DNA of 64,000 bases, taken from Streptomyces sp. B21-105. GTDB lineage: Bacteria > Actinomycetota > Actinomycetes > Streptomycetales > Streptomycetaceae. The stretch spans positions 2,542,001-2,606,000 of the forward strand of contig NZ_JARUMJ010000001.1 in the NCBI RefSeq assembly GCF_036898465.1. Direction: 5' to 3'. Shown here in pieces: positions 1-64,000 of this stretch. A program made the translations under genes and the position numbers. How positions within the stretch are numbered: the first letter of the stretch is position 1; each line of letters begins with the position of its first letter. Under the pieces are notes generated by a model. That model worked only from the letters and a program-made list of their open reading frames with translations. It was not told the DNA's origin and searched no databases.

Positions 1-1
1 G

Positions 2-1372
2 CTGGATGCGCCGCCGGCCGGGGCGATGGTGGCGGCGCGGGAGCTGCTGACGGCGATCGGCGCGGTGGACGCGGCGGGCCGGGCGACGGCCCGGGGGGTG
101 CGGTTGGCGCGGCTGGGGCTGCATCCGCGGTTGGGGCGGGCGCTGCTGGACGGGGCGTCGCTGGTGGGGGTGGAGCGGGCGGCGGAGGTGGTCGCGTTGC
201 TGAGCGAGGAGGCGCCGCGGGAGTACGGCGACGATCTGACGGCGGCGCTGGGCTGCGCCCGGCGCGGGGGCGACGCCTATGCGGGGAGGTGGCGGTCGGA
301 GGTGCGGCGGCTGCGTGCCGTCGCGGCGGACGTCGACGTGCCGCCCGTGCGGGAGGCGTCGTCGGCTGCGGGGAGCGCCGGGGGCGGGGCCGTCGACGGT
401 GAGGATCTCGCCGTCGGCCATGTGGTGGCCCTGGCCTTTCCGGAGCGGGTCGCGAAGGGGGACGGGGGGTCGTGGCTGATGGTTTCGGGGACGCGGGCGG
501 AGGTGCGGGAGGGGTCGGGTCTGCGGGGCGCTCGCTGGCTGGCCGTGGCCGTCGCGGACCGGCCGGTCGGCAGGGGGCACGCGCGTGTGCAGCTGGCGGC
601 GGTGGTGGACGAGGAGGTGGCGCGGCTCGCGGCCGGTGCGCTGCTGGACGAGCGGGAGGAGGTGCACTGGGCCGACGGGGACGTGGTGGCGCGGCGGGTG
701 GAGCGGCTCGGGGCGGTGGAGCTCGGGGCGCGTCCGTTGCGGGACGCGGGCGCGGCACTCGTGCGCGGTGCGCTGGTGGAGGGGCTGGATAAGGAGGGGC
801 TGGGGCTGCTTCGCTGGTCGGCCGAGGCGGTCGTCCTGCGGCAGCGGCTCGCGTTTTTGCGGTTGCGGCTCGGTGAGCCGTGGCCTGACGTCGGTGACGC
901 GTCGTTGCACGCGCGTGTGGACGACTGGCTGGAGCCGGAGCTCGGTCGGGCGCGGCGGCGGAGCGATCTCGGGCGGATCGACGCCGGGGCGGCGCTCGGA
1001 CGGCTGCTGCCGTGGGCGTCCGGTGCGGCGGGCCGGCTGGACGAGCTGGCGCCCGAGCGGATGGCCGTCCCCAGCGGGTCCAGGGCGCGGATCGACTACG
1101 CGGACCCGGAGCGGCCTGTTCTGGCGGTGAAGTTGCAGGAGATGTTCGGGCTGCAGGAGTCGCCGCGGGTGGCGGGGGTGCCGTTGCTGGTGCATCTGCT
1201 GTCGCCCGCCGGGCGGCCCGTGGCCGTCACCGCGGACCTCGCGTCGTTCTGGCGGGAGGGCTACAAGGGGGTGCGGGCGGAGTTGCGCGGCCGGTACCCG
1301 AAGCATCCGTGGCCGGAGGATCCGGTCGGCGCGGAGCCGACCCGGTACACCAACGCGCGGCTCAGGCGGTGA
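2..1372 (+). CDS. hrpB: ATP-dependent helicase HrpB, C-terminal part (5' end outside window)
   Basis: The frame is open from base 2 and has no start here, so the N-terminal DEAH helicase core lies to the left of the window. The visible 456 residues read through the winged-helix/HA2 region (GATARGVRLARLGLHPRLGRAL-like segment, then EEAPREYGDDL) into the HrpB C-terminal domain, ending in the typical LASFWREGYKGVRAELRGRYPKHPWPEDP block that marks this family. HrpB is a DEAH-box RNA helicase of poorly defined role in bacteria. The gene ends 11 bases inside the convergent DUF3068 gene. The family call rests on the C-terminal block; ATPase motifs cannot be checked here. Confidence 0.9.
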   Translation: MDAPPAGAMVAARELLTAIGAVDAAGRATARGVRLARLGLHPRLGRALLDGASLVGVERAAEVVALLSEEAPREYGDDLTAALGCARRGGDAYAGRWRSEVRRLRAVAADVDVPPVREASSAAGSAGGGAVDGEDLAVGHVVALAFPERVAKGDGGSWLMVSGTRAEVREGSGLRGARWLAVAVADRPVGRGHARVQLAAVVDEEVARLAAGALLDEREEVHWADGDVVARRVERLGAVELGARPLRDAGAALVRGALVEGLDKEGLGLLRWSAEAVVLRQRLAFLRLRLGEPWPDVGDASLHARVDDWLEPELGRARRRSDLGRIDAGAALGRLLPWASGAAGRLDELAPERMAVPSGSRARIDYADPERPVLAVKLQEMFGLQESPRVAGVPLLVHLLSPAGRPVAVTADLASFWREGYKGVRAELRGRYPKHPWPEDPVGAEPTRYTNARLRR

Positions 1373-2354
1373 CCGGCTGTGGTGCGGCGGGGGCCGTGGG
1401 GGCGGGCGGCCGGGGGCGGCGGGAGCGGGCCTCCAGGTACAGGGAGAGCGACATGAGCAGGGCGGCCAGCAGGAGGAAGCTCCAGGGGAGGTAGGAGGTC
1501 AGCAGCAGGACCAGGGTGCGGTTGGACTTGACGACGGACACGGTGTGGTCGATGTAGTCCTCACGCATCTTGACGTGTCCGGCGAACGCGGTGACCTTGG
1601 CGCGGTCGCCGAGGAGGGTGCCGCCGCGCAGTTCCTCCTGGTGGATCTCCTCGCCGTTGACGGGTGCTCCGGTGACGGGCTCGACCCAGAACCTGCGGAC
1701 CGTGGTGTACCAGCGGGTGGTGCCGGTCTTGGCGATGTCCGCCGGGGTGATGCCCTTGACCGGCATCGTTTTGGGCATGGCGACCTGGGTCCAGGGGACG
1801 GTCTGCTCGAAGTAGTAGACCGTCAGGCCGCGGAAGGTCCGGGTGCCCCGGTAGTGGATGGGGGCGCTGGTGCGGGTCTGGGCGTCGAAGTACTGGTAGT
1901 CGCGCTTCTCCGTCAGGAACGGCCACTTGAACTCGATGCCCGTGCGGCGCACGGGGTCGCCGTCGACCATTTCGCCGGTGGCGTGGACGGGTTCCTGGGT
2001 GTGGGCGTCGAAGATGTAGCGCTCGGGGACCTGGGAGACCATCTTGCCGTCGGGTCCCTGGACGTAGGACAGGCCGTCCCAGACGACGACGTCCCGGCCG
2101 GCCGTCTTCTCGATCTTCTCGGAGGCTTCGACGTCGCCCTTGAGGGTCTGCACGATGGTGACCTTGGGGACGGTGCGGGCGGTCAGGCCGACGTAGTCGA
2201 GGAGGGTGGCGTTCCTGGCCTCCAGGACCATCGTCTGGTACTCGTTCGCGGGGATCTTGGCCAGGCGGGGGAAGACGTACCAGCGCATCAGCGGGGAGAG
2301 CGCCGCGAAGAACACGGCGAGGGCGAGCAGGATCAGGCTTGCCTTGCGGCGCAT
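1362..2354 (-). CDS. PorA family / DUF3068 membrane protein
   Basis: A 330-residue protein with an N-terminal membrane anchor (about residues 5-25, SLILLALAVFFAALSPLMRW), a long extracytoplasmic domain and a C-terminal membrane helix (about 275-300) followed by a short Arg/Pro-rich tail. The ectodomain carries the features of the actinobacterial DUF3068/PorA family: GTRTFRGLTVYYFEQTVPWT, then RWYTTVRRFWVEPVTGAPVNGEE. The function is unknown; related Corynebacterium proteins carry the porin-associated name but no channel activity can be inferred. The 3' end overlaps hrpB by 11 bases. The small membrane peptide gene lies 30 bases upstream of its translated start, on the far side of its own leader. 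Confidence 0.85.
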   Translation of the reverse strand: MRRKASLILLALAVFFAALSPLMRWYVFPRLAKIPANEYQTMVLEARNATLLDYVGLTARTVPKVTIVQTLKGDVEASEKIEKTAGRDVVVWDGLSYVQGPDGKMVSQVPERYIFDAHTQEPVHATGEMVDGDPVRRTGIEFKWPFLTEKRDYQYFDAQTRTSAPIHYRGTRTFRGLTVYYFEQTVPWTQVAMPKTMPVKGITPADIAKTGTTRWYTTVRRFWVEPVTGAPVNGEEIHQEELRGGTLLGDRAKVTAFAGHVKMREDYIDHTVSVVKSNRTLVLLLTSYLPWSFLLLAALLMSLSLYLEARSRRPRPPAPTAPAAPQPVTA

Positions 2355-2384
2355 CTCGGCCTCCTTCGCGCGGGGGGGGTGGGG

Positions 2385-2519
2385 TCAGGGGTGGGCGGGG
2401 ACCGTCGTCAGCAGGGGTCGGGGGGACGTCCGGCCTGCGGAGGCGCCGAGCGCGGTGAGGGTGAACACCAGGGCGAGCGCGAGGGCGAGGCCGGTCGCGG
2501 CGGCGATCAGAGCGCGCAT
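2385..2519 (-). CDS. SPW_0924-type 44-residue membrane/secreted peptide
   Basis: A 44-codon gene whose product starts MRALIAAATGLALALALV, a single hydrophobic helix, and ends in a conserved-looking SPRPLLTTVPAHP tail. The length and tail match the actinobacterial small-protein family called SPW_0924, as I recall it. A strong Shine-Dalgarno sequence (AGGAGGT on the minus strand) sits just upstream of the ATG, which supports real translation. It is transcribed with the downstream DUF3068 gene and separated from it by 30 bases. No function is known. The helix could be either an uncleaved anchor or a signal peptide with an Ala-rich end near residue 27. Confidence 0.7.
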   Translation of the reverse strand: MRALIAAATGLALALALVFTLTALGASAGRTSPRPLLTTVPAHP

Positions 2520-2620
2520 CGGGACCTCCTGGACGCGTCGGCGGAACTCCCACGGAACTGACAGGTCGTCAGGTCGAGCACCGTAGCAACGGGCGCGCGA
2601 GATGAGAACACGTCGGACAC

Positions 2621-2662
2621 GACGACGGCGGCCCCTCGGTGCGGAGAGGGGCCGCCGTCGTC
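2621..2662 (-). terminator. Strong hairpin terminator after the lytic transglycosylase gene
   Basis: A perfect 17-bp stem (left arm 2621-2637, right arm 2646-2662) with an 8-base loop lies 64 bases beyond the stop codon of the transglycosylase gene. The stem is GC-rich and no U-tract follows, as is usual for Streptomyces terminators. It isolates the secreted enzyme gene from the small-peptide/DUF3068 pair transcribed in the same direction. Confidence 0.75.
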
Positions 2663-2725
2663 GTCGCGTGGAGGCGGTGCGGACCGCCCGCGGACGTGCG
2701 GGCGGGTGCGCCGGGTAGGCCGGAT

Positions 2726-4483
2726 CTACGAGCCGGAGGGCGTCGCCTCCGGCTCCGACTCGACGGGCGCGGGGTCCGGCGTCGACGTCTCGGCGGCCTT
2801 GACGGTCAGCTCGAGGGTGAGGACGGCTCCGCCGGTGGTGGTGATGCGCAGCAGGTAGGCGCCGGCGGTGTCGCCCGCGTACAGCGGGGGCAGTTGCAGC
2901 ATGCCGTCGGCGTCCGTCTGCAGGTCCAGCGTGCGGACGGGTTTCTCCGCGGCGTCCTTGAAGTAGGGGCCCTCGTCGTTCGCGGTCGGGTCGTCGGCCG
3001 ACCTGACCAGGGTGGCGGTGGCCGCGACCCTGCCCGCCGCCGCTCCCTTGTACGTGGCCTTCACCACGACCCGGTCGGCGAACTGGCCGCCGACGGTGCA
3101 GGTGAGCGCGGTGTCTCCGGTGCGGGCGAGGGCGTCCGCGGCGCGGGGGGTGACGGTGGCCGCGTAGTCGACGGCGGACACCGTACGGCCGAGGACGGTG
3201 GCGCGGACGGTGAAGGCGCCGGTCTTCTCGCCTGCCTGGAGGGCGGGCGCGAGGGCGACGCCCTTGGCGTCGGTGACGATCGTGGCGACGCTCTCGCCGC
3301 CGGTGAACTCGGCGTCGGTGTCGCCGACGATGGTGAAGCGGACCCTGACCTTGGCGACGGCCTTGCCGGCCGCCGTCTCCGCCCGGGCGCTGACGCGGTC
3401 CGTGTACACGTCGCCCGCCATGGCGGTGATCTTCGCCGGGCCCACGGCCTCGAGGTGGTGGACCGTCTCGGTCGGCGTGGGAGTCGGCGTGGGCTTCGGG
3501 GTCGGCTTGGCGGGCGTGGTGGGCTTGGTCGGCTTTCCGGGCGTGGACGGCTTCGTCGGCGTGCCGGGCGTCGTCGGGGCGGACGGCGTGCCAGGCGTCG
3601 TCGGGGCGGACGGCCAGGTCGGCCGGTAGTCGTCGCTGCGGTCGGTCGGCACGGTGCCGGTGCCGTCGGGGATCTCGTGAGAGCCCTTGCGGTAGTACTC
3701 CAGCCACGACAGGACCGTGTTCAGGTAGTCCGTGGAGTTGTTGTAGCTGAGGATCGCGGTGCGCATCCCGGTCGTCGTCGCCATGTCCCAGCCGTAGCGG
3801 CACAGGTAGTGGCCGGCGGCGAGTGCGGCGTCGTAGATGTTGTTGGGGTCCTTCTTGCCGTCGGCGTTGCCGTCGCGGCCGGCCCATGCCCAGGTGGACG
3901 GGATGAACTGCATGGGGCCCACGGCACGGTCGAAGGTGGTGTCTCCGTCGTAGGCGCCGTTGTCGGTGTCCCGGATGTTGGCGAAGCCGCTGCCGTTGAG
4001 GACCGGTCCGAGGATCGGCGAGACGGTCGTGCCGTCGGCGGTGACGTTGCCGCCGCGTGCCTGGCCCGACTCGACCTTGCCGATGGCGGCGAGGAGTTGC
4101 CAGGGCAGGTTGCAGCCCGGCTTGGCCTGCGCCAGCTGGGCCTCGGCCTTCTTGTAGGCGTCCAGGACGGTCGCGGGGATGCCCGCCTCGCCTGCGCCGC
4201 CGCCCGCCGGGGTGGTGGCGGGGCTCTGGCTCGGCGCCGGGAGGGGGCTGTGCAGGGGCGGCAGGTCCGTGTAGTACGGCGAGTTGCCGGTGGCGCTGTC
4301 GTCCGAGCCGGCGCCGGTCTCGGCGCCCGTCTCGGCGGCGGGAGTGTCCGCGGCGGTCCGTCCGCCCGGGGTGTCGGCCGTGACGTCCGGTGCCTGGGAC
4401 GCGGCCAGAGCCGCGACCGCCAGTGCGGCCACGGTCGTGTTGACCGCTCCCTTGCGCAGCCTTGTGCCGAAATGCGCCGACAT
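2726..4483 (-). CDS. Secreted lytic murein transglycosylase (SLT fold) with Ig-like C-terminal region
   Basis: A 585-residue exported cell-wall enzyme. The chosen ATG (MSAHFGTRLRKG) has a GGGAGGG ribosome site about 8 bases upstream; an ATG 11 codons earlier lacks one. A signal sequence with a short basic start and an Ala-rich core covers residues 1-30. The catalytic lysozyme-like domain (about 115-280) shows LLAAIGKVESGQARGG with the expected catalytic Glu, followed by AVGPMQFIPSTWAW. A long Thr/Pro/Lys linker (about 305-350) leads to two beta-rich Ig-like modules. It should cleave the MurNAc-GlcNAc bond and is probably anchored to or near the wall by the linker. It is a single-gene unit with its own terminator. 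Confidence 0.9.
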   Translation of the reverse strand: MSAHFGTRLRKGAVNTTVAALAVAALAASQAPDVTADTPGGRTAADTPAAETGAETGAGSDDSATGNSPYYTDLPPLHSPLPAPSQSPATTPAGGGAGEAGIPATVLDAYKKAEAQLAQAKPGCNLPWQLLAAIGKVESGQARGGNVTADGTTVSPILGPVLNGSGFANIRDTDNGAYDGDTTFDRAVGPMQFIPSTWAWAGRDGNADGKKDPNNIYDAALAAGHYLCRYGWDMATTTGMRTAILSYNNSTDYLNTVLSWLEYYRKGSHEIPDGTGTVPTDRSDDYRPTWPSAPTTPGTPSAPTTPGTPTKPSTPGKPTKPTTPAKPTPKPTPTPTPTETVHHLEAVGPAKITAMAGDVYTDRVSARAETAAGKAVAKVRVRFTIVGDTDAEFTGGESVATIVTDAKGVALAPALQAGEKTGAFTVRATVLGRTVSAVDYAATVTPRAADALARTGDTALTCTVGGQFADRVVVKATYKGAAAGRVAATATLVRSADDPTANDEGPYFKDAAEKPVRTLDLQTDADGMLQLPPLYAGDTAGAYLLRITTTGGAVLTLELTVKAAETSTPDPAPVESEPEATPSGS

Positions 4484-4790
4484 GAAGTGAGACCCTCCCG
4501 GTGTCGCCGTTGCCACTCGCGTGACGAATCAACTGCCACTCGTGTGACGATCAACCCGCCCGGCAGGTTGCACGCGTGGGCGGTTTGCGCTGTTCTGTTC
4601 CTCGGTTCGGCGCGCCTTAGGGCGCGGCGACCCAGGTGACCCTACGACAACTTCTTTTTGACCGGCACCCGTTCGAGCGTCGTTTTCACCGGCCGCACAC
4701 GTGACGAGGGCCGGGAACCGCGCCTCGCACCCCGGACGTCGTTGATCATCGGGTCGGCCGGCCCGTCAAGCCACGCCCCCGGGAGCCCTG
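4484..4790. other. Divergent promoter region with a 22-bp direct repeat
   Basis: This 307-base gap between the divergent transglycosylase and DUF4184 genes has no convincing gene. It holds an imperfect tandem direct repeat, 4511-4533 and 4534-4555, each beginning TGCCACTCG and ending TCAAC, immediately upstream of the transglycosylase ribosome site. A small hairpin (GCGCC..GGCGC) lies near 4615-4630, and an AT-richer patch with a TAGGGT hexamer (minus strand, near 4640) could be a -10 element. I looked for the c-di-AMP (ydaO) riboswitch often found before Streptomyces wall hydrolases and did not recognise its conserved blocks. Confidence 0.5.
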
Positions 4791-5687
4791 TTGCCGTTCA
4801 CTCTGAGTCACGCCGCGGCCGTGCTGCCCGCCGTGCGCACCGACGGCTCCGGCCGCGGGCGACTGGCACCGGCCGTCCTCGTGGCGGGATCGTTCGCCCC
4901 CGACCTGACGTACTACGCGGCGAGCGTCCTGCCCGACGCCATGGAGTTCGGTGACGTCACGCACTCCTTCCCCGGCGTGTTCACGGTCGACGTGCTGCTG
5001 GCGTGGGCGCTCGTCGGGCTGTGGCTGCTGGCACGCGAACCGCTGGTCGCACTGCTGCCGCGCGCCCGGCAGGGCCGGACGGCCGCACTGACCCGCTGCG
5101 GAACACCACGCGCGCGTGTCCGGCCGGCCGCGGCCCTGTGGTGGTACGTCTCGGCGGTGCTCGGCGCGCTGACCCACGTGGTGTGGGACGCGTTCACCCA
5201 CCTCGACCGCTGGGGCATGCGGCTGCTTCCCGTGCTCGGCGAGACGATCGCCGGCTCCCCGCTGTACTGGTACCTGCAGTACGGCGGGTCGGCGGTGGCG
5301 GCGCTGGCGATCCTCGCGTTCCTGGTGCGCGCGGTGCGCCGGGCGCCCGATGCCGAGCCGGTGGGGGTCGCGGCGCTGTCGGCGGCGGACCGGTGGTGGG
5401 CCGCCGCCGTGATCGGCGGCTGCGCGCTGGTCGGGGCGGTACGGCGGGCGACACGGTGGTGGGACTACTGGGGCGCCCGGGACGCGAAGCCGTGGGAGCT
5501 CATCCCGACGGTGTGCTTCGGCGCGGGCGCGGGGCTGATTCTCGGCCTGCTGGTGTACGCCGTCGGCGTGCGGGTGTGGCGTCCGGCCGGCCCGGGCGGC
5601 CGCGCCGGGGAGCCGGAGCAGCCGGAGTTGCCGGAGGCGGCACCGGTGGAGGTCAGCGCGGGAGGGAGCCGTCCTGGGGCCCGGTGA
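4791..5687 (+). CDS. DUF4184 family integral membrane protein
   Basis: A 298-residue protein beginning at a TTG codon with a GGGAG ribosome site. The N-terminus MPFTLSHAAAVLPAVR and the ASFAPDLTYYA and HVVWDAFTHLDRWG segments are signatures of DUF4184, a family of small membrane proteins with conserved His/Asp residues that resemble membrane-bound metal-dependent hydrolases (YdjM/LexA-regulated type). About five hydrophobic segments can be seen. The substrate is unknown. The C-terminal 40 residues are low-complexity and overlap the convergent small gene by 35 bases. Confidence 0.85.
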   Translation: MPFTLSHAAAVLPAVRTDGSGRGRLAPAVLVAGSFAPDLTYYAASVLPDAMEFGDVTHSFPGVFTVDVLLAWALVGLWLLAREPLVALLPRARQGRTAALTRCGTPRARVRPAAALWWYVSAVLGALTHVVWDAFTHLDRWGMRLLPVLGETIAGSPLYWYLQYGGSAVAALAILAFLVRAVRRAPDAEPVGVAALSAADRWWAAAVIGGCALVGAVRRATRWWDYWGARDAKPWELIPTVCFGAGAGLILGLLVYAVGVRVWRPAGPGGRAGEPEQPELPEAAPVEVSAGGSRPGAR

Positions 5688-6147
5688 GGGGCGTGGGCGG
5701 CGCGACGAAGAGGGTGATGCGGGGAGCCGTACGCGGTCCGCGGCGGAGCCGGCCGAGGACGCCGGAGACGAGCGCCCAGCGGCCGCGTACGGCCCCGGCC
5801 CATATCCGCCAGGTGTCACCGCGCGGCACGAGCCGGCCGGCGACCGGGCGGACGAACAGCTGGACAATCGGGCGGACGAACGGGCGGACGCGCCGGGACA
5901 TCGGCGGGGGCGGGGGCAGGCGTCGGGCGAGCCCCTTGCCACGCAGGCGCACGGTGGCCGTACGCACGGTGGCCGTACGCAGGGCGGCGCCGGGGGTTCC
6001 CGGGATGCGGGGAGCGGCGGCCCGGGGGGCCCGGGCGGGGCGCGGGCGGCTCCAGGGACCCTTGCCGGGGCGGAGCCGCCCGGTCGCGGCGGCCGTGGCG
6101 TGAACGCGTGCGCGGGCCTTTCGGCGGTGGAGCATGCGTATACCCAT
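5653..6147 (-). CDS. Small basic protein of unknown function (MGIRMLHRR family)
   Basis: A 164-residue, Arg/Pro/Ala-rich protein starting MGIRMLHRRKARARV. The body contains short internal duplications (RTATVRTATVR; FVRPIVQLFVRP) that reflect tandem repeats in the DNA. The C-terminal part (WRIWAGAVRGRWALVSGVLGRLRR, then ITLFVAPPTPL) looks folded and resembles a small Streptomyces-only family that I remember only as hypothetical. The ribosome site is weak (AGGA, 8-10 bases upstream). No function can be assigned. The existence of the gene is likely but the reading frame is favoured by GC bias in several frames, so certainty is moderate. Confidence 0.55.
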   Translation of the reverse strand: MGIRMLHRRKARARVHATAAATGRLRPGKGPWSRPRPARAPRAAAPRIPGTPGAALRTATVRTATVRLRGKGLARRLPPPPPMSRRVRPFVRPIVQLFVRPVAGRLVPRGDTWRIWAGAVRGRWALVSGVLGRLRRGPRTAPRITLFVAPPTPLTGPQDGSLPR

Positions 6148-6870
6148 GGCCGCATCCTGGTGGCGGAAGTCGGCCCGGTCCTGTTCTCGGGGGCCACGCG
6201 GGTGAGGCCCCTCCACACAAGGGGCCCGGTCCGAGGAGTCGTGTCCGAGGGGACCTGGCGGCGGGGACCTCCCTGTCCGAGGGGTCGTGTCCCAGGGCAC
6301 TTGTCGGCAGGGACCTGTCCGAGAGGTCGCGTTCGAGGGCACCCGTGCGAGGGGCCGGCCCGAGGGTCCCTTCCCGCTCGCCGACCGGGCCCCTTCCCAC
6401 GGTGCCGGGCGTGCCGTGCCCTGTACCCCCGGCCGTCCGGGCGGGCCGCCGGGCCGGCCTTCGCGGCCACGGGCCGTCGCCCGGCTTTCCAAAAGCCTGA
6501 ACGAGCCCCAGGAACCCGCCGACCGCCGGGGCTCAGCCGTCCCACCGCCGAGGCCCCGGCCTGCCGACCGCTTGACGCTCCCGCCGACCGCCGGAAGCCC
6601 CGCCCTCCGGCCCGCCGGGACCTGAACGACCGGCCGGGGTTCGACCGGCCGTCGGGGCCCCGGTCGTCCGACCGCCTGAAGCGTGGACGACCGGCCGGAG
6701 GCCGATCGGTCGCCGCAGGCCCTACCGGGCGACGGCAGGTGGTGCCGACCTGGCGCCGAAGCACTCGGCCCGCCCCGCCGACCGGCCGCCCGAAGCCGGA
6801 AACGACCCCCGGAGCGGCCGGCCGCCAGGCCCGCCGGCCCGCCGGCCGCGTCCCGACCCCTCGGGGACAG
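6148..6870. other. Gene-free repetitive stretch downstream of polA
   Basis: These 723 bases between two minus-strand genes contain no frame with credible protein character. The left half holds a degenerate tandem repeat (6229-6344). The right half (about 6518-6860) is a low-complexity tract dominated by CCGACCG, GACCGGCCGG and GCCGCCGG words. It forms the 3' flank of polA and the 5' flank of the small basic gene. Many short palindromes such as CCGGCCGG could fold, but no single clear terminator stands out. Confidence 0.6.
6229..6344. repeat. Degenerate tandem repeat, about 2.6 copies of a 42-46 base unit
   Basis: Three successive copies start GTCCGAGGAGTCGTGTCC (6229), GTCCGAGGGGTCGTGTCC (about 6275) and GTCCGAGAGGTCGCGTTC (about 6317). 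The first two continue into a matching AGGG(G/C)AC(C/T)TG..CGGC.GGGACCT block. The copies differ by point changes and a small indel, so this is an old duplication. It is non-coding. Confidence 0.7.
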
Positions 6871-9597
6871 CTAGTGCGCCGCCGACTCCCAGTCCGTGCC
6901 CGCACCGACCGACACGTCGAGAGGGGCCCTGAGCTGGACCGCCCCGGCCATCTCGCGGCGGACCAGCTCCTCCGCGGCCGCGCGCTCGCCGGGGGCGACC
7001 TCCAGGACGATCTCGTCGTGGACCTGGAGCAGCATGCGCGACTTGAGGTCCGCCGCCCGCAGCGCCGTGTCCACCTTGAGCATGGCGATCTTGACGATGT
7101 CCGCCGCCGTGCCCTGGATCGGCGCGTTGAGGGCCATGCGCTCGGCCGCCTCGCGACGCTGACGGTTGTCGCTGTTGAGGTCGGGCAGATAGCGGCGGCG
7201 GCCGAACAGGGTCGCCGTGTAGCCGGTCGCCCGCGCCTCGTCGACGGCACGGCGCAGGTAGTCCCGCACGCCGCCGAAGCGTTCGAAGTAGGCGTCCATC
7301 AGAGCGCGGGCCTCACCGGCCTCGATGTTCAGCTGCTGGGACAGGCCGAACGCCGACAGACCGTACGCCAGCCCGTACGACATGGCCTTGATCTTGCGGC
7401 GCATCTCCGCGTCCACCGCGTCCCGCTCCACGCCGAACACCTGCGAGGCGGCCGTGGTGTGCAGGTCCTCGCCGGAGGTGAACGCCTCGATGAGACCCGC
7501 GTCCTCGGAGAGGTGCGCCATCACGCGCAGTTCGATCTGGCTGTAGTCGGCCGTCATCAGCGACTCGAAGCCCTCGCCGACGACGAAACCGCGGCGGATC
7601 GCCCGGCCCTCGTCCGTGCGGACGGGGATGTTCTGCAGGTTGGGGTCGGTGGACGACAGGCGGCCCGTCGCGGCGACCGTCTGGTTGAACGTCGTGTGGA
7701 TGCGGCCGTCCGCAGCGATCGTCTTGATCAGGCCCTCGACGGTGACACGGAGCTTCGCCTGCTCGCGGTGGCGCAGCATGACGACCGGCAGCTCGTTGTC
7801 CGTCTGGCCGGCGAGCCAGGCCAGCGCGTCGGCGTCGGTGGTGTAGCCGGTCTTGGTCTTCTTCGTCTTGGGCAGGCCCAGTTCACCGAACAGGACCTCC
7901 TGGAGCTGCTTGGGCGACCCCAGGTTGAACTCGTGGCCGGCGGCCGCGTGCGCCTCCTTCACGGCCTGCTGGACCGCGCCCGCGAACATCTGCTCCATGG
8001 CCTCCAGATGGGCGCGGTCGGCCGCGATGCCGTGCCGCTCCATACGGGCCAGGAGCGCCGACGTCGGCAGCTCCATGTCGCGCAGCAGATCCGCCGCGCC
8101 GACCTCCTCCAGCCGGCCGCGGAAGGACACGCCGAGGTCCACGATCGTGCGGGCCTGCACCATGAGCGCCTCGGCCTCGGCGCCGTCGTCCGTGCCGAAG
8201 GCCAGCTGGCCGTCGGCCGCGGCGGCCGGCGCCAGTTCGCGGCCCAGGTACTCCAGGGACAGCGCGTCCAGGTCGAAGGAGCGGCGGCCGGGCTTGACCA
8301 GGTAGGCGGCCAGGGCGGTGTCCATGAAGACGCCGGCGACGGACCAGCCGTGCTCGGCGAAGACCCGCATGGCGCCCTTCGCGTCATGCAGCACCTTGGG
8401 GCGGTCCTCGGCGGCGAGCCAGGCCGCCCACGCGTTGTCGTCCGCCTCGTCGAGCTCCGTCGGGTCGAACCAGGCGGCCGCTCCCTCGGCGGCGGCCAGC
8501 GCGATCTCGGTGACCGAGCCGGCGCCCAGCGCCCACGCGTCGACGGTGGCCACGCCCAGCGTCAGCGCGCCGTGCTCGGCGAGCCAGCCGGCCAGCTCGC
8601 CGGCGCCCAGCACCGTGCCGTCCAGCTCCACACCGCCGGTGATCACCGGGGTGGCCTCGGCCTCCTGCCCGCCCGGGTCGACGGCGAGCAGCCGCTCACG
8701 CAGCGACGGGTTCCTGATCTCCAGCGTGTCCAGGATCATCGCGACGGCCGTGCGGTCGTACGGGGTGCGCTCCAGATCGGTGACCGACCCCGGCAACTCG
8801 ACGTCGCGAACCATCTCGGTGAGGCGGCGGTTGAGCTTGACCGATTCCAGATGGTCGCGCAGGTTCTGCCCGGCCTTGCCCTTGACCTCCTCGACGCGCT
8901 CGACGAGCTCCGCGAACGAACCGAACTGGTTGATCCACTTCGCGGCCGTCTTCTCGCCGACGCCCGGAATGCCCGGCAGGTTGTCGGACGGGTCGCCCCG
9001 CAGGGCCGCGAAATCGGGGTACTGCGCAGGCGTCAGCGCGTACTTCTCGAAGACCTTCTCCGGGGTGAACCGGGTCAGCTCCGAGACGCCCTTCGTCGGA
9101 TACAGCACGGTGGTGTGCTCGGAGACCAGCTGGAAGGAGTCGCGGTCGCCGGTGACGATCAGCACCTCGAAGCCCGCGGCCTCGGCCTGGGTGGCCAACG
9201 TGGCGATGACGTCGTCGGCCTCGAAGCCGTCCACCGCGAAACGGGAGACGTGCATCGCGTCGAGCAGTTCGCCGATCAGCTCGACCTGGCCCTTGAACTC
9301 GTCGGGCGTCTTGGAACGGTTCGCCTTGTACTCGGTGAACTCCTCGGAACGCCACGTCTTGCGGGACACGTCGAACGCGACCGCGAAGTGCGTGGGCGCC
9401 TCGTCACGCAGCGTGTTGGCGAGCATCGACGCGAAGCCGTAGATCGCGTTGGTGGGCTGGCCCGTCGCGGTGGTGAAGTTCTCCGCGGGCAACGCGAAGA
9501 ACGCGCGGTAGGCCAGCGAGTGCCCGTCCATGAGCATCAGGCGCGGACGGCTTGCGCCGGAGGGGGTCTCGGTCTTCTTCGATGCTGTCTCTGCCAC
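6871..9597 (-). CDS. polA: DNA polymerase I
   Basis: A 908-residue repair and Okazaki-fragment polymerase. The GTG start (VAETASKKTE) is followed by the 5'-3' exonuclease domain (about 20-320: MLMDGHSLAYRAFFALP, FEADDVIATLA, VTGDRDSFQLV, GVGEKTAAKW). The middle domain (about 340-520) keeps the 3'-5' exonuclease fold region but reads LGVATVDAWALG where an active enzyme has the DxE metal motif, so proofreading is predicted lost, as known for Streptomyces Pol I. The polymerase domain has motif A (MTADYSQIELR), motif B (RRKIKAMSYGLAYG) and motif C (LLQVHDEIVLE). It is a single gene, divergent from the oxidoreductase. Confidence 0.98.
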   Translation of the reverse strand: MAETASKKTETPSGASRPRLMLMDGHSLAYRAFFALPAENFTTATGQPTNAIYGFASMLANTLRDEAPTHFAVAFDVSRKTWRSEEFTEYKANRSKTPDEFKGQVELIGELLDAMHVSRFAVDGFEADDVIATLATQAEAAGFEVLIVTGDRDSFQLVSEHTTVLYPTKGVSELTRFTPEKVFEKYALTPAQYPDFAALRGDPSDNLPGIPGVGEKTAAKWINQFGSFAELVERVEEVKGKAGQNLRDHLESVKLNRRLTEMVRDVELPGSVTDLERTPYDRTAVAMILDTLEIRNPSLRERLLAVDPGGQEAEATPVITGGVELDGTVLGAGELAGWLAEHGALTLGVATVDAWALGAGSVTEIALAAAEGAAAWFDPTELDEADDNAWAAWLAAEDRPKVLHDAKGAMRVFAEHGWSVAGVFMDTALAAYLVKPGRRSFDLDALSLEYLGRELAPAAAADGQLAFGTDDGAEAEALMVQARTIVDLGVSFRGRLEEVGAADLLRDMELPTSALLARMERHGIAADRAHLEAMEQMFAGAVQQAVKEAHAAAGHEFNLGSPKQLQEVLFGELGLPKTKKTKTGYTTDADALAWLAGQTDNELPVVMLRHREQAKLRVTVEGLIKTIAADGRIHTTFNQTVAATGRLSSTDPNLQNIPVRTDEGRAIRRGFVVGEGFESLMTADYSQIELRVMAHLSEDAGLIEAFTSGEDLHTTAASQVFGVERDAVDAEMRRKIKAMSYGLAYGLSAFGLSQQLNIEAGEARALMDAYFERFGGVRDYLRRAVDEARATGYTATLFGRRRYLPDLNSDNRQRREAAERMALNAPIQGTAADIVKIAMLKVDTALRAADLKSRMLLQVHDEIVLEVAPGERAAAEELVRREMAGAVQLRAPLDVSVGAGTDWESAAH

Positions 9598-9817
9598 GCC
9601 CCGATCCTGCCACGCCCCACTGACACTCGGTCCCGGCCGCCACGGATCCCGCCACACCCCGCCCCGCGGAACCCGCCGCTCCCCCTCCGGGCCGCCCCGC
9701 GGGGACCCGGCCCGCCTACCCGCCCCGCAGGACCCGGCCCGCCCGGGCTCGATGTCGGCGCCGCGTGCGAGGATCGGAGACATACCGCACCCGTGGCAGG
9801 TCGAAGGAGATCGCGCG

Positions 9818-12097
<2,280 letters not shown>

Positions 12098-12149
12098 GCG
12101 TTTGCTTAAGTCACCGCCGGACTTGTATCGACGAACGGAGCCGGGCCCC

Positions 12150-12641
12150 ATGGGCGAGCAGCACCACGTGAAGTTCCCGCAGGAAGTCATCGACGAGTAC
12201 GCCGCGCTCGGCGTCGACATCCTCGCCCTGTTCTCCGCCGGACACCTCGGCACCCGCATGGGCGTGCAGATCCTCGAAGCCTCCGCCGAACGCGTCGTCG
12301 CCACCATGCCCGTCGAGGGCAACACCCAGCCCTACGGACTGCTGCACGGCGGCGCCTCCGCGGTCCTCGCCGAGACCATCGGCTCGGTCGGCGCCATGCT
12401 GCACGGCGGCAGCTCCAAGATCGCCGTCGGCGTCGACCTGAACTGCACCCACCACCGCGGCGCCCGCTCCGGCCTGGTCACCGGCGTGGCCACACCCGTG
12501 CACCGCGGACGCTCCACCGCCACCTACGAGATCGTGATCAACGACGAGGAGGAACACCGCGTGTGCACCGCACGACTGACCTGCCTGCTGCGCGACGTCC
12601 GCGCCGGCGACGGGGCACCCGTCCGCACGGCCGGGGACTGA
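12150..12641 (+). CDS. PaaI-family hotdog-fold acyl-CoA thioesterase
   Basis: A 163-residue hotdog-fold protein with the hallmark GNTQPYGLLHGGASAVLAETIGS, in which the HGG and downstream acidic residue mark the PaaI/YbgC-like active site. Such enzymes hydrolyse aryl- or acyl-CoA thioesters. I chose the ATG with a GGAG site 11 bases upstream; an in-frame TTG 16 codons earlier exists but has no better signal. It may be co-transcribed with the preceding oxidoreductase, though the two functions are not obviously linked. Confidence 0.85.
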   Translation: MGEQHHVKFPQEVIDEYAALGVDILALFSAGHLGTRMGVQILEASAERVVATMPVEGNTQPYGLLHGGASAVLAETIGSVGAMLHGGSSKIAVGVDLNCTHHRGARSGLVTGVATPVHRGRSTATYEIVINDEEEHRVCTARLTCLLRDVRAGDGAPVRTAGD

Positions 12642-13239
12642 CACCCGCGGAGCACACCGGCCGGCGTCCCACGCTCCCGACGCTTCCGGGGCCCGTGCCC
12701 CGGGAGCCCGCGGCACACCCCGCCCGGGCCCGACCCACCCGCCCCGGCCCGCATTCCGCCCGTTCTCCCCGCAGCGGAACAGGCGGCTCCCACAGAAAAG
12801 CGTCGCTGAACGTCGGATTTTCTTTCCCCGCCGTAACTCTACGTAACGCGCGCGCAATACCGGAGCAGGCATCCGGCCCCGGCCCGCACTACGCGCACAA
12901 GCCCTTCGAACCCCTACAGGTCGCCTCCAGCAACGAAGCACCGTCACGACCAAAACGCCCGAGACACCTGAACACCGCCACGTTCGTCCTGCACGTTCTC
13001 ACCATGCGGACAGGACGAATCAGCCCTAATTCCGCCCTTCCGCCCTCCAAGTACCGCTCTGCATTACCTCGTGTCATAACAAGAGCGTCACAGCCTTGGT
13101 CAGACCCTCCTCCGAGTTCCCTCCCCGCGCCTAGAGTCACGCCCAGTCACCGCGCCACCGGTTTGGAAGTCAATTCGGCCCCGCGCTCGACTCGGCGCGT
13201 TCCAGGGGGAACCGCCGTGCCAGGGAAAGGACCTGATTC
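12642..13239. other. Intergenic region upstream of the liv operon
   Basis: Nearly 600 bases without a credible gene. The half closest to livK is lower in GC than its surroundings, which suits a regulatory region. A TAGAGT hexamer at 13132-13137, about 100 bases before livK, fits the Streptomyces -10 consensus, but no good -35 is correctly spaced. No classical riboswitch or attenuator was recognised. Confidence 0.5.
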
Positions 13240-14469
13240 GTGCGTCAACGTTCGATCATCGCCATCACCGCCGCGCTCGCGGCGGGATCGCTGACACTCA
13301 CCGCCTGTGGGTCGCGTGACGACGACGGCAAGAGCAGCAGCGGAGACAAGACCACCGTCGTGATCGGCGTCGACGCCCCGCTCACCGGCGACCTGTCCGC
13401 GCTCGGCCTCGGCATCAAGAACTCCGCCGACCTCGCCGCGAAGACCGCCAACAAGCAGGAATACGTCAAGGGCGTCGAGTTCAAGATCGAAGCGACCGAC
13501 GACCAGGCCCAGCCCTCCGTCGGCCAGCAGAACGCCCAGAAGTTCATCAGCGACAAGGAAGTCCTCGGCGTCGTCGGCCCGCTGAACTCCGGCGTCTCCC
13601 AGCAGATGCAGAAGCCGCTCAACGACGCGGGCCTCACCCAGGTCTCCCCCGCCAACACCGGCACCGAACTGACCCAGGGCGACGGCTGGAAGACCGGCAA
13701 CTCGGTCCGCCCGTTCAAGACGTTCTTCCGCACCGCCACCACGGACGAGATCCAGGGCGCCTTCGCCGCCGAGTACCTCTTCACCAAGGCCGGCAAGAAG
13801 AAGGTCTACCTGATCGACGACCAGAAGACCTACGGCGCCGGCCTCGCCGCCTCCTTCAAGGCGAACTTCACCAAGCTCGGCGGCCAGATCGTCGGCACCG
13901 ACCACATCAACCCCGACGACCGCGACTTCAACGCCGTCGTCGCCAAGATCAAGAAGACCGGTGCCGAAGCCCTCTACTACGGCGGCGAATACCCCGCCGC
14001 CGCCCCCCTGAGCCAGCAGCTCAAGGACAGCGGCCAGAACATCCCCCTCATGGGCGGCGACGGCATCTACTCCGGCGAATTCCCCAAGCTCAACAAGAAG
14101 GCCGAAGGCGACCTCGCCACCTCCGTCGGCAAGCCCGTCGAAGAACTCCCCTCCGCCAAGGAGTTCATCGCCAACTACAAGACGGCCGGCTACAAGGACG
14201 CCTACGAGGCCTACGGCGGCCTCACCTACGACGCCACCTGGTCCATCATCGAAGCCGTCAAGATCGCCGTCGAAGGCAACGACGGCAAGGTCCCGACAGA
14301 CGGCCGCAAGGCAGTCCTCGACGCCATGTCCAAAGTCAAGTTCGACGGCGTCACCGGCACCGTCTCCTTCGACGAATTCGGCGACACCACCAACCACTTG
14401 ATGACCGCCTACAAGGTCACCGGCGGAACGTGGAAGCCCGAATACAGCGCCGCACCCAACGTCAGCTGA
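13240..14469 (+). CDS. livK: Branched-chain amino acid ABC transporter, substrate-binding lipoprotein
   Basis: A 409-residue type I periplasmic-binding-fold lipoprotein. The GTG start has an AAAGGA ribosome site. The signal peptide ends at the lipobox LTAC, putting the lipidated Cys near residue 23. The mature protein reads VVIGVDAPLTGDLSALG, GVVGPLNSGVSQQMQKPL and YLIDDQKTYGAGLA, as expected for the Leu/Ile/Val-binding family. It delivers ligand to the LivHM permease. It is first of five genes, 114 bases before livH; it is likely the most abundant product of the operon. Confidence 0.93.
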   Translation: MRQRSIIAITAALAAGSLTLTACGSRDDDGKSSSGDKTTVVIGVDAPLTGDLSALGLGIKNSADLAAKTANKQEYVKGVEFKIEATDDQAQPSVGQQNAQKFISDKEVLGVVGPLNSGVSQQMQKPLNDAGLTQVSPANTGTELTQGDGWKTGNSVRPFKTFFRTATTDEIQGAFAAEYLFTKAGKKKVYLIDDQKTYGAGLAASFKANFTKLGGQIVGTDHINPDDRDFNAVVAKIKKTGAEALYYGGEYPAAAPLSQQLKDSGQNIPLMGGDGIYSGEFPKLNKKAEGDLATSVGKPVEELPSAKEFIANYKTAGYKDAYEAYGGLTYDATWSIIEAVKIAVEGNDGKVPTDGRKAVLDAMSKVKFDGVTGTVSFDEFGDTTNHLMTAYKVTGGTWKPEYSAAPNVS

Positions 14470-14583
14470 ACGAAGCAGGAGCAGCCGCACCTCCCCACTT
14501 CACGCATTGATCAGGCCGCGCGGGAGTGCCCACCAGCGCTCCCGCGCGGCGCCATATCCGAACCACTCCACGGAGGCCCTGCG

Positions 14584-15513
14584 GTGCACGAACTGCCGCA
14601 ACAGCTGGCCAATGGACTCATCCTCGGCGCGATGTACGGACTCATCGCGATCGGATACACGATGGTCTACGGCATCGTTCAGCTCATCAACTTCGCCCAC
14701 GGCGAAATCTTCATGGTCGGGGGCTTCGGCGCCCTCACCGTCTGGCTCGTCCTCCCCGGCGGCTTCGCCCTCGGCGCAGCGATACCCCTCATGATCCTCG
14801 GCGGCGTCCTCGTCTCCGTCGCCGTCGCCACCGCGGCCGAGCGCTTCGCCTACCGGCCCCTGCGCACCGCCCCGCGACTGGCACCCCTCATCACCGCCAT
14901 CGGCCTCTCCATCGTCCTCCAGCAGGCCGTATGGATGGGATACCCCGACGCCAAGAAGGACCGCCCCTTCCCCCAGTTCTCCGGCGGCCCCATCGACGTC
15001 CTCGGCGCCAACATCCAGCGCGGCGACCTCTTCGTCCTCATCGCCGCCCCCCTGTGCATGGTCGCCCTCGGCTTCTTCGTCACCAAGACCCGCTCCGGCC
15101 GCGGCATGCAGGCCACCGCCCAGGACCCCGACACCGCCAAACTCATGGGCATCAACACCGACCGCATCATCGTCATGGCCTTCGCCATCGGCGCCGCGTT
15201 CGCCGCCATCGCCGCAGTCGCCTACGGCCTCAAAAACGGCCAGGTCGGCTTCCGCATGGGCTTCCTCATGGGCCTCAAAGCCTTCACCGCGGCCGTCCTC
15301 GGCGGCATCGGCAACATCTACGGAGCCATGCTCGGCGGCCTCGTCCTCGGCGTCGCCGAATCCCTCGCCATCGGCTACATCGGCGACATCCCCGGCATGA
15401 ACCTCTTCGGCGGCGGCGCCTGGAAGGACGTATGGGCGTTCGCCCTCCTCATCCTCGTCCTGCTGTTCAGGCCACAAGGCCTGCTCGGCGAACGCGTCGC
15501 GGATCGGGCGTGA
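14584..15513 (+). CDS. livH: Branched-chain amino acid ABC transporter permease LivH
   Basis: A 309-residue inner-membrane permease with about eight hydrophobic helices. The start is GTG after a GGAGG site. Family marks include LANGLILGAMYGLIAIGYTMVYG at the N-terminus, INFAHGEIFMVGGF, and the ABC-subunit contact loop around TAAVLGGIGNIYGAMLGGL near residue 240. It pairs with LivM. Its TGA stop overlaps the GTG start of livM by four bases, implying translational coupling. Confidence 0.94.
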   Translation: MHELPQQLANGLILGAMYGLIAIGYTMVYGIVQLINFAHGEIFMVGGFGALTVWLVLPGGFALGAAIPLMILGGVLVSVAVATAAERFAYRPLRTAPRLAPLITAIGLSIVLQQAVWMGYPDAKKDRPFPQFSGGPIDVLGANIQRGDLFVLIAAPLCMVALGFFVTKTRSGRGMQATAQDPDTAKLMGINTDRIIVMAFAIGAAFAAIAAVAYGLKNGQVGFRMGFLMGLKAFTAAVLGGIGNIYGAMLGGLVLGVAESLAIGYIGDIPGMNLFGGGAWKDVWAFALLILVLLFRPQGLLGERVADRA

Positions 15514-17351
15514 AAGCGATGACGACCAACATCCCCACCCAGAAGAACACCGACGCCGTCAAGACGCCCACCGGCGACACGGCCCCCCTCATCCCCCTGC
15601 CCGCGGCCCTCGCCCCCGTCCTCACCCTCGCCGGATCCGCCGTCGCCCTCGCCGGCACCTTCCTCGCCTGGACCTGGACCGACGAGTTCCCCGGCAACCT
15701 CACCATCACCGGCTACCCCGGCGGCCTCCAGGTCCTCACCCTCATCGGCGCCGCCCTCACCATCCTCTTCGTCCTCTCCGGGTACGGAATCCGCGGCCTG
15801 CGCTGGCTCACCCCCGGCGGCACCAACAGCCCCGCCCGCGCCACCACCCTCGGCGTCCTCGGCGCCACCGGCTACGCCCTCGGCGCCATCAGCTACGTCC
15901 TCGGCGGCGTCGTCAACCTCGAACCCGGCGCCTGGGTCTCCGCCATCGGCGCCCTCATCGCCACCATCGGCGCCTTCGCACTCCCCGCCGACGTCCCCCA
16001 CGACGCCGACGACGCGACGAACCCCTGGACCCTCTTCCGCCACAGCTTCGCCGCCCCCGAACCCGGCCGCGCCAAGGAACTCCCCTCCTGGGCAGAGATC
16101 CTCATCATCACCGCAGCCTTCGGCATCGGCCTCTACGTCTTCTCCTTCGGCATCGGCGTCGACGACGACAACCCCCAGCTGTTCATCGGCTTCCTCGTCA
16201 TCACCGCGTTCAGCTTCACCGCACTCAACCGCGCCGGCCTCCTCAAGCGACTCTCCGCACTGACGGCCAAACACCGCAGCGTCACCCTCGGCGCCGCGTT
16301 CGCCGCCGCGATCTGCTTCCCCTTCACCCAGACCAACGACCAGTTCGCCCTCATCGGCGCGAACATCCTCATCTTCGCCACCGTCGCCCTGGGCCTCAAC
16401 GTCGTCGTCGGCCTCGCCGGCCTCCTCGACCTCGGATACGTCGCCTTCCTCGGCGTCGGCGCCTACGCCGCCGCCCTCGTCTCCGGCTCACCCCAGTCGA
16501 GCATCGGCGTCCAGTTCCCCTTCTGGGCCGCCGTCCTCACCGGCGCCCTCGCCTCACTGATCTTCGGCGTCGTCATCGGCGCCCCCACCCTGCGGCTGCG
16601 CGGCGACTACCTCGCCATCGTCACCCTCGGCTTCGGTGAGATCTTCCGCATCACCGTCAACAACCTCAACGGCACCAGCGGACCCGACGTCACCAACGGC
16701 TCCACCGGCATCCCGAACATCCCCGACCTCAACATCCTCGGGTTCGACTTCGGAATCTCCCACGACGTCCTCGGCCACCAGCTCACCCGCCCAGGCAACT
16801 ACTACCTGCTGATGCTCCTCTGCACCCTCCTCGTCGTCACGGTCTTCCGCCGCAGCGCCGACTCCCGCATCGGCCGCGCCTGGGTCGCCATCCGCGAAGA
16901 CGAGACAGCCGCCACCGCCATGGGCATCAACGGCTTCCGCCTCAAACTCCTCGCCTTCGCCCTCGGCGCCTCCCTCGCCGGCCTCGCCGGCACCGTCCAG
17001 GCACACGTCTCCTACAGCGTCACCCCCGAGCAGTACCAGTTCGCCGGCTCCGTGCCGCCCAACTCGGCCTTCCTGCTCGCAGCGGTCATCCTCGGCGGCA
17101 TGGGCACCATCAGCGGGCCGCTCGTGGGCGCCGCACTGCTCTACCTCATCCCCGCCAAACTCCAGTTCATGGCGGAATACCAGCTGCTCCTCTTCGGCGT
17201 CGCGCTCATGCTCCTCATGCGCTTCCGCCCCGAAGGCCTCGTCGCCGACCGCAGGAAGCAGCTCGAATTCCACGAAACCGGACAGCTCGACGTACCCGAC
17301 GACAAGGGCCTGCCCGAGACCGCCACCGGCGTCGCCAAGGCAGGGGCGTGA
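15510..17351 (+). CDS. livM: Branched-chain amino acid ABC transporter permease LivM, long form
   Basis: A 613-residue permease. The C-terminal half (from about 280) is the standard LivM core: LGLNVVVGLAGLLDLGYVAFLGVGAYAAAL, LRLRGDYLAIVTLGFGEIFRI, WVAIREDETAATAMGIN and the ILGGMGTISGPLVGAALLY contact loop. The first 270 or so residues are an added region with a Thr-rich start, at least four more hydrophobic segments and a short acidic cytoplasmic linker. Compact LivM proteins are roughly 300-420 residues, so this is an unusually long version. The GTG used here overlaps the livH stop; an ATG three codons in is the alternative. Confidence 0.93.
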   Translation: MKAMTTNIPTQKNTDAVKTPTGDTAPLIPLPAALAPVLTLAGSAVALAGTFLAWTWTDEFPGNLTITGYPGGLQVLTLIGAALTILFVLSGYGIRGLRWLTPGGTNSPARATTLGVLGATGYALGAISYVLGGVVNLEPGAWVSAIGALIATIGAFALPADVPHDADDATNPWTLFRHSFAAPEPGRAKELPSWAEILIITAAFGIGLYVFSFGIGVDDDNPQLFIGFLVITAFSFTALNRAGLLKRLSALTAKHRSVTLGAAFAAAICFPFTQTNDQFALIGANILIFATVALGLNVVVGLAGLLDLGYVAFLGVGAYAAALVSGSPQSSIGVQFPFWAAVLTGALASLIFGVVIGAPTLRLRGDYLAIVTLGFGEIFRITVNNLNGTSGPDVTNGSTGIPNIPDLNILGFDFGISHDVLGHQLTRPGNYYLLMLLCTLLVVTVFRRSADSRIGRAWVAIREDETAATAMGINGFRLKLLAFALGASLAGLAGTVQAHVSYSVTPEQYQFAGSVPPNSAFLLAAVILGGMGTISGPLVGAALLYLIPAKLQFMAEYQLLLFGVALMLLMRFRPEGLVADRRKQLEFHETGQLDVPDDKGLPETATGVAKAGA

Positions 17352-18228
17352 CCGCGATGACCACCACCACAACCACCGCCACGACCACCACGGTCCTCGA
17401 CGCCTCGGGCGTCACCATGCAGTTCGGCGGCCTCACCGCCGTACGCTCCGTCGACCTCACCGTCAACAGCGGCGAGATCGTCGGACTCATCGGCCCCAAC
17501 GGAGCCGGGAAGACCACCTTCTTCAACTGCCTCACCGGCCTCTACATCCCCACCACCGGCACAGTCAGCTACAAGGGCACCGTCCTCCCGCCCAAACCCC
17601 ACCTCGTCACCCAGGCCGGCATCGCCCGCACCTTCCAGAACATCCGGCTCTTCGCCAACATGACCGTCCTGGAAAACGTGCTCGTCGGACGCCACACCCG
17701 CACCCACGAAGGCCTCTGGTCCGCGCTCCTGCGCCTGCCCAGCTTCAAAAAGGCCGAAGACGCCTCCCGCGCCAGGGCCATGGAACTCCTCGAGTTCACC
17801 GGCCTCGCCGCCAAGGCCGACCACCTCGCCCGCAACCTCCCCTACGGCGAACAGCGCAAGCTCGAAATCGCCCGCGCCCTCGCCAGCGACCCCGGCCTCC
17901 TCCTCCTCGACGAGCCCACCGCCGGCATGAACCCCCAGGAGACGCGCGCCGCCGAAGAACTCATCTTCGCCATCCGCGACCAGGGCATCGCCGTCCTCGT
18001 CATCGAGCACGACATCCGGTTCATCATGAACCTCTGCGACCGCGTCGCCGTGCTCGTCCAGGGCGAGAAGATCGTCGAAGGCCCCGCCGAAGTAGTCCAG
18101 GCCGACGAACGCGTCATCGCCGCCTACCTCGGCACCCCCTTCGAGGGCGCACCAGGAGCGGAAGAAGTCGCCGAAGTCGAAGCCGCAGAGGCCGCCGAGG
18201 CGCACAGCACCACGGAAGGAGACGAGAA

Positions 18229-18232
<4 letters not shown>
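17348..18232 (+). CDS. livG: Branched-chain amino acid ABC transporter ATPase LivG
   Basis: A 294-residue ABC ATPase. After a Thr-rich N-terminus it has Walker A GPNGAGKTTFFN, the long LivG-type insertion (LVTQAGIARTFQNIRLFANMTVLENV), the signature LPYGEQRKLEIARAL, Walker B LLLLDEPTAGMNP and the switch His in VIEHDIRFIM. The last 30 residues are an acidic Glu/Ala tail. The GTG start overlaps livM and the stop overlaps livF, four bases each. Confidence 0.94.
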
Positions 18233-18945
<713 letters not shown>

Positions 18946-18954
18946 ACCACCCGC

Positions 18955-19001
18955 ACACGACGAGGCCCGCGCCCCTTCTCCGGGCGCGGGCCTCGTCGTG
19001 T
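18955..19001. terminator. Bidirectional terminator between livF and the ANTAR regulator
   Basis: A near-perfect long hairpin: the left arm runs 18955-18974 and the right arm 18982-19001, with a seven-base loop. It lies between two convergent genes, so it can end both transcripts. It is the strongest terminator in the window by stem length. Confidence 0.85.
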
Positions 19002-19042
19002 ACGCGTCCACGTGACGCGGACGTCCGACTCCGTCTCGCGGA

Positions 19043-19699
19043 CTACGCCTTGTCCGCCTTCTTCTCCTCGGCGTCCTGGATCACAGCCTCCGCCACCTGC
19101 TGCATCGACATCCGACGATCCATCGACGTCTTCTGGATCCACCGGAACGCCGCCGGCTCCGTCAGCCCGTACTCCGTCTGCAGAATCGACTTCGCCCGGT
19201 CCACCAGCTTGCGCGTCTCCAGCCGCAGCGTCAGGTCCGCGACCTCGTTCTCCAACTCCCGCAACTCCGTGAAACGCGAGACGGCCATCTCGATCGCCGG
19301 GACGACATCGCTCTTGCTGAACGGCTTCACCAGATACGCCATCGCGCCGGCGTCACGCGCCCGCTCCACCAGGTCGCGCTGCGAGAACGCGGTCAGCATC
19401 AGGACCGGCGCGATGCGCTCCTCGGCGATCTTCTCCGCCGCGGAGATGCCGTCCAGCTTGGGCATCTTCACATCCAGGATGACGAGGTCCGGCTTGTGCT
19501 CACGGGCGAGCTCGATCGCCTGCTCACCGTCGCCGGCCTCCCCGACGACGCTGTAGCCCTCCTCCTCCAGCATCTCCTTGAGGTCGAGGCGGATCAGCGC
19601 CTCGTCCTCGGCGATGACGACACGGGTCGTCAGCGGAGGTACGTGCGACTTGTCGTCGTCGGGCGCGTCCACGGGCTGGGGCGACTCGGGGGCGGTCAC
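19043..19699 (-). CDS. ANTAR-domain response regulator (PdtaR type)
   Basis: A 218-residue two-domain regulator. The receiver (about 25-145) has VVIAEDEALIRLDLKEML, the phosphoacceptor Asp in LVILDVKMPKLDG, and the conserved Lys in AYLVKPF. The C-terminal ANTAR RNA-binding domain (about 150-210) reads LVDRAKSILQTEYGLTEPAAFRWIQKTSM. Such proteins act as phosphorylation-triggered transcription antiterminators on dual-hexaloop RNAs. I chose a GTG with a GAGGAG site six bases upstream over an ATG 12 codons earlier with no site. No kinase gene is next to it. Confidence 0.93.
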   Translation of the reverse strand: MTAPESPQPVDAPDDDKSHVPPLTTRVVIAEDEALIRLDLKEMLEEEGYSVVGEAGDGEQAIELAREHKPDLVILDVKMPKLDGISAAEKIAEERIAPVLMLTAFSQRDLVERARDAGAMAYLVKPFSKSDVVPAIEMAVSRFTELRELENEVADLTLRLETRKLVDRAKSILQTEYGLTEPAAFRWIQKTSMDRRMSMQQVAEAVIQDAEEKKADKA

Positions 19700-19793
19700 G
19701 GGGGCTCCTCGTTCAGGGGCGGGTACTGCTGACAAGAGCCTACCTAGCTGCGCCTCGACATGGTCACCCGGTACACTCCTCTCGGGTTGGCCA

Positions 19794-19876
19794 GCCGGGT
19801 TGGCGGAATGGCAGACGCTGATGTCTCAAACACATCTGTCCGAAAGGACGTGCGGGTTCGAATCCCGCACCCGGCA
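19794..19876 (+). tRNA. tRNA-Leu (CAA anticodon)
   Basis: An 83-base class II tRNA. The acceptor stem GCCGGGT (19794-19800) pairs perfectly with ACCCGGC (19869-19875), with A as discriminator. The anticodon stem-loop is GATGT-CTCAAAC-ACATC, giving anticodon CAA. A long variable arm (TGTCCGAAAGGACG) and a T-arm GCGGG-TTCGAAT-CCCGC are present. CCA is not encoded. It reads UUG codons and is not the bldA (UAA) tRNA. Confidence 0.97.
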
Positions 19877-19880
19877 CGCT

Positions 19881-19917
19881 AAAGCGGAGGTTCACATTCT
19901 CGTGAACCTCCGCTTTT
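19881..19917 (+). terminator. Rho-independent terminator of tRNA-Leu
   Basis: A perfect 15-bp stem (19881-19895 with 19902-19916), six-base loop, beginning AAAGCGG and ending CCGCTTTT. The terminal T-run makes it a canonical intrinsic terminator. It starts four bases after the tRNA and should stop read-through into the HTH-LAGLIDADG gene. Confidence 0.9.
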
Positions 19918-19956
19918 CCGTGCACACAGTCGCGATCAGTCACGCAGTGTGTTCGC

Positions 19957-20742
19957 ATGAACTTTCACGGCACTGCTGTTCGCCAAAAGGCCATCACGCT
20001 CCTACGCGAGGGGGCGCGCAACGCGGACGTGGCCCGTCACTTCGACATCCCCCTGGGCACAGTCAGCTACTGGAAACACATGGACCGCGCGAAACGCGGC
20101 GAGTGTCCGGGCCGCACTCCCCCACCGTGCCCCCGGTGCGAGGGCGAACTCGCTTCCCCGCCCTACTCCTACCTTCTCGGCCTCTACCTCGGCGACGGCC
20201 ACATCATCCAGAACCGCGCGATGCGAGTGCCCAGCCTGTCCATCTCCTGCGCTGATGTACACCCCGGGCTGATGGACGAGTGCGAGGACGCCATGCGGGC
20301 TGTGTTTCCCGCGAATTCTGTCTGCCGGGTCCGCCGGAAGGGCTGTCACGAGGTGAAGCTCTACTCCAAACACCTATGGTGTCTCTTTCCCCAGCACGGC
20401 CCCGGCAAGAAGCACGAGCGGGCGATCGTCCTCGAACCCTGGCAGCAGGCCATCGTCGATGAGCACCCCTGGGAGTTCATCCGCGGCCTCATCCACTCCG
20501 ACGGTTGCCGCATCACCAACTGGACGACCCGCATCGTCGCCGGTGAGCGCAAGCGCTATGAGTACCCCCGCTACTTCTTCACCAACGTCTCCGACGACAT
20601 CCGGCGACTCTTCACCGACACCCTGGAAAAGCTGGATATCGAGTGGACGCACTGCACCCGCAACGGGAACCCCTACAACATCTCCGTCGCCAAGAAGGCG
20701 CACGTCGCCCTCCTCGACGCCCACGTCGGCCCCAAGCACTGA
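19957..20742 (+). CDS. HTH plus LAGLIDADG-fold DNA-binding protein
   Basis: A 261-residue protein. Residues about 8-45 form a helix-turn-helix (QKAITLLREGARNADVARHFDIPLGTVSYWK). After a zinc-like Cys pair (CPRCEG) come two LAGLIDADG-type helices: YLLGLYLGDGHI near 70 and FIRGLIHSDGCRI near 175, each with the acidic residue that could hold catalytic metal. This architecture resembles a solitary homing endonuclease or a regulator built on that fold, as WhiA is with the domains in the other order. It sits 80 bases after tRNA-Leu and no ribosome site is obvious before the ATG, so the start is less sure. I know relatives only as hypothetical or HTH proteins. Confidence 0.8.
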   Translation: MNFHGTAVRQKAITLLREGARNADVARHFDIPLGTVSYWKHMDRAKRGECPGRTPPPCPRCEGELASPPYSYLLGLYLGDGHIIQNRAMRVPSLSISCADVHPGLMDECEDAMRAVFPANSVCRVRRKGCHEVKLYSKHLWCLFPQHGPGKKHERAIVLEPWQQAIVDEHPWEFIRGLIHSDGCRITNWTTRIVAGERKRYEYPRYFFTNVSDDIRRLFTDTLEKLDIEWTHCTRNGNPYNISVAKKAHVALLDAHVGPKH

Positions 20743-20753
20743 CCCCCGGTGGG

Positions 20754-22190
20754 CTACCTCGGGCCGTCGTCCTCGCCGATGTGGTGGACTCGGACCAGGT
20801 TCGTGGTGCCCGAGACGCCGGGCGGGGAGCCGGCGGTGATCACGACCACGTCGCCCTTCTCGCAGCGGCCGTACCGCAGCAGCAGCTCGTCGACCTGGTC
20901 GACCATCGCGTCCGTGGAGGCGGCCGCCGGGCCGAGGAACGTCTCGACGCCCCAGGTCAGGCTCAGCTGGGAGCGGGTCGCCGGTTCCGGGGTGAAGGCG
21001 AGGACGGGGATCGGGGAGCGGTAGCGGGAGAGGCGGCGGACGGTGTCGCCGCTCTGGGTGAAGGCGACGAGGAACTTGGCGCCGAGGAAGTCGCCGATCT
21101 CGGCGGCGGCGCGGGCGACGGCTCCGCCCTGGGTGCGGGGTTTGTTGTTCTCCGTCAGTTCGGGCAGGCCCTTGGCGAGGAGGTCTTCCTCGGCCGCTGT
21201 GACGATCTTGGCCATGGTGCGGACGGTCTGGACGGCGTGTTTGCCGACGCTGGTCTCGCCGGAGAGCATGACGGCGTCGGCGCCGTCGAGGACGGCGTTG
21301 GCGACGTCGCTGGCCTCGGCCCTGGTGGGGCGGGAGTGCTCGATCATGGAGTCGAGCATCTGGGTGGCGACGATGACCGGTTTGGCGTTGCGCTTGGCGA
21401 GTTTGATGGCGCGTTTCTGGACGATGGGGACTTGTTCGAGTGGCATTTCGACGCCGAGGTCTCCGCGGGCGACCATGATGCCGTCGAAGGCGGCCACGAT
21501 CTCGTCGATGTTCTCGACGGCCTGGGGCTTCTCCACCTTGGCGATGACGGGGAGCCGGCGGCCTTCCTCGTCCATGATGCGGTGGACGTCGAGGATGTCG
21601 TGGCCGCTGCGGACGAAGGAGAGGGCGATGACGTCGAAGCCGGTGCGCAGCGCCCAGCGCAGGTCGTCTTCGTCCTTTTTGGAGAGGGCGGGGACGGAGA
21701 CGGCGACTCCGGGGAGGTTGAGGCCTTTGTGGTCGGAGATGACGCCGCCTTCGACGACGCGGGTGTGGACGCGGGGGCCGTCGACGTGGGTGACTTCGAG
21801 GGTGACTTTGCCGTCGTCGACGAGGATGCGTTCGCCGGGGGTGACGTCGTCGGCGAGGCCGGCGTGGGTGGTGCCGCAGTGGGTGCCGTCGCCTGCGACG
21901 CCTTCTTCGACGGTGATGGTGAAGGTGTCTTCGCGTTCGAGGAGTACGGGGCCTTCCGCGAAGTGGCCGAGGCGGATCTTCGGGCCTTGGAGGTCGGCGA
22001 GGGTGCCGACGCTGTGGCCGGTTTCGTCTGCGGCCTTGCGGACGTGGCGGTAGCGCTCCTCGTGTTCGGCGTGAGTGCCGTGGCTGAGGTTGAAGCGGGC
22101 GACGTCCATTCCGGCTTCTACGAGGGCTTTGAGCTGGTCGTAGGAGTCGGTTGCGGGGCCCAGGGTGCAGACGATTTTTGCTCGGCGCAT
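20754..22190 (-). CDS. pyk: Pyruvate kinase
   Basis: A 478-residue glycolytic enzyme making pyruvate and ATP from phosphoenolpyruvate and ADP. It shows KIVCTLGPA at the start, MDVARFNLSHG, VARGDLGVEMPLEQVP for the metal and PEP site, and the signature ATQMLDSMIEHSRPTRAEASDVANAVLDG followed by DAVMLSGETSVGK. The C-terminal allosteric domain is present. The ribosome site before ATG is weak. The gene ends 11 bases from the convergent HTH-LAGLIDADG gene, with no terminator between them. Confidence 0.97.
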   Translation of the reverse strand: MRRAKIVCTLGPATDSYDQLKALVEAGMDVARFNLSHGTHAEHEERYRHVRKAADETGHSVGTLADLQGPKIRLGHFAEGPVLLEREDTFTITVEEGVAGDGTHCGTTHAGLADDVTPGERILVDDGKVTLEVTHVDGPRVHTRVVEGGVISDHKGLNLPGVAVSVPALSKKDEDDLRWALRTGFDVIALSFVRSGHDILDVHRIMDEEGRRLPVIAKVEKPQAVENIDEIVAAFDGIMVARGDLGVEMPLEQVPIVQKRAIKLAKRNAKPVIVATQMLDSMIEHSRPTRAEASDVANAVLDGADAVMLSGETSVGKHAVQTVRTMAKIVTAAEEDLLAKGLPELTENNKPRTQGGAVARAAAEIGDFLGAKFLVAFTQSGDTVRRLSRYRSPIPVLAFTPEPATRSQLSLTWGVETFLGPAAASTDAMVDQVDELLLRYGRCEKGDVVVITAGSPPGVSGTTNLVRVHHIGEDDGPR

Positions 22191-22243
22191 GTTTCGAGCT
22201 TATGTCTTACCGGTGGGTAGCGAATTGGGGGCACGTGACTGCT

Positions 22244-22270
22244 CAACAACCTTTGGGTGAAGGGTTGTTG
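22244..22270. promoter_or_regulatory. Inverted repeat in the pyk upstream region
   Basis: CAACAACC (22244-22251) and GGTTGTTG (22263-22270) form a perfect 8-bp inverted repeat with an 11-base spacer, 54-80 bases upstream of the pyk ATG. The right arm runs into TTGACAAC, so a second, overlapping palindrome (GTTGTTGACAAC) is present. It may be an operator or a leader hairpin of pyk; no regulator is identified. Confidence 0.45.
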
Positions 22271-22345
22271 ACAACTTCTAAAGTGTGCGGGGTGTCGCTC
22301 TTTTGAGCGCGGGCTGTTTTCCGTGGGGATTCCTTCCTCTTGTAC

Positions 22346-22372
22346 GTGAATTCCCCGAACGGGTGAATTCAC
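22346..22372 (-). terminator. Palindrome overlapping the SIMPL gene stop codon
   Basis: GTGAATTC (22346-22353) and GAATTCAC (22365-22372) flank an inner CCCG-AA-CGGG palindrome, giving a nearly continuous 27-base hairpin. It overlaps the TGA of the SIMPL gene, so it can end that transcript and separates it from the pyk promoter region. No U-tract follows. Confidence 0.5.
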
Positions 22373-23103
22373 AGGCGTGGTGGATTCATCGTGAAGCGTG
22401 CGGTGACTTCGGCGCAGACGTGGATGCGCTGGGGTTCGAGGTCGAGGGGTTCGGGGTCGGGGGACTCGATTTCCGTCGCGGCGCCGGAGAAGCGGACGGC
22501 GCTGCGGCCGAAGGCGGAGCGGGTGCGGGGGCGGGCGCTGCCGGTTGTGGTGTCGGTGAGTTCGAGGAGGGCGGCGAGGGTGGTGTCGAGTGCTTCGGCG
22601 TATTCCTTGGCGCGTCGGACGGCGTCGTGGACGGCGTGGCGGCGGGCGGTGCGGTGGACGGGAGAGGTGGGGCGCAGGGTCCAGGAGGGGCCGTCGACTC
22701 GGGTGAGGTCGAGGTCGGCGAGGCGGGTGGTGAGTTCGCCGAGGACGGTGAAGTCGGTGAGTTCGGCGGTGAGGTGGATGGTGCCGTGGTGGGTGTGGAT
22801 GTGTTCGTCTCGGTCGTATGGGGTGAGTTCGGGTCTGAGGGTGAGTGTGCCGGTGGAGAGGTTTTCGACGGTGTCGCCGTAGGACTTGAGGAGGTCGAGG
22901 GCGGTGGTGTTGCGGTGGGTGAGGTCGTCGAGGGTGGTGCGGCGGTCGTGGCCTCGGGCGGTGAGGGTGACGGTGATGCGGGCGATTTCGGGGTCGACCT
23001 CGAGTTCGGCTTCGCCGCGGACGGTGAGGTGGGGGGTGTCGGGTGTGGCGTGGGGGTGGTGCTGTGGGGTGGTTGTGGTGGGTTGGGTGGGTGGGGAAGT
23101 CAT
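22369..23103 (-). CDS. SIMPL domain (DUF541) protein
   Basis: A 244-residue protein. After a Thr/His/Pro-rich N-terminus it enters a DUF541/SIMPL domain: LTVRGEAELEVDPEIARITVTLTARG, YDRDEHIHTHHGTIHLTAELTDF, and the central RRHAVHDAVRRAKEYAEALDTTL. The family includes periplasmic oxidative-stress proteins and IL-1 receptor-associated kinase binding SIMPL; bacterial function is unclear. No signal peptide is evident in this copy. The ATG has only a GGGA-type ribosome site. The gene is divergent from the 5'-nucleotidase. Confidence 0.88.
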   Translation of the reverse strand: MTSPPTQPTTTTPQHHPHATPDTPHLTVRGEAELEVDPEIARITVTLTARGHDRRTTLDDLTHRNTTALDLLKSYGDTVENLSTGTLTLRPELTPYDRDEHIHTHHGTIHLTAELTDFTVLGELTTRLADLDLTRVDGPSWTLRPTSPVHRTARRHAVHDAVRRAKEYAEALDTTLAALLELTDTTTGSARPRTRSAFGRSAVRFSGAATEIESPDPEPLDLEPQRIHVCAEVTARFTMNPPRL

Positions 23104-23265
23104 ACGTCCCAGGTTGTCATGTCTTCGTCGTTCGGGTGGGTGGGTGGATGTGTTCCGGTCATCAGATCGAAACCTCCGTGACCTGTTGCGGTCGGTAGTG
23201 GGCGGTGCAGAATCTACGCGCGTTGGTCTACGCGCGTCGTCCGCCATCCCCGAGGAGCACGAGTC

Positions 23266-25077
23266 ATGTCGTTGAACCGCCGGAAGTTCCTGAAGAAGTC
23301 CGCCGTGACCGGGGCGGGGGTGGCGATCGCGGGAGCTGCGGCGGCTCCGTCGGCGCAGGCCGCGGTGGCGAAGCCGGGTAAGCCGGGCGAGCAGCCGAAG
23401 CGGTATGCGCTGACCGTGATGGGGACGACGGACCTGCACGGTCATGTCTTCAACTGGGACTACTTCAAGGACGCGGAGTACAAGGACGCGGCCGGTAACG
23501 CGCAGGGTCTGGCGCGGATCTCGACGCTGGTGAACCGGATCCGTGCGGAGAAGGGGCGTGAGAACACGCTGCTGCTGGACGCGGGTGACACGATCCAGGG
23601 CACTCCGCTGACGTACTACTACGCGAAGGTGGACCCGATCACCGCCAAGGGCGGTCCGGTGCATCCGATGGCGCAGGCGATGAACGCGATCGGGTACGAC
23701 GCGGCGGCGCTGGGCAACCACGAGTTCAACTACGGCATCGAGACGCTGCGGAAGTTCGAGTCGCAGTTGCGGTTCCCGTTGCTGGGGGCGAACGCGGTGG
23801 ACGCGAAGACGCTGCGGCCGGCGTTCCAGCCGTATGTGATCAAGACGTTCTGTGTGAAGGGTGCGCCGCCGGTGAAGGTGGCGGTGCTGGGCCTGACGAA
23901 CCCGGGTATCGCGATCTGGGACAAGGCGTATGTGCAGGGGAAGCTGGCGTTCCCGGGTCTTGAGGAGCAGGCGGCGAAGTGGGTGCCGAGGCTGAAGTCG
24001 CTGGGTGCGGATGTGGTGATCGTGTCGGCGCACTCGGGTTCGTCGGGTACGTCGTCGTACGGTGACCAGCTGCCGTATGTGGAGAATTCGGCGGCGTTGG
24101 TGGCGCAGCAGGTGCCGGACATCGACGCGGTGCTGGTGGGTCACGCGCATGTGGAGATTCCGGAGCTGAGGGTCGTCAACGCGAAGACCGGGAAGACGGT
24201 CGTGCTGTCGGAGCCGTTGGCGTATGCGGAGCGGCTGTCGGTGTTCGATGTGGAGCTGGTGTTCGAGAAGGGGCGGTGGTCGGTCGAGTCGGTGTCTTCG
24301 AAGGTGCTGAACTCCAACTCGGTCGCGGACGACCCGAAGATCACGAAGCTGCTGGGTGACGAGCACGCGAAGGTCGTCGCGTACGTCAACCAGGTGGTGG
24401 GTTCGGCGACGGAGACGTTGACGACGGTGGAGGCGCGGTTCAAGGACGCGCCGATCATCGACCTGATCACGAAGGTGCAGGAGGACGTCGTCAAGGCGGC
24501 GTTGGCGGGGACGTCGTATGCGTCGCTGCCGGTGATCGCGCAGGCGTCGCCGTTCTCGCGTACGTCGGAGATCCCGGCGGGTGAGGTGACGATCCGGGAC
24601 CTGTCGAGCCTGTACGTCTACGACAACACGCTGGTGGCGAAGTTGATGACGGGTGCGCAGGTGCGGGCGTACCTGGAGTACTCGGCGGAGTATTTCGTGC
24701 AGACGGCGGCGGGTGCGGTGGTCGACACGGAGAAGCTGACGAACGCGGCGGGGCGTCCGGACTACAACTACGACTATGTGTCGGGTCTGGCGTACGACAT
24801 CGACATCGCGCAGGCGGCGGGTTCGCGGATCAGGAATCTGACGTACAACGGGGCGGCGTTGGACGATGCGCAGCAGTTTGTGCTGGCGGTGAACAATTAC
24901 CGGGCCAATGGTGGTGGGGCGTTCCCGCATGTGGCGTCGGCGCAGGAGTTGTGGGCGGAGTCGACGGAGATCCGTACGCGGATCTCGGAGTGGGTGACGG
25001 CGAAGGGTGTGCTGGATCCGAAGGACTTCGCGTCGGTGGACTGGAAGCTGACGCGTGAGGGTGTGCCGGTGTTCTAG
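23266..25077 (+). CDS. Tat-exported 5'-nucleotidase / UDP-sugar hydrolase family phosphoesterase
   Basis: A 603-residue secreted enzyme. The N-terminus NRRKFLKKSAVTGAGVA is a twin-arginine signal ending near APSAQA. The calcineurin-like domain carries metal motifs TTDLHGHVF, DAGDTIQGTP, LGNHEFNYG, VSAHSG and VGHAHVEIPE. The C-terminal 5'-nucleotidase domain includes FSRTSEIPAGEVTIRDL, LYVYDNTLVAKLMTGAQV and VNNYRANGGGAFPHV. It probably dephosphorylates extracellular nucleotides or 2',3'-cyclic nucleotides for phosphate and nucleoside salvage. The ribosome site is GAGGAG. No PHO box was recognised upstream. Confidence 0.93.
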   Translation: MSLNRRKFLKKSAVTGAGVAIAGAAAAPSAQAAVAKPGKPGEQPKRYALTVMGTTDLHGHVFNWDYFKDAEYKDAAGNAQGLARISTLVNRIRAEKGRENTLLLDAGDTIQGTPLTYYYAKVDPITAKGGPVHPMAQAMNAIGYDAAALGNHEFNYGIETLRKFESQLRFPLLGANAVDAKTLRPAFQPYVIKTFCVKGAPPVKVAVLGLTNPGIAIWDKAYVQGKLAFPGLEEQAAKWVPRLKSLGADVVIVSAHSGSSGTSSYGDQLPYVENSAALVAQQVPDIDAVLVGHAHVEIPELRVVNAKTGKTVVLSEPLAYAERLSVFDVELVFEKGRWSVESVSSKVLNSNSVADDPKITKLLGDEHAKVVAYVNQVVGSATETLTTVEARFKDAPIIDLITKVQEDVVKAALAGTSYASLPVIAQASPFSRTSEIPAGEVTIRDLSSLYVYDNTLVAKLMTGAQVRAYLEYSAEYFVQTAAGAVVDTEKLTNAAGRPDYNYDYVSGLAYDIDIAQAAGSRIRNLTYNGAALDDAQQFVLAVNNYRANGGGAFPHVASAQELWAESTEIRTRISEWVTAKGVLDPKDFASVDWKLTREGVPVF

Positions 25078-25082
25078 GGGTT

Positions 25083-25130
25083 CTTGGGCTCTTGGGCTCT
25101 TGGCTTCTTGGGCTCTTGGGCTCTTGGGCC
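25083..25130. repeat. Six tandem copies of the 8-mer CTTGGGCT
   Basis: Copies at 25083, 25091, 25099, 25107, 25115 and 25123. Units 1, 2, 4 and 5 are identical, unit 3 reads CTTGGCTT and unit 6 CTTGGGCC. The array begins five bases after the nucleotidase stop codon and is non-coding. The mixed sequence (T-rich against a GC-rich background) makes it stand out. Confidence 0.9.
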
Positions 25131-25147
25131 TTCTGGTTCCCCGGGGG

Positions 25148-25201
25148 GGGCGGTGTGTCGTGCGGTGGCGTGGTCGGTCACCGTGTGCGCACCGCCCTTT
25201 T
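25148..25201. terminator. Probable terminator between convergent nucleotidase and N-hydroxylase genes
   Basis: GGGCGGTGTG (25148-25157) pairs with CGCACCGCCC (25188-25197) with one G-U type pair, followed on the plus strand by TTTT. The 30-base loop can itself fold (CGGTG..CACCG). Its place between convergent genes and the T-run support a terminator for the nucleotidase gene. Confidence 0.6.
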
Positions 25202-25217
25202 CGTGTGCTGGTGGTGT

Positions 25218-26642
25218 CTAGCGTCGGTCGACGAGGGGGGTGAGGGTGGGGGCTTGGCGGGCGGTGGGGACGCGGGGTGCGGGTTGGGGTTGTTCGAGTC
25301 CGAAGGTGGTGAAGGCGGTCCGGGTGGGCAGGGGGTAGGTCTCTTTTTCGGTGAGGGCGTTGAGGATGGTGGCGCTGCGCCAGGCGGCGAGGCCGAGGTC
25401 GGGGGCGCCTACGCCGTGGGTGTGGCGTTCGGCGTTCTGGACGTGGACGTTGCAGCCGGTGGCGGTGATGGAGGGGTCGAGGACGAGGCGGTGGTGGGCG
25501 TCGATGCGGGGGCGTTCGCTGTTGTCGCGGCGGATGTAGGGGTCGAGGCCGGCGAGGATGCGGTCGAGGGGGCGTTCGTGGTGGCCGGTGGCGAGGATGA
25601 CGGCGTCGGTGGTGAGGCGGCTGCGGGTGTTCTGCTGGGTGTGTTCGAGGTGGAGTTCGATCTGGGTGGTGGAGATGCGGCCGGCGGTGCGGACGGTCAC
25701 GCCGGGGGTGAGGACGGTGTCGGGCCAGCCGCCGTGGAGGGTGCGGCGGTAGAGCTCGTCGTGGATGGCGGCGAGGGTGTCGGCGTCGATGCCTTTGTGG
25801 AGTTGCCATTGGCCGGCGAGCAGGCGGTCGCGGACGTTTTCGGGGAGGGCGTGGAAGTAGCGGGTGTAGTCGGGGGTGAAGTGTTCGAGGCCGAGTTTGG
25901 AGTACTCCATGGGGGCGAACGCTTCGGTGCGGCCGATCCAGTGGAGTCGTTCGTGGCCGGTGGGGCGGTGGCGGAGGAGGTCGAGGAAGACTTCGGCGCC
26001 GGACTGTCCTGATCCGACGACGGTGATGTGGTCGGCGGTGAGGAGGGTGTCGCGGTGGGTGAGGTAGTCGTCGGCGTGCAGGACGGGGACGCCGGGGGCG
26101 TCGGCGAGGGGGCGCAGGGCGTCGGGGATGTGGGGGGTGGTGCCGATGCCGATGACGATGTTGCGGGTGTGGGTGCGGCCGAGGGCTTCGGCTTCGCCGG
26201 CTGCGTCGAGTTGGGTGTAGTCGACTTCGAAGAGGTCGCGTTCGGGGTTCCAGCGGACGGAGTCGACTTGGTGGCGGAAGTGGAGGGCGGGGAGGTGGTC
26301 GGCGACCCAGCGGCAGTAGGCGTCGTATTCGGCGCGTTGGATGTGGAAGCGCTCGGCGAAGTAGAAGGGGTAGAGGCGGTGGTGGGTTTTGAGGTAGTTG
26401 AGGAAGGTCCAGGGGCTGGTGGGGTCGGCGAGGGTGACGAGGTCGGCGAGGAAGGGGACTTGGATGCGGGTGCCGTCGATGAGGAGGCCGGGGTGCCAGT
26501 CGAAGCGGGGGCGTTGTTCGTAGAAGACGGCGTCGAGTTCGGCGAGGGGGTGGGCGAGGGCGGCGAGGGAGAGGTTGCTGGGGCCGACGCCGATGCCGAC
26601 GAGGTCGCGTGGGGTGCCGGCGTCGGGGTGGGGCGTGTTCAT
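25218..26642 (-). CDS. Lysine/ornithine/diamine N-hydroxylase (IucD/SidA/DesB family)
   Basis: A 474-residue FAD- and NADPH-dependent N-monooxygenase. It shows the FAD motif GIGVGPSNLSLAAL, the family block FDWHPGLLIDGTRIQVPFLADLVTLADPTSPWTFLNYLK, the NADPH motif VVGSGQSGAEVFLDLL and the C-terminal VILATGHHERPLD. These enzymes hydroxylate a terminal amine of lysine, ornithine or cadaverine/putrescine. Its ATG overlaps the decarboxylase TGA (ATGA), so the pair is coupled. The decarboxylase would supply a diamine, which suggests a diamine N-hydroxylase as in DesB. No acyltransferase or siderophore synthetase is nearby. Confidence 0.9.
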   Translation of the reverse strand: MNTPHPDAGTPRDLVGIGVGPSNLSLAALAHPLAELDAVFYEQRPRFDWHPGLLIDGTRIQVPFLADLVTLADPTSPWTFLNYLKTHHRLYPFYFAERFHIQRAEYDAYCRWVADHLPALHFRHQVDSVRWNPERDLFEVDYTQLDAAGEAEALGRTHTRNIVIGIGTTPHIPDALRPLADAPGVPVLHADDYLTHRDTLLTADHITVVGSGQSGAEVFLDLLRHRPTGHERLHWIGRTEAFAPMEYSKLGLEHFTPDYTRYFHALPENVRDRLLAGQWQLHKGIDADTLAAIHDELYRRTLHGGWPDTVLTPGVTVRTAGRISTTQIELHLEHTQQNTRSRLTTDAVILATGHHERPLDRILAGLDPYIRRDNSERPRIDAHHRLVLDPSITATGCNVHVQNAERHTHGVGAPDLGLAAWRSATILNALTEKETYPLPTRTAFTTFGLEQPQPAPRVPTARQAPTLTPLVDRR

Positions 26643-28084
26643 GTGGGGGTGTTTCCTTCCACCAGTCGCAGGAGGGCGGTGAGGTCGGCGGGCCGGGTGT
26701 GGGGGTTGAGGAGGGTGGTCTTGAGCCAGAGCCGGCCGTCGAGGCGGGCCCGGCCGAGGACGGCGTGGCCGTGGGTGAGGAGGCGGCGGCGGATGTCGGC
26801 GACGGCGGTGTCGGTGGCGTGTGCGGGCCGGAAGAGGACGGTGCTGAGGGTGGGTGGGGCGTGGAGTTCGAGGCCGGGGTGGGCGGTGACGAGGTCGGCG
26901 AGGTGCTGGGCGTGGTCGCAGACCTGGTCGACGAGGGCGCCGAGGCCGCTGCGGCCGAGGGTTTTGAGGGTGACGGCGATCTTGAGGGCGTCGGGGCGGC
27001 GGGTGGTGCGCAGGGAGCGGCCGAGGAGGTCGGGGAGGCCGGCTTCGGTGTCGTCGTCGGCGTTGAGGTAGTCGGCGTGGTGGTGGAGGGCGGTGAGGTC
27101 GTGGGGGTCGCGGACGGCGAGGAGTCCGGCGGCGACGGGCTGCCAGCCGAGTTTGTGGAGGTCGAGGGTGACGGTGTGGGCGGCTTCGAGGCCGGTGAGG
27201 AGGGGGCGGCGGCGGTCGCTGAAGAGGAGGCCTCCTCCGTAGGCGGCGTCGATGTGGAGGCGGGCGCCGTGGGTGTGGCTGAGGGCGGCGAGGGCGGGGA
27301 GGGGGTCGATGAGTCCGGCGTCGGTGGTGCCGGCGGTGGCGGCGACGAGGTGGGGGCCGGGTCGGGTGGTGAGGGTGTGGTGGAGGGTGGCGGGGTCGAG
27401 GACGCCGGTGGGGGTGGGGAGGATGACGGGTTCGGGGAGGCCGAGGAGCCAGGCGGCGCGGGGCAGGGAGTGGTGGGCGTTGGCGCCGCAGACGAGCCGG
27501 AGGGTGGGTCCGTGTGCTTCGCGGGCGAGGAGGAGGGCGAGATGGTTGGCTTCGGTGCCGCCGGTGGTGACGAGGGCGTCGGCGGGGGGCGTGGGGGCGG
27601 TGGCGGTGGTGGTGGCGGTGCTCGACGGTGTGGGGTCTGTGCTTGACGGTGTGGGGGGTGTCGGGTTGTGGCCGTAGATCTGCGCGGCGAGGGCGTGGGT
27701 GAGCAGGGTTTCCAGTTCCGAGGCGGCGGGGGCCTGGTCCCAGGAGTCGAGTGAGGGGTTGAGGGCGGTGGCGGCGAGGTCGGCGGCGGTGGCTACGGCG
27801 AGGGGCGGGCAGTGCAGGTGGGCGGCGCAGAGGGGGTGGGCGGGGTCGGCGGCGCCTTCGGCGAGGGTGCGGACGAGGGTGTGCAGGGCGCCGGGGTCGC
27901 CGTGTTCGGGCAGCGGGTCGCCGACGGCCTCGCTGACGCGTGCGGCCACCGTGTGCGGTCCGCCTGCGGGCAGTGGCCCGCCGCGTGAGCGGGCGCCGGC
28001 GTCGAGCGCGTCGAGGACGGTCGCCAGCAGGGGGCGCAGGGCGTCGGAGCCTTCGGGGCCTGAGGCGAGGGGCGGCATGCTCAC
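26639..28084 (-). CDS. PLP-dependent group II decarboxylase (DesA / diaminobutyrate decarboxylase-like)
   Basis: A 481-residue PLP enzyme. It has HLHCPPLAVATAADLAATALNPSLDSWDQAPAAS, then VTTGGTEANHLALLLAR for PLP phosphate, HIDAAYGGGLLFSD, and the PLP lysine in TLDLHKLGWQP. The closest known type is the DesA lysine decarboxylase or L-2,4-diaminobutyrate decarboxylase. A Thr/Pro-rich insert of about 30 residues lies just before the GGTEAN motif and is probably a surface loop. The GTG chosen has a GGAGG site 7 bases upstream; an ATG follows two codons later. The substrate is inferred from the coupled N-hydroxylase. Confidence 0.87.
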   Translation of the reverse strand: MSMPPLASGPEGSDALRPLLATVLDALDAGARSRGGPLPAGGPHTVAARVSEAVGDPLPEHGDPGALHTLVRTLAEGAADPAHPLCAAHLHCPPLAVATAADLAATALNPSLDSWDQAPAASELETLLTHALAAQIYGHNPTPPTPSSTDPTPSSTATTTATAPTPPADALVTTGGTEANHLALLLAREAHGPTLRLVCGANAHHSLPRAAWLLGLPEPVILPTPTGVLDPATLHHTLTTRPGPHLVAATAGTTDAGLIDPLPALAALSHTHGARLHIDAAYGGGLLFSDRRRPLLTGLEAAHTVTLDLHKLGWQPVAAGLLAVRDPHDLTALHHHADYLNADDDTEAGLPDLLGRSLRTTRRPDALKIAVTLKTLGRSGLGALVDQVCDHAQHLADLVTAHPGLELHAPPTLSTVLFRPAHATDTAVADIRRRLLTHGHAVLGRARLDGRLWLKTTLLNPHTRPADLTALLRLVEGNTPT

Positions 28085-28497
28085 GGGGGTTCCTCCGGGG
28101 CCGGGGGCGGGTGCCCGCAGCGGGGAGGTCCAGCTTGTCGGGTGGGGCGGCGACGCGCCCGGAAAGCCCGGGGACAGGAACCCGAAAGTGTGGTGGTCGC
28201 CGGGCGGGATCATCCGGAGCCCGGTGCGGTGGCGGTGGGGGGTTCCCGCCGGTGCCGGGGGAGCCGTCGGCGGGGCGTGGGGCGCGCGGTGGCCGGGGCG
28301 CTGTCGGCGCGGGCGGCGGGGCTCAGGCGCGTGAGGGCGGCCGTGCCGTCGGGTCGGGCGATGAGGGAACGGGGTTCCTCGACGGCTGGGCTTCGGGGTG
28401 GAGCGGCCGGGCGCTCCCGGCGTCGGGACCTGTCGGTGAGCGGCGGTCGGGGCGGCGCGATGGGGCGGTGCGGTGGGCCGGGGTGAGGTTCGGCCCG
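28085..28497. other. Upstream region of the decarboxylase/hydroxylase pair
   Basis: About 410 GC-rich bases between two minus-strand transcription units. No credible gene, tRNA or operator was seen. In particular, the 19-bp iron box (TTAGGTTAGGCTNACCTAA type) that precedes Streptomyces siderophore operons is absent here. Confidence 0.55.
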
Positions 28498-28541
28498 CCG
28501 TAGGGCCCCGCACGCCGGCCGGGGTGTGCGGGGCCCTACGG
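28498..28541 (-). terminator. Strong hairpin terminator after pepN
   Basis: A perfect 16-bp stem: CCGTAGGGCCCCGCAC (28498-28513) with its complement at 28526-28541, 12-base loop. It begins 18 bases after the pepN stop codon on the minus strand. Confidence 0.85.
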
Positions 28542-28558
28542 GGGCCGTGGCCGGGGTG

Positions 28559-31051
28559 TCAGGCCTGGTGGGCTTCGCGTACGCGCAAGGCGCGGGTGAG
28601 GTCGTCGAGTTGGTCGACGAGTTTGCGGCGCAGGGCGGGGATGGGGTGGGCGTCGGTGAGGCATTGTTCGCCGAGGCGCAGGGTGTCGGGGTCGATGGCG
28701 TGGCCGGGGAAGGCCCAGCGGCCTGCGGCGTCGGCGATGGCGGGGCCGCGGCGGGCGGCGACGGCGACGGCGTCCTGGTAGTAGCGGGGGATGTAGTCGG
28801 TGAGGAGGTCGGTCTGTTCGGGCTGCCAGAAGCCCTGGGCGGTGGCGGTGAAGAGGTAGTTGGAGAGGTCGTCGTCGTCGAACATGGCGGCCCAGGCGGT
28901 GTGTTTGGCTTCGGCGTCGGGGAGGGCGGCGCGGCAGCGGGCGGCGCCTTCGCGGCCGGTGGCGGAGGGGTCGCGGTCGAGTTCGGCGGTGATGTCGGTG
29001 TCGTCGACGGCGCCGAGGACGGCGAGTCGGGCGAGGACGCGCCAGCGCAGGTCGGGGTCGAGTTCGGGGCCGCCGGGGACGGTGCCGTCGGCGAGCCAGG
29101 CGGCGATGGTGTCGGGGTGGGCGGCGACGTCGATGAAGTGGCGTACGGCGATGAGGCGCAGGCTGGGGTGGTCGCCGTCCTCGGTGCGGCGGATGAGGTC
29201 GCGGCAGAGCGCGGAGAGGGCGGCGAGGGCGGCGGGGCGCTGTTCGGGGGTGGCGTAGCGGTCTGCGGCCTGGGTGGAGGCGAAGGTGAGGACGCCTTGG
29301 ACGAGGGCGAGGTCGGTTTCGTGGGGGAGGTGGGTGCGGGCGGTGTCGAGGTAGGCGGCGGGGGTGAGTTCGCCGTCGCGGACGGCGTCGCGCAGGGCGT
29401 TCCAGACGACGGCTCGGGTGAGGGGGTCGGGGAGGCCGCTGAGGCGGGCGCGGAGGGTGTCGAAGGAGGCGGGGTCGAAGCGGATCTTGGCGTAGGTGAG
29501 GTCGCCGTCGTTGAGGAGGAGCAGGGCGGGGCGTTTGCCGAGGGGTTCGGGTGTGTGCTGCGGGATGTCGATCTCGAGGCGTCGGCGTTGGGTGAGGTGG
29601 CGGTCCTCGTCGGCGAGGTCGAGGTCGTAGAGGCCGACGGCGATGCGGTGGGGGCGGCTGCCGTGGTGGTCGACGGTCAGGGCGTGGTCGCCGTTGGAGC
29701 CGCTGACGGTGGGGAGGAGGGTGTCGACGCCCGTGGTGCGCAGCCAGGCGTCGGCCCAGGCGTGGACGTCGCGGTCGGTGTGGGCGGCGAGGGAGTCGAT
29801 GAAGTCGGTGAGGGTGGCGTTGGCGAAGCGGTGTCGGGCGAAGTGGGTGTTGATGCCGGCGAGGAAGTCCTTCTCGCCGAGCCAGGTGACGAGTTGGCGT
29901 AGTGCGGAGGCGCCCTTGGCGTAGGAGATGCCGTCGAAGTTGAGGAGGGCGGAGGCGGTGTCGTCGACGTTCTCGGGGGCGACGGGGTGGGTGGAGGGGC
30001 GTTGGTCGGCGTCGTAGCCCCAGGGTTTGCGGACGACGCCGAATTCGGTCCAGGTGCCGTGGAAGCGGGTGGCTTCGGTGAGTGTCTGGTAGCCCATGTA
30101 TTCGGCGAAGGACTCGTTGAGCCAGATGTCGTCCCACCATTGGAGGGTGACGAGGTCGCCGAACCACATGTGGGCCATCTCGTGGGCGATGACCATGGCG
30201 CGGGTCTGGCGTTCGGTGTCGGTGACGGCGGAGCGGTAGACGAATTCGTCGCGGAAGGTGACGAGGCCGGGGTTTTCCATGGCGCCGGCGTTGAACTCGG
30301 GGACGAAGGCCTGGTCGTAGGAGTCGAAGGGGTAGGGCTCTTCGAATTTCTCGTGGTAGCGGTCGTAGCAGGCGCGGGTGATGTCGAGGAGTTCGTCGGT
30401 GTCGGCGTCGAGGTAGGGGGCCAGGGAGCGGCGGCAGTGGAGTCCGAAGGGGAGTCCGCGGTGTTCGGTGCGTACGGAGTGCCAGGGGCCGGCGGCGACG
30501 GCGACGAGGTAGGTGGAGATGAGGGGGGTGGGTGCGGCCTGCCAGCGGCCGTCGCCGAGGTGTTCGGTGATGCCGTTGGCGAGGACGGTCCAGTGTTGGG
30601 GGGCTTTGACGGTGAGGTCGAAGACCGACTTGAGGTCGGGCTGGTCGAAGGCGGCGAAGACGCGTTGGACGTCTTCCATGAACAGCTGGGTGTAGAGGTA
30701 GGTCTCGCCGTCGGTGGGGTCGGTGAAGCGGTGCATGCCTTCGCCGGTGCGGGAGTAGCGCATGTCGGCGTGGACGCGCAGTTCGTGCTCGCCGGGGGTG
30801 AGGCCGGTCAGGGGGAGCCGGTTGTCGTCGAGCGTGTCGGGGTCGACGGGGCGGCCGTCGAGGGTGACGGAGTGCAGTGCGGCGGGCCTGATCTCGACGA
30901 AGGTGTCCCCGTGGGTGCGCGCGGCGAACCGGATGACGGTGCTGGACTCGAAGGTCTCGTCGCCGGTCGTCAGGTCGAGCTCGATGGTGTAGCGGAGGAC
31001 GTCGAGGAGTTTGGCACGGTTCTGCGCTTCGTCGCGCGTCAGTACGGACAT
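28559..31051 (-). CDS. pepN: Aminopeptidase N (M1 family)
   Basis: An 830-residue zinc aminopeptidase that trims N-terminal residues from peptides in the cytoplasm. It has GAMENPGL at residues 256-263, the zinc motif HEMAHMWFGDLVTLQWWDDIWLNESFAEYM with His290, His294 and Glu about 313, and the ERAP1-like C-terminal helical domain. I use the ATG of MSVLTRDEAQ; another ATG lies three codons upstream and cannot be excluded. It is a single gene with its own terminator. Confidence 0.93.
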   Translation of the reverse strand: MSVLTRDEAQNRAKLLDVLRYTIELDLTTGDETFESSTVIRFAARTHGDTFVEIRPAALHSVTLDGRPVDPDTLDDNRLPLTGLTPGEHELRVHADMRYSRTGEGMHRFTDPTDGETYLYTQLFMEDVQRVFAAFDQPDLKSVFDLTVKAPQHWTVLANGITEHLGDGRWQAAPTPLISTYLVAVAAGPWHSVRTEHRGLPFGLHCRRSLAPYLDADTDELLDITRACYDRYHEKFEEPYPFDSYDQAFVPEFNAGAMENPGLVTFRDEFVYRSAVTDTERQTRAMVIAHEMAHMWFGDLVTLQWWDDIWLNESFAEYMGYQTLTEATRFHGTWTEFGVVRKPWGYDADQRPSTHPVAPENVDDTASALLNFDGISYAKGASALRQLVTWLGEKDFLAGINTHFARHRFANATLTDFIDSLAAHTDRDVHAWADAWLRTTGVDTLLPTVSGSNGDHALTVDHHGSRPHRIAVGLYDLDLADEDRHLTQRRRLEIDIPQHTPEPLGKRPALLLLNDGDLTYAKIRFDPASFDTLRARLSGLPDPLTRAVVWNALRDAVRDGELTPAAYLDTARTHLPHETDLALVQGVLTFASTQAADRYATPEQRPAALAALSALCRDLIRRTEDGDHPSLRLIAVRHFIDVAAHPDTIAAWLADGTVPGGPELDPDLRWRVLARLAVLGAVDDTDITAELDRDPSATGREGAARCRAALPDAEAKHTAWAAMFDDDDLSNYLFTATAQGFWQPEQTDLLTDYIPRYYQDAVAVAARRGPAIADAAGRWAFPGHAIDPDTLRLGEQCLTDAHPIPALRRKLVDQLDDLTRALRVREAHQA

Positions 31052-31169
31052 GCACGACATGCTGCCTGATGCCGCTGGCCGGGCACAGGGGCGGATCGGT
31101 ACGCGCCCTATGTCCCTTCTCGCGCCGGGGCGCCGATTCTGTGTCGTTTCCGCGCCGGTCGGGTTCCGG

Positions 31170-31275
31170 CCATGTGCCGGTCATGTGCCGGTGCCGTGTA
31201 CCGGTGTGCCGTGTGCCGGTCATGTGTCGACATGCCGGCCGGCCAGGTGCCTGCGTACCGGTGATGTGCCGGTGG
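31170..31275. repeat. Irregular repeat of ATGTGCCGGT words
   Basis: At least five close variants of (C)ATGTGCCGGT occur in about 105 bases (31171, 31182, 31209 region, 31219 region, 31263), mixed with GTGTACCGGT and ATGCCGG. They lie in the 315-base gap between pepN and the chorismate mutase gene, which otherwise holds nothing recognisable. No open frame is credible here. Confidence 0.65.
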
Positions 31276-31366
31276 CAGCTGGGCAGGGCGGGTGAGTGCG
31301 GGTGCGGTGTCGGTCGCGCGGTGCCGGTGGTGCGGCTTCGGCTTCCGCGCTTCGGGCCGGTGTGGT

Positions 31367-31717
31367 TCAGTCGCGTCCGGGGGCCGCGGTGTCCTCGGCG
31401 ATGCGCTCGTGGTGGCGGATGACCTCGGCGATGATGAAGTTGAGGAACTTCTCGGCGAAGGCGGGGTCGAGCTTGGCGCTCTCGGCGAGGGTGCGCAGTC
31501 GGGCGATCTGGCGGGCCTCGCGGGCCTGGTCGGCGGGCGGGAGCTGGTGGCGGGCCTTGAGGTGGCCGACTTGCTGGGTGGCTTTGAAGCGTTCGGCGAG
31601 CATGTGCACGACGGCCGCGTCGATGTTGTCGATGCTGTCGCGCAGCCGGGCGAGCTCCTCGCGGACGGCGGGGTCGACGTCGCCGGCGCCGGGCGCGCGG
31701 GTGTTGCTGGTGGTCAT
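31367..31717 (-). CDS. Chorismate mutase (AroQ type II)
   Basis: A 116-residue all-helical AroQ-fold enzyme converting chorismate to prephenate for phenylalanine and tyrosine synthesis. The first helix LARLRDSIDNIDAAVVHMLAERFKATQQVGHLKA supplies the N-terminal Arg and the conserved Arg/Lys pair, and the C-terminal helix ends FLNFIIAEVIRHHERI. There is no signal peptide, so it is the cytoplasmic form. It is one of the short single-domain mutases of actinobacteria that need activation by DAHP synthase in some species. Confidence 0.92.
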   Translation of the reverse strand: MTTSNTRAPGAGDVDPAVREELARLRDSIDNIDAAVVHMLAERFKATQQVGHLKARHQLPPADQAREARQIARLRTLAESAKLDPAFAEKFLNFIIAEVIRHHERIAEDTAAPGRD

Positions 31718-31803
31718 GGGCGATCACCCTAGGGCATGTCCGGACGGGCGTTGCGGGCTGCCCGTACAGTGGAATGGGGTCCTCGGCGTGTTGGGGGTGC
31801 GGC

Positions 31804-32700
31804 GTGGCGAACGGCGGGCCGGTCGAGCACGGTTACCCGCATCTGGAGACGGTGCGGGCGGCGGTGACGGCGTTGTACAAGCGGTTGTCGTACGACACGA
31901 TCCACCAGTTCGCGACGAGTGTGGCGCCGGCGGATGTGGCGTTCTGCGACACCGATGATCTGCATCTGGGGGTGCAGCGGGTGGCCCGGGAGCTGGTGCG
32001 GCACTTCCGGTTGCCGGACGCGCGGATGGTGGTGGCGTTCCGGGAGATGGAGCATGCGGCGCACATCGAGCTGGCGGCGGGGCCGGAGTACTTCGTCGAG
32101 TTGAACGATCGTTTCCGCACGCATCGTCGGGACATCGGTGCGGCGCTGGCGCACGAGATCATGCATGTCTACCTGCACCGGTTGGGGTTGTCGTTCGCGG
32201 AGACGCGGGACAACGAGATTCTGACGGACACGGCGACGACGTATCTGGGGGCGGGCTGGCTGCTGCTGGACGCGTACCGGGTGGACGGGGTGTCGTCGCA
32301 GAAGCTGGGGTATCTGACGCCGGAGGAGTTCGGGTACGTGCTGGCGAAGCGGTCGCTGGTGTTCGGTGAGGATCCGTCGGTGTGGTTCACGAGCGCGGAG
32401 GCGTACGCGGCGTACGGGCGGGGTCTGGAGCGGGCCCGGTTCGACGAGCGGCAGCCGCCGCTGACGGCGGCGGGCTGGGCGGGCCGGCGGCGTTATGCCC
32501 GTGACCGTCGGCATGCGCAGGGGGCGCGGGCGGGGTCGGGGGACGCGGGTGCCCCGTATGCGTTCGTGCATGATCCGCAGGGGCCGTTGCGGGTGACGTT
32601 CGCGTGTCCTACCTGTCGTCAGCGGATCCGGGTTCCGGTCAGGGGGCGGGTGCGGGCGCGCTGCGGGTTGTGCGGGACGGTGCTGGAGTGCGACACGTGA
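31804..32700 (+). CDS. HExxH metallopeptidase-like protein with C-terminal zinc ribbon
   Basis: A 298-residue protein of unrecognised family. Near residue 118 it has ALAHEIMHVYLHRLGL, a HExxH zinc motif with a further His and then ETRDNEILTDTATTYLGAGWLLLDAY, in which the E..D/TD residues could be the third ligand. A linker leads to a zinc ribbon, FACPTCRQRIRVPVRGRVRARCGLCGTVLEC, at the C-terminus. There is no signal peptide. The GTG start has a GGGGGTG ribosome site. It may be an intracellular protease acting on nucleic-acid-bound or cofactor proteins, but that is a guess. It is a single gene. Confidence 0.75.
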   Translation: MANGGPVEHGYPHLETVRAAVTALYKRLSYDTIHQFATSVAPADVAFCDTDDLHLGVQRVARELVRHFRLPDARMVVAFREMEHAAHIELAAGPEYFVELNDRFRTHRRDIGAALAHEIMHVYLHRLGLSFAETRDNEILTDTATTYLGAGWLLLDAYRVDGVSSQKLGYLTPEEFGYVLAKRSLVFGEDPSVWFTSAEAYAAYGRGLERARFDERQPPLTAAGWAGRRRYARDRRHAQGARAGSGDAGAPYAFVHDPQGPLRVTFACPTCRQRIRVPVRGRVRARCGLCGTVLECDT

Positions 32701-32758
32701 GCAGGGTGACGGGTGGTGCGGTCGCGGAGTTGTTCGGCCCCGTGTCGTCGTCCGGGTG

Positions 32759-33664
32759 TCACGCGCCGTAGACCCGTCCCGGCTGTTCGGCGTGCGCCAG
32801 CAGCTTGCGCGCGGTGTCCCCTGCTTCTGCCGGGCTCCGGCGTCGTCCTTCGTCCGCCGTCGGTCCCGGCCGCCAGCCTTCCATGACGGTGATGCGGCCG
32901 CCCTCCGTCTCGAAGACGCGTCCGGTGACGCCCTCGCTGGCGGTGGAGCCGAGCCAGACGACCAGGGGGGAGACGTTGTCGGGGGCCATGGCGTCGAAGC
33001 CGGTCTCGGGGGCGGCCATGGTGGCGGCGAAGGCGTGTTGCGTCATGCGGGTGCGGGCGGCGGGCGCGATCGCGTTGACCTGGACGCCGTAGCGGGCGAG
33101 TTCGGCGGCCGCGACGAGCGTGAGGCCGATGATGCCGGCTTTCGCGGCGCTGTAGTTGCCCTGTCCGACCGAGCCGAGGAGTCCCGCACCGCTCGCGGTG
33201 TTGACGATGCGTGCGACGGGTGTGCGGCCTGCTTTGGCCTCGGCGCGCCAGTGTGCGGCGGCGTGCTTGAGGGTGAGGAAGTGGCCCTTGAGGTGGACGC
33301 GCTGGACGGCGTCCCAGTCGTCCTCGTCGAGGTTGACGAGCATGCGGTCGCGCAGGAAGCCGGCGTTGTTGACGAGGGTGTCGAGTCGGCCGTAGGTCTC
33401 CAGGGCGGTCGTCACGAGGGACGCGGCGCCCTGGGGGGTGGCGATGTCGCCGCCGTGGGCGAGGGCGGTGCCGCCGGCCGCGCGGATCTCGTCGGCGACC
33501 TGCCGGGCGGGGCTGTCGGGGCCGGGGGTTCCGTCGAGTCCGACGCCGAGGTCGTTGACGACGACTCGGGCGCCCTCGGCGGCGAAGGCGAGGGCGTGGG
33601 CGCGCCCGAGGCCGCGTCCGGCGCCGGTGACGACGACTACGCGTCCGTCGCAGATTCCGCTCAT
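32759..33664 (-). CDS. SDR oxidoreductase of the HIP (steroid C/D ring) cluster, Rv3548c-like
   Basis: A 301-residue short-chain dehydrogenase with NAD motif VVVTGAGRGLGRAHALAFAAEGARVVVNDLG, the NNAGFLRDRM block and active-site pair YSAAK (QGNYSAAKAG). The long N-terminal dinucleotide loop and NDLGVGLDG are typical of the (3R)-hydroxyacyl-CoA dehydrogenase-like SDRs related to HSD17B4. Position and order (two SDRs divergent from echA20-ipdAB) match Rv3548c of the M. tuberculosis KstR2 regulon. Exact step unknown. It is 73 bases downstream of the second SDR, likely in one operon. Confidence 0.87.
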   Translation of the reverse strand: MSGICDGRVVVVTGAGRGLGRAHALAFAAEGARVVVNDLGVGLDGTPGPDSPARQVADEIRAAGGTALAHGGDIATPQGAASLVTTALETYGRLDTLVNNAGFLRDRMLVNLDEDDWDAVQRVHLKGHFLTLKHAAAHWRAEAKAGRTPVARIVNTASGAGLLGSVGQGNYSAAKAGIIGLTLVAAAELARYGVQVNAIAPAARTRMTQHAFAATMAAPETGFDAMAPDNVSPLVVWLGSTASEGVTGRVFETEGGRITVMEGWRPGPTADEGRRRSPAEAGDTARKLLAHAEQPGRVYGA

Positions 33665-33674
33665 CGCAGGTCTC

Positions 33675-33706
33675 CTCTCACGTCTCTCACGTCTCTCACG
33701 TCTCTC
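33675..33706. repeat. 3.6 tandem copies of CTCTCACGT
   Basis: Perfect 9-base units start at 33675, 33684 and 33693, with a partial fourth. They lie in the gap between two co-oriented SDR genes, directly upstream of the ribosome site of the downstream SDR (GAGGAG on the minus strand). Confidence 0.85.
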
Positions 33707-33737
33707 GGGTCCTTCGCTTCAGGGCGGCCGAGGTCCG

Positions 33738-34508
33738 TCAAGTCGTCCCAGGGCGTCCCAGGTCGTCTCGGGGGTTCTTGTTCGCGGTCGCGGCGTCGAG
33801 GAAGGCGGGTCGTTCGCCTCCGCCGTGCAGGAGCAGGCTCGCTCCGCTGATGTAGGCGGCCGCGTCGGAGGCGAGGAAGACGGCGGCGTCGCCCACGTCG
33901 TCGGGGAGGGCGAGGCGGCCGAGGGGGACGGTGCGGGCCACGGCGTCGACGCCGTCGTCGTCGCCGTAGTGGAGGTGGGTGCGCTCGGTGTGGACCATGC
34001 CGACGACCAGGGTGTTCACGCGGATCTCCGGCGCCCATTCGACGGCCATGGACCGTGCGAGGTTCTCCAGGCCGGCTTTGGCCGCGCCGTAGGCGGCGGT
34101 GCCGGGTGAGGGACGGCCGCCGCTGACGCTGCCGATCATCACGATGGAGCCCCGGGCGCGCCTGAGGTGGTCGTGGGCGGCGAGGGACACGGTGAGCGGG
34201 GCGAGGAGGTTGAGTTCGATCACGCGCGCGTGGCGGTGCGCGTCGGTCTCGGCGAGGGGCCGGTAGGGGGCGCCGCCCGCGTTGTTGACGAGGACGTCGA
34301 GCCGGGGCAGTCCGGCGAAGAAGGTGCGGACGGCGTCGGCGTCGCGTACGTCCAGGGGCGCGAACCGGGCTCCGGGGACCGGGGCGTCGGGGGGTCGGCG
34401 GGCGCAGACGACGACGTCGGCGCCGGCGCGCGCGAGGGAGCGTGCGATGCCGGCGCCCACGCCGCGGGTGCCGCCGGTGACGACGGCGACCTTCCCGTCC
34501 AGCTTCAT
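33738..34508 (-). CDS. SDR oxidoreductase of the HIP cluster, Rv3549c-like
   Basis: A 256-residue short-chain dehydrogenase with AVVTGGTRGVGAGIARSLARAGADVVVCARR at the N-terminus, DVLVNNAGGAP and the active-site YGAAK in GTAAYGAAKAGLENLARSMAVE. It is the first gene of the leftward SDR pair and diverges from echA20 across a KstR2-type operator. By order it matches Rv3549c. Its ribosome site, AAAGGTAG, mirrors the one used by echA20. Substrate within ring C/D breakdown is not established. Confidence 0.88.
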   Translation of the reverse strand: MKLDGKVAVVTGGTRGVGAGIARSLARAGADVVVCARRPPDAPVPGARFAPLDVRDADAVRTFFAGLPRLDVLVNNAGGAPYRPLAETDAHRHARVIELNLLAPLTVSLAAHDHLRRARGSIVMIGSVSGGRPSPGTAAYGAAKAGLENLARSMAVEWAPEIRVNTLVVGMVHTERTHLHYGDDDGVDAVARTVPLGRLALPDDVGDAAVFLASDAAAYISGASLLLHGGGERPAFLDAATANKNPRDDLGRPGTT

Positions 34509-34527
34509 CGGCTGCTACCTTTCACCT

Positions 34528-34541
34528 AACAAACGTTTGGT
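34528..34541. promoter_or_regulatory. KstR2-type operator between SDR and echA20 operons
   Basis: AACAAACGTTTGGT fits the published KstR2 consensus AnCAAGnnCTTGnT except for A for G and T for C at the symmetric sixth positions, keeping full symmetry. The left flank adds CCT to give CCTAACAAA, also present as its mirror at 41011-41030. It lies 20 bases from each start codon, so binding should block both divergent operons. Confidence 0.75.
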
Positions 34542-34562
34542 GGAAAGGTAGCTGATGCTTCC

Positions 34563-35336
34563 ATGGGTGTCTCCACCTCGTCCCCGGAAAAGGGGGCGGA
34601 AAAGGCCGTCGCACTGGTCACGGTCGACTTCCCGCCGGTGAACGCTCTGCCGGTGCACGGCTGGTTCGCCCTGGCCGAGGCGGTGCGCGCGGCGGGCCGC
34701 GATCCGGGCACTCGGTGCGTGGTGCTGGCCGCCGAGGGGCGGGGCTTCAACGCGGGCGTCGACATCAAGGAGATCCAGGCGCAGGGGCCGGGCGCGCTGA
34801 TCGGCGCAAACCGCGGCTGCTTCGAGGCGTTCACGGCGGTGTACGAGTGCGAGGTTCCCGTCGTGGCGGCGGTGCAGGGGTTCTGTCTGGGCGGCGGCGT
34901 CGGCCTCGCGGGGAACGCGGACGTGATCGTGGCGAGCGAGGACGCCGTGTTCGGGCTGCCAGAGCTGGACCGGGGCGCGCTGGGCGCGGCCACCCATCTG
35001 GCCCGGCTGGTGCCCCAGCATCTGCTGCGCGCCCTGTACTACACGTCGCGCACGGTCACGGCGGCCGAACTGCACGCGCACGGCTCGGTGTGGCGGGTGA
35101 CGCCGCCCGGTGAACTGCGCGCGGCGGCGCTCGAGGTGGCCGGCGAGATCGCCGCGAAGGACGGCGAGCTGGTGCGGCTGGCCAAGGCCGCCATCAACGG
35201 CATCGATCCGGTCGACGTGCGTCGCAGCTACCGCTTCGAGCAGGGCTTCACCTACGAGGCGAGCGTCGCCGGAGTGGCCGACCGGGTCCGGGACGGCTTC
35301 GGCAGAGCCGCACGGGAGGAGAGCTCGGGTGGGTGA
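34563..35336 (+). CDS. echA20: EchA20-type hydratase/hydrolase of steroid ring D
   Basis: A 257-residue crotonase-fold enzyme. It has AAEGRGFNAGVDIKEIQAQG for the oxyanion hole and CoA loop, VAAVQGFCLGGGVGLAGNADVIVASEDAVFGLPELDRGALG for the second half of the site. In M. tuberculosis EchA20 hydrolytically opens ring D of the HIP-derived CoA intermediate. Assignment here rests mainly on cluster order: it precedes ipdA and ipdB. The ATG follows a GAAAGGTAG ribosome site. It overlaps ipdA by eight bases. Confidence 0.88.
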   Translation: MGVSTSSPEKGAEKAVALVTVDFPPVNALPVHGWFALAEAVRAAGRDPGTRCVVLAAEGRGFNAGVDIKEIQAQGPGALIGANRGCFEAFTAVYECEVPVVAAVQGFCLGGGVGLAGNADVIVASEDAVFGLPELDRGALGAATHLARLVPQHLLRALYYTSRTVTAAELHAHGSVWRVTPPGELRAAALEVAGEIAAKDGELVRLAKAAINGIDPVDVRRSYRFEQGFTYEASVAGVADRVRDGFGRAAREESSGG

Positions 35337-36165
35337 CAAGACGATGAGCGCCGAGGAGGCCGTCTCGCGCCTGGAGAGCGGCATGACCCTCGGCATCGGG
35401 GGCTGGGGTTCACGGCGCAAGCCGATGGCGCTGGTGCGGGCTCTGCTGCGGTCGCAGGTCACCGACCTCACGGTGGTGTCGTACGGCGGGCCGGACGTCG
35501 GCATGCTGGCGGCGGCCGGGCGGATCCGCAGGCTGGTCGCCGCCTTCGTCACGCTGGACTCGATCCCGCTGGAGCCGCACTACCGGGCGGCCCGCGAGGG
35601 CGGGGCGCTGGAGCTGACGGAGGTCGACGAGGCGATGTTCCTGTGGGGGCTGCGCGCGGCGGCGCACCGGATGCCGTTCCTGCCCGTGCGGGCGGGCCTC
35701 GGCTCGGACGTGATGCGGGTGAACCCCGGTCTGCGGACGGTGACGTCGCCGTACGAGGACGGGGAGACGTTCGTGGCCATGCCCGCCCTGCGGCTGGACG
35801 CGGCGCTGGTGCACGTCAACCGGGCCGACCGGCTGGGCAACGGACAGTATCTGGGCCCGGACCCGTACTTCGACGACCTGTTCTGCGCGGCGGCGGACAC
35901 GGCGTACGTCAGCTGTGAACGCGTCGTCGACACCGCGGAGCTGACGAAGGAGGCGCCGCCGCAGTCGCTGCTGATCAAGCGGCACACGGTGACGGGGGTG
36001 GTGGAGGCCCCGAACGGGGCGCACTTCACGTCGTGCGCGCCGGACTACGGCCGGGACGAGGCGTTCCAGAAGCGGTATGCGACGACGCCGTGGGCGCAGT
36101 TCGCGGCCCGCTACCTCGCCGGGGACGAACAGGCGTACCGGTCGGCGGTCGGGGAGGACTCGTGA
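35329..36165 (+). CDS. ipdA: IpdA, alpha subunit of the COCHEA-CoA ring C hydrolase
   Basis: A 278-residue protein of the CoA-transferase family I alpha type. In mycobacteria and rhodococci the IpdAB heterodimer is not a transferase but hydrolytically opens the last steroid ring. The N-terminus reads MSAEEAVSRLESGMTLGIGGWGSRRKPMALVRALL; later blocks are TDLTVVSYGGPDVGMLAAAGRI and ALVHVNRADRLGNGQYLGPDPYFDDLF. The GTG start has a GGAGGA site and lies inside the echA20 end. Its stop overlaps the ipdB start (GTGA), which suits 1:1 subunits. Confidence 0.9.
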   Translation: MGDKTMSAEEAVSRLESGMTLGIGGWGSRRKPMALVRALLRSQVTDLTVVSYGGPDVGMLAAAGRIRRLVAAFVTLDSIPLEPHYRAAREGGALELTEVDEAMFLWGLRAAAHRMPFLPVRAGLGSDVMRVNPGLRTVTSPYEDGETFVAMPALRLDAALVHVNRADRLGNGQYLGPDPYFDDLFCAAADTAYVSCERVVDTAELTKEAPPQSLLIKRHTVTGVVEAPNGAHFTSCAPDYGRDEAFQKRYATTPWAQFAARYLAGDEQAYRSAVGEDS

Positions 36166-36881
36166 GCGGGACCACGCGTGCCGAGTACTGCGTGATCGCC
36201 TGCGCGGAGGCCTGGCGCGGCGCGGGCGAGATCCTGGCGAGTCCCATGGGCGTGATCCCCTCGGTCGGTGCCCGGCTCGCCCGGCTCACGTTCGCGCCGG
36301 ATCTCCTGCTGACCGACGGCGAGGCGCTGATCGTGCGTGCGGACGGGACGCCGGAGGGCTGGCTGCCCTACCGGCAGCATCTGGAGCTGGTCACCGGCGG
36401 CCGGCGGCACGTGATGATGGGCGCGAGCCAGATCGACCGGTACGGCAACCAGAACATCTCCTGCGTCGGCGACTGGGCGAAGCCGGTGCGGCAGCTCCTC
36501 GGGGTGCGCGGGGCACCCGTCAACACCTTGAACAATCCGACGAGTTACTGGATCCCGAAGCACTCGCGGCGGGTGTTCGTCGCGAAGGTCGACATGGTGT
36601 GCGGGGTGGGGTACGACCGTGCGGCCGGCACCCGGCACCACGGCATTGCGCGGGTCGTGTCCGACCTCGGCGTGTTCGACTTCGCCACGCCCGACCGGTC
36701 GATGCGGCTGGCCTCGCTGCATCCCGGGGTGAGTGTCGAGCAGGTGCGGGAGGCGACGGGGTTCGAGCTGGCCGTCGCGGAGGAGGTGCCGTGCACCCGT
36801 GAGCCGACGGCGGCGGAGCTGCGGCTGATCCGTGAGGTGATCGACCCGGGCGGCTCCCGGGCCCGGGAGGTGCCGGCCTGA
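36162..36881 (+). CDS. ipdB: IpdB, beta subunit of the ring C hydrolase
   Basis: A 239-residue CoA-transferase-fold beta subunit. Marked segments are SPMGVIPSVGARLARLTFAPDLLLTDGEA, HVMMGASQIDRYGNQNISCVGDW and VRGAPVNTLNNPTSYWIPKHS. With IpdA it forms the ring-opening hydrolase. A catalytic Glu of true CoA-transferases (ENG-type) is not seen, in line with the hydrolase assignment. It is coupled to ipdA by four bases; its TGA overlaps the first of six ATGs leading to ipdC. Confidence 0.9.
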   Translation: MSGTTRAEYCVIACAEAWRGAGEILASPMGVIPSVGARLARLTFAPDLLLTDGEALIVRADGTPEGWLPYRQHLELVTGGRRHVMMGASQIDRYGNQNISCVGDWAKPVRQLLGVRGAPVNTLNNPTSYWIPKHSRRVFVAKVDMVCGVGYDRAAGTRHHGIARVVSDLGVFDFATPDRSMRLASLHPGVSVEQVREATGFELAVAEEVPCTREPTAAELRLIREVIDPGGSRAREVPA

Positions 36882-36958
36882 TGGAGACCGCCTCATGGAG
36901 ACCCCCTCATGGAGACCGCCTGATGGAGACCGCCTGATGGAGACCGCCTGATGGAGAC
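36879..36958 (+). repeat. 14-bp tandem ladder of ATG start sites before ipdC
   Basis: ATGGAGAC occurs at 36881, 36895, 36909, 36923, 36937 and 36951, exactly 14 bases apart. Units read ATGGAGACCGCCTG with small changes (CCTC ends in the first two; CCCCC in the second). The ipdB TGA overlaps the first ATG. The last ATG is the ipdC start. ATGs three to five each open a four-codon frame (Met-Glu-Thr-Ala-stop) whose TGA overlaps the next ATG, while GGAG in each unit lies 8-10 bases before the next ATG and can act as its ribosome site. Confidence 0.95.
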
Positions 36959-38006
36959 GGCGTTCACCCGGCTGGTCGGGGTCCGTCACCCGATCGTGCA
37001 GACCGGCATGGGGTGGGTGGCGGGCCCGCGGCTGGTGTCGGCGACGGCGGAAGCGGGCGCGCTGGGCGTCCTGGCCTCGGCGACGATGACGCTCGACCAG
37101 CTGCGGGCGGCGGTGCGCGAGGTGAAGGCGCGCACGGAAGCGCCCTTCGGCGTCAACCTGCGGGCCGACGCGGCGGACGCCGGCGACCGGGTGCGGATCG
37201 TCGTCGACGAAGGGGTGCGGGTCGCGTCGTTCGCGCTCGCCCCCTCCGCCGAGCTGATCGCCGCGCTCAAGGAGGCGGGGGTCGTGGTCGTCCCGTCCGT
37301 GGGGGCGCGTCGGCACGCCGAGAAGGTGGCCGCGTGGGGCGCGGACGCGGTGATCGTGCAGGGCGGCGAGGGCGGCGGCCACACCGGCGAGGTGGCGACG
37401 ACGGTCCTGCTGCCGCAGGTGGTGGACGCGGTGGACATTCCCGTCGTGGCGGCGGGCGGCTTCTTCGACGGGCGGGGGCTGGCGGCCGCGCTGGCGTACG
37501 GGGCGGCCGGTGTCGCGATGGGCACGCGGTTCCTGCTCACGTCGGACTCGCCGGTCCCGGAGGCGGTGAAGGCGCGGTACCTGGCGGCGACGGTACGGGA
37601 CGTCACCGTCACCCGGGCGGTGGACGGCCTTCCGCATCGCATGCTGCGCACGCCGCTGGTCGACGGCCTGGAGGAGTCGGGCCGGGTGGGGGCGCTGCTG
37701 CGGGCGGCGCGTCACGCGGCGGGGTTCCGCAGACTGTCGGGGCTCACCTGGCGGCAGCTGGTCCGCGACGGCCTGGCGCTGCGCCACGGCAAGGACCTCG
37801 CCTGGAGTCAGGTGCTGCTGGCCGCGAACACGCCGATGCTGCTGAGGTCCGCGATGGTGGAGGGCCGCCCGGAGGCGGGGGTGATGGCCGCCGGGCAGGT
37901 CGCAGGGGTGATCGACGACCTGCCGTCGTGCGCGGAGCTGGTCGAGCGGACCATGAAGGAGGCGCAGGACGTGCTGGCCGCCCTGGACCGGCTCGGAAGG
38001 ACGTGA
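36951..38006 (+). CDS. ipdC: IpdC, nitronate-monooxygenase-like flavoenzyme
   Basis: A 351-residue FMN TIM-barrel protein. It shows PIVQTGMGWVAGPRLVSATAEAGALGVLAS, VQGGEGGGHTGE, VVAAGGFFDGRGLAAALAYGAAGVAMGTRFLLTSDS. The fold is that of 2-nitropropane dioxygenase, but in the HIP pathway IpdC acts on the CoA thioester of the C/D ring intermediate before EchA20. The start is the sixth ATG of the 14-bp ladder; the first five cannot reach this frame without a stop. A hairpin follows 69 bases downstream. Confidence 0.9.
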   Translation: METAFTRLVGVRHPIVQTGMGWVAGPRLVSATAEAGALGVLASATMTLDQLRAAVREVKARTEAPFGVNLRADAADAGDRVRIVVDEGVRVASFALAPSAELIAALKEAGVVVVPSVGARRHAEKVAAWGADAVIVQGGEGGGHTGEVATTVLLPQVVDAVDIPVVAAGGFFDGRGLAAALAYGAAGVAMGTRFLLTSDSPVPEAVKARYLAATVRDVTVTRAVDGLPHRMLRTPLVDGLEESGRVGALLRAARHAAGFRRLSGLTWRQLVRDGLALRHGKDLAWSQVLLAANTPMLLRSAMVEGRPEAGVMAAGQVAGVIDDLPSCAELVERTMKEAQDVLAALDRLGRT

Positions 38007-38074
38007 GGACCGGCCCGCCGACCCATCGACCCGCCGGCCCGTCCCCGTCCCTCCGCACCGTTCGGCGCAGCCTC

Positions 38075-38106
38075 GCTGTTCGGAGCGCCCTACCGCTCCG
38101 AACAGC
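38075..38106. terminator. Terminator between convergent ipdC and fadA6
   Basis: GCTGTTCGGAGCG (38075-38087) pairs with CGCTCCGAACAGC (38094-38106), a perfect 13-bp stem with a six-base loop. It lies between convergent operons and can serve both. Confidence 0.8.
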
Positions 38107-38166
38107 CTCACCGCTCAGGCATCCGTACCGCTCAGGCACCCGTGCCGCTCGGGACCCGCGTTCCCG

Positions 38167-39324
<1,158 letters not shown>

Positions 39325-39359
39325 GTCAACTCCCTCATGCACAGGGGCACGTCAGTGGA

Positions 39360-39998
39360 CTATTCGCGGACGGCGATGCCGTCCAGCACCATCGACAGGT
39401 ACTGGCGGGCGATCTCCTCCGGGCTGTGCTGCCCACCGGGCCGGTACCAGGACGCGGCGACCCACACCGTGTCGCGGACGAACCGGTAGGTGAGACGTAC
39501 GTCGAGGTCGGCGCGGAAGACCCGGGCCGCGACTCCGCGTTCCAGCGTGGAGAGCCAGGCCGTCTCGAACCTGCGCTGGGAGTCGGCGAGGAACCCGAAG
39601 CGTTCCTGCGCCACGAGCTGCCTGCTCTCCTTCTGGTAGATCGCGACGGCGGCGCGGTGCCGGTCGATCTCCCGGAACGACTCGGTGACCAGGGCCTCCA
39701 GGGTTTCGCGGGCGCCGAGCGGGGCCGCGAGGACGGTGTCGTAGCCGTCCCACAGTTCGTCGAGGAAGCTGCGCAGGATCTCCTCGAGCATCGATTCCTT
39801 GGAATCGAAGTGGTAGTAGAGGCTGCCCGCGAGCATGCCCGCGTGGTCCGCGATCTTGCGCACGGTGGTGGCGTTGTAGCCCTGCTCGGCGAAGACCTCG
39901 GCGGCGGTCTCGAGAAGTTCGCGGCGGCGCGCGGGCGCGGCGCTCACCTGGGGCTTCTTCTTCGTAGGTGGCTTCGTGGGAGGGGTCGTAGGAGGCAC
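39360..39998 (-). CDS. kstR2: TetR-family repressor KstR2
   Basis: A 212-residue regulator. After a Pro/Thr/Lys-rich 20-residue start, the HTH region is RRELLETAAEVFAEQGYNATTVRKIADHAGMLAGSLYYHFDSKESMLEEIL. The ligand domain ends YRFVRDTVWVAASWYRPGGQHSPEEIARQYLSMVLDGI. KstR2 represses HIP-degradation genes and is released by HIP-CoA. Position between ipdF and fadA6 matches Rv3557c. The GTG start is preceded by GGCGGACAATGGA; only 18 bases separate it from a MITE, so any native promoter or coupling from ipdF has been displaced. Confidence 0.88.
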   Translation of the reverse strand: MPPTTPPTKPPTKKKPQVSAAPARRRELLETAAEVFAEQGYNATTVRKIADHAGMLAGSLYYHFDSKESMLEEILRSFLDELWDGYDTVLAAPLGARETLEALVTESFREIDRHRAAVAIYQKESRQLVAQERFGFLADSQRRFETAWLSTLERGVAARVFRADLDVRLTYRFVRDTVWVAASWYRPGGQHSPEEIARQYLSMVLDGIAVRE

Positions 39999-40016
39999 GC
40001 GTCCATTGTCCGCCTA

Positions 40017-40209
40017 GGGCGTGTTTCGAAAGTGGCGTCGTCTGCCCGAAGGGCAGGCCCGGCGGCGTCTGGTGCGTGCGATCGCAAGGCGGAGGGTCGC
40101 CCCGATACTGGTTGTACCGGGGTGATCCCGACAACGCGGCTGGGGGTCCCCCTTCTGGGGGAGTGCGTGCCAGGCCTCGCCGGGCAGACGGGACTTTCGA
40201 AACACGCCC
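40017..40209. mobile_element. 193-bp MITE between ipdF and kstR2
   Basis: The element begins GGGCGTGTTTCGAAAGT (40017-40033) and ends with its exact complement (40193-40209), 17-bp perfect terminal inverted repeats. Partial inverted similarity goes further in (GTCTGCCCG / CGGGCAGAC). It sits in a CTAG at each end, giving a TA duplication (40015-40016, 40210-40211). It has no coding capacity. An internal CCCCC-TTCT-GGGGG hairpin (near 40147-40161) could stop transcription. Short elements with these ends are, as I recall, widespread in Streptomyces and presumably mobilised by an IS5/IS630-type transposase. Confidence 0.93.
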
Positions 40210-40997
40210 TAGGGATGCTGGCCACTGACGGAGACCACTTCGCCGGTCATGTACGAGGAGTAGCCGGACGCCAGGAACACGATCACGTTGGCGACCTCCC
40301 AGGGCTCGGCGTACCGCCCGAAGGCCTCGCGGCCGGTGAGCTCCTCCAGGAGTTCGGCGGAGGTGACCTTCACCAGGTGGGGGTGCATGGCGAGGCTGGG
40401 CGAGACGGCGTTGACGCGGACGCCGTAGGCGGCGGCCTCGATCGCCGCGCAGCGGGTCAGCGCCATCACGCCCGCTTTCGCGGCGGCGTAGTGCGCCTGC
40501 CCGGCCTGGGCGCGCCAGCCGACGACGGAGGCGTTGTTGACGATGACACCGCCGCCGCTGTCGCGCATCCGCCGCAGGGCGGCCCGGGTGCAGCGGAAGG
40601 TGCCGTTCAGGGTGACGTCGAGGACGCGGGTCCACTGGTCGTCGGTCATGTCCGCGAGGGATGCGGTGCCGCCGAGGCCGGCGTTGTTGACGACGACGTC
40701 GAGCCTGCCGTGGGCGGTGACGGCGGCGTCGAACAGGGCCCGCACCTGGTCCTCGTCGGTGACGTCGCAGGGCTGGGCCGCCACCGACGCCGGCCCGAAC
40801 TCCTCGGCCAGCGCGCTCTCGTGGGCCTTGAGCCGCCGGGTGTGGGCGTCGCTGATCAGCACGCGCGCCCCTTCCTCCAGGAAGCGCCGTGCGACGGCTC
40901 CGCCGATGCCGGCCCCGGCCGCGGCCGTGACGACGGCGGTGCGCCCCCTGAGCAGCCCGTGGCCGGGCACGTATGCCGGACTCTCGACGCCTGTCAT
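40209..40997 (-). CDS. ipdF: IpdF-type SDR, hydroxyl-HIP-CoA dehydrogenase
   Basis: A 262-residue short-chain dehydrogenase: VVTAAAGAGIGGAVARRFLEEGARVLISDAH, DVVVNNAGLGGTASLAD, active site YAAAKAG in GQAHYAAAKAGVMALTRCAAIE. In M. tuberculosis IpdF oxidises the ring hydroxyl of the HIP-CoA intermediate. The TAG stop uses the CTAG at the MITE boundary, so the insertion left the protein end intact. The ATG lies 17 bases from a KstR2-type operator; its ribosome site is weak. Confidence 0.87.
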   Translation of the reverse strand: MTGVESPAYVPGHGLLRGRTAVVTAAAGAGIGGAVARRFLEEGARVLISDAHTRRLKAHESALAEEFGPASVAAQPCDVTDEDQVRALFDAAVTAHGRLDVVVNNAGLGGTASLADMTDDQWTRVLDVTLNGTFRCTRAALRRMRDSGGGVIVNNASVVGWRAQAGQAHYAAAKAGVMALTRCAAIEAAAYGVRVNAVSPSLAMHPHLVKVTSAELLEELTGREAFGRYAEPWEVANVIVFLASGYSSYMTGEVVSVSGQHP

Positions 40998-41013
40998 GGA
41001 GCCACGCTAACCT

Positions 41014-41027
41014 ACCAAACACTTGTT
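41014..41027. promoter_or_regulatory. KstR2-type operator between ipdF and the acyl-CoA dehydrogenase operon
   Basis: ACCAAACACTTGTT matches the KstR2 consensus AnCAAGnnCTTGnT at every fixed position but one (A for G). With flanks it is CCTACCAAACACTTGTTAGG, a 20-bp imperfect palindrome. It is 17 bases upstream of ipdF and 65 bases upstream of the dehydrogenase GTG, so it can control both directions. Confidence 0.78.
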
Positions 41028-41091
41028 AGGGAAGAACGGCCCGTGAAAGGCCCGTGAAAGGCACCCGCAGGAGAGCACCCGAGGAGCGCCC

Positions 41092-42230
41092 GTGGATCTC
41101 ACGCACTCCCCGCCGACGAGGCGTTCCGCGCCGAGGCCCGGGACTGGCTGCACGCGCATGTGCCGCCCGAGCCGCTGCCCTCGCTGGAGACCGCCGAGGG
41201 CTTCGCCGCGCACCGCGCGTGGGAGGCCGAACTGGCCTCGGACGGCTGGTCGGCGGTGAACTGGCCCAGGCGGTACGGCGGACGGGAGTGCGGTCTCGTC
41301 CGCTGGCTGCTGTTCGAGGAGGAGTACTACACGGCGGATGCCCCGGGCCGGGTCGGCCAGAACGGCGTGAGCCTCCTCGCCCCGACCCTGTTCGCGCACG
41401 GCACCGAGGAGCAGCGCGCGCGGGTGCTGCCCGCGATGGCGCGCGGCGAGACCGTGTGGGCGCAGGCCTGGTCGGAGCCGGAGGCAGGTTCGGACCTGGC
41501 CTCGCTGCGTGCCCGGGCAGTACGGGTCCCCGGCGGCTGGCGGCTCAGCGGCCAGAAGACGTGGTCCTCGCGCGCGGCCTTCGCCGACCGCGCCTTCGGT
41601 CTGTTCCGCAGCGACCCGGAGGCCGCGAAACCCCACCAGGGGCTCACCTACGTCATGTTCGACCTGCGGGCGAAGGGCGTCACCGTTCGGCCGATCGGCC
41701 GTCTCGACGGGAAGCCGGCGTTCGCCGAACTGTTCCTGGACGAGGTGTTCGTGCCGGACGAGGACGTGATCGGCGAGCCGGGCCAGGGCTGGCGGATCGC
41801 GATGGCGACGGCGGCCGACGAACGCGGTCTGACGCTGCGCTCCCCCGGCCGTTTCCTGGCTTCAGCCGAGCGGCTGCACGCGCTCTGGCGGGCCCGGGGC
41901 GCTCCGCAGCGCGCGCGGGCGCAGGTCGCCGACGCCCTGATCGGCGCCCGCGCCTACCAGTTGGCCACCTACGCGACCGCCTCCCGTTTCCTCGGCGGCG
42001 AGCGCGTCGGCGCGGAGGCGAGTCTGAACAAGGTCTTCTGGTCCGAGTACGACATCGCCCTGCACGAGACGGCGCTCGACCTTCTGGGCGAGGAGGGCGA
42101 GTTCGCCGAGGAGGAGTGGTCGCAGCGGTATGTCTTCGCTCTCGCCGGGCCGATCTACGCGGGCACGAACGAGATCCAGCGCGACATCATCGCCGAGCAC
42201 CTGCTCGGCCTGCCGAGGGGGCGCCGGTGA
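41092..42230 (+). CDS. FadE31/FadE30-type acyl-CoA dehydrogenase with an apparent 5' frameshift
   Basis: The conserved body (about 375 residues) includes GVSLLAPTLFAHGTEEQRARVL, WAQAWSEPEAGSDLASL, GQKTWSSRAAFADRAFGLFRSD and GPIYAGTNEIQRDIIAEHLLGLP; overall it resembles mycobacterial FadE31 as I recall it. A GTG at 41092 has an ideal GAGGAG site and starts VDLTHSP, but the body frame (ADEAFRAEARDWLHAHVP) begins at 41112 one base out of phase. The body frame is open back to 41058 without a start before GTG 41160. A single missing base in the C-run at 41107-41112 explains this. If real, only a protein lacking about 23 residues can be made. Confidence 0.8.
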
Positions 42231-43228
42231 CGGTCTCGCCGCACACCGCCGCACCCAAGGCGCCCACGCCCGCGCCGCGCTTCCTCCTCGACGCCGAGCA
42301 GCGGGCCTTCGCCGGGTCGCTGGGCGCGATGCTGGCCGCGGCCGGCACACCGGCCGCGGTCCGCGACTGGAGCCGCGGCGAGCGGGCGGCCGGGCGGGCG
42401 CTGTGGTCGCGGATCGCCGAGGCCGGCGTCTTCGCACTGGCGGTCCCGGAGGCGTACGAAGGACTGGGCCCCAGGCCCGTCGAACTGGCCGTCGCCTTCG
42501 TCGAGTTGGGGCGGTATGCGGTGCCCGGCCCGCTGGTGGAGACGGTCGCCGCGGCTGCGGCGCTGAGCGCTCCGGGCCCGGCGGCCGGTCGGTTCCTGCC
42601 GGGCCTGGCCTCGGGTGAGTCGATGGCGACGCTGGCGCGGGAGGGCGGATACGCGCTGGACGGCGACGCGGCGACGGCACGGCTGGTGCTGGCCGCGGAC
42701 GGACTGCGGCTCGCCCCGGGACACGGCCCGGTCCGCGCGTCCCTGGACCCGGCCCGCCGGCTCACCCGGCTGCACCCGGGCGGCGAACTCCTCGACCCCG
42801 ATCCGGCCGCGGACCGCGCCCTGCTGTGGGCCCGTCTCGCCACCGCCGCGCAGGCGTTGGGCGTGGGCCTCGCACTGCTGGACCGGACGGTGGGGTATGT
42901 GAAGCAGCGCGTCCAGTTCGGCGTGCCCATAGGGTCGTTCCAGGCGGTCAAGCACCGGCTGGCGGACGCGAAGATCGCGCTGGAGTTCGCCCGCCCCCTG
43001 GTGCTGGGCGCCGCCGTGACGATGACCCCGGCGGACGTGGCCGCGGCGAAGGTGAGCGCCTGCGAGGCGGCGTACACGACCGCGCGCACCGCGCTGCAAC
43101 TGCACGGCGCGATCGGCTACACGGCGGAGTACGACCTGTCCCTGTGGCTGACCAAGGCCCGCGCGCTGCGCACGGCATGGGGCGATCCGGACGCCTGCCG
43201 GACGGAGGTGCTGCGCGACCGCGCCTGA
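42227..43228 (+). CDS. FadE32/FadE33-type short acyl-CoA dehydrogenase subunit
   Basis: A 333-residue acyl-CoA dehydrogenase of the shorter, less conserved kind that pairs with a longer partner in alpha2beta2 enzymes of steroid catabolism. It reads LWSRIAEAGVFALAVPEAYEGLG, LDRTVGYVKQRVQFGVPIGSFQAVKHRLAD and TARTALQLHGAIGYTAEYDLSLWLTKA. The middle domain is Pro/Arg/Ala-rich and poorly conserved. The GTG overlaps the TGA of the preceding dehydrogenase by four bases, so the two are coupled and probably form one complex; a frameshift in the first would affect both. Confidence 0.88.
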   Translation: MTVSPHTAAPKAPTPAPRFLLDAEQRAFAGSLGAMLAAAGTPAAVRDWSRGERAAGRALWSRIAEAGVFALAVPEAYEGLGPRPVELAVAFVELGRYAVPGPLVETVAAAAALSAPGPAAGRFLPGLASGESMATLAREGGYALDGDAATARLVLAADGLRLAPGHGPVRASLDPARRLTRLHPGGELLDPDPAADRALLWARLATAAQALGVGLALLDRTVGYVKQRVQFGVPIGSFQAVKHRLADAKIALEFARPLVLGAAVTMTPADVAAAKVSACEAAYTTARTALQLHGAIGYTAEYDLSLWLTKARALRTAWGDPDACRTEVLRDRA

Positions 43229-43316
43229 ACCGCCACCGATGCGCGGGGCACGGCAGACCGGCGTCGCGGCCGCTCGGGGCCCGCCACGCGACACGGGCCC
43301 CGACCGGCCCGCCGCG

Positions 43317-43348
43317 CACACACGCACACACGCACACACGCACACACG
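43317..43348. repeat. Four perfect tandem copies of CACACACG
   Basis: Units at 43317, 43325, 43333 and 43341. The array lies 88 bases after the dehydrogenase stop and 35 bases from the convergent FBP-domain gene stop. It is non-coding and may form alternating purine-pyrimidine (Z-prone) DNA. Confidence 0.9.
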
Positions 43349-43383
43349 GGGACGACGGACAGGAGGCGCGGGACGCGGGACGG

Positions 43384-43875
43384 TCAGCCCGTCACCTTCG
43401 CCACGAACGCGGCGAGGTGGGCGGTCGTCCGCTCGATCCGCTCCTCCAGTGTGATCGTCTCGTGCAGCCGCCCTCCCACGCCCGCGTCCCGCTTGCCCCG
43501 CACATACAGCGAGCAGGCGAGGTCGCTGCAGATGTAGGCGCCCACCGAGTTGCCCTGCTGGCCCGCCCGGCCGGCCTTCGGCGCGACCATCAGCGAGACG
43601 CCCCCGGAGTGGGTGGTCAGGCACAGCCTGCACATGCTGCGCCGGGCCTGCCCGAGCCCCCCGGCGGAGGTGCGCAGGGCGAGGGCCTTCAGCCTGCCGC
43701 CGAGCTCCACGGCGAGGTAGGCGCGGTCGGGGGCCTGGGGATCGCGCCAGCCCAGATAGTCCAGGTCGTCCCAGGGCCGGTCGGCGAGGTCGCGCGGTAC
43801 GGACAGGCGCTTGGCCTCGCCCTTGCTGCAGTTCACGAACGCGGCACGGATCTCTGCTTCGGTCAGCGGCTTCAT
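43384..43875 (-). CDS. FBP-domain (FusB-like treble-clef) protein
   Basis: A 163-residue protein with the FBP_C treble-clef zinc finger: SMCRLCLTTHSGGVSLM and GAYICSDLACSLYVRG supply four Cys ligands. The N-terminal helices read LTEAEIRAAFVNCSKGEAKRLSVPRDL. Family members include FusB, which binds elongation factor G and releases it from the ribosome; most actinobacterial ones are uncharacterised. The ATG chosen starts MKPLTEAE; ribosome site weak. The gene diverges from a TetR regulator across a perfect palindrome just 15 bases upstream of this start, so it is the likely regulated target. Confidence 0.87.
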   Translation of the reverse strand: MKPLTEAEIRAAFVNCSKGEAKRLSVPRDLADRPWDDLDYLGWRDPQAPDRAYLAVELGGRLKALALRTSAGGLGQARRSMCRLCLTTHSGGVSLMVAPKAGRAGQQGNSVGAYICSDLACSLYVRGKRDAGVGGRLHETITLEERIERTTAHLAAFVAKVTG

Positions 43876-43889
43876 GCATGCGAGGCTAA

Positions 43890-43912
43890 TTTGCCTAATA
43901 TCTTTAGGCAAA
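43890..43912. promoter_or_regulatory. Perfect 9-bp palindrome between FBP gene and TetR regulator
   Basis: TTTGCCTAA (43890-43898) and TTAGGCAAA (43904-43912) with a five-base spacer TATCT. The AT-rich sequence stands out against the background. It is 15 bases from the FBP start and 64 bases from the TetR start, the usual arrangement for an autoregulating TetR operator. An alternative is an iron-type box, because TTAGGC resembles half of a DmdR site, but the spacing differs. Confidence 0.7.
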
Positions 43913-43975
43913 CAGATAATTGATTAAGGACACGAGGGCGGGTGCGGTACGGGCGGGGAGAAGGCGAGGACGGAC

Positions 43976-44545
43976 ATGGGCAGGGTCGGACTGACCACGG
44001 AGCGCCTGGTGCGGGCGGGCGCGGAGCTCGCCGACGAGGCCGGCTTCGAGGAGGTGACCGTCTCGGCGCTGGCCCGGCGGTTCGACGTCAGGGTGGCGAG
44101 TCTGTACTCGCACGTGAAGAACTCGCGGGACCTCCGGACCCGGATCGCGCTGCTCGCCCTCGAGGAGCTGGCCGACCGGGCCTCCGAGGCGCTGGCAGGC
44201 CGGGCCGGCAAGGACGCCCTGACCGCGCTCGCGAACGTCTACCGCGACTACGCGCACCAGCACCCCGGCCGCTACGCCGCCGCCCAGCTGCGGCTCGACC
44301 CCGAGACGGCGGCCGCGAGCGCCGGCGTCCGGCACGCGCAGATGACCCGGGCGCTGCTGCGCGGCTACGACCTCGCGGAGCCGGACCGTACACACGCGGT
44401 CCGGCTGCTCGGCAGCGTCTTCCACGGCTATGTCGGCCTGGAGCTGGGCGGCAGTTTCAGCCACAGCGCGCCGGACACGGACGAGACCTGGACCCGCGTC
44501 CTGGACGCCCTCGACGCCCTGCTGCGCAACTGGCCCGCCGCATGA
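43976..44545 (+). CDS. TetR-family transcriptional regulator
   Basis: A 189-residue regulator. The HTH is LVRAGAELADEAGFEEVTVSALARRFDVRVASLYSHVKNSRDL, of the TetR type with Tyr-Ser-His in the recognition helix. The C-terminal part (ALANVYRDYAHQHPGRYAAAQ, RLLGSVFHGYVGLELGGSFSH) looks like the WHG/TetR_C_33 ligand domain. It probably binds the palindrome at 43890-43912. Its stop overlaps the SGNH hydrolase ATG (ATGA), so the two are co-translated. Confidence 0.9.
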   Translation: MGRVGLTTERLVRAGAELADEAGFEEVTVSALARRFDVRVASLYSHVKNSRDLRTRIALLALEELADRASEALAGRAGKDALTALANVYRDYAHQHPGRYAAAQLRLDPETAAASAGVRHAQMTRALLRGYDLAEPDRTHAVRLLGSVFHGYVGLELGGSFSHSAPDTDETWTRVLDALDALLRNWPAA

Positions 44546-45762
44546 GCCGCGCTCCCGAACCGGCCGAACCGGCCTGGGTCACGACGCCGGTCACCGCCGA
44601 CCTGCTGCGCGGAGCCCTCGACCTGGAGCGCACCGAGCACGGCGTGCTGCCGCACCGGCTGCCCGCACGCGCGCGTGCCCAGTGCGCCGACCCGCAGCTC
44701 GCCATGGCCGAGTCCCAGCCGTCGGGTGTGCGGCTCGCGTTCCGCACCGCGGCCACCGCCGTCGAACTGGACGTCCTGCCCACGAAGCGGGTCTACGTCG
44801 GCGGCCCGCCCCTGCCGGACGGCGTGTACGAGCTGCTCGTCGACGGCCGCCCGGTCCGGGCCGCCGGCGCGACGGAGGGCGGCCGCGTCCAGACCGTCGA
44901 CCTGGCGGCCGACACCGTCGACACGCGGTGCGGTCCGGTCGCCACCCTGCGGTTCACGGGCCTGCCGACCGGGGTCAAGGACCTGGAGATCTGGCTCCCG
45001 CCCACCGAGACCACCGAACTGGTGGCCCTGCGCACCGACGCCCCGCTGACCGCCGCCCCCGCGCACGGCCGCCCGGTCTGGCTGCACCACGGCAGTTCGA
45101 TCAGTCACGGCTCGGACGCCGTGCGCCCCACCGCGATCTGGCCCGCCGTCGCCGCCCGGCTGGCCGAAGTGGAGCTGATCAACCTGGGCCTGGGCGGCAG
45201 CGCCCTGCTGGACCCGTTCACCGCTCGTGCGTTGCGGGACACTCCGGCCGACTTGATCAGCGTCAAGGTCGGCATCAATATCGTCAACCTGGACGTGATG
45301 CGGCTCCGTGCCTTCGCCCCGGCCGTGCACGGCTTCCTCGACACGATCCGCGAGGGCCGTCCGAGCACGCCCCTGGTGGTCGTCTCACCGATCCTGTGCC
45401 CGATGCACGAGGACACGCCCGGCCCCACCTCGCTCGACTTCGCCTCGGCGGCCGCGGGCCGGGCGTTGTTCCAGCCGATGGGCGATCCGGCCGAGGTGGC
45501 GTACGGGAAGCTGACCCTGCGGGTGATCCGCGCCGAACTGGCCCGGATCGTGGCCGAGCGCGCCGCCGACGACCCGCACCTGCACCACGTCGACGGCCTC
45601 GAGCTCTACGGCGAGGCCGACGCCGCCGGGACACCGCTGCCCGACGGCCTCCATCCGGACGCGGCCGGTCACCGTCTGATCGGCGAACGCTTCGCGCGGG
45701 TTCTCAGTGCCCGTCTCCCCCAGGTCCCGCCTGACCCGCCTGCCCCCCGTGGCCCGCGGTGA
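44542..45762 (+). CDS. SGNH/GDSL-type hydrolase with N-terminal beta domain
   Basis: A 406-residue protein. A beta-sandwich N-terminal half (about 1-185) precedes an SGNH hydrolase: nucleophile Ser in WLHHGSSISHGSDAV, Gly block INLGLGGSALLDPFTA, Asn in SVKVGINIVNLD, and the Asp/His pair in PDGLHPDAAGH. It likely deacylates a small ester or sugar acetate. There is no signal peptide. Co-translation with the TetR gene suggests a shared inducer. Its last 59 bases overlap the convergent qcrB on the opposite strand. Confidence 0.88.
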   Translation: MSRAPEPAEPAWVTTPVTADLLRGALDLERTEHGVLPHRLPARARAQCADPQLAMAESQPSGVRLAFRTAATAVELDVLPTKRVYVGGPPLPDGVYELLVDGRPVRAAGATEGGRVQTVDLAADTVDTRCGPVATLRFTGLPTGVKDLEIWLPPTETTELVALRTDAPLTAAPAHGRPVWLHHGSSISHGSDAVRPTAIWPAVAARLAEVELINLGLGGSALLDPFTARALRDTPADLISVKVGINIVNLDVMRLRAFAPAVHGFLDTIREGRPSTPLVVVSPILCPMHEDTPGPTSLDFASAAAGRALFQPMGDPAEVAYGKLTLRVIRAELARIVAERAADDPHLHHVDGLELYGEADAAGTPLPDGLHPDAAGHRLIGERFARVLSARLPQVPPDPPAPRGPR

Positions 45763-47398
45763 GTTCGCGGTACTCCTCGGGCGTCGGCTTGGGGATGTGA
45801 CTGTCCGCCCCGAACATCGCCCGGGCCAGCCGCGCCCGCACCCGCTCGGAGACGGTGACCGGCCGCCGCACCCCGTTGTGGTCGACGAGCGGCCCGATCC
45901 CGTACGGCGGAGGCTGCTCGTGCTGGGTGAGGGTGAACAGCCGGTCCCGGCCGAGGGGTTCGTGGACCTCGATGTACTCGCCGTGCGGCAGGCGTCTGAT
46001 GGTGCCCGTCTCCCGGCCGTGCAGCACCTTGTCGCGGTCGCGGCGCTGCAGTCCGAGACAGATCCGCTTGGTGACCACGAAGGCGACGACGGGGGCGACG
46101 AACACGGAGACCCGCACGAACCAGGTGATCGCGTTGATGGACAGATGCAGATGCGTGGCGACGATGTCGTTGCCGCCGCCGAGCAGCAGCACCGCGTACA
46201 GGGTCAGCCAGGCCACGCCGAGGCCGGTGCGCACGGGGGCGTTGCGCGGCCGGTCGAGGATGTGGTGCTCGCGCTTGTCGCCGGTGATCCACGCCTCCAC
46301 GAAGGGGTAGACGCCGAGGGCCAGCAGGATCAGCGGGAAGAGCGAGAACGGGATGAGGACGCCCAGTTCCAGGGTGTGGCCCCAGGCGTTGATCTCCCAG
46401 CCCGGCATCACCCGGATCAGCCCCTCGGAGAAGCCGAGGTACCAGTCCGGCTGGGCGCCCGTCGTCACCAGGTCCGGCCGGTACGGGCCGAACGCCCACA
46501 CCGGGTTGACGCTCGCGATCCCGCCCATCACCGCCAGCACGCCGAAGACCAGGAAGAAGAACCCGCCGGCCTTCGCCATGTAGACCGGCATGAACGGCAT
46601 GCCGACCACGCTCTTCTGGTCGCGTCCGGGCCCCGGGTACTGCGTGTGCTTGTGAAAGAACACCAGGATGAGGTGGGCGACGACCAGCCCCAGCATGATG
46701 CCGGGCAGCAGCAGGACGTGGATCGGGTAGAACCGGGAGATGATGTCGTGCCCCGGGAACTCCCCTCCGAAGAGGAAGAACGACAGGTACGTCCCGACGA
46801 TCGGGACGGACAGGATCGCGCCGTCGGCGAACCGCACGCCGGTGCCGGAGAGCAGGTCGTCGGGGAGCGAGTAGCCGGTGAGACCGGTGAGGATGCCGAG
46901 GAACAACAGCAGCCAGCCGAACACCCAGTTGACCTCGCGTGGCTTGCGGAACGCGCCGGTGAAGAACACCCGCATCATGTGCACGAGCATGCCGGTGACG
47001 AACACCAGCGCCGACCAGTGGTGGATCTGCCGGATCAGCAGCCCGCCGCGCACGTCGAAGCTGATGTCGAGGGTCGACTCGTACGCCCGCGTCATCCTGA
47101 TGCCGTTGAGAGGCGCGTAGGAGCCGTGGTAGACGACCTCGGCGCTGCTCGGCTCGAAGAACAGGGTGAGATAGACGCCGGTGAGGATGAGGATCAGGAA
47201 GCTGTAGAGGCAGATCTCGCCCAGCATGAACGACCAGTGGTCCGGGAACACCTTGCGCAGGTTGGCCCTGGCCAGCGTGTACAGCCCGAGCCTCCCGTCG
47301 GCCCAGTCCGCGACCCGCTCACCCTTGCCGGGCTCGCCCCTCGGCCGTGAACTCCCTTGCCGCGTCGCCCCGTTCACCGATCCCGCGTACTCGCCCAT
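45704..47398 (-). CDS. Cytochrome bc1 complex cytochrome b subunit, orphan QcrB
   Basis: A 564-residue membrane protein with nine or so helices. Haem b ligands lie in LLIRQIHHWSALVFVTGMLVHMMRVFFTG and IHVLLLPGIMLGLVVAHLILVFFHKH; the quinol site has GAQPDWYLGFSEG; the N-terminus KVFPDHWSFMLGEICLYSFLILILTGVYL and a long C-terminal cytoplasmic tail are actinobacterial. QcrA (Rieske) and QcrC genes, which normally sit with qcrB, are absent here. It is therefore a paralogue that may replace the main subunit or serve a separate branch. No oxidase gene is nearby. Confidence 0.92.
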   Translation of the reverse strand: MGEYAGSVNGATRQGSSRPRGEPGKGERVADWADGRLGLYTLARANLRKVFPDHWSFMLGEICLYSFLILILTGVYLTLFFEPSSAEVVYHGSYAPLNGIRMTRAYESTLDISFDVRGGLLIRQIHHWSALVFVTGMLVHMMRVFFTGAFRKPREVNWVFGWLLLFLGILTGLTGYSLPDDLLSGTGVRFADGAILSVPIVGTYLSFFLFGGEFPGHDIISRFYPIHVLLLPGIMLGLVVAHLILVFFHKHTQYPGPGRDQKSVVGMPFMPVYMAKAGGFFFLVFGVLAVMGGIASVNPVWAFGPYRPDLVTTGAQPDWYLGFSEGLIRVMPGWEINAWGHTLELGVLIPFSLFPLILLALGVYPFVEAWITGDKREHHILDRPRNAPVRTGLGVAWLTLYAVLLLGGGNDIVATHLHLSINAITWFVRVSVFVAPVVAFVVTKRICLGLQRRDRDKVLHGRETGTIRRLPHGEYIEVHEPLGRDRLFTLTQHEQPPPYGIGPLVDHNGVRRPVTVSERVRARLARAMFGADSHIPKPTPEEYRELTAGHGGQAGQAGPGGDGH

Positions 47399-47494
47399 AC
47401 CTCGCCGCCTCCCCGTCGGATCTTCCTCAGGGTGGCACGGACGCCCCGCTGAGCCAACGGTGCGGACGGTTCCGGAGAGCCGCCGCCCCCGCCG

Positions 47495-48217
47495 CTACGG
47501 CCGTACGATCCCCTGCGCCCGGGCGGCCGTCAGCCACTGCGGGAACTCGCTCACGAGCCGGTCGTAGAGATCCGCGTCCGAGACCTTCCGCGGGTCCGGA
47601 CCGGCGTGGAAGAAGCCGGCGTTGTCGACCGCCCGCTTCGCCGGGACGGGCAGTTCGTCGAGCTTGCGCAGGAAGTCGAACTGCTTGCTGCCGCGGTCGC
47701 CGAAGCCGATGAACTGCCAGAACAGGGGCAGCTTGGAGGCCTTGCAGAGATAGCGTTCGGCGGCCAGCTTGTTGATGGGGCCGCCGTCGGTCTGGAAGAC
47801 GACCAGCGCGGGTTCCCGTGCGCCGCTGTCGAGGTAGTGGTCGATGACGGCGTCCATGGCGAGGTGGTAGCTCGTCTTGCCCATGTGTCCGAGGCAGGCC
47901 ACGATGCGGTCCACCCGGCCGCAGTGGTCGTCGAGGGCGATGTCGGTGACGGCGTCGACGTCGGTGGAGAAGAAGACGACCGGCACCCGGCCGTCGTCGT
48001 CGAGATGGGCGGAGAGTCCCAGCACCCGGTCGGCGAGGGCCTGCACGCTGCCGTCCCGGTAGTACGGCTTCATCGACCCCGAGTAGTCGACGACGAGGTA
48101 GACGGCGGCCCGCTGCCCGTCGAGGCCGTGCTTGGCGAGGGACACCCCGGCGCTCTTGTAGAGGCTGACCAGCGCGGGTGCGGTCTCCTGGACCTTGGTG
48201 AGACTGATCGCGACCAT
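47495..48217 (-). CDS. VWA-domain protein of the tellurium-resistance (TerF-like) type
   Basis: A 240-residue von Willebrand A protein. Its start MVAISLTKVQETAPALVSLYKSAGVSLAKHGLDG is typical of proteins linked with TerD-family genes. The MIDAS metal site is seen in AVYLVVDYSGSMKPYY, with the Thr in FFSTDVDAVTD and MGKTSYHLAMD and the Asp in FQTDGGPIN. No other ter gene is adjacent. The ATG has a GGGAGG site nine bases upstream. Function is unknown beyond metal-dependent protein binding. Confidence 0.88.
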   Translation of the reverse strand: MVAISLTKVQETAPALVSLYKSAGVSLAKHGLDGQRAAVYLVVDYSGSMKPYYRDGSVQALADRVLGLSAHLDDDGRVPVVFFSTDVDAVTDIALDDHCGRVDRIVACLGHMGKTSYHLAMDAVIDHYLDSGAREPALVVFQTDGGPINKLAAERYLCKASKLPLFWQFIGFGDRGSKQFDFLRKLDELPVPAKRAVDNAGFFHAGPDPRKVSDADLYDRLVSEFPQWLTAARAQGIVRP

Positions 48218-48294
48218 GGCGCACAGCCTCCCACACTCACCGTCGTCGCCTCGGGAAACCGTCATCGCCTCGGGAACAGGTGTACGGAAATGGC

Positions 48295-48344
48295 GACGGC
48301 GCCTGCCCGGTCGTCCGGTCGGGGACTGTTGGGCAGGCGCCGTC
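48295..48344 (-). terminator. Terminator after gltD
   Basis: GACGGCGCCTGCCC (48295-48308) pairs perfectly with GGGCAGGCGCCGTC (48331-48344); the 22-base loop can fold further. It lies 53 bases beyond the gltD stop and 78 bases before the VWA gene. Confidence 0.78.
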
Positions 48345-48396
48345 AATGTTCCGCACGCCTTTGTACGGGACGTCTGGGTGCCTTTCGGCGGGGCCG

Positions 48397-49849
48397 TCAG
48401 ACCATCAGCGAGCGGTCCGTCGGGCGGATGGGGGCCGGCAGGTCGCTCGCGCCGGTCAGGAACCGGTCGACGCCGCGGGCGGCCGAGCGGCCCTCCGCGA
48501 TCGCCCACACGATGAGCGACTGGCCGCGGCCGGCGTCACCGGCGACGTACACGCCGGGCACGTTGGTCGCGAAGTCGGCGTCGCGCGCGACGTTGCCGCG
48601 CTCGTCGAGCTCCAGGCCGAACTGCTCCACCAGGCCGTTCTCCCGGTCGGTGCCGGTGAAGCCCATGGCGAGGGTGACCAGCTGGGCGGGGATCTTGCGT
48701 TCCGTGCCCGGCTTCGGGGTCAGCCTGCCCTCGACGAACTCGACCTCGGTGAGGTGCAGCCACTGGACGTTGCCGTCCTCGTCGCCCTCGAAGTGGGTGG
48801 TGGAGACGGAGTAGACCCGCTCGCCGCCCTCCTCGTGCGCGGAGGTGACCTTGTAGAGCATCGGGAAGGTCGGCCACGGCTGGCCCGGGTTCCGCTCCTC
48901 GCCCGGCCGGGGCATGATCTCCAGCTGGGTGACGGACGCCGCGCCCTGGCGGTGCGCGGTGCCCACGCAGTCGGCGCCGGTGTCGCCGCCGCCGATGACC
49001 ACGACGTGCTTGCCCTCGGCCGTGATCGGGGGCGCCACGAAGTCGCCCTCCTGGACCTTGTTGGCGAGCGGCAGGTACTCCATCGCCTGGTGGACGCCCT
49101 TGAGCTCACGGCCGGGGACCGGCAGGTCACGGGCGGTCGTGGCGCCGGCGGCGATGACGACGGCGTCGTAGCGCTTCTTGAGGTCGGTCGCCTTGAGGTC
49201 GCGGCCGATCTCGATGCCGGTGCGGAAGCGGGTGCCCTCCGTGCGCATCTGCTCGATGCGGCGGTTGATGTGCCGCTTCTCCATCTTGAACTCGGGGATG
49301 CCGTAGCGGAGCAGGCCGCCGATGCGGTCCGCGCGCTCGTAGACGGCGACGGTGTGGCCGGCCCGGGTCAGCTGCTGGGCGGCGGCCAGGCCCGCCGGGC
49401 CCGAACCGATGACCGCGACCGTCTTGCCGGACAGGCGCTCGGGCGCCTGCGGGGCGACGTCACCGGTCTCCCACGCCTTGTCGATGATCGAGACCTCGAC
49501 GTTCTTGATGGTGACGGCCGGCTGGTTGATGCCGAGCACGCACGCCGACTCGCAGGGAGCCGGGCACAGCCGCCCGGTGAACTCCGGGAAGTTGTTCGTC
49601 GCGTGCAGCCGCTCCTGCGCCGCCGACCAGTCCTCGCGGTAGGCGAAGTCGTTCCACTCGGGGATCAGGTTCCCGAGCGGACAGCCGTTGTGGCAGAACG
49701 GGATGCCGCAGTCCATGCACCGGCTGGCCTGCTTGCTGATGATCGGCAGCAGCGAGCCGGGGACGTAGACCTCGTTCCAGTCCTTCAGCCGCACGTCGAC
49801 GGGGCGGGACTTGGCGACCTCACGGCCGTGGTTCAGGAAGCCCTTCGGG

Positions 49850-49857
<8 letters not shown>
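48397..49857 (-). CDS. gltD: Glutamate synthase small subunit
   Basis: A 486-residue NADPH-dependent flavoprotein that passes electrons to GltB. Iron-sulfur Cys clusters lie in [26 protein letters not shown] and [16 protein letters not shown]. The FAD motif is [16 protein letters not shown] and the NADPH motif [14 protein letters not shown]. The C-terminal FAD block is [22 protein letters not shown]. Its ATG overlaps the end of gltB by eight bases, so the two subunits are coupled. Confidence 0.97.
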
Positions 49858-54448
<4,591 letters not shown>

Positions 54449-54784
54449 CGGCTCTCCCGTCGTCGTCTCAGGTGGCATGTCTGCTGGCGAAGGGACGACG
54501 TTGGCCCTCTGCGGAACGCAAAATTTCGTGCAGGTTACATGATGGAGCGGTTCTCGGGAACCGGATACTCCGTTCCAGCATGCGGACGCCAGGGGTGCGC
54601 GGCGGGGGTTCCTCGCACGTGGCTGAAAGGTATGGAGGCCGGACGGGACGAGATCGGTCGGATCGTTGCCCGGCGGACCGAAGGGAGCGGCGTCACCCAC
54701 CCCGCGAGTGCGCCGCAGGCGTCATTGCCCCCAGCGCTTACGGCTCATGCCCGCTGGTCATGCACTCGAAACCAGTCGGTAACG
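54449..54784. other. gltB leader and promoter region
   Basis: About 335 bases upstream of gltB, with no credible gene. An AT-richer patch (near 54525-54540, reading TTACATG on the plus strand and CGAAATTTTGCG on the minus) 75-90 bases before the gltB start may be the promoter zone. A small inverted repeat GGTTCTCGG../..CCGGATACTCCG is weak. No GlnR box pair could be confirmed by eye. Confidence 0.45.
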
Positions 54785-54814
54785 GCTGCCTATGCGGCCC
54801 AGCGCATAGGCAGC
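54785..54814 (-). terminator. Terminator after the VIT-family gene
   Basis: GCTGCCTATGCG (54785-54796) pairs with CGCATAGGCAGC (54803-54814), a perfect 12-bp stem with loop GCCCAG. It begins seven bases after the transporter stop codon on the minus strand and separates it from gltB. Confidence 0.85.
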
Positions 54815-54821
54815 AGCCGAT

Positions 54822-55553
54822 CTATCCTACGGCCGTTCCGAAGAAGCTGCCCAGGGCGTAGGTCACACCGGCCGCCGCACCGCCGAGGACCAGCTGCCGC
54901 AGCCCGCTGAACCACCAGGTCCGCGCCGTCACCTTGGCCACCACCGCGCCGCAGCCGAACAGGCCGAGCAGGGCGAGCAGCACGGCCGGCCACAGCGAGG
55001 AGGCGCCGAGCAGGTACGGCAGGACGGGCAGCAGCGCGCCCAGCGCGAAGGACCCGAAGCTGGACACGGCGGCGACCAGCGGGGACGGCAGATCCGACGG
55101 ATCGATGCCCAGCTCTTCGCGGGCGTGTATCTCCAGGGCCTGCTCGGGGTCGCGCGACAGCTGGCGGGCGACCTGCCGGGCCAGCTCGGGTTCGACGCCC
55201 CGGGACTCGTAGAGCGCGGCGAGCTCGGCCTCCTCGTCCTGCGGGTGCTTGCGCAGTTCCCGCCGCTCGACGGCCAGTTCGGCCTCGACGAGTTCGCGCT
55301 GCGAGGCGACGGAGGTGTACTCGCCGGCCGCCATGGAGAAGGCGCCGGCGGCGAGCCCCGCGAGGCCGGTGACGACGAGGGTCTGCTGTCCCGCGGATCC
55401 GCCGGCGACGCCGGTCATCAGCGCGAGGTTGGAGACCAGGCCGTCCATCGCGCCGAAGACGGCGGGGCGCAGCCAGCCGCCGTTGACGTCACGGTGGGTG
55501 TGGTTGTCGCGGTGCGCCTCGTGCAGCGGCGCCTCGGTCTCGATGATGGCCAC
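54822..55553 (-). CDS. VIT1/CCC1-family iron/manganese transporter
   Basis: A 243-residue membrane protein. It reads LRPAVFGAMDGLVSNLALMTGVAGGS (first helix with conserved Asp), GLAGLAAGAFSMAAGEYTSVASQREL (second helix with the Met/Glu metal residues), a charged cytoplasmic helical hairpin ELRKHPQDEEAELAALYESRGVEPELARQVARQL that matches the VIT metal-binding domain, then three more helices. Such proteins export or store Fe(II)/Mn(II). A Fur-like inverted repeat lies 35-49 bases upstream of the ATG. Confidence 0.92.
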   Translation of the reverse strand: MAIIETEAPLHEAHRDNHTHRDVNGGWLRPAVFGAMDGLVSNLALMTGVAGGSAGQQTLVVTGLAGLAAGAFSMAAGEYTSVASQRELVEAELAVERRELRKHPQDEEAELAALYESRGVEPELARQVARQLSRDPEQALEIHAREELGIDPSDLPSPLVAAVSSFGSFALGALLPVLPYLLGASSLWPAVLLALLGLFGCGAVVAKVTARTWWFSGLRQLVLGGAAAGVTYALGSFFGTAVG

Positions 55554-55587
55554 GGAGATCCCCCAGTAAGCTGAGCCAAAGCTAAGT

Positions 55588-55602
55588 TTAGACTGATTCT
55601 AA
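55588..55602. promoter_or_regulatory. Fur-like inverted repeat upstream of the VIT gene
   Basis: TTAGACTGATTCTAA is a 15-bp inverted repeat (TTAGA..TCTAA). It is also part of a 17-bp-phased direct repeat of CTAAGTT (55582 and 55599). The core ACTGATTC resembles FurA/PerR-type sites of actinobacteria as I remember them. Position fits a promoter operator for the metal transporter. Confidence 0.5.
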
Positions 55603-55712
55603 GTTCCTACAACGTGAAGATACGCCTCGGGATTCCGGCCCGCCACCAAGGAGAGGCTCGGCTAACCAGCACTTTTCCCTTCGAGCGCTCATTCGATCGA
55701 CTATCCGCACAG

Positions 55713-55730
55713 ATGTCGACCGGGTGACAT
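55713..55730. promoter_or_regulatory. Candidate promoter/operator of the ADP-ribosylglycohydrolase operon
   Basis: ATGTC (55713-55717) and GACAT (55726-55730) make a short inverted repeat with an eight-base spacer, followed at once by ATAGGG, a plausible -10. It lies about 95 bases upstream of the first gene. The GT-N-AC layout suits a GntR-type operator, but no such regulator gene is inside the window. Confidence 0.35.
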
Positions 55731-55823
55731 ATAGGGCGCCGAGGCTCGGGTCAACCGCCGACGGTGGGACACATCCGCAGACGGTTCCGCGCCCGAGCGG
55801 AGCCACGGTGGAGAGGCCCGCCC

Positions 55824-56972
55824 ATGGCGACGATCCGTGAAAGAGCCCGCGGCGCCCTGCTCGGCCTCGCCGTCGGAGACGCCCTCGGCGCGCCCGCCGA
55901 GAACATGAAGCCGTCCGAGATCCGCGCCCGCTGGGGCCGTATCACCGGGTACGTATCCGACCGGCCGGCCGGCACGGACGACACCGAGTACGCGATCTTC
56001 TCCGGTCTGCTGCTCGCCCGGCACGGTTCCGCGCTCACCCCCGCCCACGTCGAGTCGGCCTGGCACCAGTGGATCGCCGACCGCGACGAAGGCCCCTTCC
56101 GCGGCGCGGGATTCAGCGAGCGCGGCACCCTGGAGAACCTCCGCCGCGGCCTCGCGGCGCCCATCTCGGCGCAGCACCGGCACGCCTGGAGCGACGGCCT
56201 CGCGATGCGCGCGGCCCCCTTCGGCGTCTTCGCCGCGGGCCGCCCGGCGGAGGCGGCCCGGCTGGTCGCGATCGACGGCGCGGTGAGCCACGACGGCGAG
56301 GGCATCTACGGCGGGCAGGCGGTCGCCGCGGGAGTGGCCGCGGCGATGGCCGGAGCGCCGCCGATCGCGGTGGTCGCCTCGGCTCTCGCGGTGGTCCCCG
56401 AGGACTCCTGGACGGCGCGCTCCCTGCGCCGGGCGGCGGCGGTGGCCCACCGGGGCGAGCGGGCCGTGCGCTCGGCCGTCGTCGTCGGCGGCTATCCGTG
56501 GACCGACCTGGCCCCGGAGGCCGTCGCCCTCGCGTTCGGCGCGTACGCGGCCGCCGACGGCGACTTCCGCGAGGCGGTCCTGACTGCCGTGAACATGGGC
56601 CGCGACGCGGACACCACGGCGGCGGTGGCGGGCGCCCTGGCCGGCGCCACCCGGGGGGTCTCGGCGATCCCGCCGGACTGGGCGGCGGCCATCGGCCCCG
56701 CGCGGGGCACCTGCCTGCCCTCGATGACGGGCCATCACGTGCTGGACGTGGCCGAACTGCTGGTGCCGGGCGAGGGCGGGAAGTGGGGCGAGGGCGTGGT
56801 CGTGGCGGAGATCGTGCCGAGCCTGATGAGCCCGTGCGGGCTCTCCCACCCGGACCCGACGTCCTTCACCCTGACGGCGGCAACGGCAACGGCAACGGCA
56901 ACAGCGGCAGCGGCAGCGGCAGCGGCAGTAGCGACGGCAACGGCGAACGACAGCGCGGAGGCGTGCTCATGA
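55824..56972 (+). CDS. ADP-ribosylglycohydrolase family protein 1
   Basis: A 382-residue DraG-fold protein. It has ALLGLAVGDALGAPAEN, the metal motif GTDDTEYA, SHDGEGIYGGQAVAAG and the second metal motif NMGRDADTTAAVAGALAGA, all as in active enzymes. DraG-fold hydrolases cleave ADP-ribose or other N-/O-glycosidic ribosyl bonds using two Mg ions. The last 35 residues are a Thr/Ala repeat encoded by a microsatellite (56879-56944). The ATG has a GGAGAGG site. Its stop overlaps the next ATG (ATGA). First of seven coupled genes. Confidence 0.92.
   Translation: MATIRERARGALLGLAVGDALGAPAENMKPSEIRARWGRITGYVSDRPAGTDDTEYAIFSGLLLARHGSALTPAHVESAWHQWIADRDEGPFRGAGFSERGTLENLRRGLAAPISAQHRHAWSDGLAMRAAPFGVFAAGRPAEAARLVAIDGAVSHDGEGIYGGQAVAAGVAAAMAGAPPIAVVASALAVVPEDSWTARSLRRAAAVAHRGERAVRSAVVVGGYPWTDLAPEAVALAFGAYAAADGDFREAVLTAVNMGRDADTTAAVAGALAGATRGVSAIPPDWAAAIGPARGTCLPSMTGHHVLDVAELLVPGEGGKWGEGVVVAEIVPSLMSPCGLSHPDPTSFTLTAATATATATAAAAAAAAVATATANDSAEACS
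56879..56944. repeat. Hexanucleotide microsatellite at the junction of two glycohydrolase genes
   Basis: GGCAAC occurs four times (56879-56902), then AGCGGC four times (56903-56926), then a degenerate GGCAGTAGC.GACGGCAACGG tail. In the frame of gene 1 it encodes Thr/Ala runs; in the frame of gene 2, which is open here, it would encode Gly-Asn and Gly-Ser runs. Changes in copy number by other than whole codons are not expected from hexamers, so the frame is stable. Confidence 0.9.
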
Positions 56973-58351
56973 AACCGCCCGCTCCCTGGGACGAGACGAT
57001 GACGACCACAGCAGCAGCGGCAACCACAGCAGGCGCCACCACGGTCACGGCGGCGCCCTGCGCACCCGCACCGGCGCCCACACCCGACAAGGGCGCGCCA
57101 CAGAGGCCGTCCGCCCCCGGCCGCGAGGGCCGCGCCGGAGCGGCGGGACGCCACCGCACCGGTGCGACGGGCCGGAGGGGCGAGCCCGCGGGCGACGCCG
57201 AGGCGGCCGAGACACGGGGGTCCGCCCGCCCGCGGCACGCGCGCCGCATCGAGGGCCTGCTGCTGGGCCTGGCCGCGGGCGACGCCGCCGGGTGGCCCGC
57301 CGCCCGCCATCGCGCCGCCCGGATGCCGGAGTGGACCCGCCGCCTGACCCGCGAGCTCGACACCTTCGCCGAACACAACGCGACGACCACCCTCCCCGTC
57401 CCCATCGCCCTGAACCAGCCCCCCGAACCCCTCCGGCTCGGCCCCTCCGACGACGCCGAGTGGGCGGCGTTCGCCGCCGAGGCGGTGCTGCGGGCCGGCG
57501 ACGACACCGCCCTCGGCGACCTCGGCCGGGAACGCCGGATGCGCGCCGCCATCGACCTCACCTGGAACGCGATCGCCGGCGAGGTCGCGGCGGCGGCCGA
57601 CCGCGCCCCGGAGGTCGAGTCCGCCGTCCTGCCCCTGCGCGCCCGCATCTCCGTGCGCGCCGGACTGGGCAACCTCGCCGCCGGTCTGCGTCCCCCCGCC
57701 ACCGGCCACGACAACCCGCACTACTTCGACGACGCGGCCTGCGTACGCGCCTGCGTCCTCGCCGTGGCACACGCGGGCGACCCCGGCGCCGCCGCCGGCC
57801 TCGCCGAGTTCGACGCCCGCTACACCCAGGACGGCGACGGCGTGCACGGCGCCCGGGCGATGGCAGCGGCACTCGCGCTGGCCCTGGCCGGAGCGGACGT
57901 CGAGGCCTGTACGACGGCGGCGCTCGGCGAGCTCCCCGCACACACCGAGATCGGCCGCAACGCCCGGCACGCCCTGGACCTGGCCCGTGGCGCGCCGAGC
58001 GCGTTCGCGCTCATCCCGCTGCTGGAACACCAGATCGTCGACCACGTCTACAGCTACGGCATCGCGGCGGCTGAGACCGTGCCGGTGGCGCTGGCCCTGG
58101 CGACGGCGTCCGGCGGCCGCATCGGCGAGGCGGTGCCGGCCGCGGCCTGCCTCTCCCGGGTCGCCGACTCGGCCCCGGCCCTGGCGGGCGCGCTGACCGG
58201 GGCGCTCGGCGGCGCCGCCGCGATCCCCGAGGCGTGGCGCGACAGCTGCCGGGTCCTGTCCGGCTGCGCACTCCCCCGGCTCACCGGCACCGACCTCGTG
58301 GAACTCGCCGGACTCCTGGAAGCCGCACAACCGGCCCCACCAGGAGGATGA
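56969..58351 (+). CDS. ADP-ribosylglycohydrolase family protein 2, degenerate metal site
   Basis: A 460-residue protein. An unusual Thr/Ala/Pro/Arg-rich region (about 1-85) precedes the DraG fold: RRIEGLLLGLAAGDAAGWPAARH, then GPSDDAEWAAFAAEAVL where the usual DDT is DDA, DGDGVHGARAMAAALALAL, and CLSRVADSAPALAGALTGALGG in place of NxGRDxDT. Loss of the Thr and of one Asp suggests altered or lost catalysis. It may be a partner or binding subunit of its neighbours. The ATG overlaps the stop of gene 1; its TGA overlaps the region before gene 3. Confidence 0.87.
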   Translation: MKPPAPWDETMTTTAAAATTAGATTVTAAPCAPAPAPTPDKGAPQRPSAPGREGRAGAAGRHRTGATGRRGEPAGDAEAAETRGSARPRHARRIEGLLLGLAAGDAAGWPAARHRAARMPEWTRRLTRELDTFAEHNATTTLPVPIALNQPPEPLRLGPSDDAEWAAFAAEAVLRAGDDTALGDLGRERRMRAAIDLTWNAIAGEVAAAADRAPEVESAVLPLRARISVRAGLGNLAAGLRPPATGHDNPHYFDDAACVRACVLAVAHAGDPGAAAGLAEFDARYTQDGDGVHGARAMAAALALALAGADVEACTTAALGELPAHTEIGRNARHALDLARGAPSAFALIPLLEHQIVDHVYSYGIAAAETVPVALALATASGGRIGEAVPAAACLSRVADSAPALAGALTGALGGAAAIPEAWRDSCRVLSGCALPRLTGTDLVELAGLLEAAQPAPPGG

Positions 58352-58359
58352 TTCGATGC

Positions 58360-59607
58360 ATGACGCCCAAAGCAGTTGAAAGCAGCGGGGCAGCCCTGGA
58401 GGAGCGGATCACCGCCGCACTGGTGGGCGCGGCCGTGGGGGACGCCCTCGGCGGCCCCGTCGAGGGCTACACCCCGGAGCAGATCCTCGAACGCCACGGC
58501 GGCCCCGTGCACGGCATCGTCGGGCCCTGGAACGGCGACGACTGGCGCACCGCCCGCCCCATCGCGCCGTACCACAAGGGCGACGGTCACGTCACCGACG
58601 ACACCCTGATGACCCATGCGCTGATCAGGGTCTACGCCACGGTCCGCGACCACCTGGACGCCTACGCGGTCGCCGGCCACCTCGTCCCGGACCTGATGAC
58701 GACGCCCCGCTGGATCCCGGAACTGGAGGCCGAGGCGCTCCCCCTGCACCGGATCTTCCTGGCGGAGAAATGGCTGGTCGCCCGGCTCCACTACGGCCAC
58801 GTGGACCCGCGGGAGGCCGGTGTGGGCAACATCGTCAACTGCGGCGCGGCGATGTACATGGCCCCGGTGGGCCTGGTCAACGCGGCCGACCCGGCGGCGG
58901 CGTACGCGGAGGCGCTGGACGTCGCGGGCGCCCACCAGTCGTCCTACGGCCGGGAGGCGGCGGGCGTCTTCGCGGCGGCGGTGGCGGCCGCGTGCACGCC
59001 GGGCGCGACCGCGGAGTCGGTGGTGACGGCCTGTCTGGCGCTGGCGAAGGACGGCACGCGCACGGCGATCGAGAAGGTCTGCGAGGAGGCCGCCCGGCAC
59101 GGCGACGCCGAGTCCGCGCTCGCCCCGCTCAGGGCGGCGGTGGCGCCCTACGACACGGTGGGACCCGACTACCGGCAGCCCTCGCTCGGCGCCCGCCGCC
59201 CCTCCCGGCTGCACGCGATCGAGGAACTCCCGGTCGCCCTGGGCATGGTGCTGGCGGCCGGCGGCGACTACCGCCGGGCGGTCCTCGGCTCCGTGAACTA
59301 CGGCCGCGACTGCGACTCGATCGCCACGATGGCGGGCGCGGTGGCCGGCGCCCTCGGCTCGCCGGTCCCCGAGGACTGGTCGAAGCAGGTCGCCGAGGCC
59401 AGCCGCCTCGACCTGTGGCAGCCGGCGGCGACGCTCGCCGAGGTCGCCCGCGAGGTCTTCCACCGCGACGTCGAACGCCGCCGCACCCGCGAGCGGGCGT
59501 TCCGCACCCTCTCAGGCGGCCTCGCAGGCGCCCTCACAGGCATCCCCGAAGGCACCTTCGAAAGTGCCCTCGCAGGCTCCCCCGGAGGCTCCGGATGCTC
59601 CGACTGA
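58360..59607 (+). CDS. ADP-ribosylglycohydrolase family protein 3
   Basis: A 415-residue DraG-fold protein with complete metal motifs: ALVGAAVGDALGGPVEGYTPEQI, GHVTDDTLMTHALIRVYA, and NYGRDCDSIATMAGAVAGALG. The segment NIVNCGAAMYMAPVGLVNAADPAAAYAEALDVAGAHQSSYGREAAG matches a DraG subgroup often found in carbohydrate or nucleoside operons. AGGAGG lies 12 bases before the ATG used; an ATG four codons earlier (58348) abuts the ribosome site and is less likely. It overlaps gene 4 by 13 bases. Confidence 0.91.
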   Translation: MTPKAVESSGAALEERITAALVGAAVGDALGGPVEGYTPEQILERHGGPVHGIVGPWNGDDWRTARPIAPYHKGDGHVTDDTLMTHALIRVYATVRDHLDAYAVAGHLVPDLMTTPRWIPELEAEALPLHRIFLAEKWLVARLHYGHVDPREAGVGNIVNCGAAMYMAPVGLVNAADPAAAYAEALDVAGAHQSSYGREAAGVFAAAVAAACTPGATAESVVTACLALAKDGTRTAIEKVCEEAARHGDAESALAPLRAAVAPYDTVGPDYRQPSLGARRPSRLHAIEELPVALGMVLAAGGDYRRAVLGSVNYGRDCDSIATMAGAVAGALGSPVPEDWSKQVAEASRLDLWQPAATLAEVAREVFHRDVERRRTRERAFRTLSGGLAGALTGIPEGTFESALAGSPGGSGCSD

Positions 59608-60974
59608 CCTGGGTCCAGCCGGAGGACCTGCTCGGCCACGAGCTGCGCCAGGCGGCCGAGGACGGCCGGGAGCCGTGGGCGGTCGCCGCCCGCTGGAGAG
59701 CGGCCGGGGGCTGCGAGGCGCCGCCCCGGGCCGGCGCGTCCGGGCAACGGGCCTCGGGCTATCTGCGGCTCCTCGCGGACGACCTGCTGGACGAACTGGC
59801 GGACCTGCCCAGCAGACTGGCCGAGGACGAGCCGACCGAACTCGAGAAGATCAAGGCGCTGTGCCCCCGATGGCCGGCCCGGCCGGCGGGCGCGAGGCCA
59901 CCGGCGCCCGCGCAGGCCCGCCTGGAGGCGGCCTGGCTGGGCCGGGCCGCCGGCTGTCTGCTGGGCAAACCGGTGGAGAAGCTCCCCCTGGACGCCGTCC
60001 GCCGGCTCGCCCGGGCCGCCGGCAACTGGCCCCTGACCGGCTATTTCACCGCCCGGGGAGTCCCCCGCACGCTCCTCGACGAGCACCCCTGGAACCGCCG
60101 CTCGGCACCCACCTCCCTGGCCGAGAACATCGACGGCATGCCCGAGGACGACGACCTCAACTACCCCCTCCTCAACCTCCTGCTGCTGCAGCGCCACGCC
60201 AGGGGCTTCACCACCGCCGACGTGGCCCGGCTCTGGCTCGACGAACTCCCCGCGGGCCGCACCTTCACCGCCGAACGCGTCGCCTACCGCAACCTCCTCT
60301 GCGGCATCGAGCCCCCGCACACCGCCCGCCACCGCAACCCCTTCCGGGAGTGGATCGGCGCCCTGATCCGCGCCGACGTGCACGGCTGGACCAACCCCGG
60401 CGACCCGGCCGCCGCGGCCGAGCAGGCGCACCGCGACGCCGTCCTCACCCACACCGGCAACGGCGTCTACGCGGCGATGTTCACGGCGGCCGTCGTCGCC
60501 GCGGCCACGACCGGCGACCTCGACGTGCACGCCTGCCTGCGCACCGGCCTGTCCGTCGTCCCGCCCCGCTCCCGGCTCACCGTCGCCGTCACCCACGCCA
60601 TCCGGCTCGCCGGGGAACACGCCGACTTCGACACCGTCGTCGACGAGCTCCACATCGCCCACCGAAGCGCCCACTGGGTGCACGCCGTCCCCAACACGGC
60701 CCTGATCGCCGCCGCCCTCACCCACGCGGACGGCGACTTCGCCGGCTCCATCTGCCGTGCCGTATCGGGGGGTTGGGACACCGACTCGGACGGCGCGACC
60801 GCGGGCGGCGTCGCCGCCCTGCTCACCGGCAGCCCGGCAGCCCTCCCCGACCGCTGGACGGCCCCCCTCAAGAACCGGCTGGCCACCTCCGTCGCCGACT
60901 TCGACGGCGTCGGCTTCGACGCCCTCGCCCACCTCACCCGGTCCCTCGTCCCTCGGGAGGCATCGCGCCCATGA
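59595..60974 (+). CDS. ADP-ribosylglycohydrolase family protein 4 (EDDDLNY subgroup)
   Basis: A 459-residue protein. Residues 1-100 form an added N-terminal helical region (LTWVQPEDLLGHELRQAAEDG). The DraG fold follows: AWLGRAAGCLLGKPVEKLPLDAV, then GMPEDDDLNYPLLNLLLLQRHARGF for the first metal site and VSGGWDTDSDGATAGGVAALLTG for the second. The EDDDLNY form and the GCLLGKPVE start define a subgroup distinct from classical DraG and common beside sugar kinases. The ATG has a CGGAGG site. The stop overlaps the ribokinase ATG. Confidence 0.91.
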   Translation: MLRLTWVQPEDLLGHELRQAAEDGREPWAVAARWRAAGGCEAPPRAGASGQRASGYLRLLADDLLDELADLPSRLAEDEPTELEKIKALCPRWPARPAGARPPAPAQARLEAAWLGRAAGCLLGKPVEKLPLDAVRRLARAAGNWPLTGYFTARGVPRTLLDEHPWNRRSAPTSLAENIDGMPEDDDLNYPLLNLLLLQRHARGFTTADVARLWLDELPAGRTFTAERVAYRNLLCGIEPPHTARHRNPFREWIGALIRADVHGWTNPGDPAAAAEQAHRDAVLTHTGNGVYAAMFTAAVVAAATTGDLDVHACLRTGLSVVPPRSRLTVAVTHAIRLAGEHADFDTVVDELHIAHRSAHWVHAVPNTALIAAALTHADGDFAGSICRAVSGGWDTDSDGATAGGVAALLTGSPAALPDRWTAPLKNRLATSVADFDGVGFDALAHLTRSLVPREASRP

Positions 60975-61864
60975 CCGACATCGTCGTGCTCGGCAGCACG
61001 AACATGGACCTCGTCGCCTACGTCGAGAAACCCCCGCAGCGCGGGGAGACCGTGACCGGACGGGAGTTCCGCACGATCCCCGGCGGCAAGGGCGCCAACC
61101 AGGCGACCGCCGCCGCCCACGCCGGCGGCGCCGTCTCCATCATCGGGGCAGTCGGCAACGACTCGTTCGGCGCCCGACTGCGCTCCACACTCGAGCACGC
61201 GGGCGTCAACACCGACCACCTGCGCACCGTCGAGGCCCCCTCCGGCACCGCGCACATCGTGGTGGACGACGACGGCGGCAACGCGATCGTCGTGGTACCC
61301 GGCGCCAACGGCACCGTCGACCATCTCGCCCCCGGCGACGAAGGTCTCATCGCCTCCGCGGACGCGCTGCTGCTGCAACTCGAAGTGCCCCTGGCCGCGG
61401 TCGTCGCGGGCGCGCTGGCGGCCCGGGCGCACGGCGTGCGCACGATCCTCACCCCCGCCCCCGCCCGGCCACTGCCGCCCGAACTCCTCGACACCATCGA
61501 TCTGTTGGTGCCCAACGAGCACGAGGCGACCGCGCTCACCGGCCGCACCGACCCGCACGAGGCGGCCACCGTGCTGCTGGACAGCGTCCCCGAGGTGGTC
61601 ATCACCCTCGGCGCGGCCGGCAGCCTCTACGCGGCCCGGGACGCCGCACCCCTCACCGTGCCCGCCCCGCGCGTCACCGCCGTGGACTCCACCGGCGCCG
61701 GCGACACCTTCGTCGGCGCCCTCGCGGTCGCCCTGGGCGAGGCACGGCCCGTACGGGAGGCGCTGGCCTGGGCGGCGGCCGCGGCCGCGCTCTCCGTCCA
61801 GCGCCCCGGCGCCTCCGCGTCGATGCCGTACCGCTCCGAGATCGACAAGCGGTACGCCTCATGA
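60971..61864 (+). CDS. Ribokinase (PfkB family)
   Basis: A 297-residue sugar kinase. Motifs: IVVLGSTNMDLVAYVEKPPQRGET, TIPGGKGANQATAAAHAGG for sugar binding, LVPNEHEAT, TLGAAGSLY, and the catalytic DSTGAGDTFVGALAVAL. These are the ribokinase signatures, with D-ribose as the expected substrate. In this operon it would phosphorylate ribose (or a related pentose) released by the glycohydrolases. Coupled on both sides by ATGA overlaps. Confidence 0.94.
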   Translation: MTDIVVLGSTNMDLVAYVEKPPQRGETVTGREFRTIPGGKGANQATAAAHAGGAVSIIGAVGNDSFGARLRSTLEHAGVNTDHLRTVEAPSGTAHIVVDDDGGNAIVVVPGANGTVDHLAPGDEGLIASADALLLQLEVPLAAVVAGALAARAHGVRTILTPAPARPLPPELLDTIDLLVPNEHEATALTGRTDPHEAATVLLDSVPEVVITLGAAGSLYAARDAAPLTVPAPRVTAVDSTGAGDTFVGALAVALGEARPVREALAWAAAAAALSVQRPGASASMPYRSEIDKRYAS

Positions 61865-63111
61865 CCGAACCCCTCATGACCGAACGCGTCATCGCCGCAT
61901 CCCCTGGGGCCGGGCAGACCGCTCGGACCGCTCCCCTGCACGGCGTCCGGGTCCTGGACCTGGCCACCCTGTTCGCGGGGCCCCTCGCCGCCACCCTGCT
62001 CGGCGACTTCGGCGCGGACGTCGTCAAGGTCGAGCACCCCGACCGGCCCGACCCCTCCCGGGGACACGGCCCGTCCAAGGACGGCGTGGGCCTGTGGTGG
62101 AAGCTCCTCGGCCGCAACAAGCGCAACGTCACCCTGAACCTGTCCACGCCCGGCGGCCGCGACACCCTGCTGCGGCTCGCCGCAACGGCCGACGTGATCA
62201 TCGAGAACTTCCGCCCCGGCACCCTGGAGAAGTGGGACCTCGGCTGGGCGGAACTGTCGGCGGCCAACCCCCGGCTGGTCCTCGCCCGGGTCACCGCCTT
62301 CGGCCAGTTCGGCCCCTACGCGCACCGCCCCGGCTTCGGCACCCTCGCGGAGGCGATGAGCGGCTTCGCGGCGATCACCGGCGAACCCGACGCCCCGCCC
62401 ACCCTGCCGCCCTTCGGCCTGGCCGACTCGATCGCCGGCCTGGCCACCGCGTACGCCGTCATGACGGCCCTCACCGCCCGCGACCGCACCGGCGAGGGCC
62501 AGGTCGTCGACATGGCGATCATCGAGCCCATCCTCACCGTTCTCGGCCCCCAGCCCCTCTGGTACGACCAGCTGGGGTACGTCCAGGCCCGCACCGGCAA
62601 CCGGTCCGCCAACAACGCCCCGCGCAACACCTACCGCACGGCGGACGGCACCTGGGTCGCCGTCTCCACCTCGGCCCAGTCGATCGCCGAGCGCGTGATG
62701 CGCCTGGTCGGCCGCCCGGAGCTGATCGACGAGCCGTGGTTCGCCACCGGCGCCGAGCGGGCCGCCCACACCGACGTCCTCGACGAGGCGGTCGGCTCCT
62801 GGATCGCCCGGCACACCCGCACCGACGTCCTCGCGGCCTTCGAGAAGGCGGAGGCGGCGATCGCCCCGGTCCAGGACGTCCGGGACGTGCTGTCCGACCC
62901 CCAGTACCAGGCCCTGGACACCGTCACCGCGGTGGACGACCCGGAGCTCGGCCGGATCCGTATGCAGAACGTCCTCTTCCGGCTCTCCGCGACCCCCGGC
63001 GCGATCCGCTGGGCCGGCCGCCCGCACGGCGCCGACACGGACGCCGTCCTGACCGAACTGGGCCTGACAGCGGACGAGCTGAGCACGCTGCGCGAGGCGG
63101 GCGCCCTGTGA
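61861..63111 (+). CDS. Class III CoA-transferase (CaiB/BaiF family)
   Basis: A 416-residue family III CoA-transferase. It shows LHGVRVLDLATLFAGPLAATLLGDFGADVVKVEHPDRPDPSRGHGP, ADVIIENFRPGTLEKWDLGW, and GEGQVVDMAIIEPIL with the catalytic Asp. It moves CoA between carboxylic acids. The next gene, a CitE/HpcH lyase, suggests that the acid activated is a hydroxy- or methyl-dicarboxylate such as citramalate. The ATG overlaps the ribokinase stop (ATGA); a second in-frame ATG lies five codons later. Confidence 0.92.
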   Translation: MTEPLMTERVIAASPGAGQTARTAPLHGVRVLDLATLFAGPLAATLLGDFGADVVKVEHPDRPDPSRGHGPSKDGVGLWWKLLGRNKRNVTLNLSTPGGRDTLLRLAATADVIIENFRPGTLEKWDLGWAELSAANPRLVLARVTAFGQFGPYAHRPGFGTLAEAMSGFAAITGEPDAPPTLPPFGLADSIAGLATAYAVMTALTARDRTGEGQVVDMAIIEPILTVLGPQPLWYDQLGYVQARTGNRSANNAPRNTYRTADGTWVAVSTSAQSIAERVMRLVGRPELIDEPWFATGAERAAHTDVLDEAVGSWIARHTRTDVLAAFEKAEAAIAPVQDVRDVLSDPQYQALDTVTAVDDPELGRIRMQNVLFRLSATPGAIRWAGRPHGADTDAVLTELGLTADELSTLREAGAL

Positions 63112-63938
63112 AGAAACCCCCACTGACCTGGCTCTACGTTCCCGGTGACCGTCCGCAGACCGTCACCAAGGCCCTCGCCTGCGGCGCCGACGTCGTCATC
63201 GTCGACCTGGAGGACGCGGTCGCCCCGGACCGCAAGGAGTACGCCCGCGCCGCCACCGCCGAACGCCTTTCGGAACCCCAGCCGGTACCGGTCCACGTCC
63301 GGGTGAACTCCCTGGACACCCCCTACGCCGCGGCGGACCTGCGCACGGTGGCCGCCCTCCCCGGCGTCTGCGGACTGCGCCTGCCGAAGGTGACGGCCCC
63401 GCACCAGATCACCCGGGTCGCCGAGAGCGTGCCCAGGAGCGACCGCGGCGTCACGCCCCTGCACGCCCTGCTGGAGACCGCCCTCGGCGTCGAACACGCC
63501 TACGCCATCGCCCGCGCCCACCCCTCCCTGCGCGGCATCGCCCTCGGCGAGGCGGACCTGCGCGCCGATCTGGGCGTCCGCCACGACGCGGGCCTCGACT
63601 GGTCGCGCTCCCGTGTCGTCGTCGCCGCCCGGGCCGCCGGACTGGCGCCCCCGCCCCAGTCGGTCCACCCCGACATCCGCGATCTGGACGGCCTGGCCAC
63701 CAGCTGCGCCCACGGCCGCACCCTCGGCTTCCTGGGACGCGCCGCCATCCACCCCCGGCAGCTCCCGATCATCGAACAGGCCTACCTGCCGACCCGGCAG
63801 GAGCTGGAGGACGCCGAGACGATCGTCAAGGCTGCCATCACCGAACGGGGCGCCCAGGCCCTCCCGGACGGACGGTTCGTCGACGCGGCGGTGGTGGCGG
63901 CCGCACAGCGCACGCTGGCCCTGGCCGACCGGGACTGA
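63108..63938 (+). CDS. CitE/HpcH-type beta-hydroxyacyl-CoA lyase
   Basis: A 276-residue TIM-barrel lyase. Motifs: LTWLYVPGDRPQTVTKALACGADVVIVDLEDAVAPDRKEYARA (metal Glu/Asp), VHVRVNS, GLRLPKV, HALLETALGVEHAYAIA and LGFLGRAAIHPRQLPIIEQAY. The family cleaves malyl-, citramalyl- or citryl-CoA into acetyl-CoA and an oxoacid. The GTG overlaps the CoA-transferase stop (GTGA). It is the last gene visible; 62 bases remain to the window end, so the operon might continue. Confidence 0.93.
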   Translation: MKKPPLTWLYVPGDRPQTVTKALACGADVVIVDLEDAVAPDRKEYARAATAERLSEPQPVPVHVRVNSLDTPYAAADLRTVAALPGVCGLRLPKVTAPHQITRVAESVPRSDRGVTPLHALLETALGVEHAYAIARAHPSLRGIALGEADLRADLGVRHDAGLDWSRSRVVVAARAAGLAPPPQSVHPDIRDLDGLATSCAHGRTLGFLGRAAIHPRQLPIIEQAYLPTRQELEDAETIVKAAITERGAQALPDGRFVDAAVVAAAQRTLALADRD

Positions 63939-64000
63939 CCCGGCCGGCGAGGCCGCTCGCCCGCGCCCTCGCCGCCGGTCGCACGACGAGGGCGCCCGGT

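Follow-up and report, generated by a model that had tools for sequence, protein, structure and literature searches.

The seven-gene operon and its setting

We analyzed a 64,000-nucleotide stretch of DNA from Streptomyces sp. B21-105 (the window). Seven genes on its forward strand, from position 55824 to position 63938, encode four proteins of the ADP-ribosylglycohydrolase (ARH) family, ARH-A to ARH-D, a kinase (K), a CoA-transferase (T), and a lyase (L) (Table 1). Successive genes overlap by 4, 4, 13, 4, 4, and 4 nucleotides (nt), which bears out an earlier reading, made from the sequence only, of one overlapping unit. The family calls of that sequence-only reading agree with the Pfam matches: four to PF03747, all above its cut-off of 26.2 bits, and one each to PF00294, PF02515, and PF03328. 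There was no Pfam match to an ADP-ribosyltransferase among the seven genes, and the operon contains no transporter gene.

Table 1. Features of the operon and its upstream region (positions are those of the window)
Feature	Positions	Strand	Description
VIT1-family gene	54822-55553	-	VIT1, 238.9 bits
Divergent intergenic region	55554-55823	.	between VIT1-family gene and ARH-A
ARH-A	55824-56972	+	382 aa; PF03747, 206.7 bits; TDDTE and GRDADT complete
ARH-B	56969-58351	+	460 aa; PF03747, 114.4 bits; DDAE kept, SRVADS
ARH-C	58348-59607	+	419 aa; PF03747, 163 bits; TDDTL and GRDCDS complete
ARH-D	59595-60974	+	459 aa; PF03747, 161.4 bits over residues 112-414; EDDDLN and GWDTDS
K, ribokinase-family kinase (PF00294)	60971-61864	+	297 aa; TIGR02152, 306.3 bits
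T, class III CoA-transferase	61861-63111	+	416 aa; PF02515, 412 bits; Asp217
L, CitE/HpcH-type lyase	63108-63938	+	GTG start; 276 aa; PF03328, 126 bits

The promoter of the operon is likely to lie in the divergent intergenic region, which contains conserved blocks in an alignment of 21 Streptomyces loci. A consensus scan across the unit found no promoter-like sites (0.1 expected from shuffled sequences) and no terminator-like sites (1.2 expected), a result of little weight in either direction. The locus is flanked by gltB and by lgt/trpA/trpB/trpC. Such genes are few in the same 9.2-Mb genome, which speaks against a chance grouping: PF03747 has 10 matches, four of which belong to the operon, and, with the operon's own copies counted, only 5 places resemble T (E ≤ 1e-25) and only 2 resemble L (E ≤ 1e-8).

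The sequence-only reading had suggested searching genomes for co-occurrence of these genes, which might have been neighbors by chance in one strain. In all 20 Streptomyces loci fetched, the order A-B-C-D-(K)-T-L was kept between gltB/VIT and lgt, and both Alphaproteobacteria and actinomycetes other than Streptomyces have the set as well; together with the T clade described below, this rules out chance clustering. K is dispensable within the operon, as it was absent in place from 5 of the 20 loci. An in-frame start that yields the 4-nt overlap of T and L was present in 21 of 21 Streptomyces loci.

The four DraG-fold proteins

The metal motifs that had been quoted for the four ARHs are present in the translations and conserved across orthologues. 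ARH-A, ARH-C, and ARH-D retain both acidic metal-binding motifs, DDx and DxD(S/T); among the ARH-A orthologues, both GRDADT and (T/S)DDTE were found in 38 of 38. The best match of ARH-A in the PDB was DraG (2woe, 2.3e-19), and the predicted model of ARH-C shows the ARH3/DraG fold. ARH-C in its fold, and ARH-A, ARH-C, and ARH-D in their metal motifs, resemble DraG, ARH3, and MJ1187, but ARH-D differs from these in its EDDDLN and GWDTDS motifs, and ARH-B differs in lacking one metal Asp, the first of the second motif, in all 37 sequences examined. The scores of the four ARHs fell short of two equivalog cut-offs, the best being 82.7 against 337 for TIGR02662 (DraG) and 50.2 against 490 for NF041672 (Tri1 immunity hydrolase).

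ARH-D has an N-terminal extension of about 100 residues, and in 2 of 21 Streptomyces its GWD is replaced by GLD. The order sample comprised 147 genomes, the window's own included, and 97 of them have a match at least 68% identical to ARH-D; a PDB sequence search with the ARH-D type gave no match at E ≤ 0.001. In one Streptomyces locus, some 1.2 kb separates an ARH-D paralogue from a Sir2-family gene.

The motifs had been taken earlier to mean that the four ARHs probably have separate tasks. The differences among the motifs stand, but the idea of four tasks is weakened by the missing metal ligand of ARH-B and by 3 of 19 operons of other actinomycetes that have neither ARH-A nor ARH-B.

The kinase, the CoA-transferase, and the lyase

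K passes the ribokinase model TIGR02152 (306.3 bits; cut-off, 299.65) and misses the stricter NF008353 (264.5 bits; cut-off, 341). In T, Asp217 is kept in at least 97% of 95 aligned rows; we take the Asp of the GQxVD motif to be catalytic. The best CoA-transferase equivalog for T was NF052585, at 247 bits against a cut-off of 750. In L, Arg65, Glu123, Asp150, and Asp259 are kept in at least 97% of 87 aligned rows, of which Glu123, Asp150, and Asp259 correspond to the metal-binding Glu and Asp and the lid Asp of such lyases.

In a tree that also included 21 further CoA-transferases from these genomes, the 35 ARH-linked T rows formed one group (support, 100/98), which joins T proteins from different phyla. 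The tree left out 10 further T matches without a locus, several of its rows were flagged with long-branch warnings, and one other protein (L183), on a very long branch, adjoins the ARH-linked group. For L, the Streptomyces and proteobacterial versions from ARH operons were not mutual best matches in several genomes; orthology of the lyase across phyla is therefore unsupported, and the match is at the level of the family only.

Larger operons in other actinomycetes

The phylum-wide sample for ARH-C gave matches in 8 of 296 genomes, only in Streptomyces; the denser class sample gave 62 of 394. Among 19 non-Streptomyces actinomycete loci, 11 have genes for a LacI-type regulator and a sugar-type ABC transporter together with all seven enzymes. 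T and L are present in 16 of the 19, and K is missing from 6. One locus (L253) has T and L without D, and three (L237, L242, and L243) have D without T and L in the stretch read. In Mycolicibacterium, an ARH and a ribokinase occur without T and L.

We inspected the gaps between genes in 10 actinomycete loci, and 8 of them encode a protein of about 640 residues between K (or D) and T. Its sole Pfam domain is FGE-sulfatase (3 of the 8 scanned), and its model (pLDDT, 79) gave weak Foldseek matches, to an amylase barrel (TMq, about 0.35) and to FGE-like proteins (0.2); thus it points to no particular sugar. With its N-terminal part, a PDB sequence search was empty except for one match at an E of 0.95.

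We also considered whether the window's own genome retains the importer elsewhere. The best match there to the solute-binding protein of Nonomuraea had 29% identity and 70 bits, so there is no clear importer orthologue, and we rejected this idea.

Proteobacterial versions

We read 65 mostly alphaproteobacterial loci of at least 16 kb each; Devosia and its relatives dominate this set, so the loci are not independent. In 46 of the 65, the order is LacI, two permeases, solute-binding protein, ARH_C, ARH2, (UgpC), T, and L, where ARH2 is D-like. Of the 55 loci with a D-like ARH2, 52 have T and 1 has a same-strand K; of the 10 that lack ARH2, none has T and 5 have a same-strand K, as if the half for the sugar and the half for the acid served apart from each other.

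One alternative, which we consider unlikely but less so than the others, is that two independent catabolic branches sit under one regulator, the ARHs and K using ribosides and T and L using some organic acid that has no relation to the ribosides but is found in the same habitat. Devosia limi has one T-L pair without an ARH match, in an operon that resembles one for acid uptake and that includes an IclR-type regulator, another importer, a D-2-hydroxyacid dehydrogenase, and an RraA-like gene. Conversely, as in Mycolicibacterium, Agrobacterium has an ARH with a ribokinase without T and L, even alongside a second ARH, and L is not the best match across phyla. Against two branches, the T of ARH operons forms one clade, the T-L pair accompanies ARHs in two phyla, and T follows the D-like ARH2.

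Relation to known systems

The SCO2028-2031 proteins of Streptomyces coelicolor have been published as uncharacterized ARHs among eight DraG/ARH homologues. They are very probably the orthologues of ARH-A to ARH-D, by synteny and gene numbers: the four ARH numbers are consecutive, the neighbors of the window locus are gltB on one side and lgt/trpA/trpB/trpC on the other, and SCO2038 is described as trpX of the trpCXBA locus (PMC5036795). In the available parts, those papers treat the putative ADP-ribosyl hydrolases singly and do not mention the kinase, the CoA-transferase, the lyase, or an operon. We found no description of a module of ARHs with K, T, and L in the open-license PMC literature.

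The operon also resembles yegTUV of E. coli, in which an ARH-family protein and a putative sugar kinase share one operon and one regulator with a putative transporter. However, yegTUV has one ARH, no CoA-transferase or lyase, and a nucleoside-symporter-like transporter, and its GntR regulator, YegW (GgaR), is reported to sense ADP-glucose. The window operon, with four ARHs and no transporter, falls outside a yegTUV-type definition (transporter, single ARH, and PfkB kinase). We also considered nucleoside import as in yegTUV. In Paraburkholderia and Caballeronia, a sugar-type MFS transporter adjoins ARH-C; we scanned 2 of these 4 loci, and in both it matched gluP/NagP-type sugar transporters (342 and 311 bits with the gluP model, whose cut-off is 202.55), with no nucleoside transporter family among the matches listed. 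On this basis we rejected the idea.

In the degradation of itaconate and citramalate (Rip/Ict-Ich-Ccl), a CoA-transferase is followed by a CitE-type lyase, with a MaoC-type hydratase. The operon shares the CoA-transferase and lyase but has no hydratase among its seven genes, and the RipC model NF038242 gave 156.3 bits against a cut-off of 375.

Discussion

The larger operons with a LacI-type regulator, an importer, and T and L, together with the single clade of T, suggest that the Streptomyces unit is probably a catabolic module that has lost its transporter and regulator. Conserved linkage of the genes and retention of the catalytic residues point the same way. We put at about 0.5 the probability that these seven genes supply the enzymes, one half, of a catabolic module of carbohydrate type, and that the complete module persists in other actinomycetes: a LacI-type regulator, permeases, a solute-binding protein, four ARHs, a ribokinase, a CoA-transferase, and a lyase. 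Dimetal ARH-A, ARH-C, and ARH-D would hydrolyze anomeric bonds (N- or O-glycosidic, possibly glycosyl-ester) of a small glycoside, probably a ribosyl one, with ARH-B as a noncanonical partner. K would phosphorylate the freed pentose, probably ribose; T would convert the freed carboxylic acid to its CoA thioester, and cleavage of this by L would give an oxo acid or aldehyde along with a short acyl-CoA, probably acetyl-CoA. The importer and regulator have most likely disappeared from Streptomyces, in which case the substrate would enter by another route or arise within the cell.

Much of this scheme had been proposed by the sequence-only reading; the ribokinase-type kinase and the recurrence of T and L with ARHs favor it, but T and L also occur apart from ARHs. 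Its view that the operon is metabolic rather than signaling gains from the LacI-type regulator and sugar-type ABC transporter of relatives and from the lack of an ADP-ribosyltransferase among the seven genes. The same two observations argue against a clean-up role, in which the targets of the ARHs would be ADP-ribosylated proteins, nucleic acids, or small molecules, with the ribose and carbon recycled by K, T, and L. Four PF03747 proteins, the fold of ARH-C, and the inclusion of SCO2028-2031 or SCO2028-2030 in published lists of DraG-like hydrolases are what such a role would predict, but the TIGR02662 and NF041672 scores are far below the cut-offs, and SCO2028 and SCO2030 are reported to have had no detectable hydrolysis of U-alpha-ADPr, the one substrate concerned. 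We judge this role to be quite improbable.

Still less probable is salvage of acyl-ribose, with the ARHs cutting anomeric acyl esters, T reactivating the acid, and L cleaving it. Ester chemistry would connect ARH to CoA-transferase in one step, ARH3 is reported to hydrolyze O-acetyl-ADP-ribose, and the Sir2-family gene near an ARH-D paralogue would fit. However, the operon has neither a sirtuin nor an acyltransferase, and in relatives the substrate is imported by sugar-type systems, with no sign of an ester. A toxin-immunity system of an ADP-ribosyltransferase and an ARH, or one like DarTG, was rejected because the seven genes include no transferase.

With slightly less confidence than we give to the catabolic module itself, and tentatively, we suggest that the module represents an undescribed catabolic pathway, present in at least two bacterial phyla, that combines DraG-fold small-molecule glycosidases, working on a sugar conjugate taken up from outside, and a noncanonical ARH-B with a CoA-transferase and lyase dedicated to the aglycone acid. 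The relatives that have a transporter make the substrate directly findable, by growth tests or from the ligand of the solute-binding protein. If the suggestion is true, many so-called ADP-ribosylglycohydrolase genes belong to carbon metabolism. Four of the eight listed S. coelicolor DraG/ARH homologues would shift there from ADP-ribosylation signaling, which would help to explain the apparent excess of hydrolases over transferases in Streptomyces. Many "ADP-ribose" enzymes may thus feed ordinary carbon metabolism.

The operon and its conservation in Streptomyces

Pfam and NCBIfam assigned four products of the operon to the ADP-ribosylglycohydrolase fold (ARH-A to ARH-D) and two others, T and L, to the class III CoA-transferases and the HpcH/CitE-type lyases, respectively; the ribokinase (K) scored above the TIGR02152 cutoff in NCBIfam. 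None of the operon proteins reached the cutoff of the NCBIfam curated CoA-transferase, lyase, DraG, or Tri1 equivalogs. The genome, of 9.2 Mb, has another PF03747 gene (L009, L010) that is spread over two frames and apparently broken.

Features of the operon, its neighborhood, and related loci
Feature	Position	Strand	Remarks
Seven-gene operon	window 55824-63938	+	successive overlaps of 4, 4, 13, 4, 4, and 4 nt
Glutamate synthase large subunit and VIT1-family genes		-	one side of operon
lgt, a presumably DsbA-like gene, trpA, trpB, trpC			convergent to operon, arriving from past window end
VIT1-family gene/ARH-A intergenic region	window 55554-55823		conserved blocks
Broken PF03747 gene	G000:C1:267770-268194		own genome
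ARH-D paralogue and glycerate kinase-family gene	L263 7228-11598		divergent; also in L261
Second T-L gene pair, Devosia limi	L213 6882-15394	-	
~640-residue protein	L245-L248, L254, L255		between K and T
~640-residue protein	L249, L252		between D and T

In the order sample, 97 of the 147 genomes contained a protein matching ARH-D at ≥68% identity, all confined to one of five genera. When 20 of the 96 other ARH-D genomes were picked across the identity range, every locus carried A, B, C, D, T, and L in this order, flanked by gltB/VIT and lgt/trpA. K was absent from its place in 5 of these 20 loci; genome-wide, at any position, it was matched at an E value of ≤1e-90 in 70 of the 121 genomes of the genus sample. 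An in-frame start allows the 4-nt overlap of T and L in all 21 Streptomyces loci. Alignment of 21 Streptomyces loci revealed conserved intergenic blocks upstream of ARH-A, CGCCAGCAAG (18/21) and CTAACCTGCG (8/21), which we take to resemble an iron-regulator box serving the VIT1-family gene. One Streptomyces copy (L256), with shortened ARH-B and ARH-C matches, is seemingly decaying in place. Streptomyces also has an ARH-D paralogue (45 to 47% identity; L263, L261, L262); in L263 a Sir2-family gene follows, and ∼5 kb upstream there is a CitE-like gene belonging to a different pathway.

Fuller operons in other actinomycetes

Of the 394 genomes in the class sample, 62 had ARH-C; they represented 15 of the 137 genera, and 33 of the 62 lay outside the genus Streptomyces. 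Loci were fetched from 19 of these 33. All 19 had matches to a LacI-type regulator and a solute-binding protein, 16 had both T and L, and 13 had K; the complete set (LacI, permease or permeases, solute-binding protein, A, B, C, D, K, T, and L) was found in 11. Three loci (L245, L249, L252) were without A and B, and three others (L237, L242, L243, of which L242 is a short contig) had no T or L within the stretch read. The Nonomuraea gerenzanensis locus comprises LacI, two permeases, a solute-binding protein, A, B, C, D, and K; neither T nor L was matched in the 23 kb read. Because other actinomycete loci carry the fuller operon, the regulator and importer would most simply have been lost in Streptomyces.

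Two loci (L252, L253) come from genomes of only 1.3 to 1.8 Mb (G662 and G725; one family, f94; 98 to 99% complete) and keep ARH-C, T, and L together with the importer; therefore, the pathway survives small genomes there.

In 8 of 10 actinomycete gaps read, the operon encodes an additional protein of ∼640 residues, which combines a weakly amylase-like barrel with an FGE/SUMF1-like domain at the C terminus (1,868 relatives at an E value of ≤1e-10 in the protein database). It hints at a larger glycoside in the species that have it.

The proteobacterial version

A genome scan with the ARH-C alignment gave 102 relatives, of which the best 80, mostly from Devosia and other Alphaproteobacteria, were taken as loci. 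We counted the 65 loci of at least 16 kb, with thresholds of 150 (T), 80 (L), and 100 (K) bits; because these loci are mutually related, they cannot be treated as independent trials. T and L were both present in 46, T only in 6, and neither in 13; K on the same strand was present in 6. T accompanied the D-like ARH2 in 52 of 55 loci and was found in none of the 10 loci lacking ARH2, whereas same-strand K was found in 1 of 55 versus 5 of 10. In Ensifer canadensis, T occupies the position of the kinase, and in Rhizobium RCAM05350, T and an aldolase/citrate lyase gene come after. An exception to the pattern of T-L with ARH2 and K where ARH2 is missing is an Agrobacterium rhizobial plasmid with LacI, ABC genes, ARH-C, a 700-residue ARH2, UgpC, and ribokinase. 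In Paraburkholderia/Caballeronia, gluP-family MFS transporters adjoin ARH-C. A record titled Mycobacterium sp. KBS0706 (L137, NZ_VCCH02000052.1) contains the operon in its alphaproteobacterial form, with a T that clusters with that of Inquilinus limosus; the record is perhaps mislabeled or a mixed assembly.

The window T found the ARH-operon T as its top match in 6 of 7 genomes having such an operon; in Devosia limi the operon's T was second best, below that of a second T-L locus. Scores were 313 to 358 bits for these proteins and ≤214 for other CoA-transferases. In a 56-row tree, the 35 ARH-linked T rows formed one group (support, 100/98), and none of the 21 other CoA-transferases from the same genomes, several of them on long branches, fell inside it. 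L, unlike T, does not appear to be consistently the same protein across ARH operons: in several genomes the window L scored higher with another CitE-like protein than with the operon's own L.

Proposed pathway

Comparison supports recurrent linkage, conserved catalytic residues, and sugar-type importers in relatives, among them the gluP-family transporters of Paraburkholderia/Caballeronia, as would fit a carbohydrate-type catabolic module. In the proposed scheme, the ARHs would split a glycoside into a pentose and a carboxylic acid; the pentose would be phosphorylated by K, and the acid would be activated and cleaved by T and L. Because T-L goes with ARH2 and K occurs where ARH2 is missing, the data suggest that different strains use different halves of the pathway.

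Our search of passages from open-license PMC papers found no description of the operon or module. In these passages, SCO2028 to SCO2031, or to SCO2030, are listed as uncharacterized DraG homologues (PMC9411070, PMC5087735), SCO2028 and SCO2030 are reported inactive on U-alpha-ADPr (PMC13036486), SCO5809 served as the ARH-like representative (PMC11833690), and the functions of yegTUV are left open (PMC10819704).

T-L also occurs outside ARH operons. The second T-L pair of Devosia limi has no ARH match within the surrounding 19 kb, ARH with ribokinase but without T-L also exists, and L253 has T-L but no D; because of these cases, the results also allow two branches that merely share one regulator. 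The Devosia limi pair is accompanied by genes for an IclR-family regulator, another importer, a D-2-hydroxyacid dehydrogenase, and an RraA-like protein, and this locus could reveal the acid substrate of T-L.
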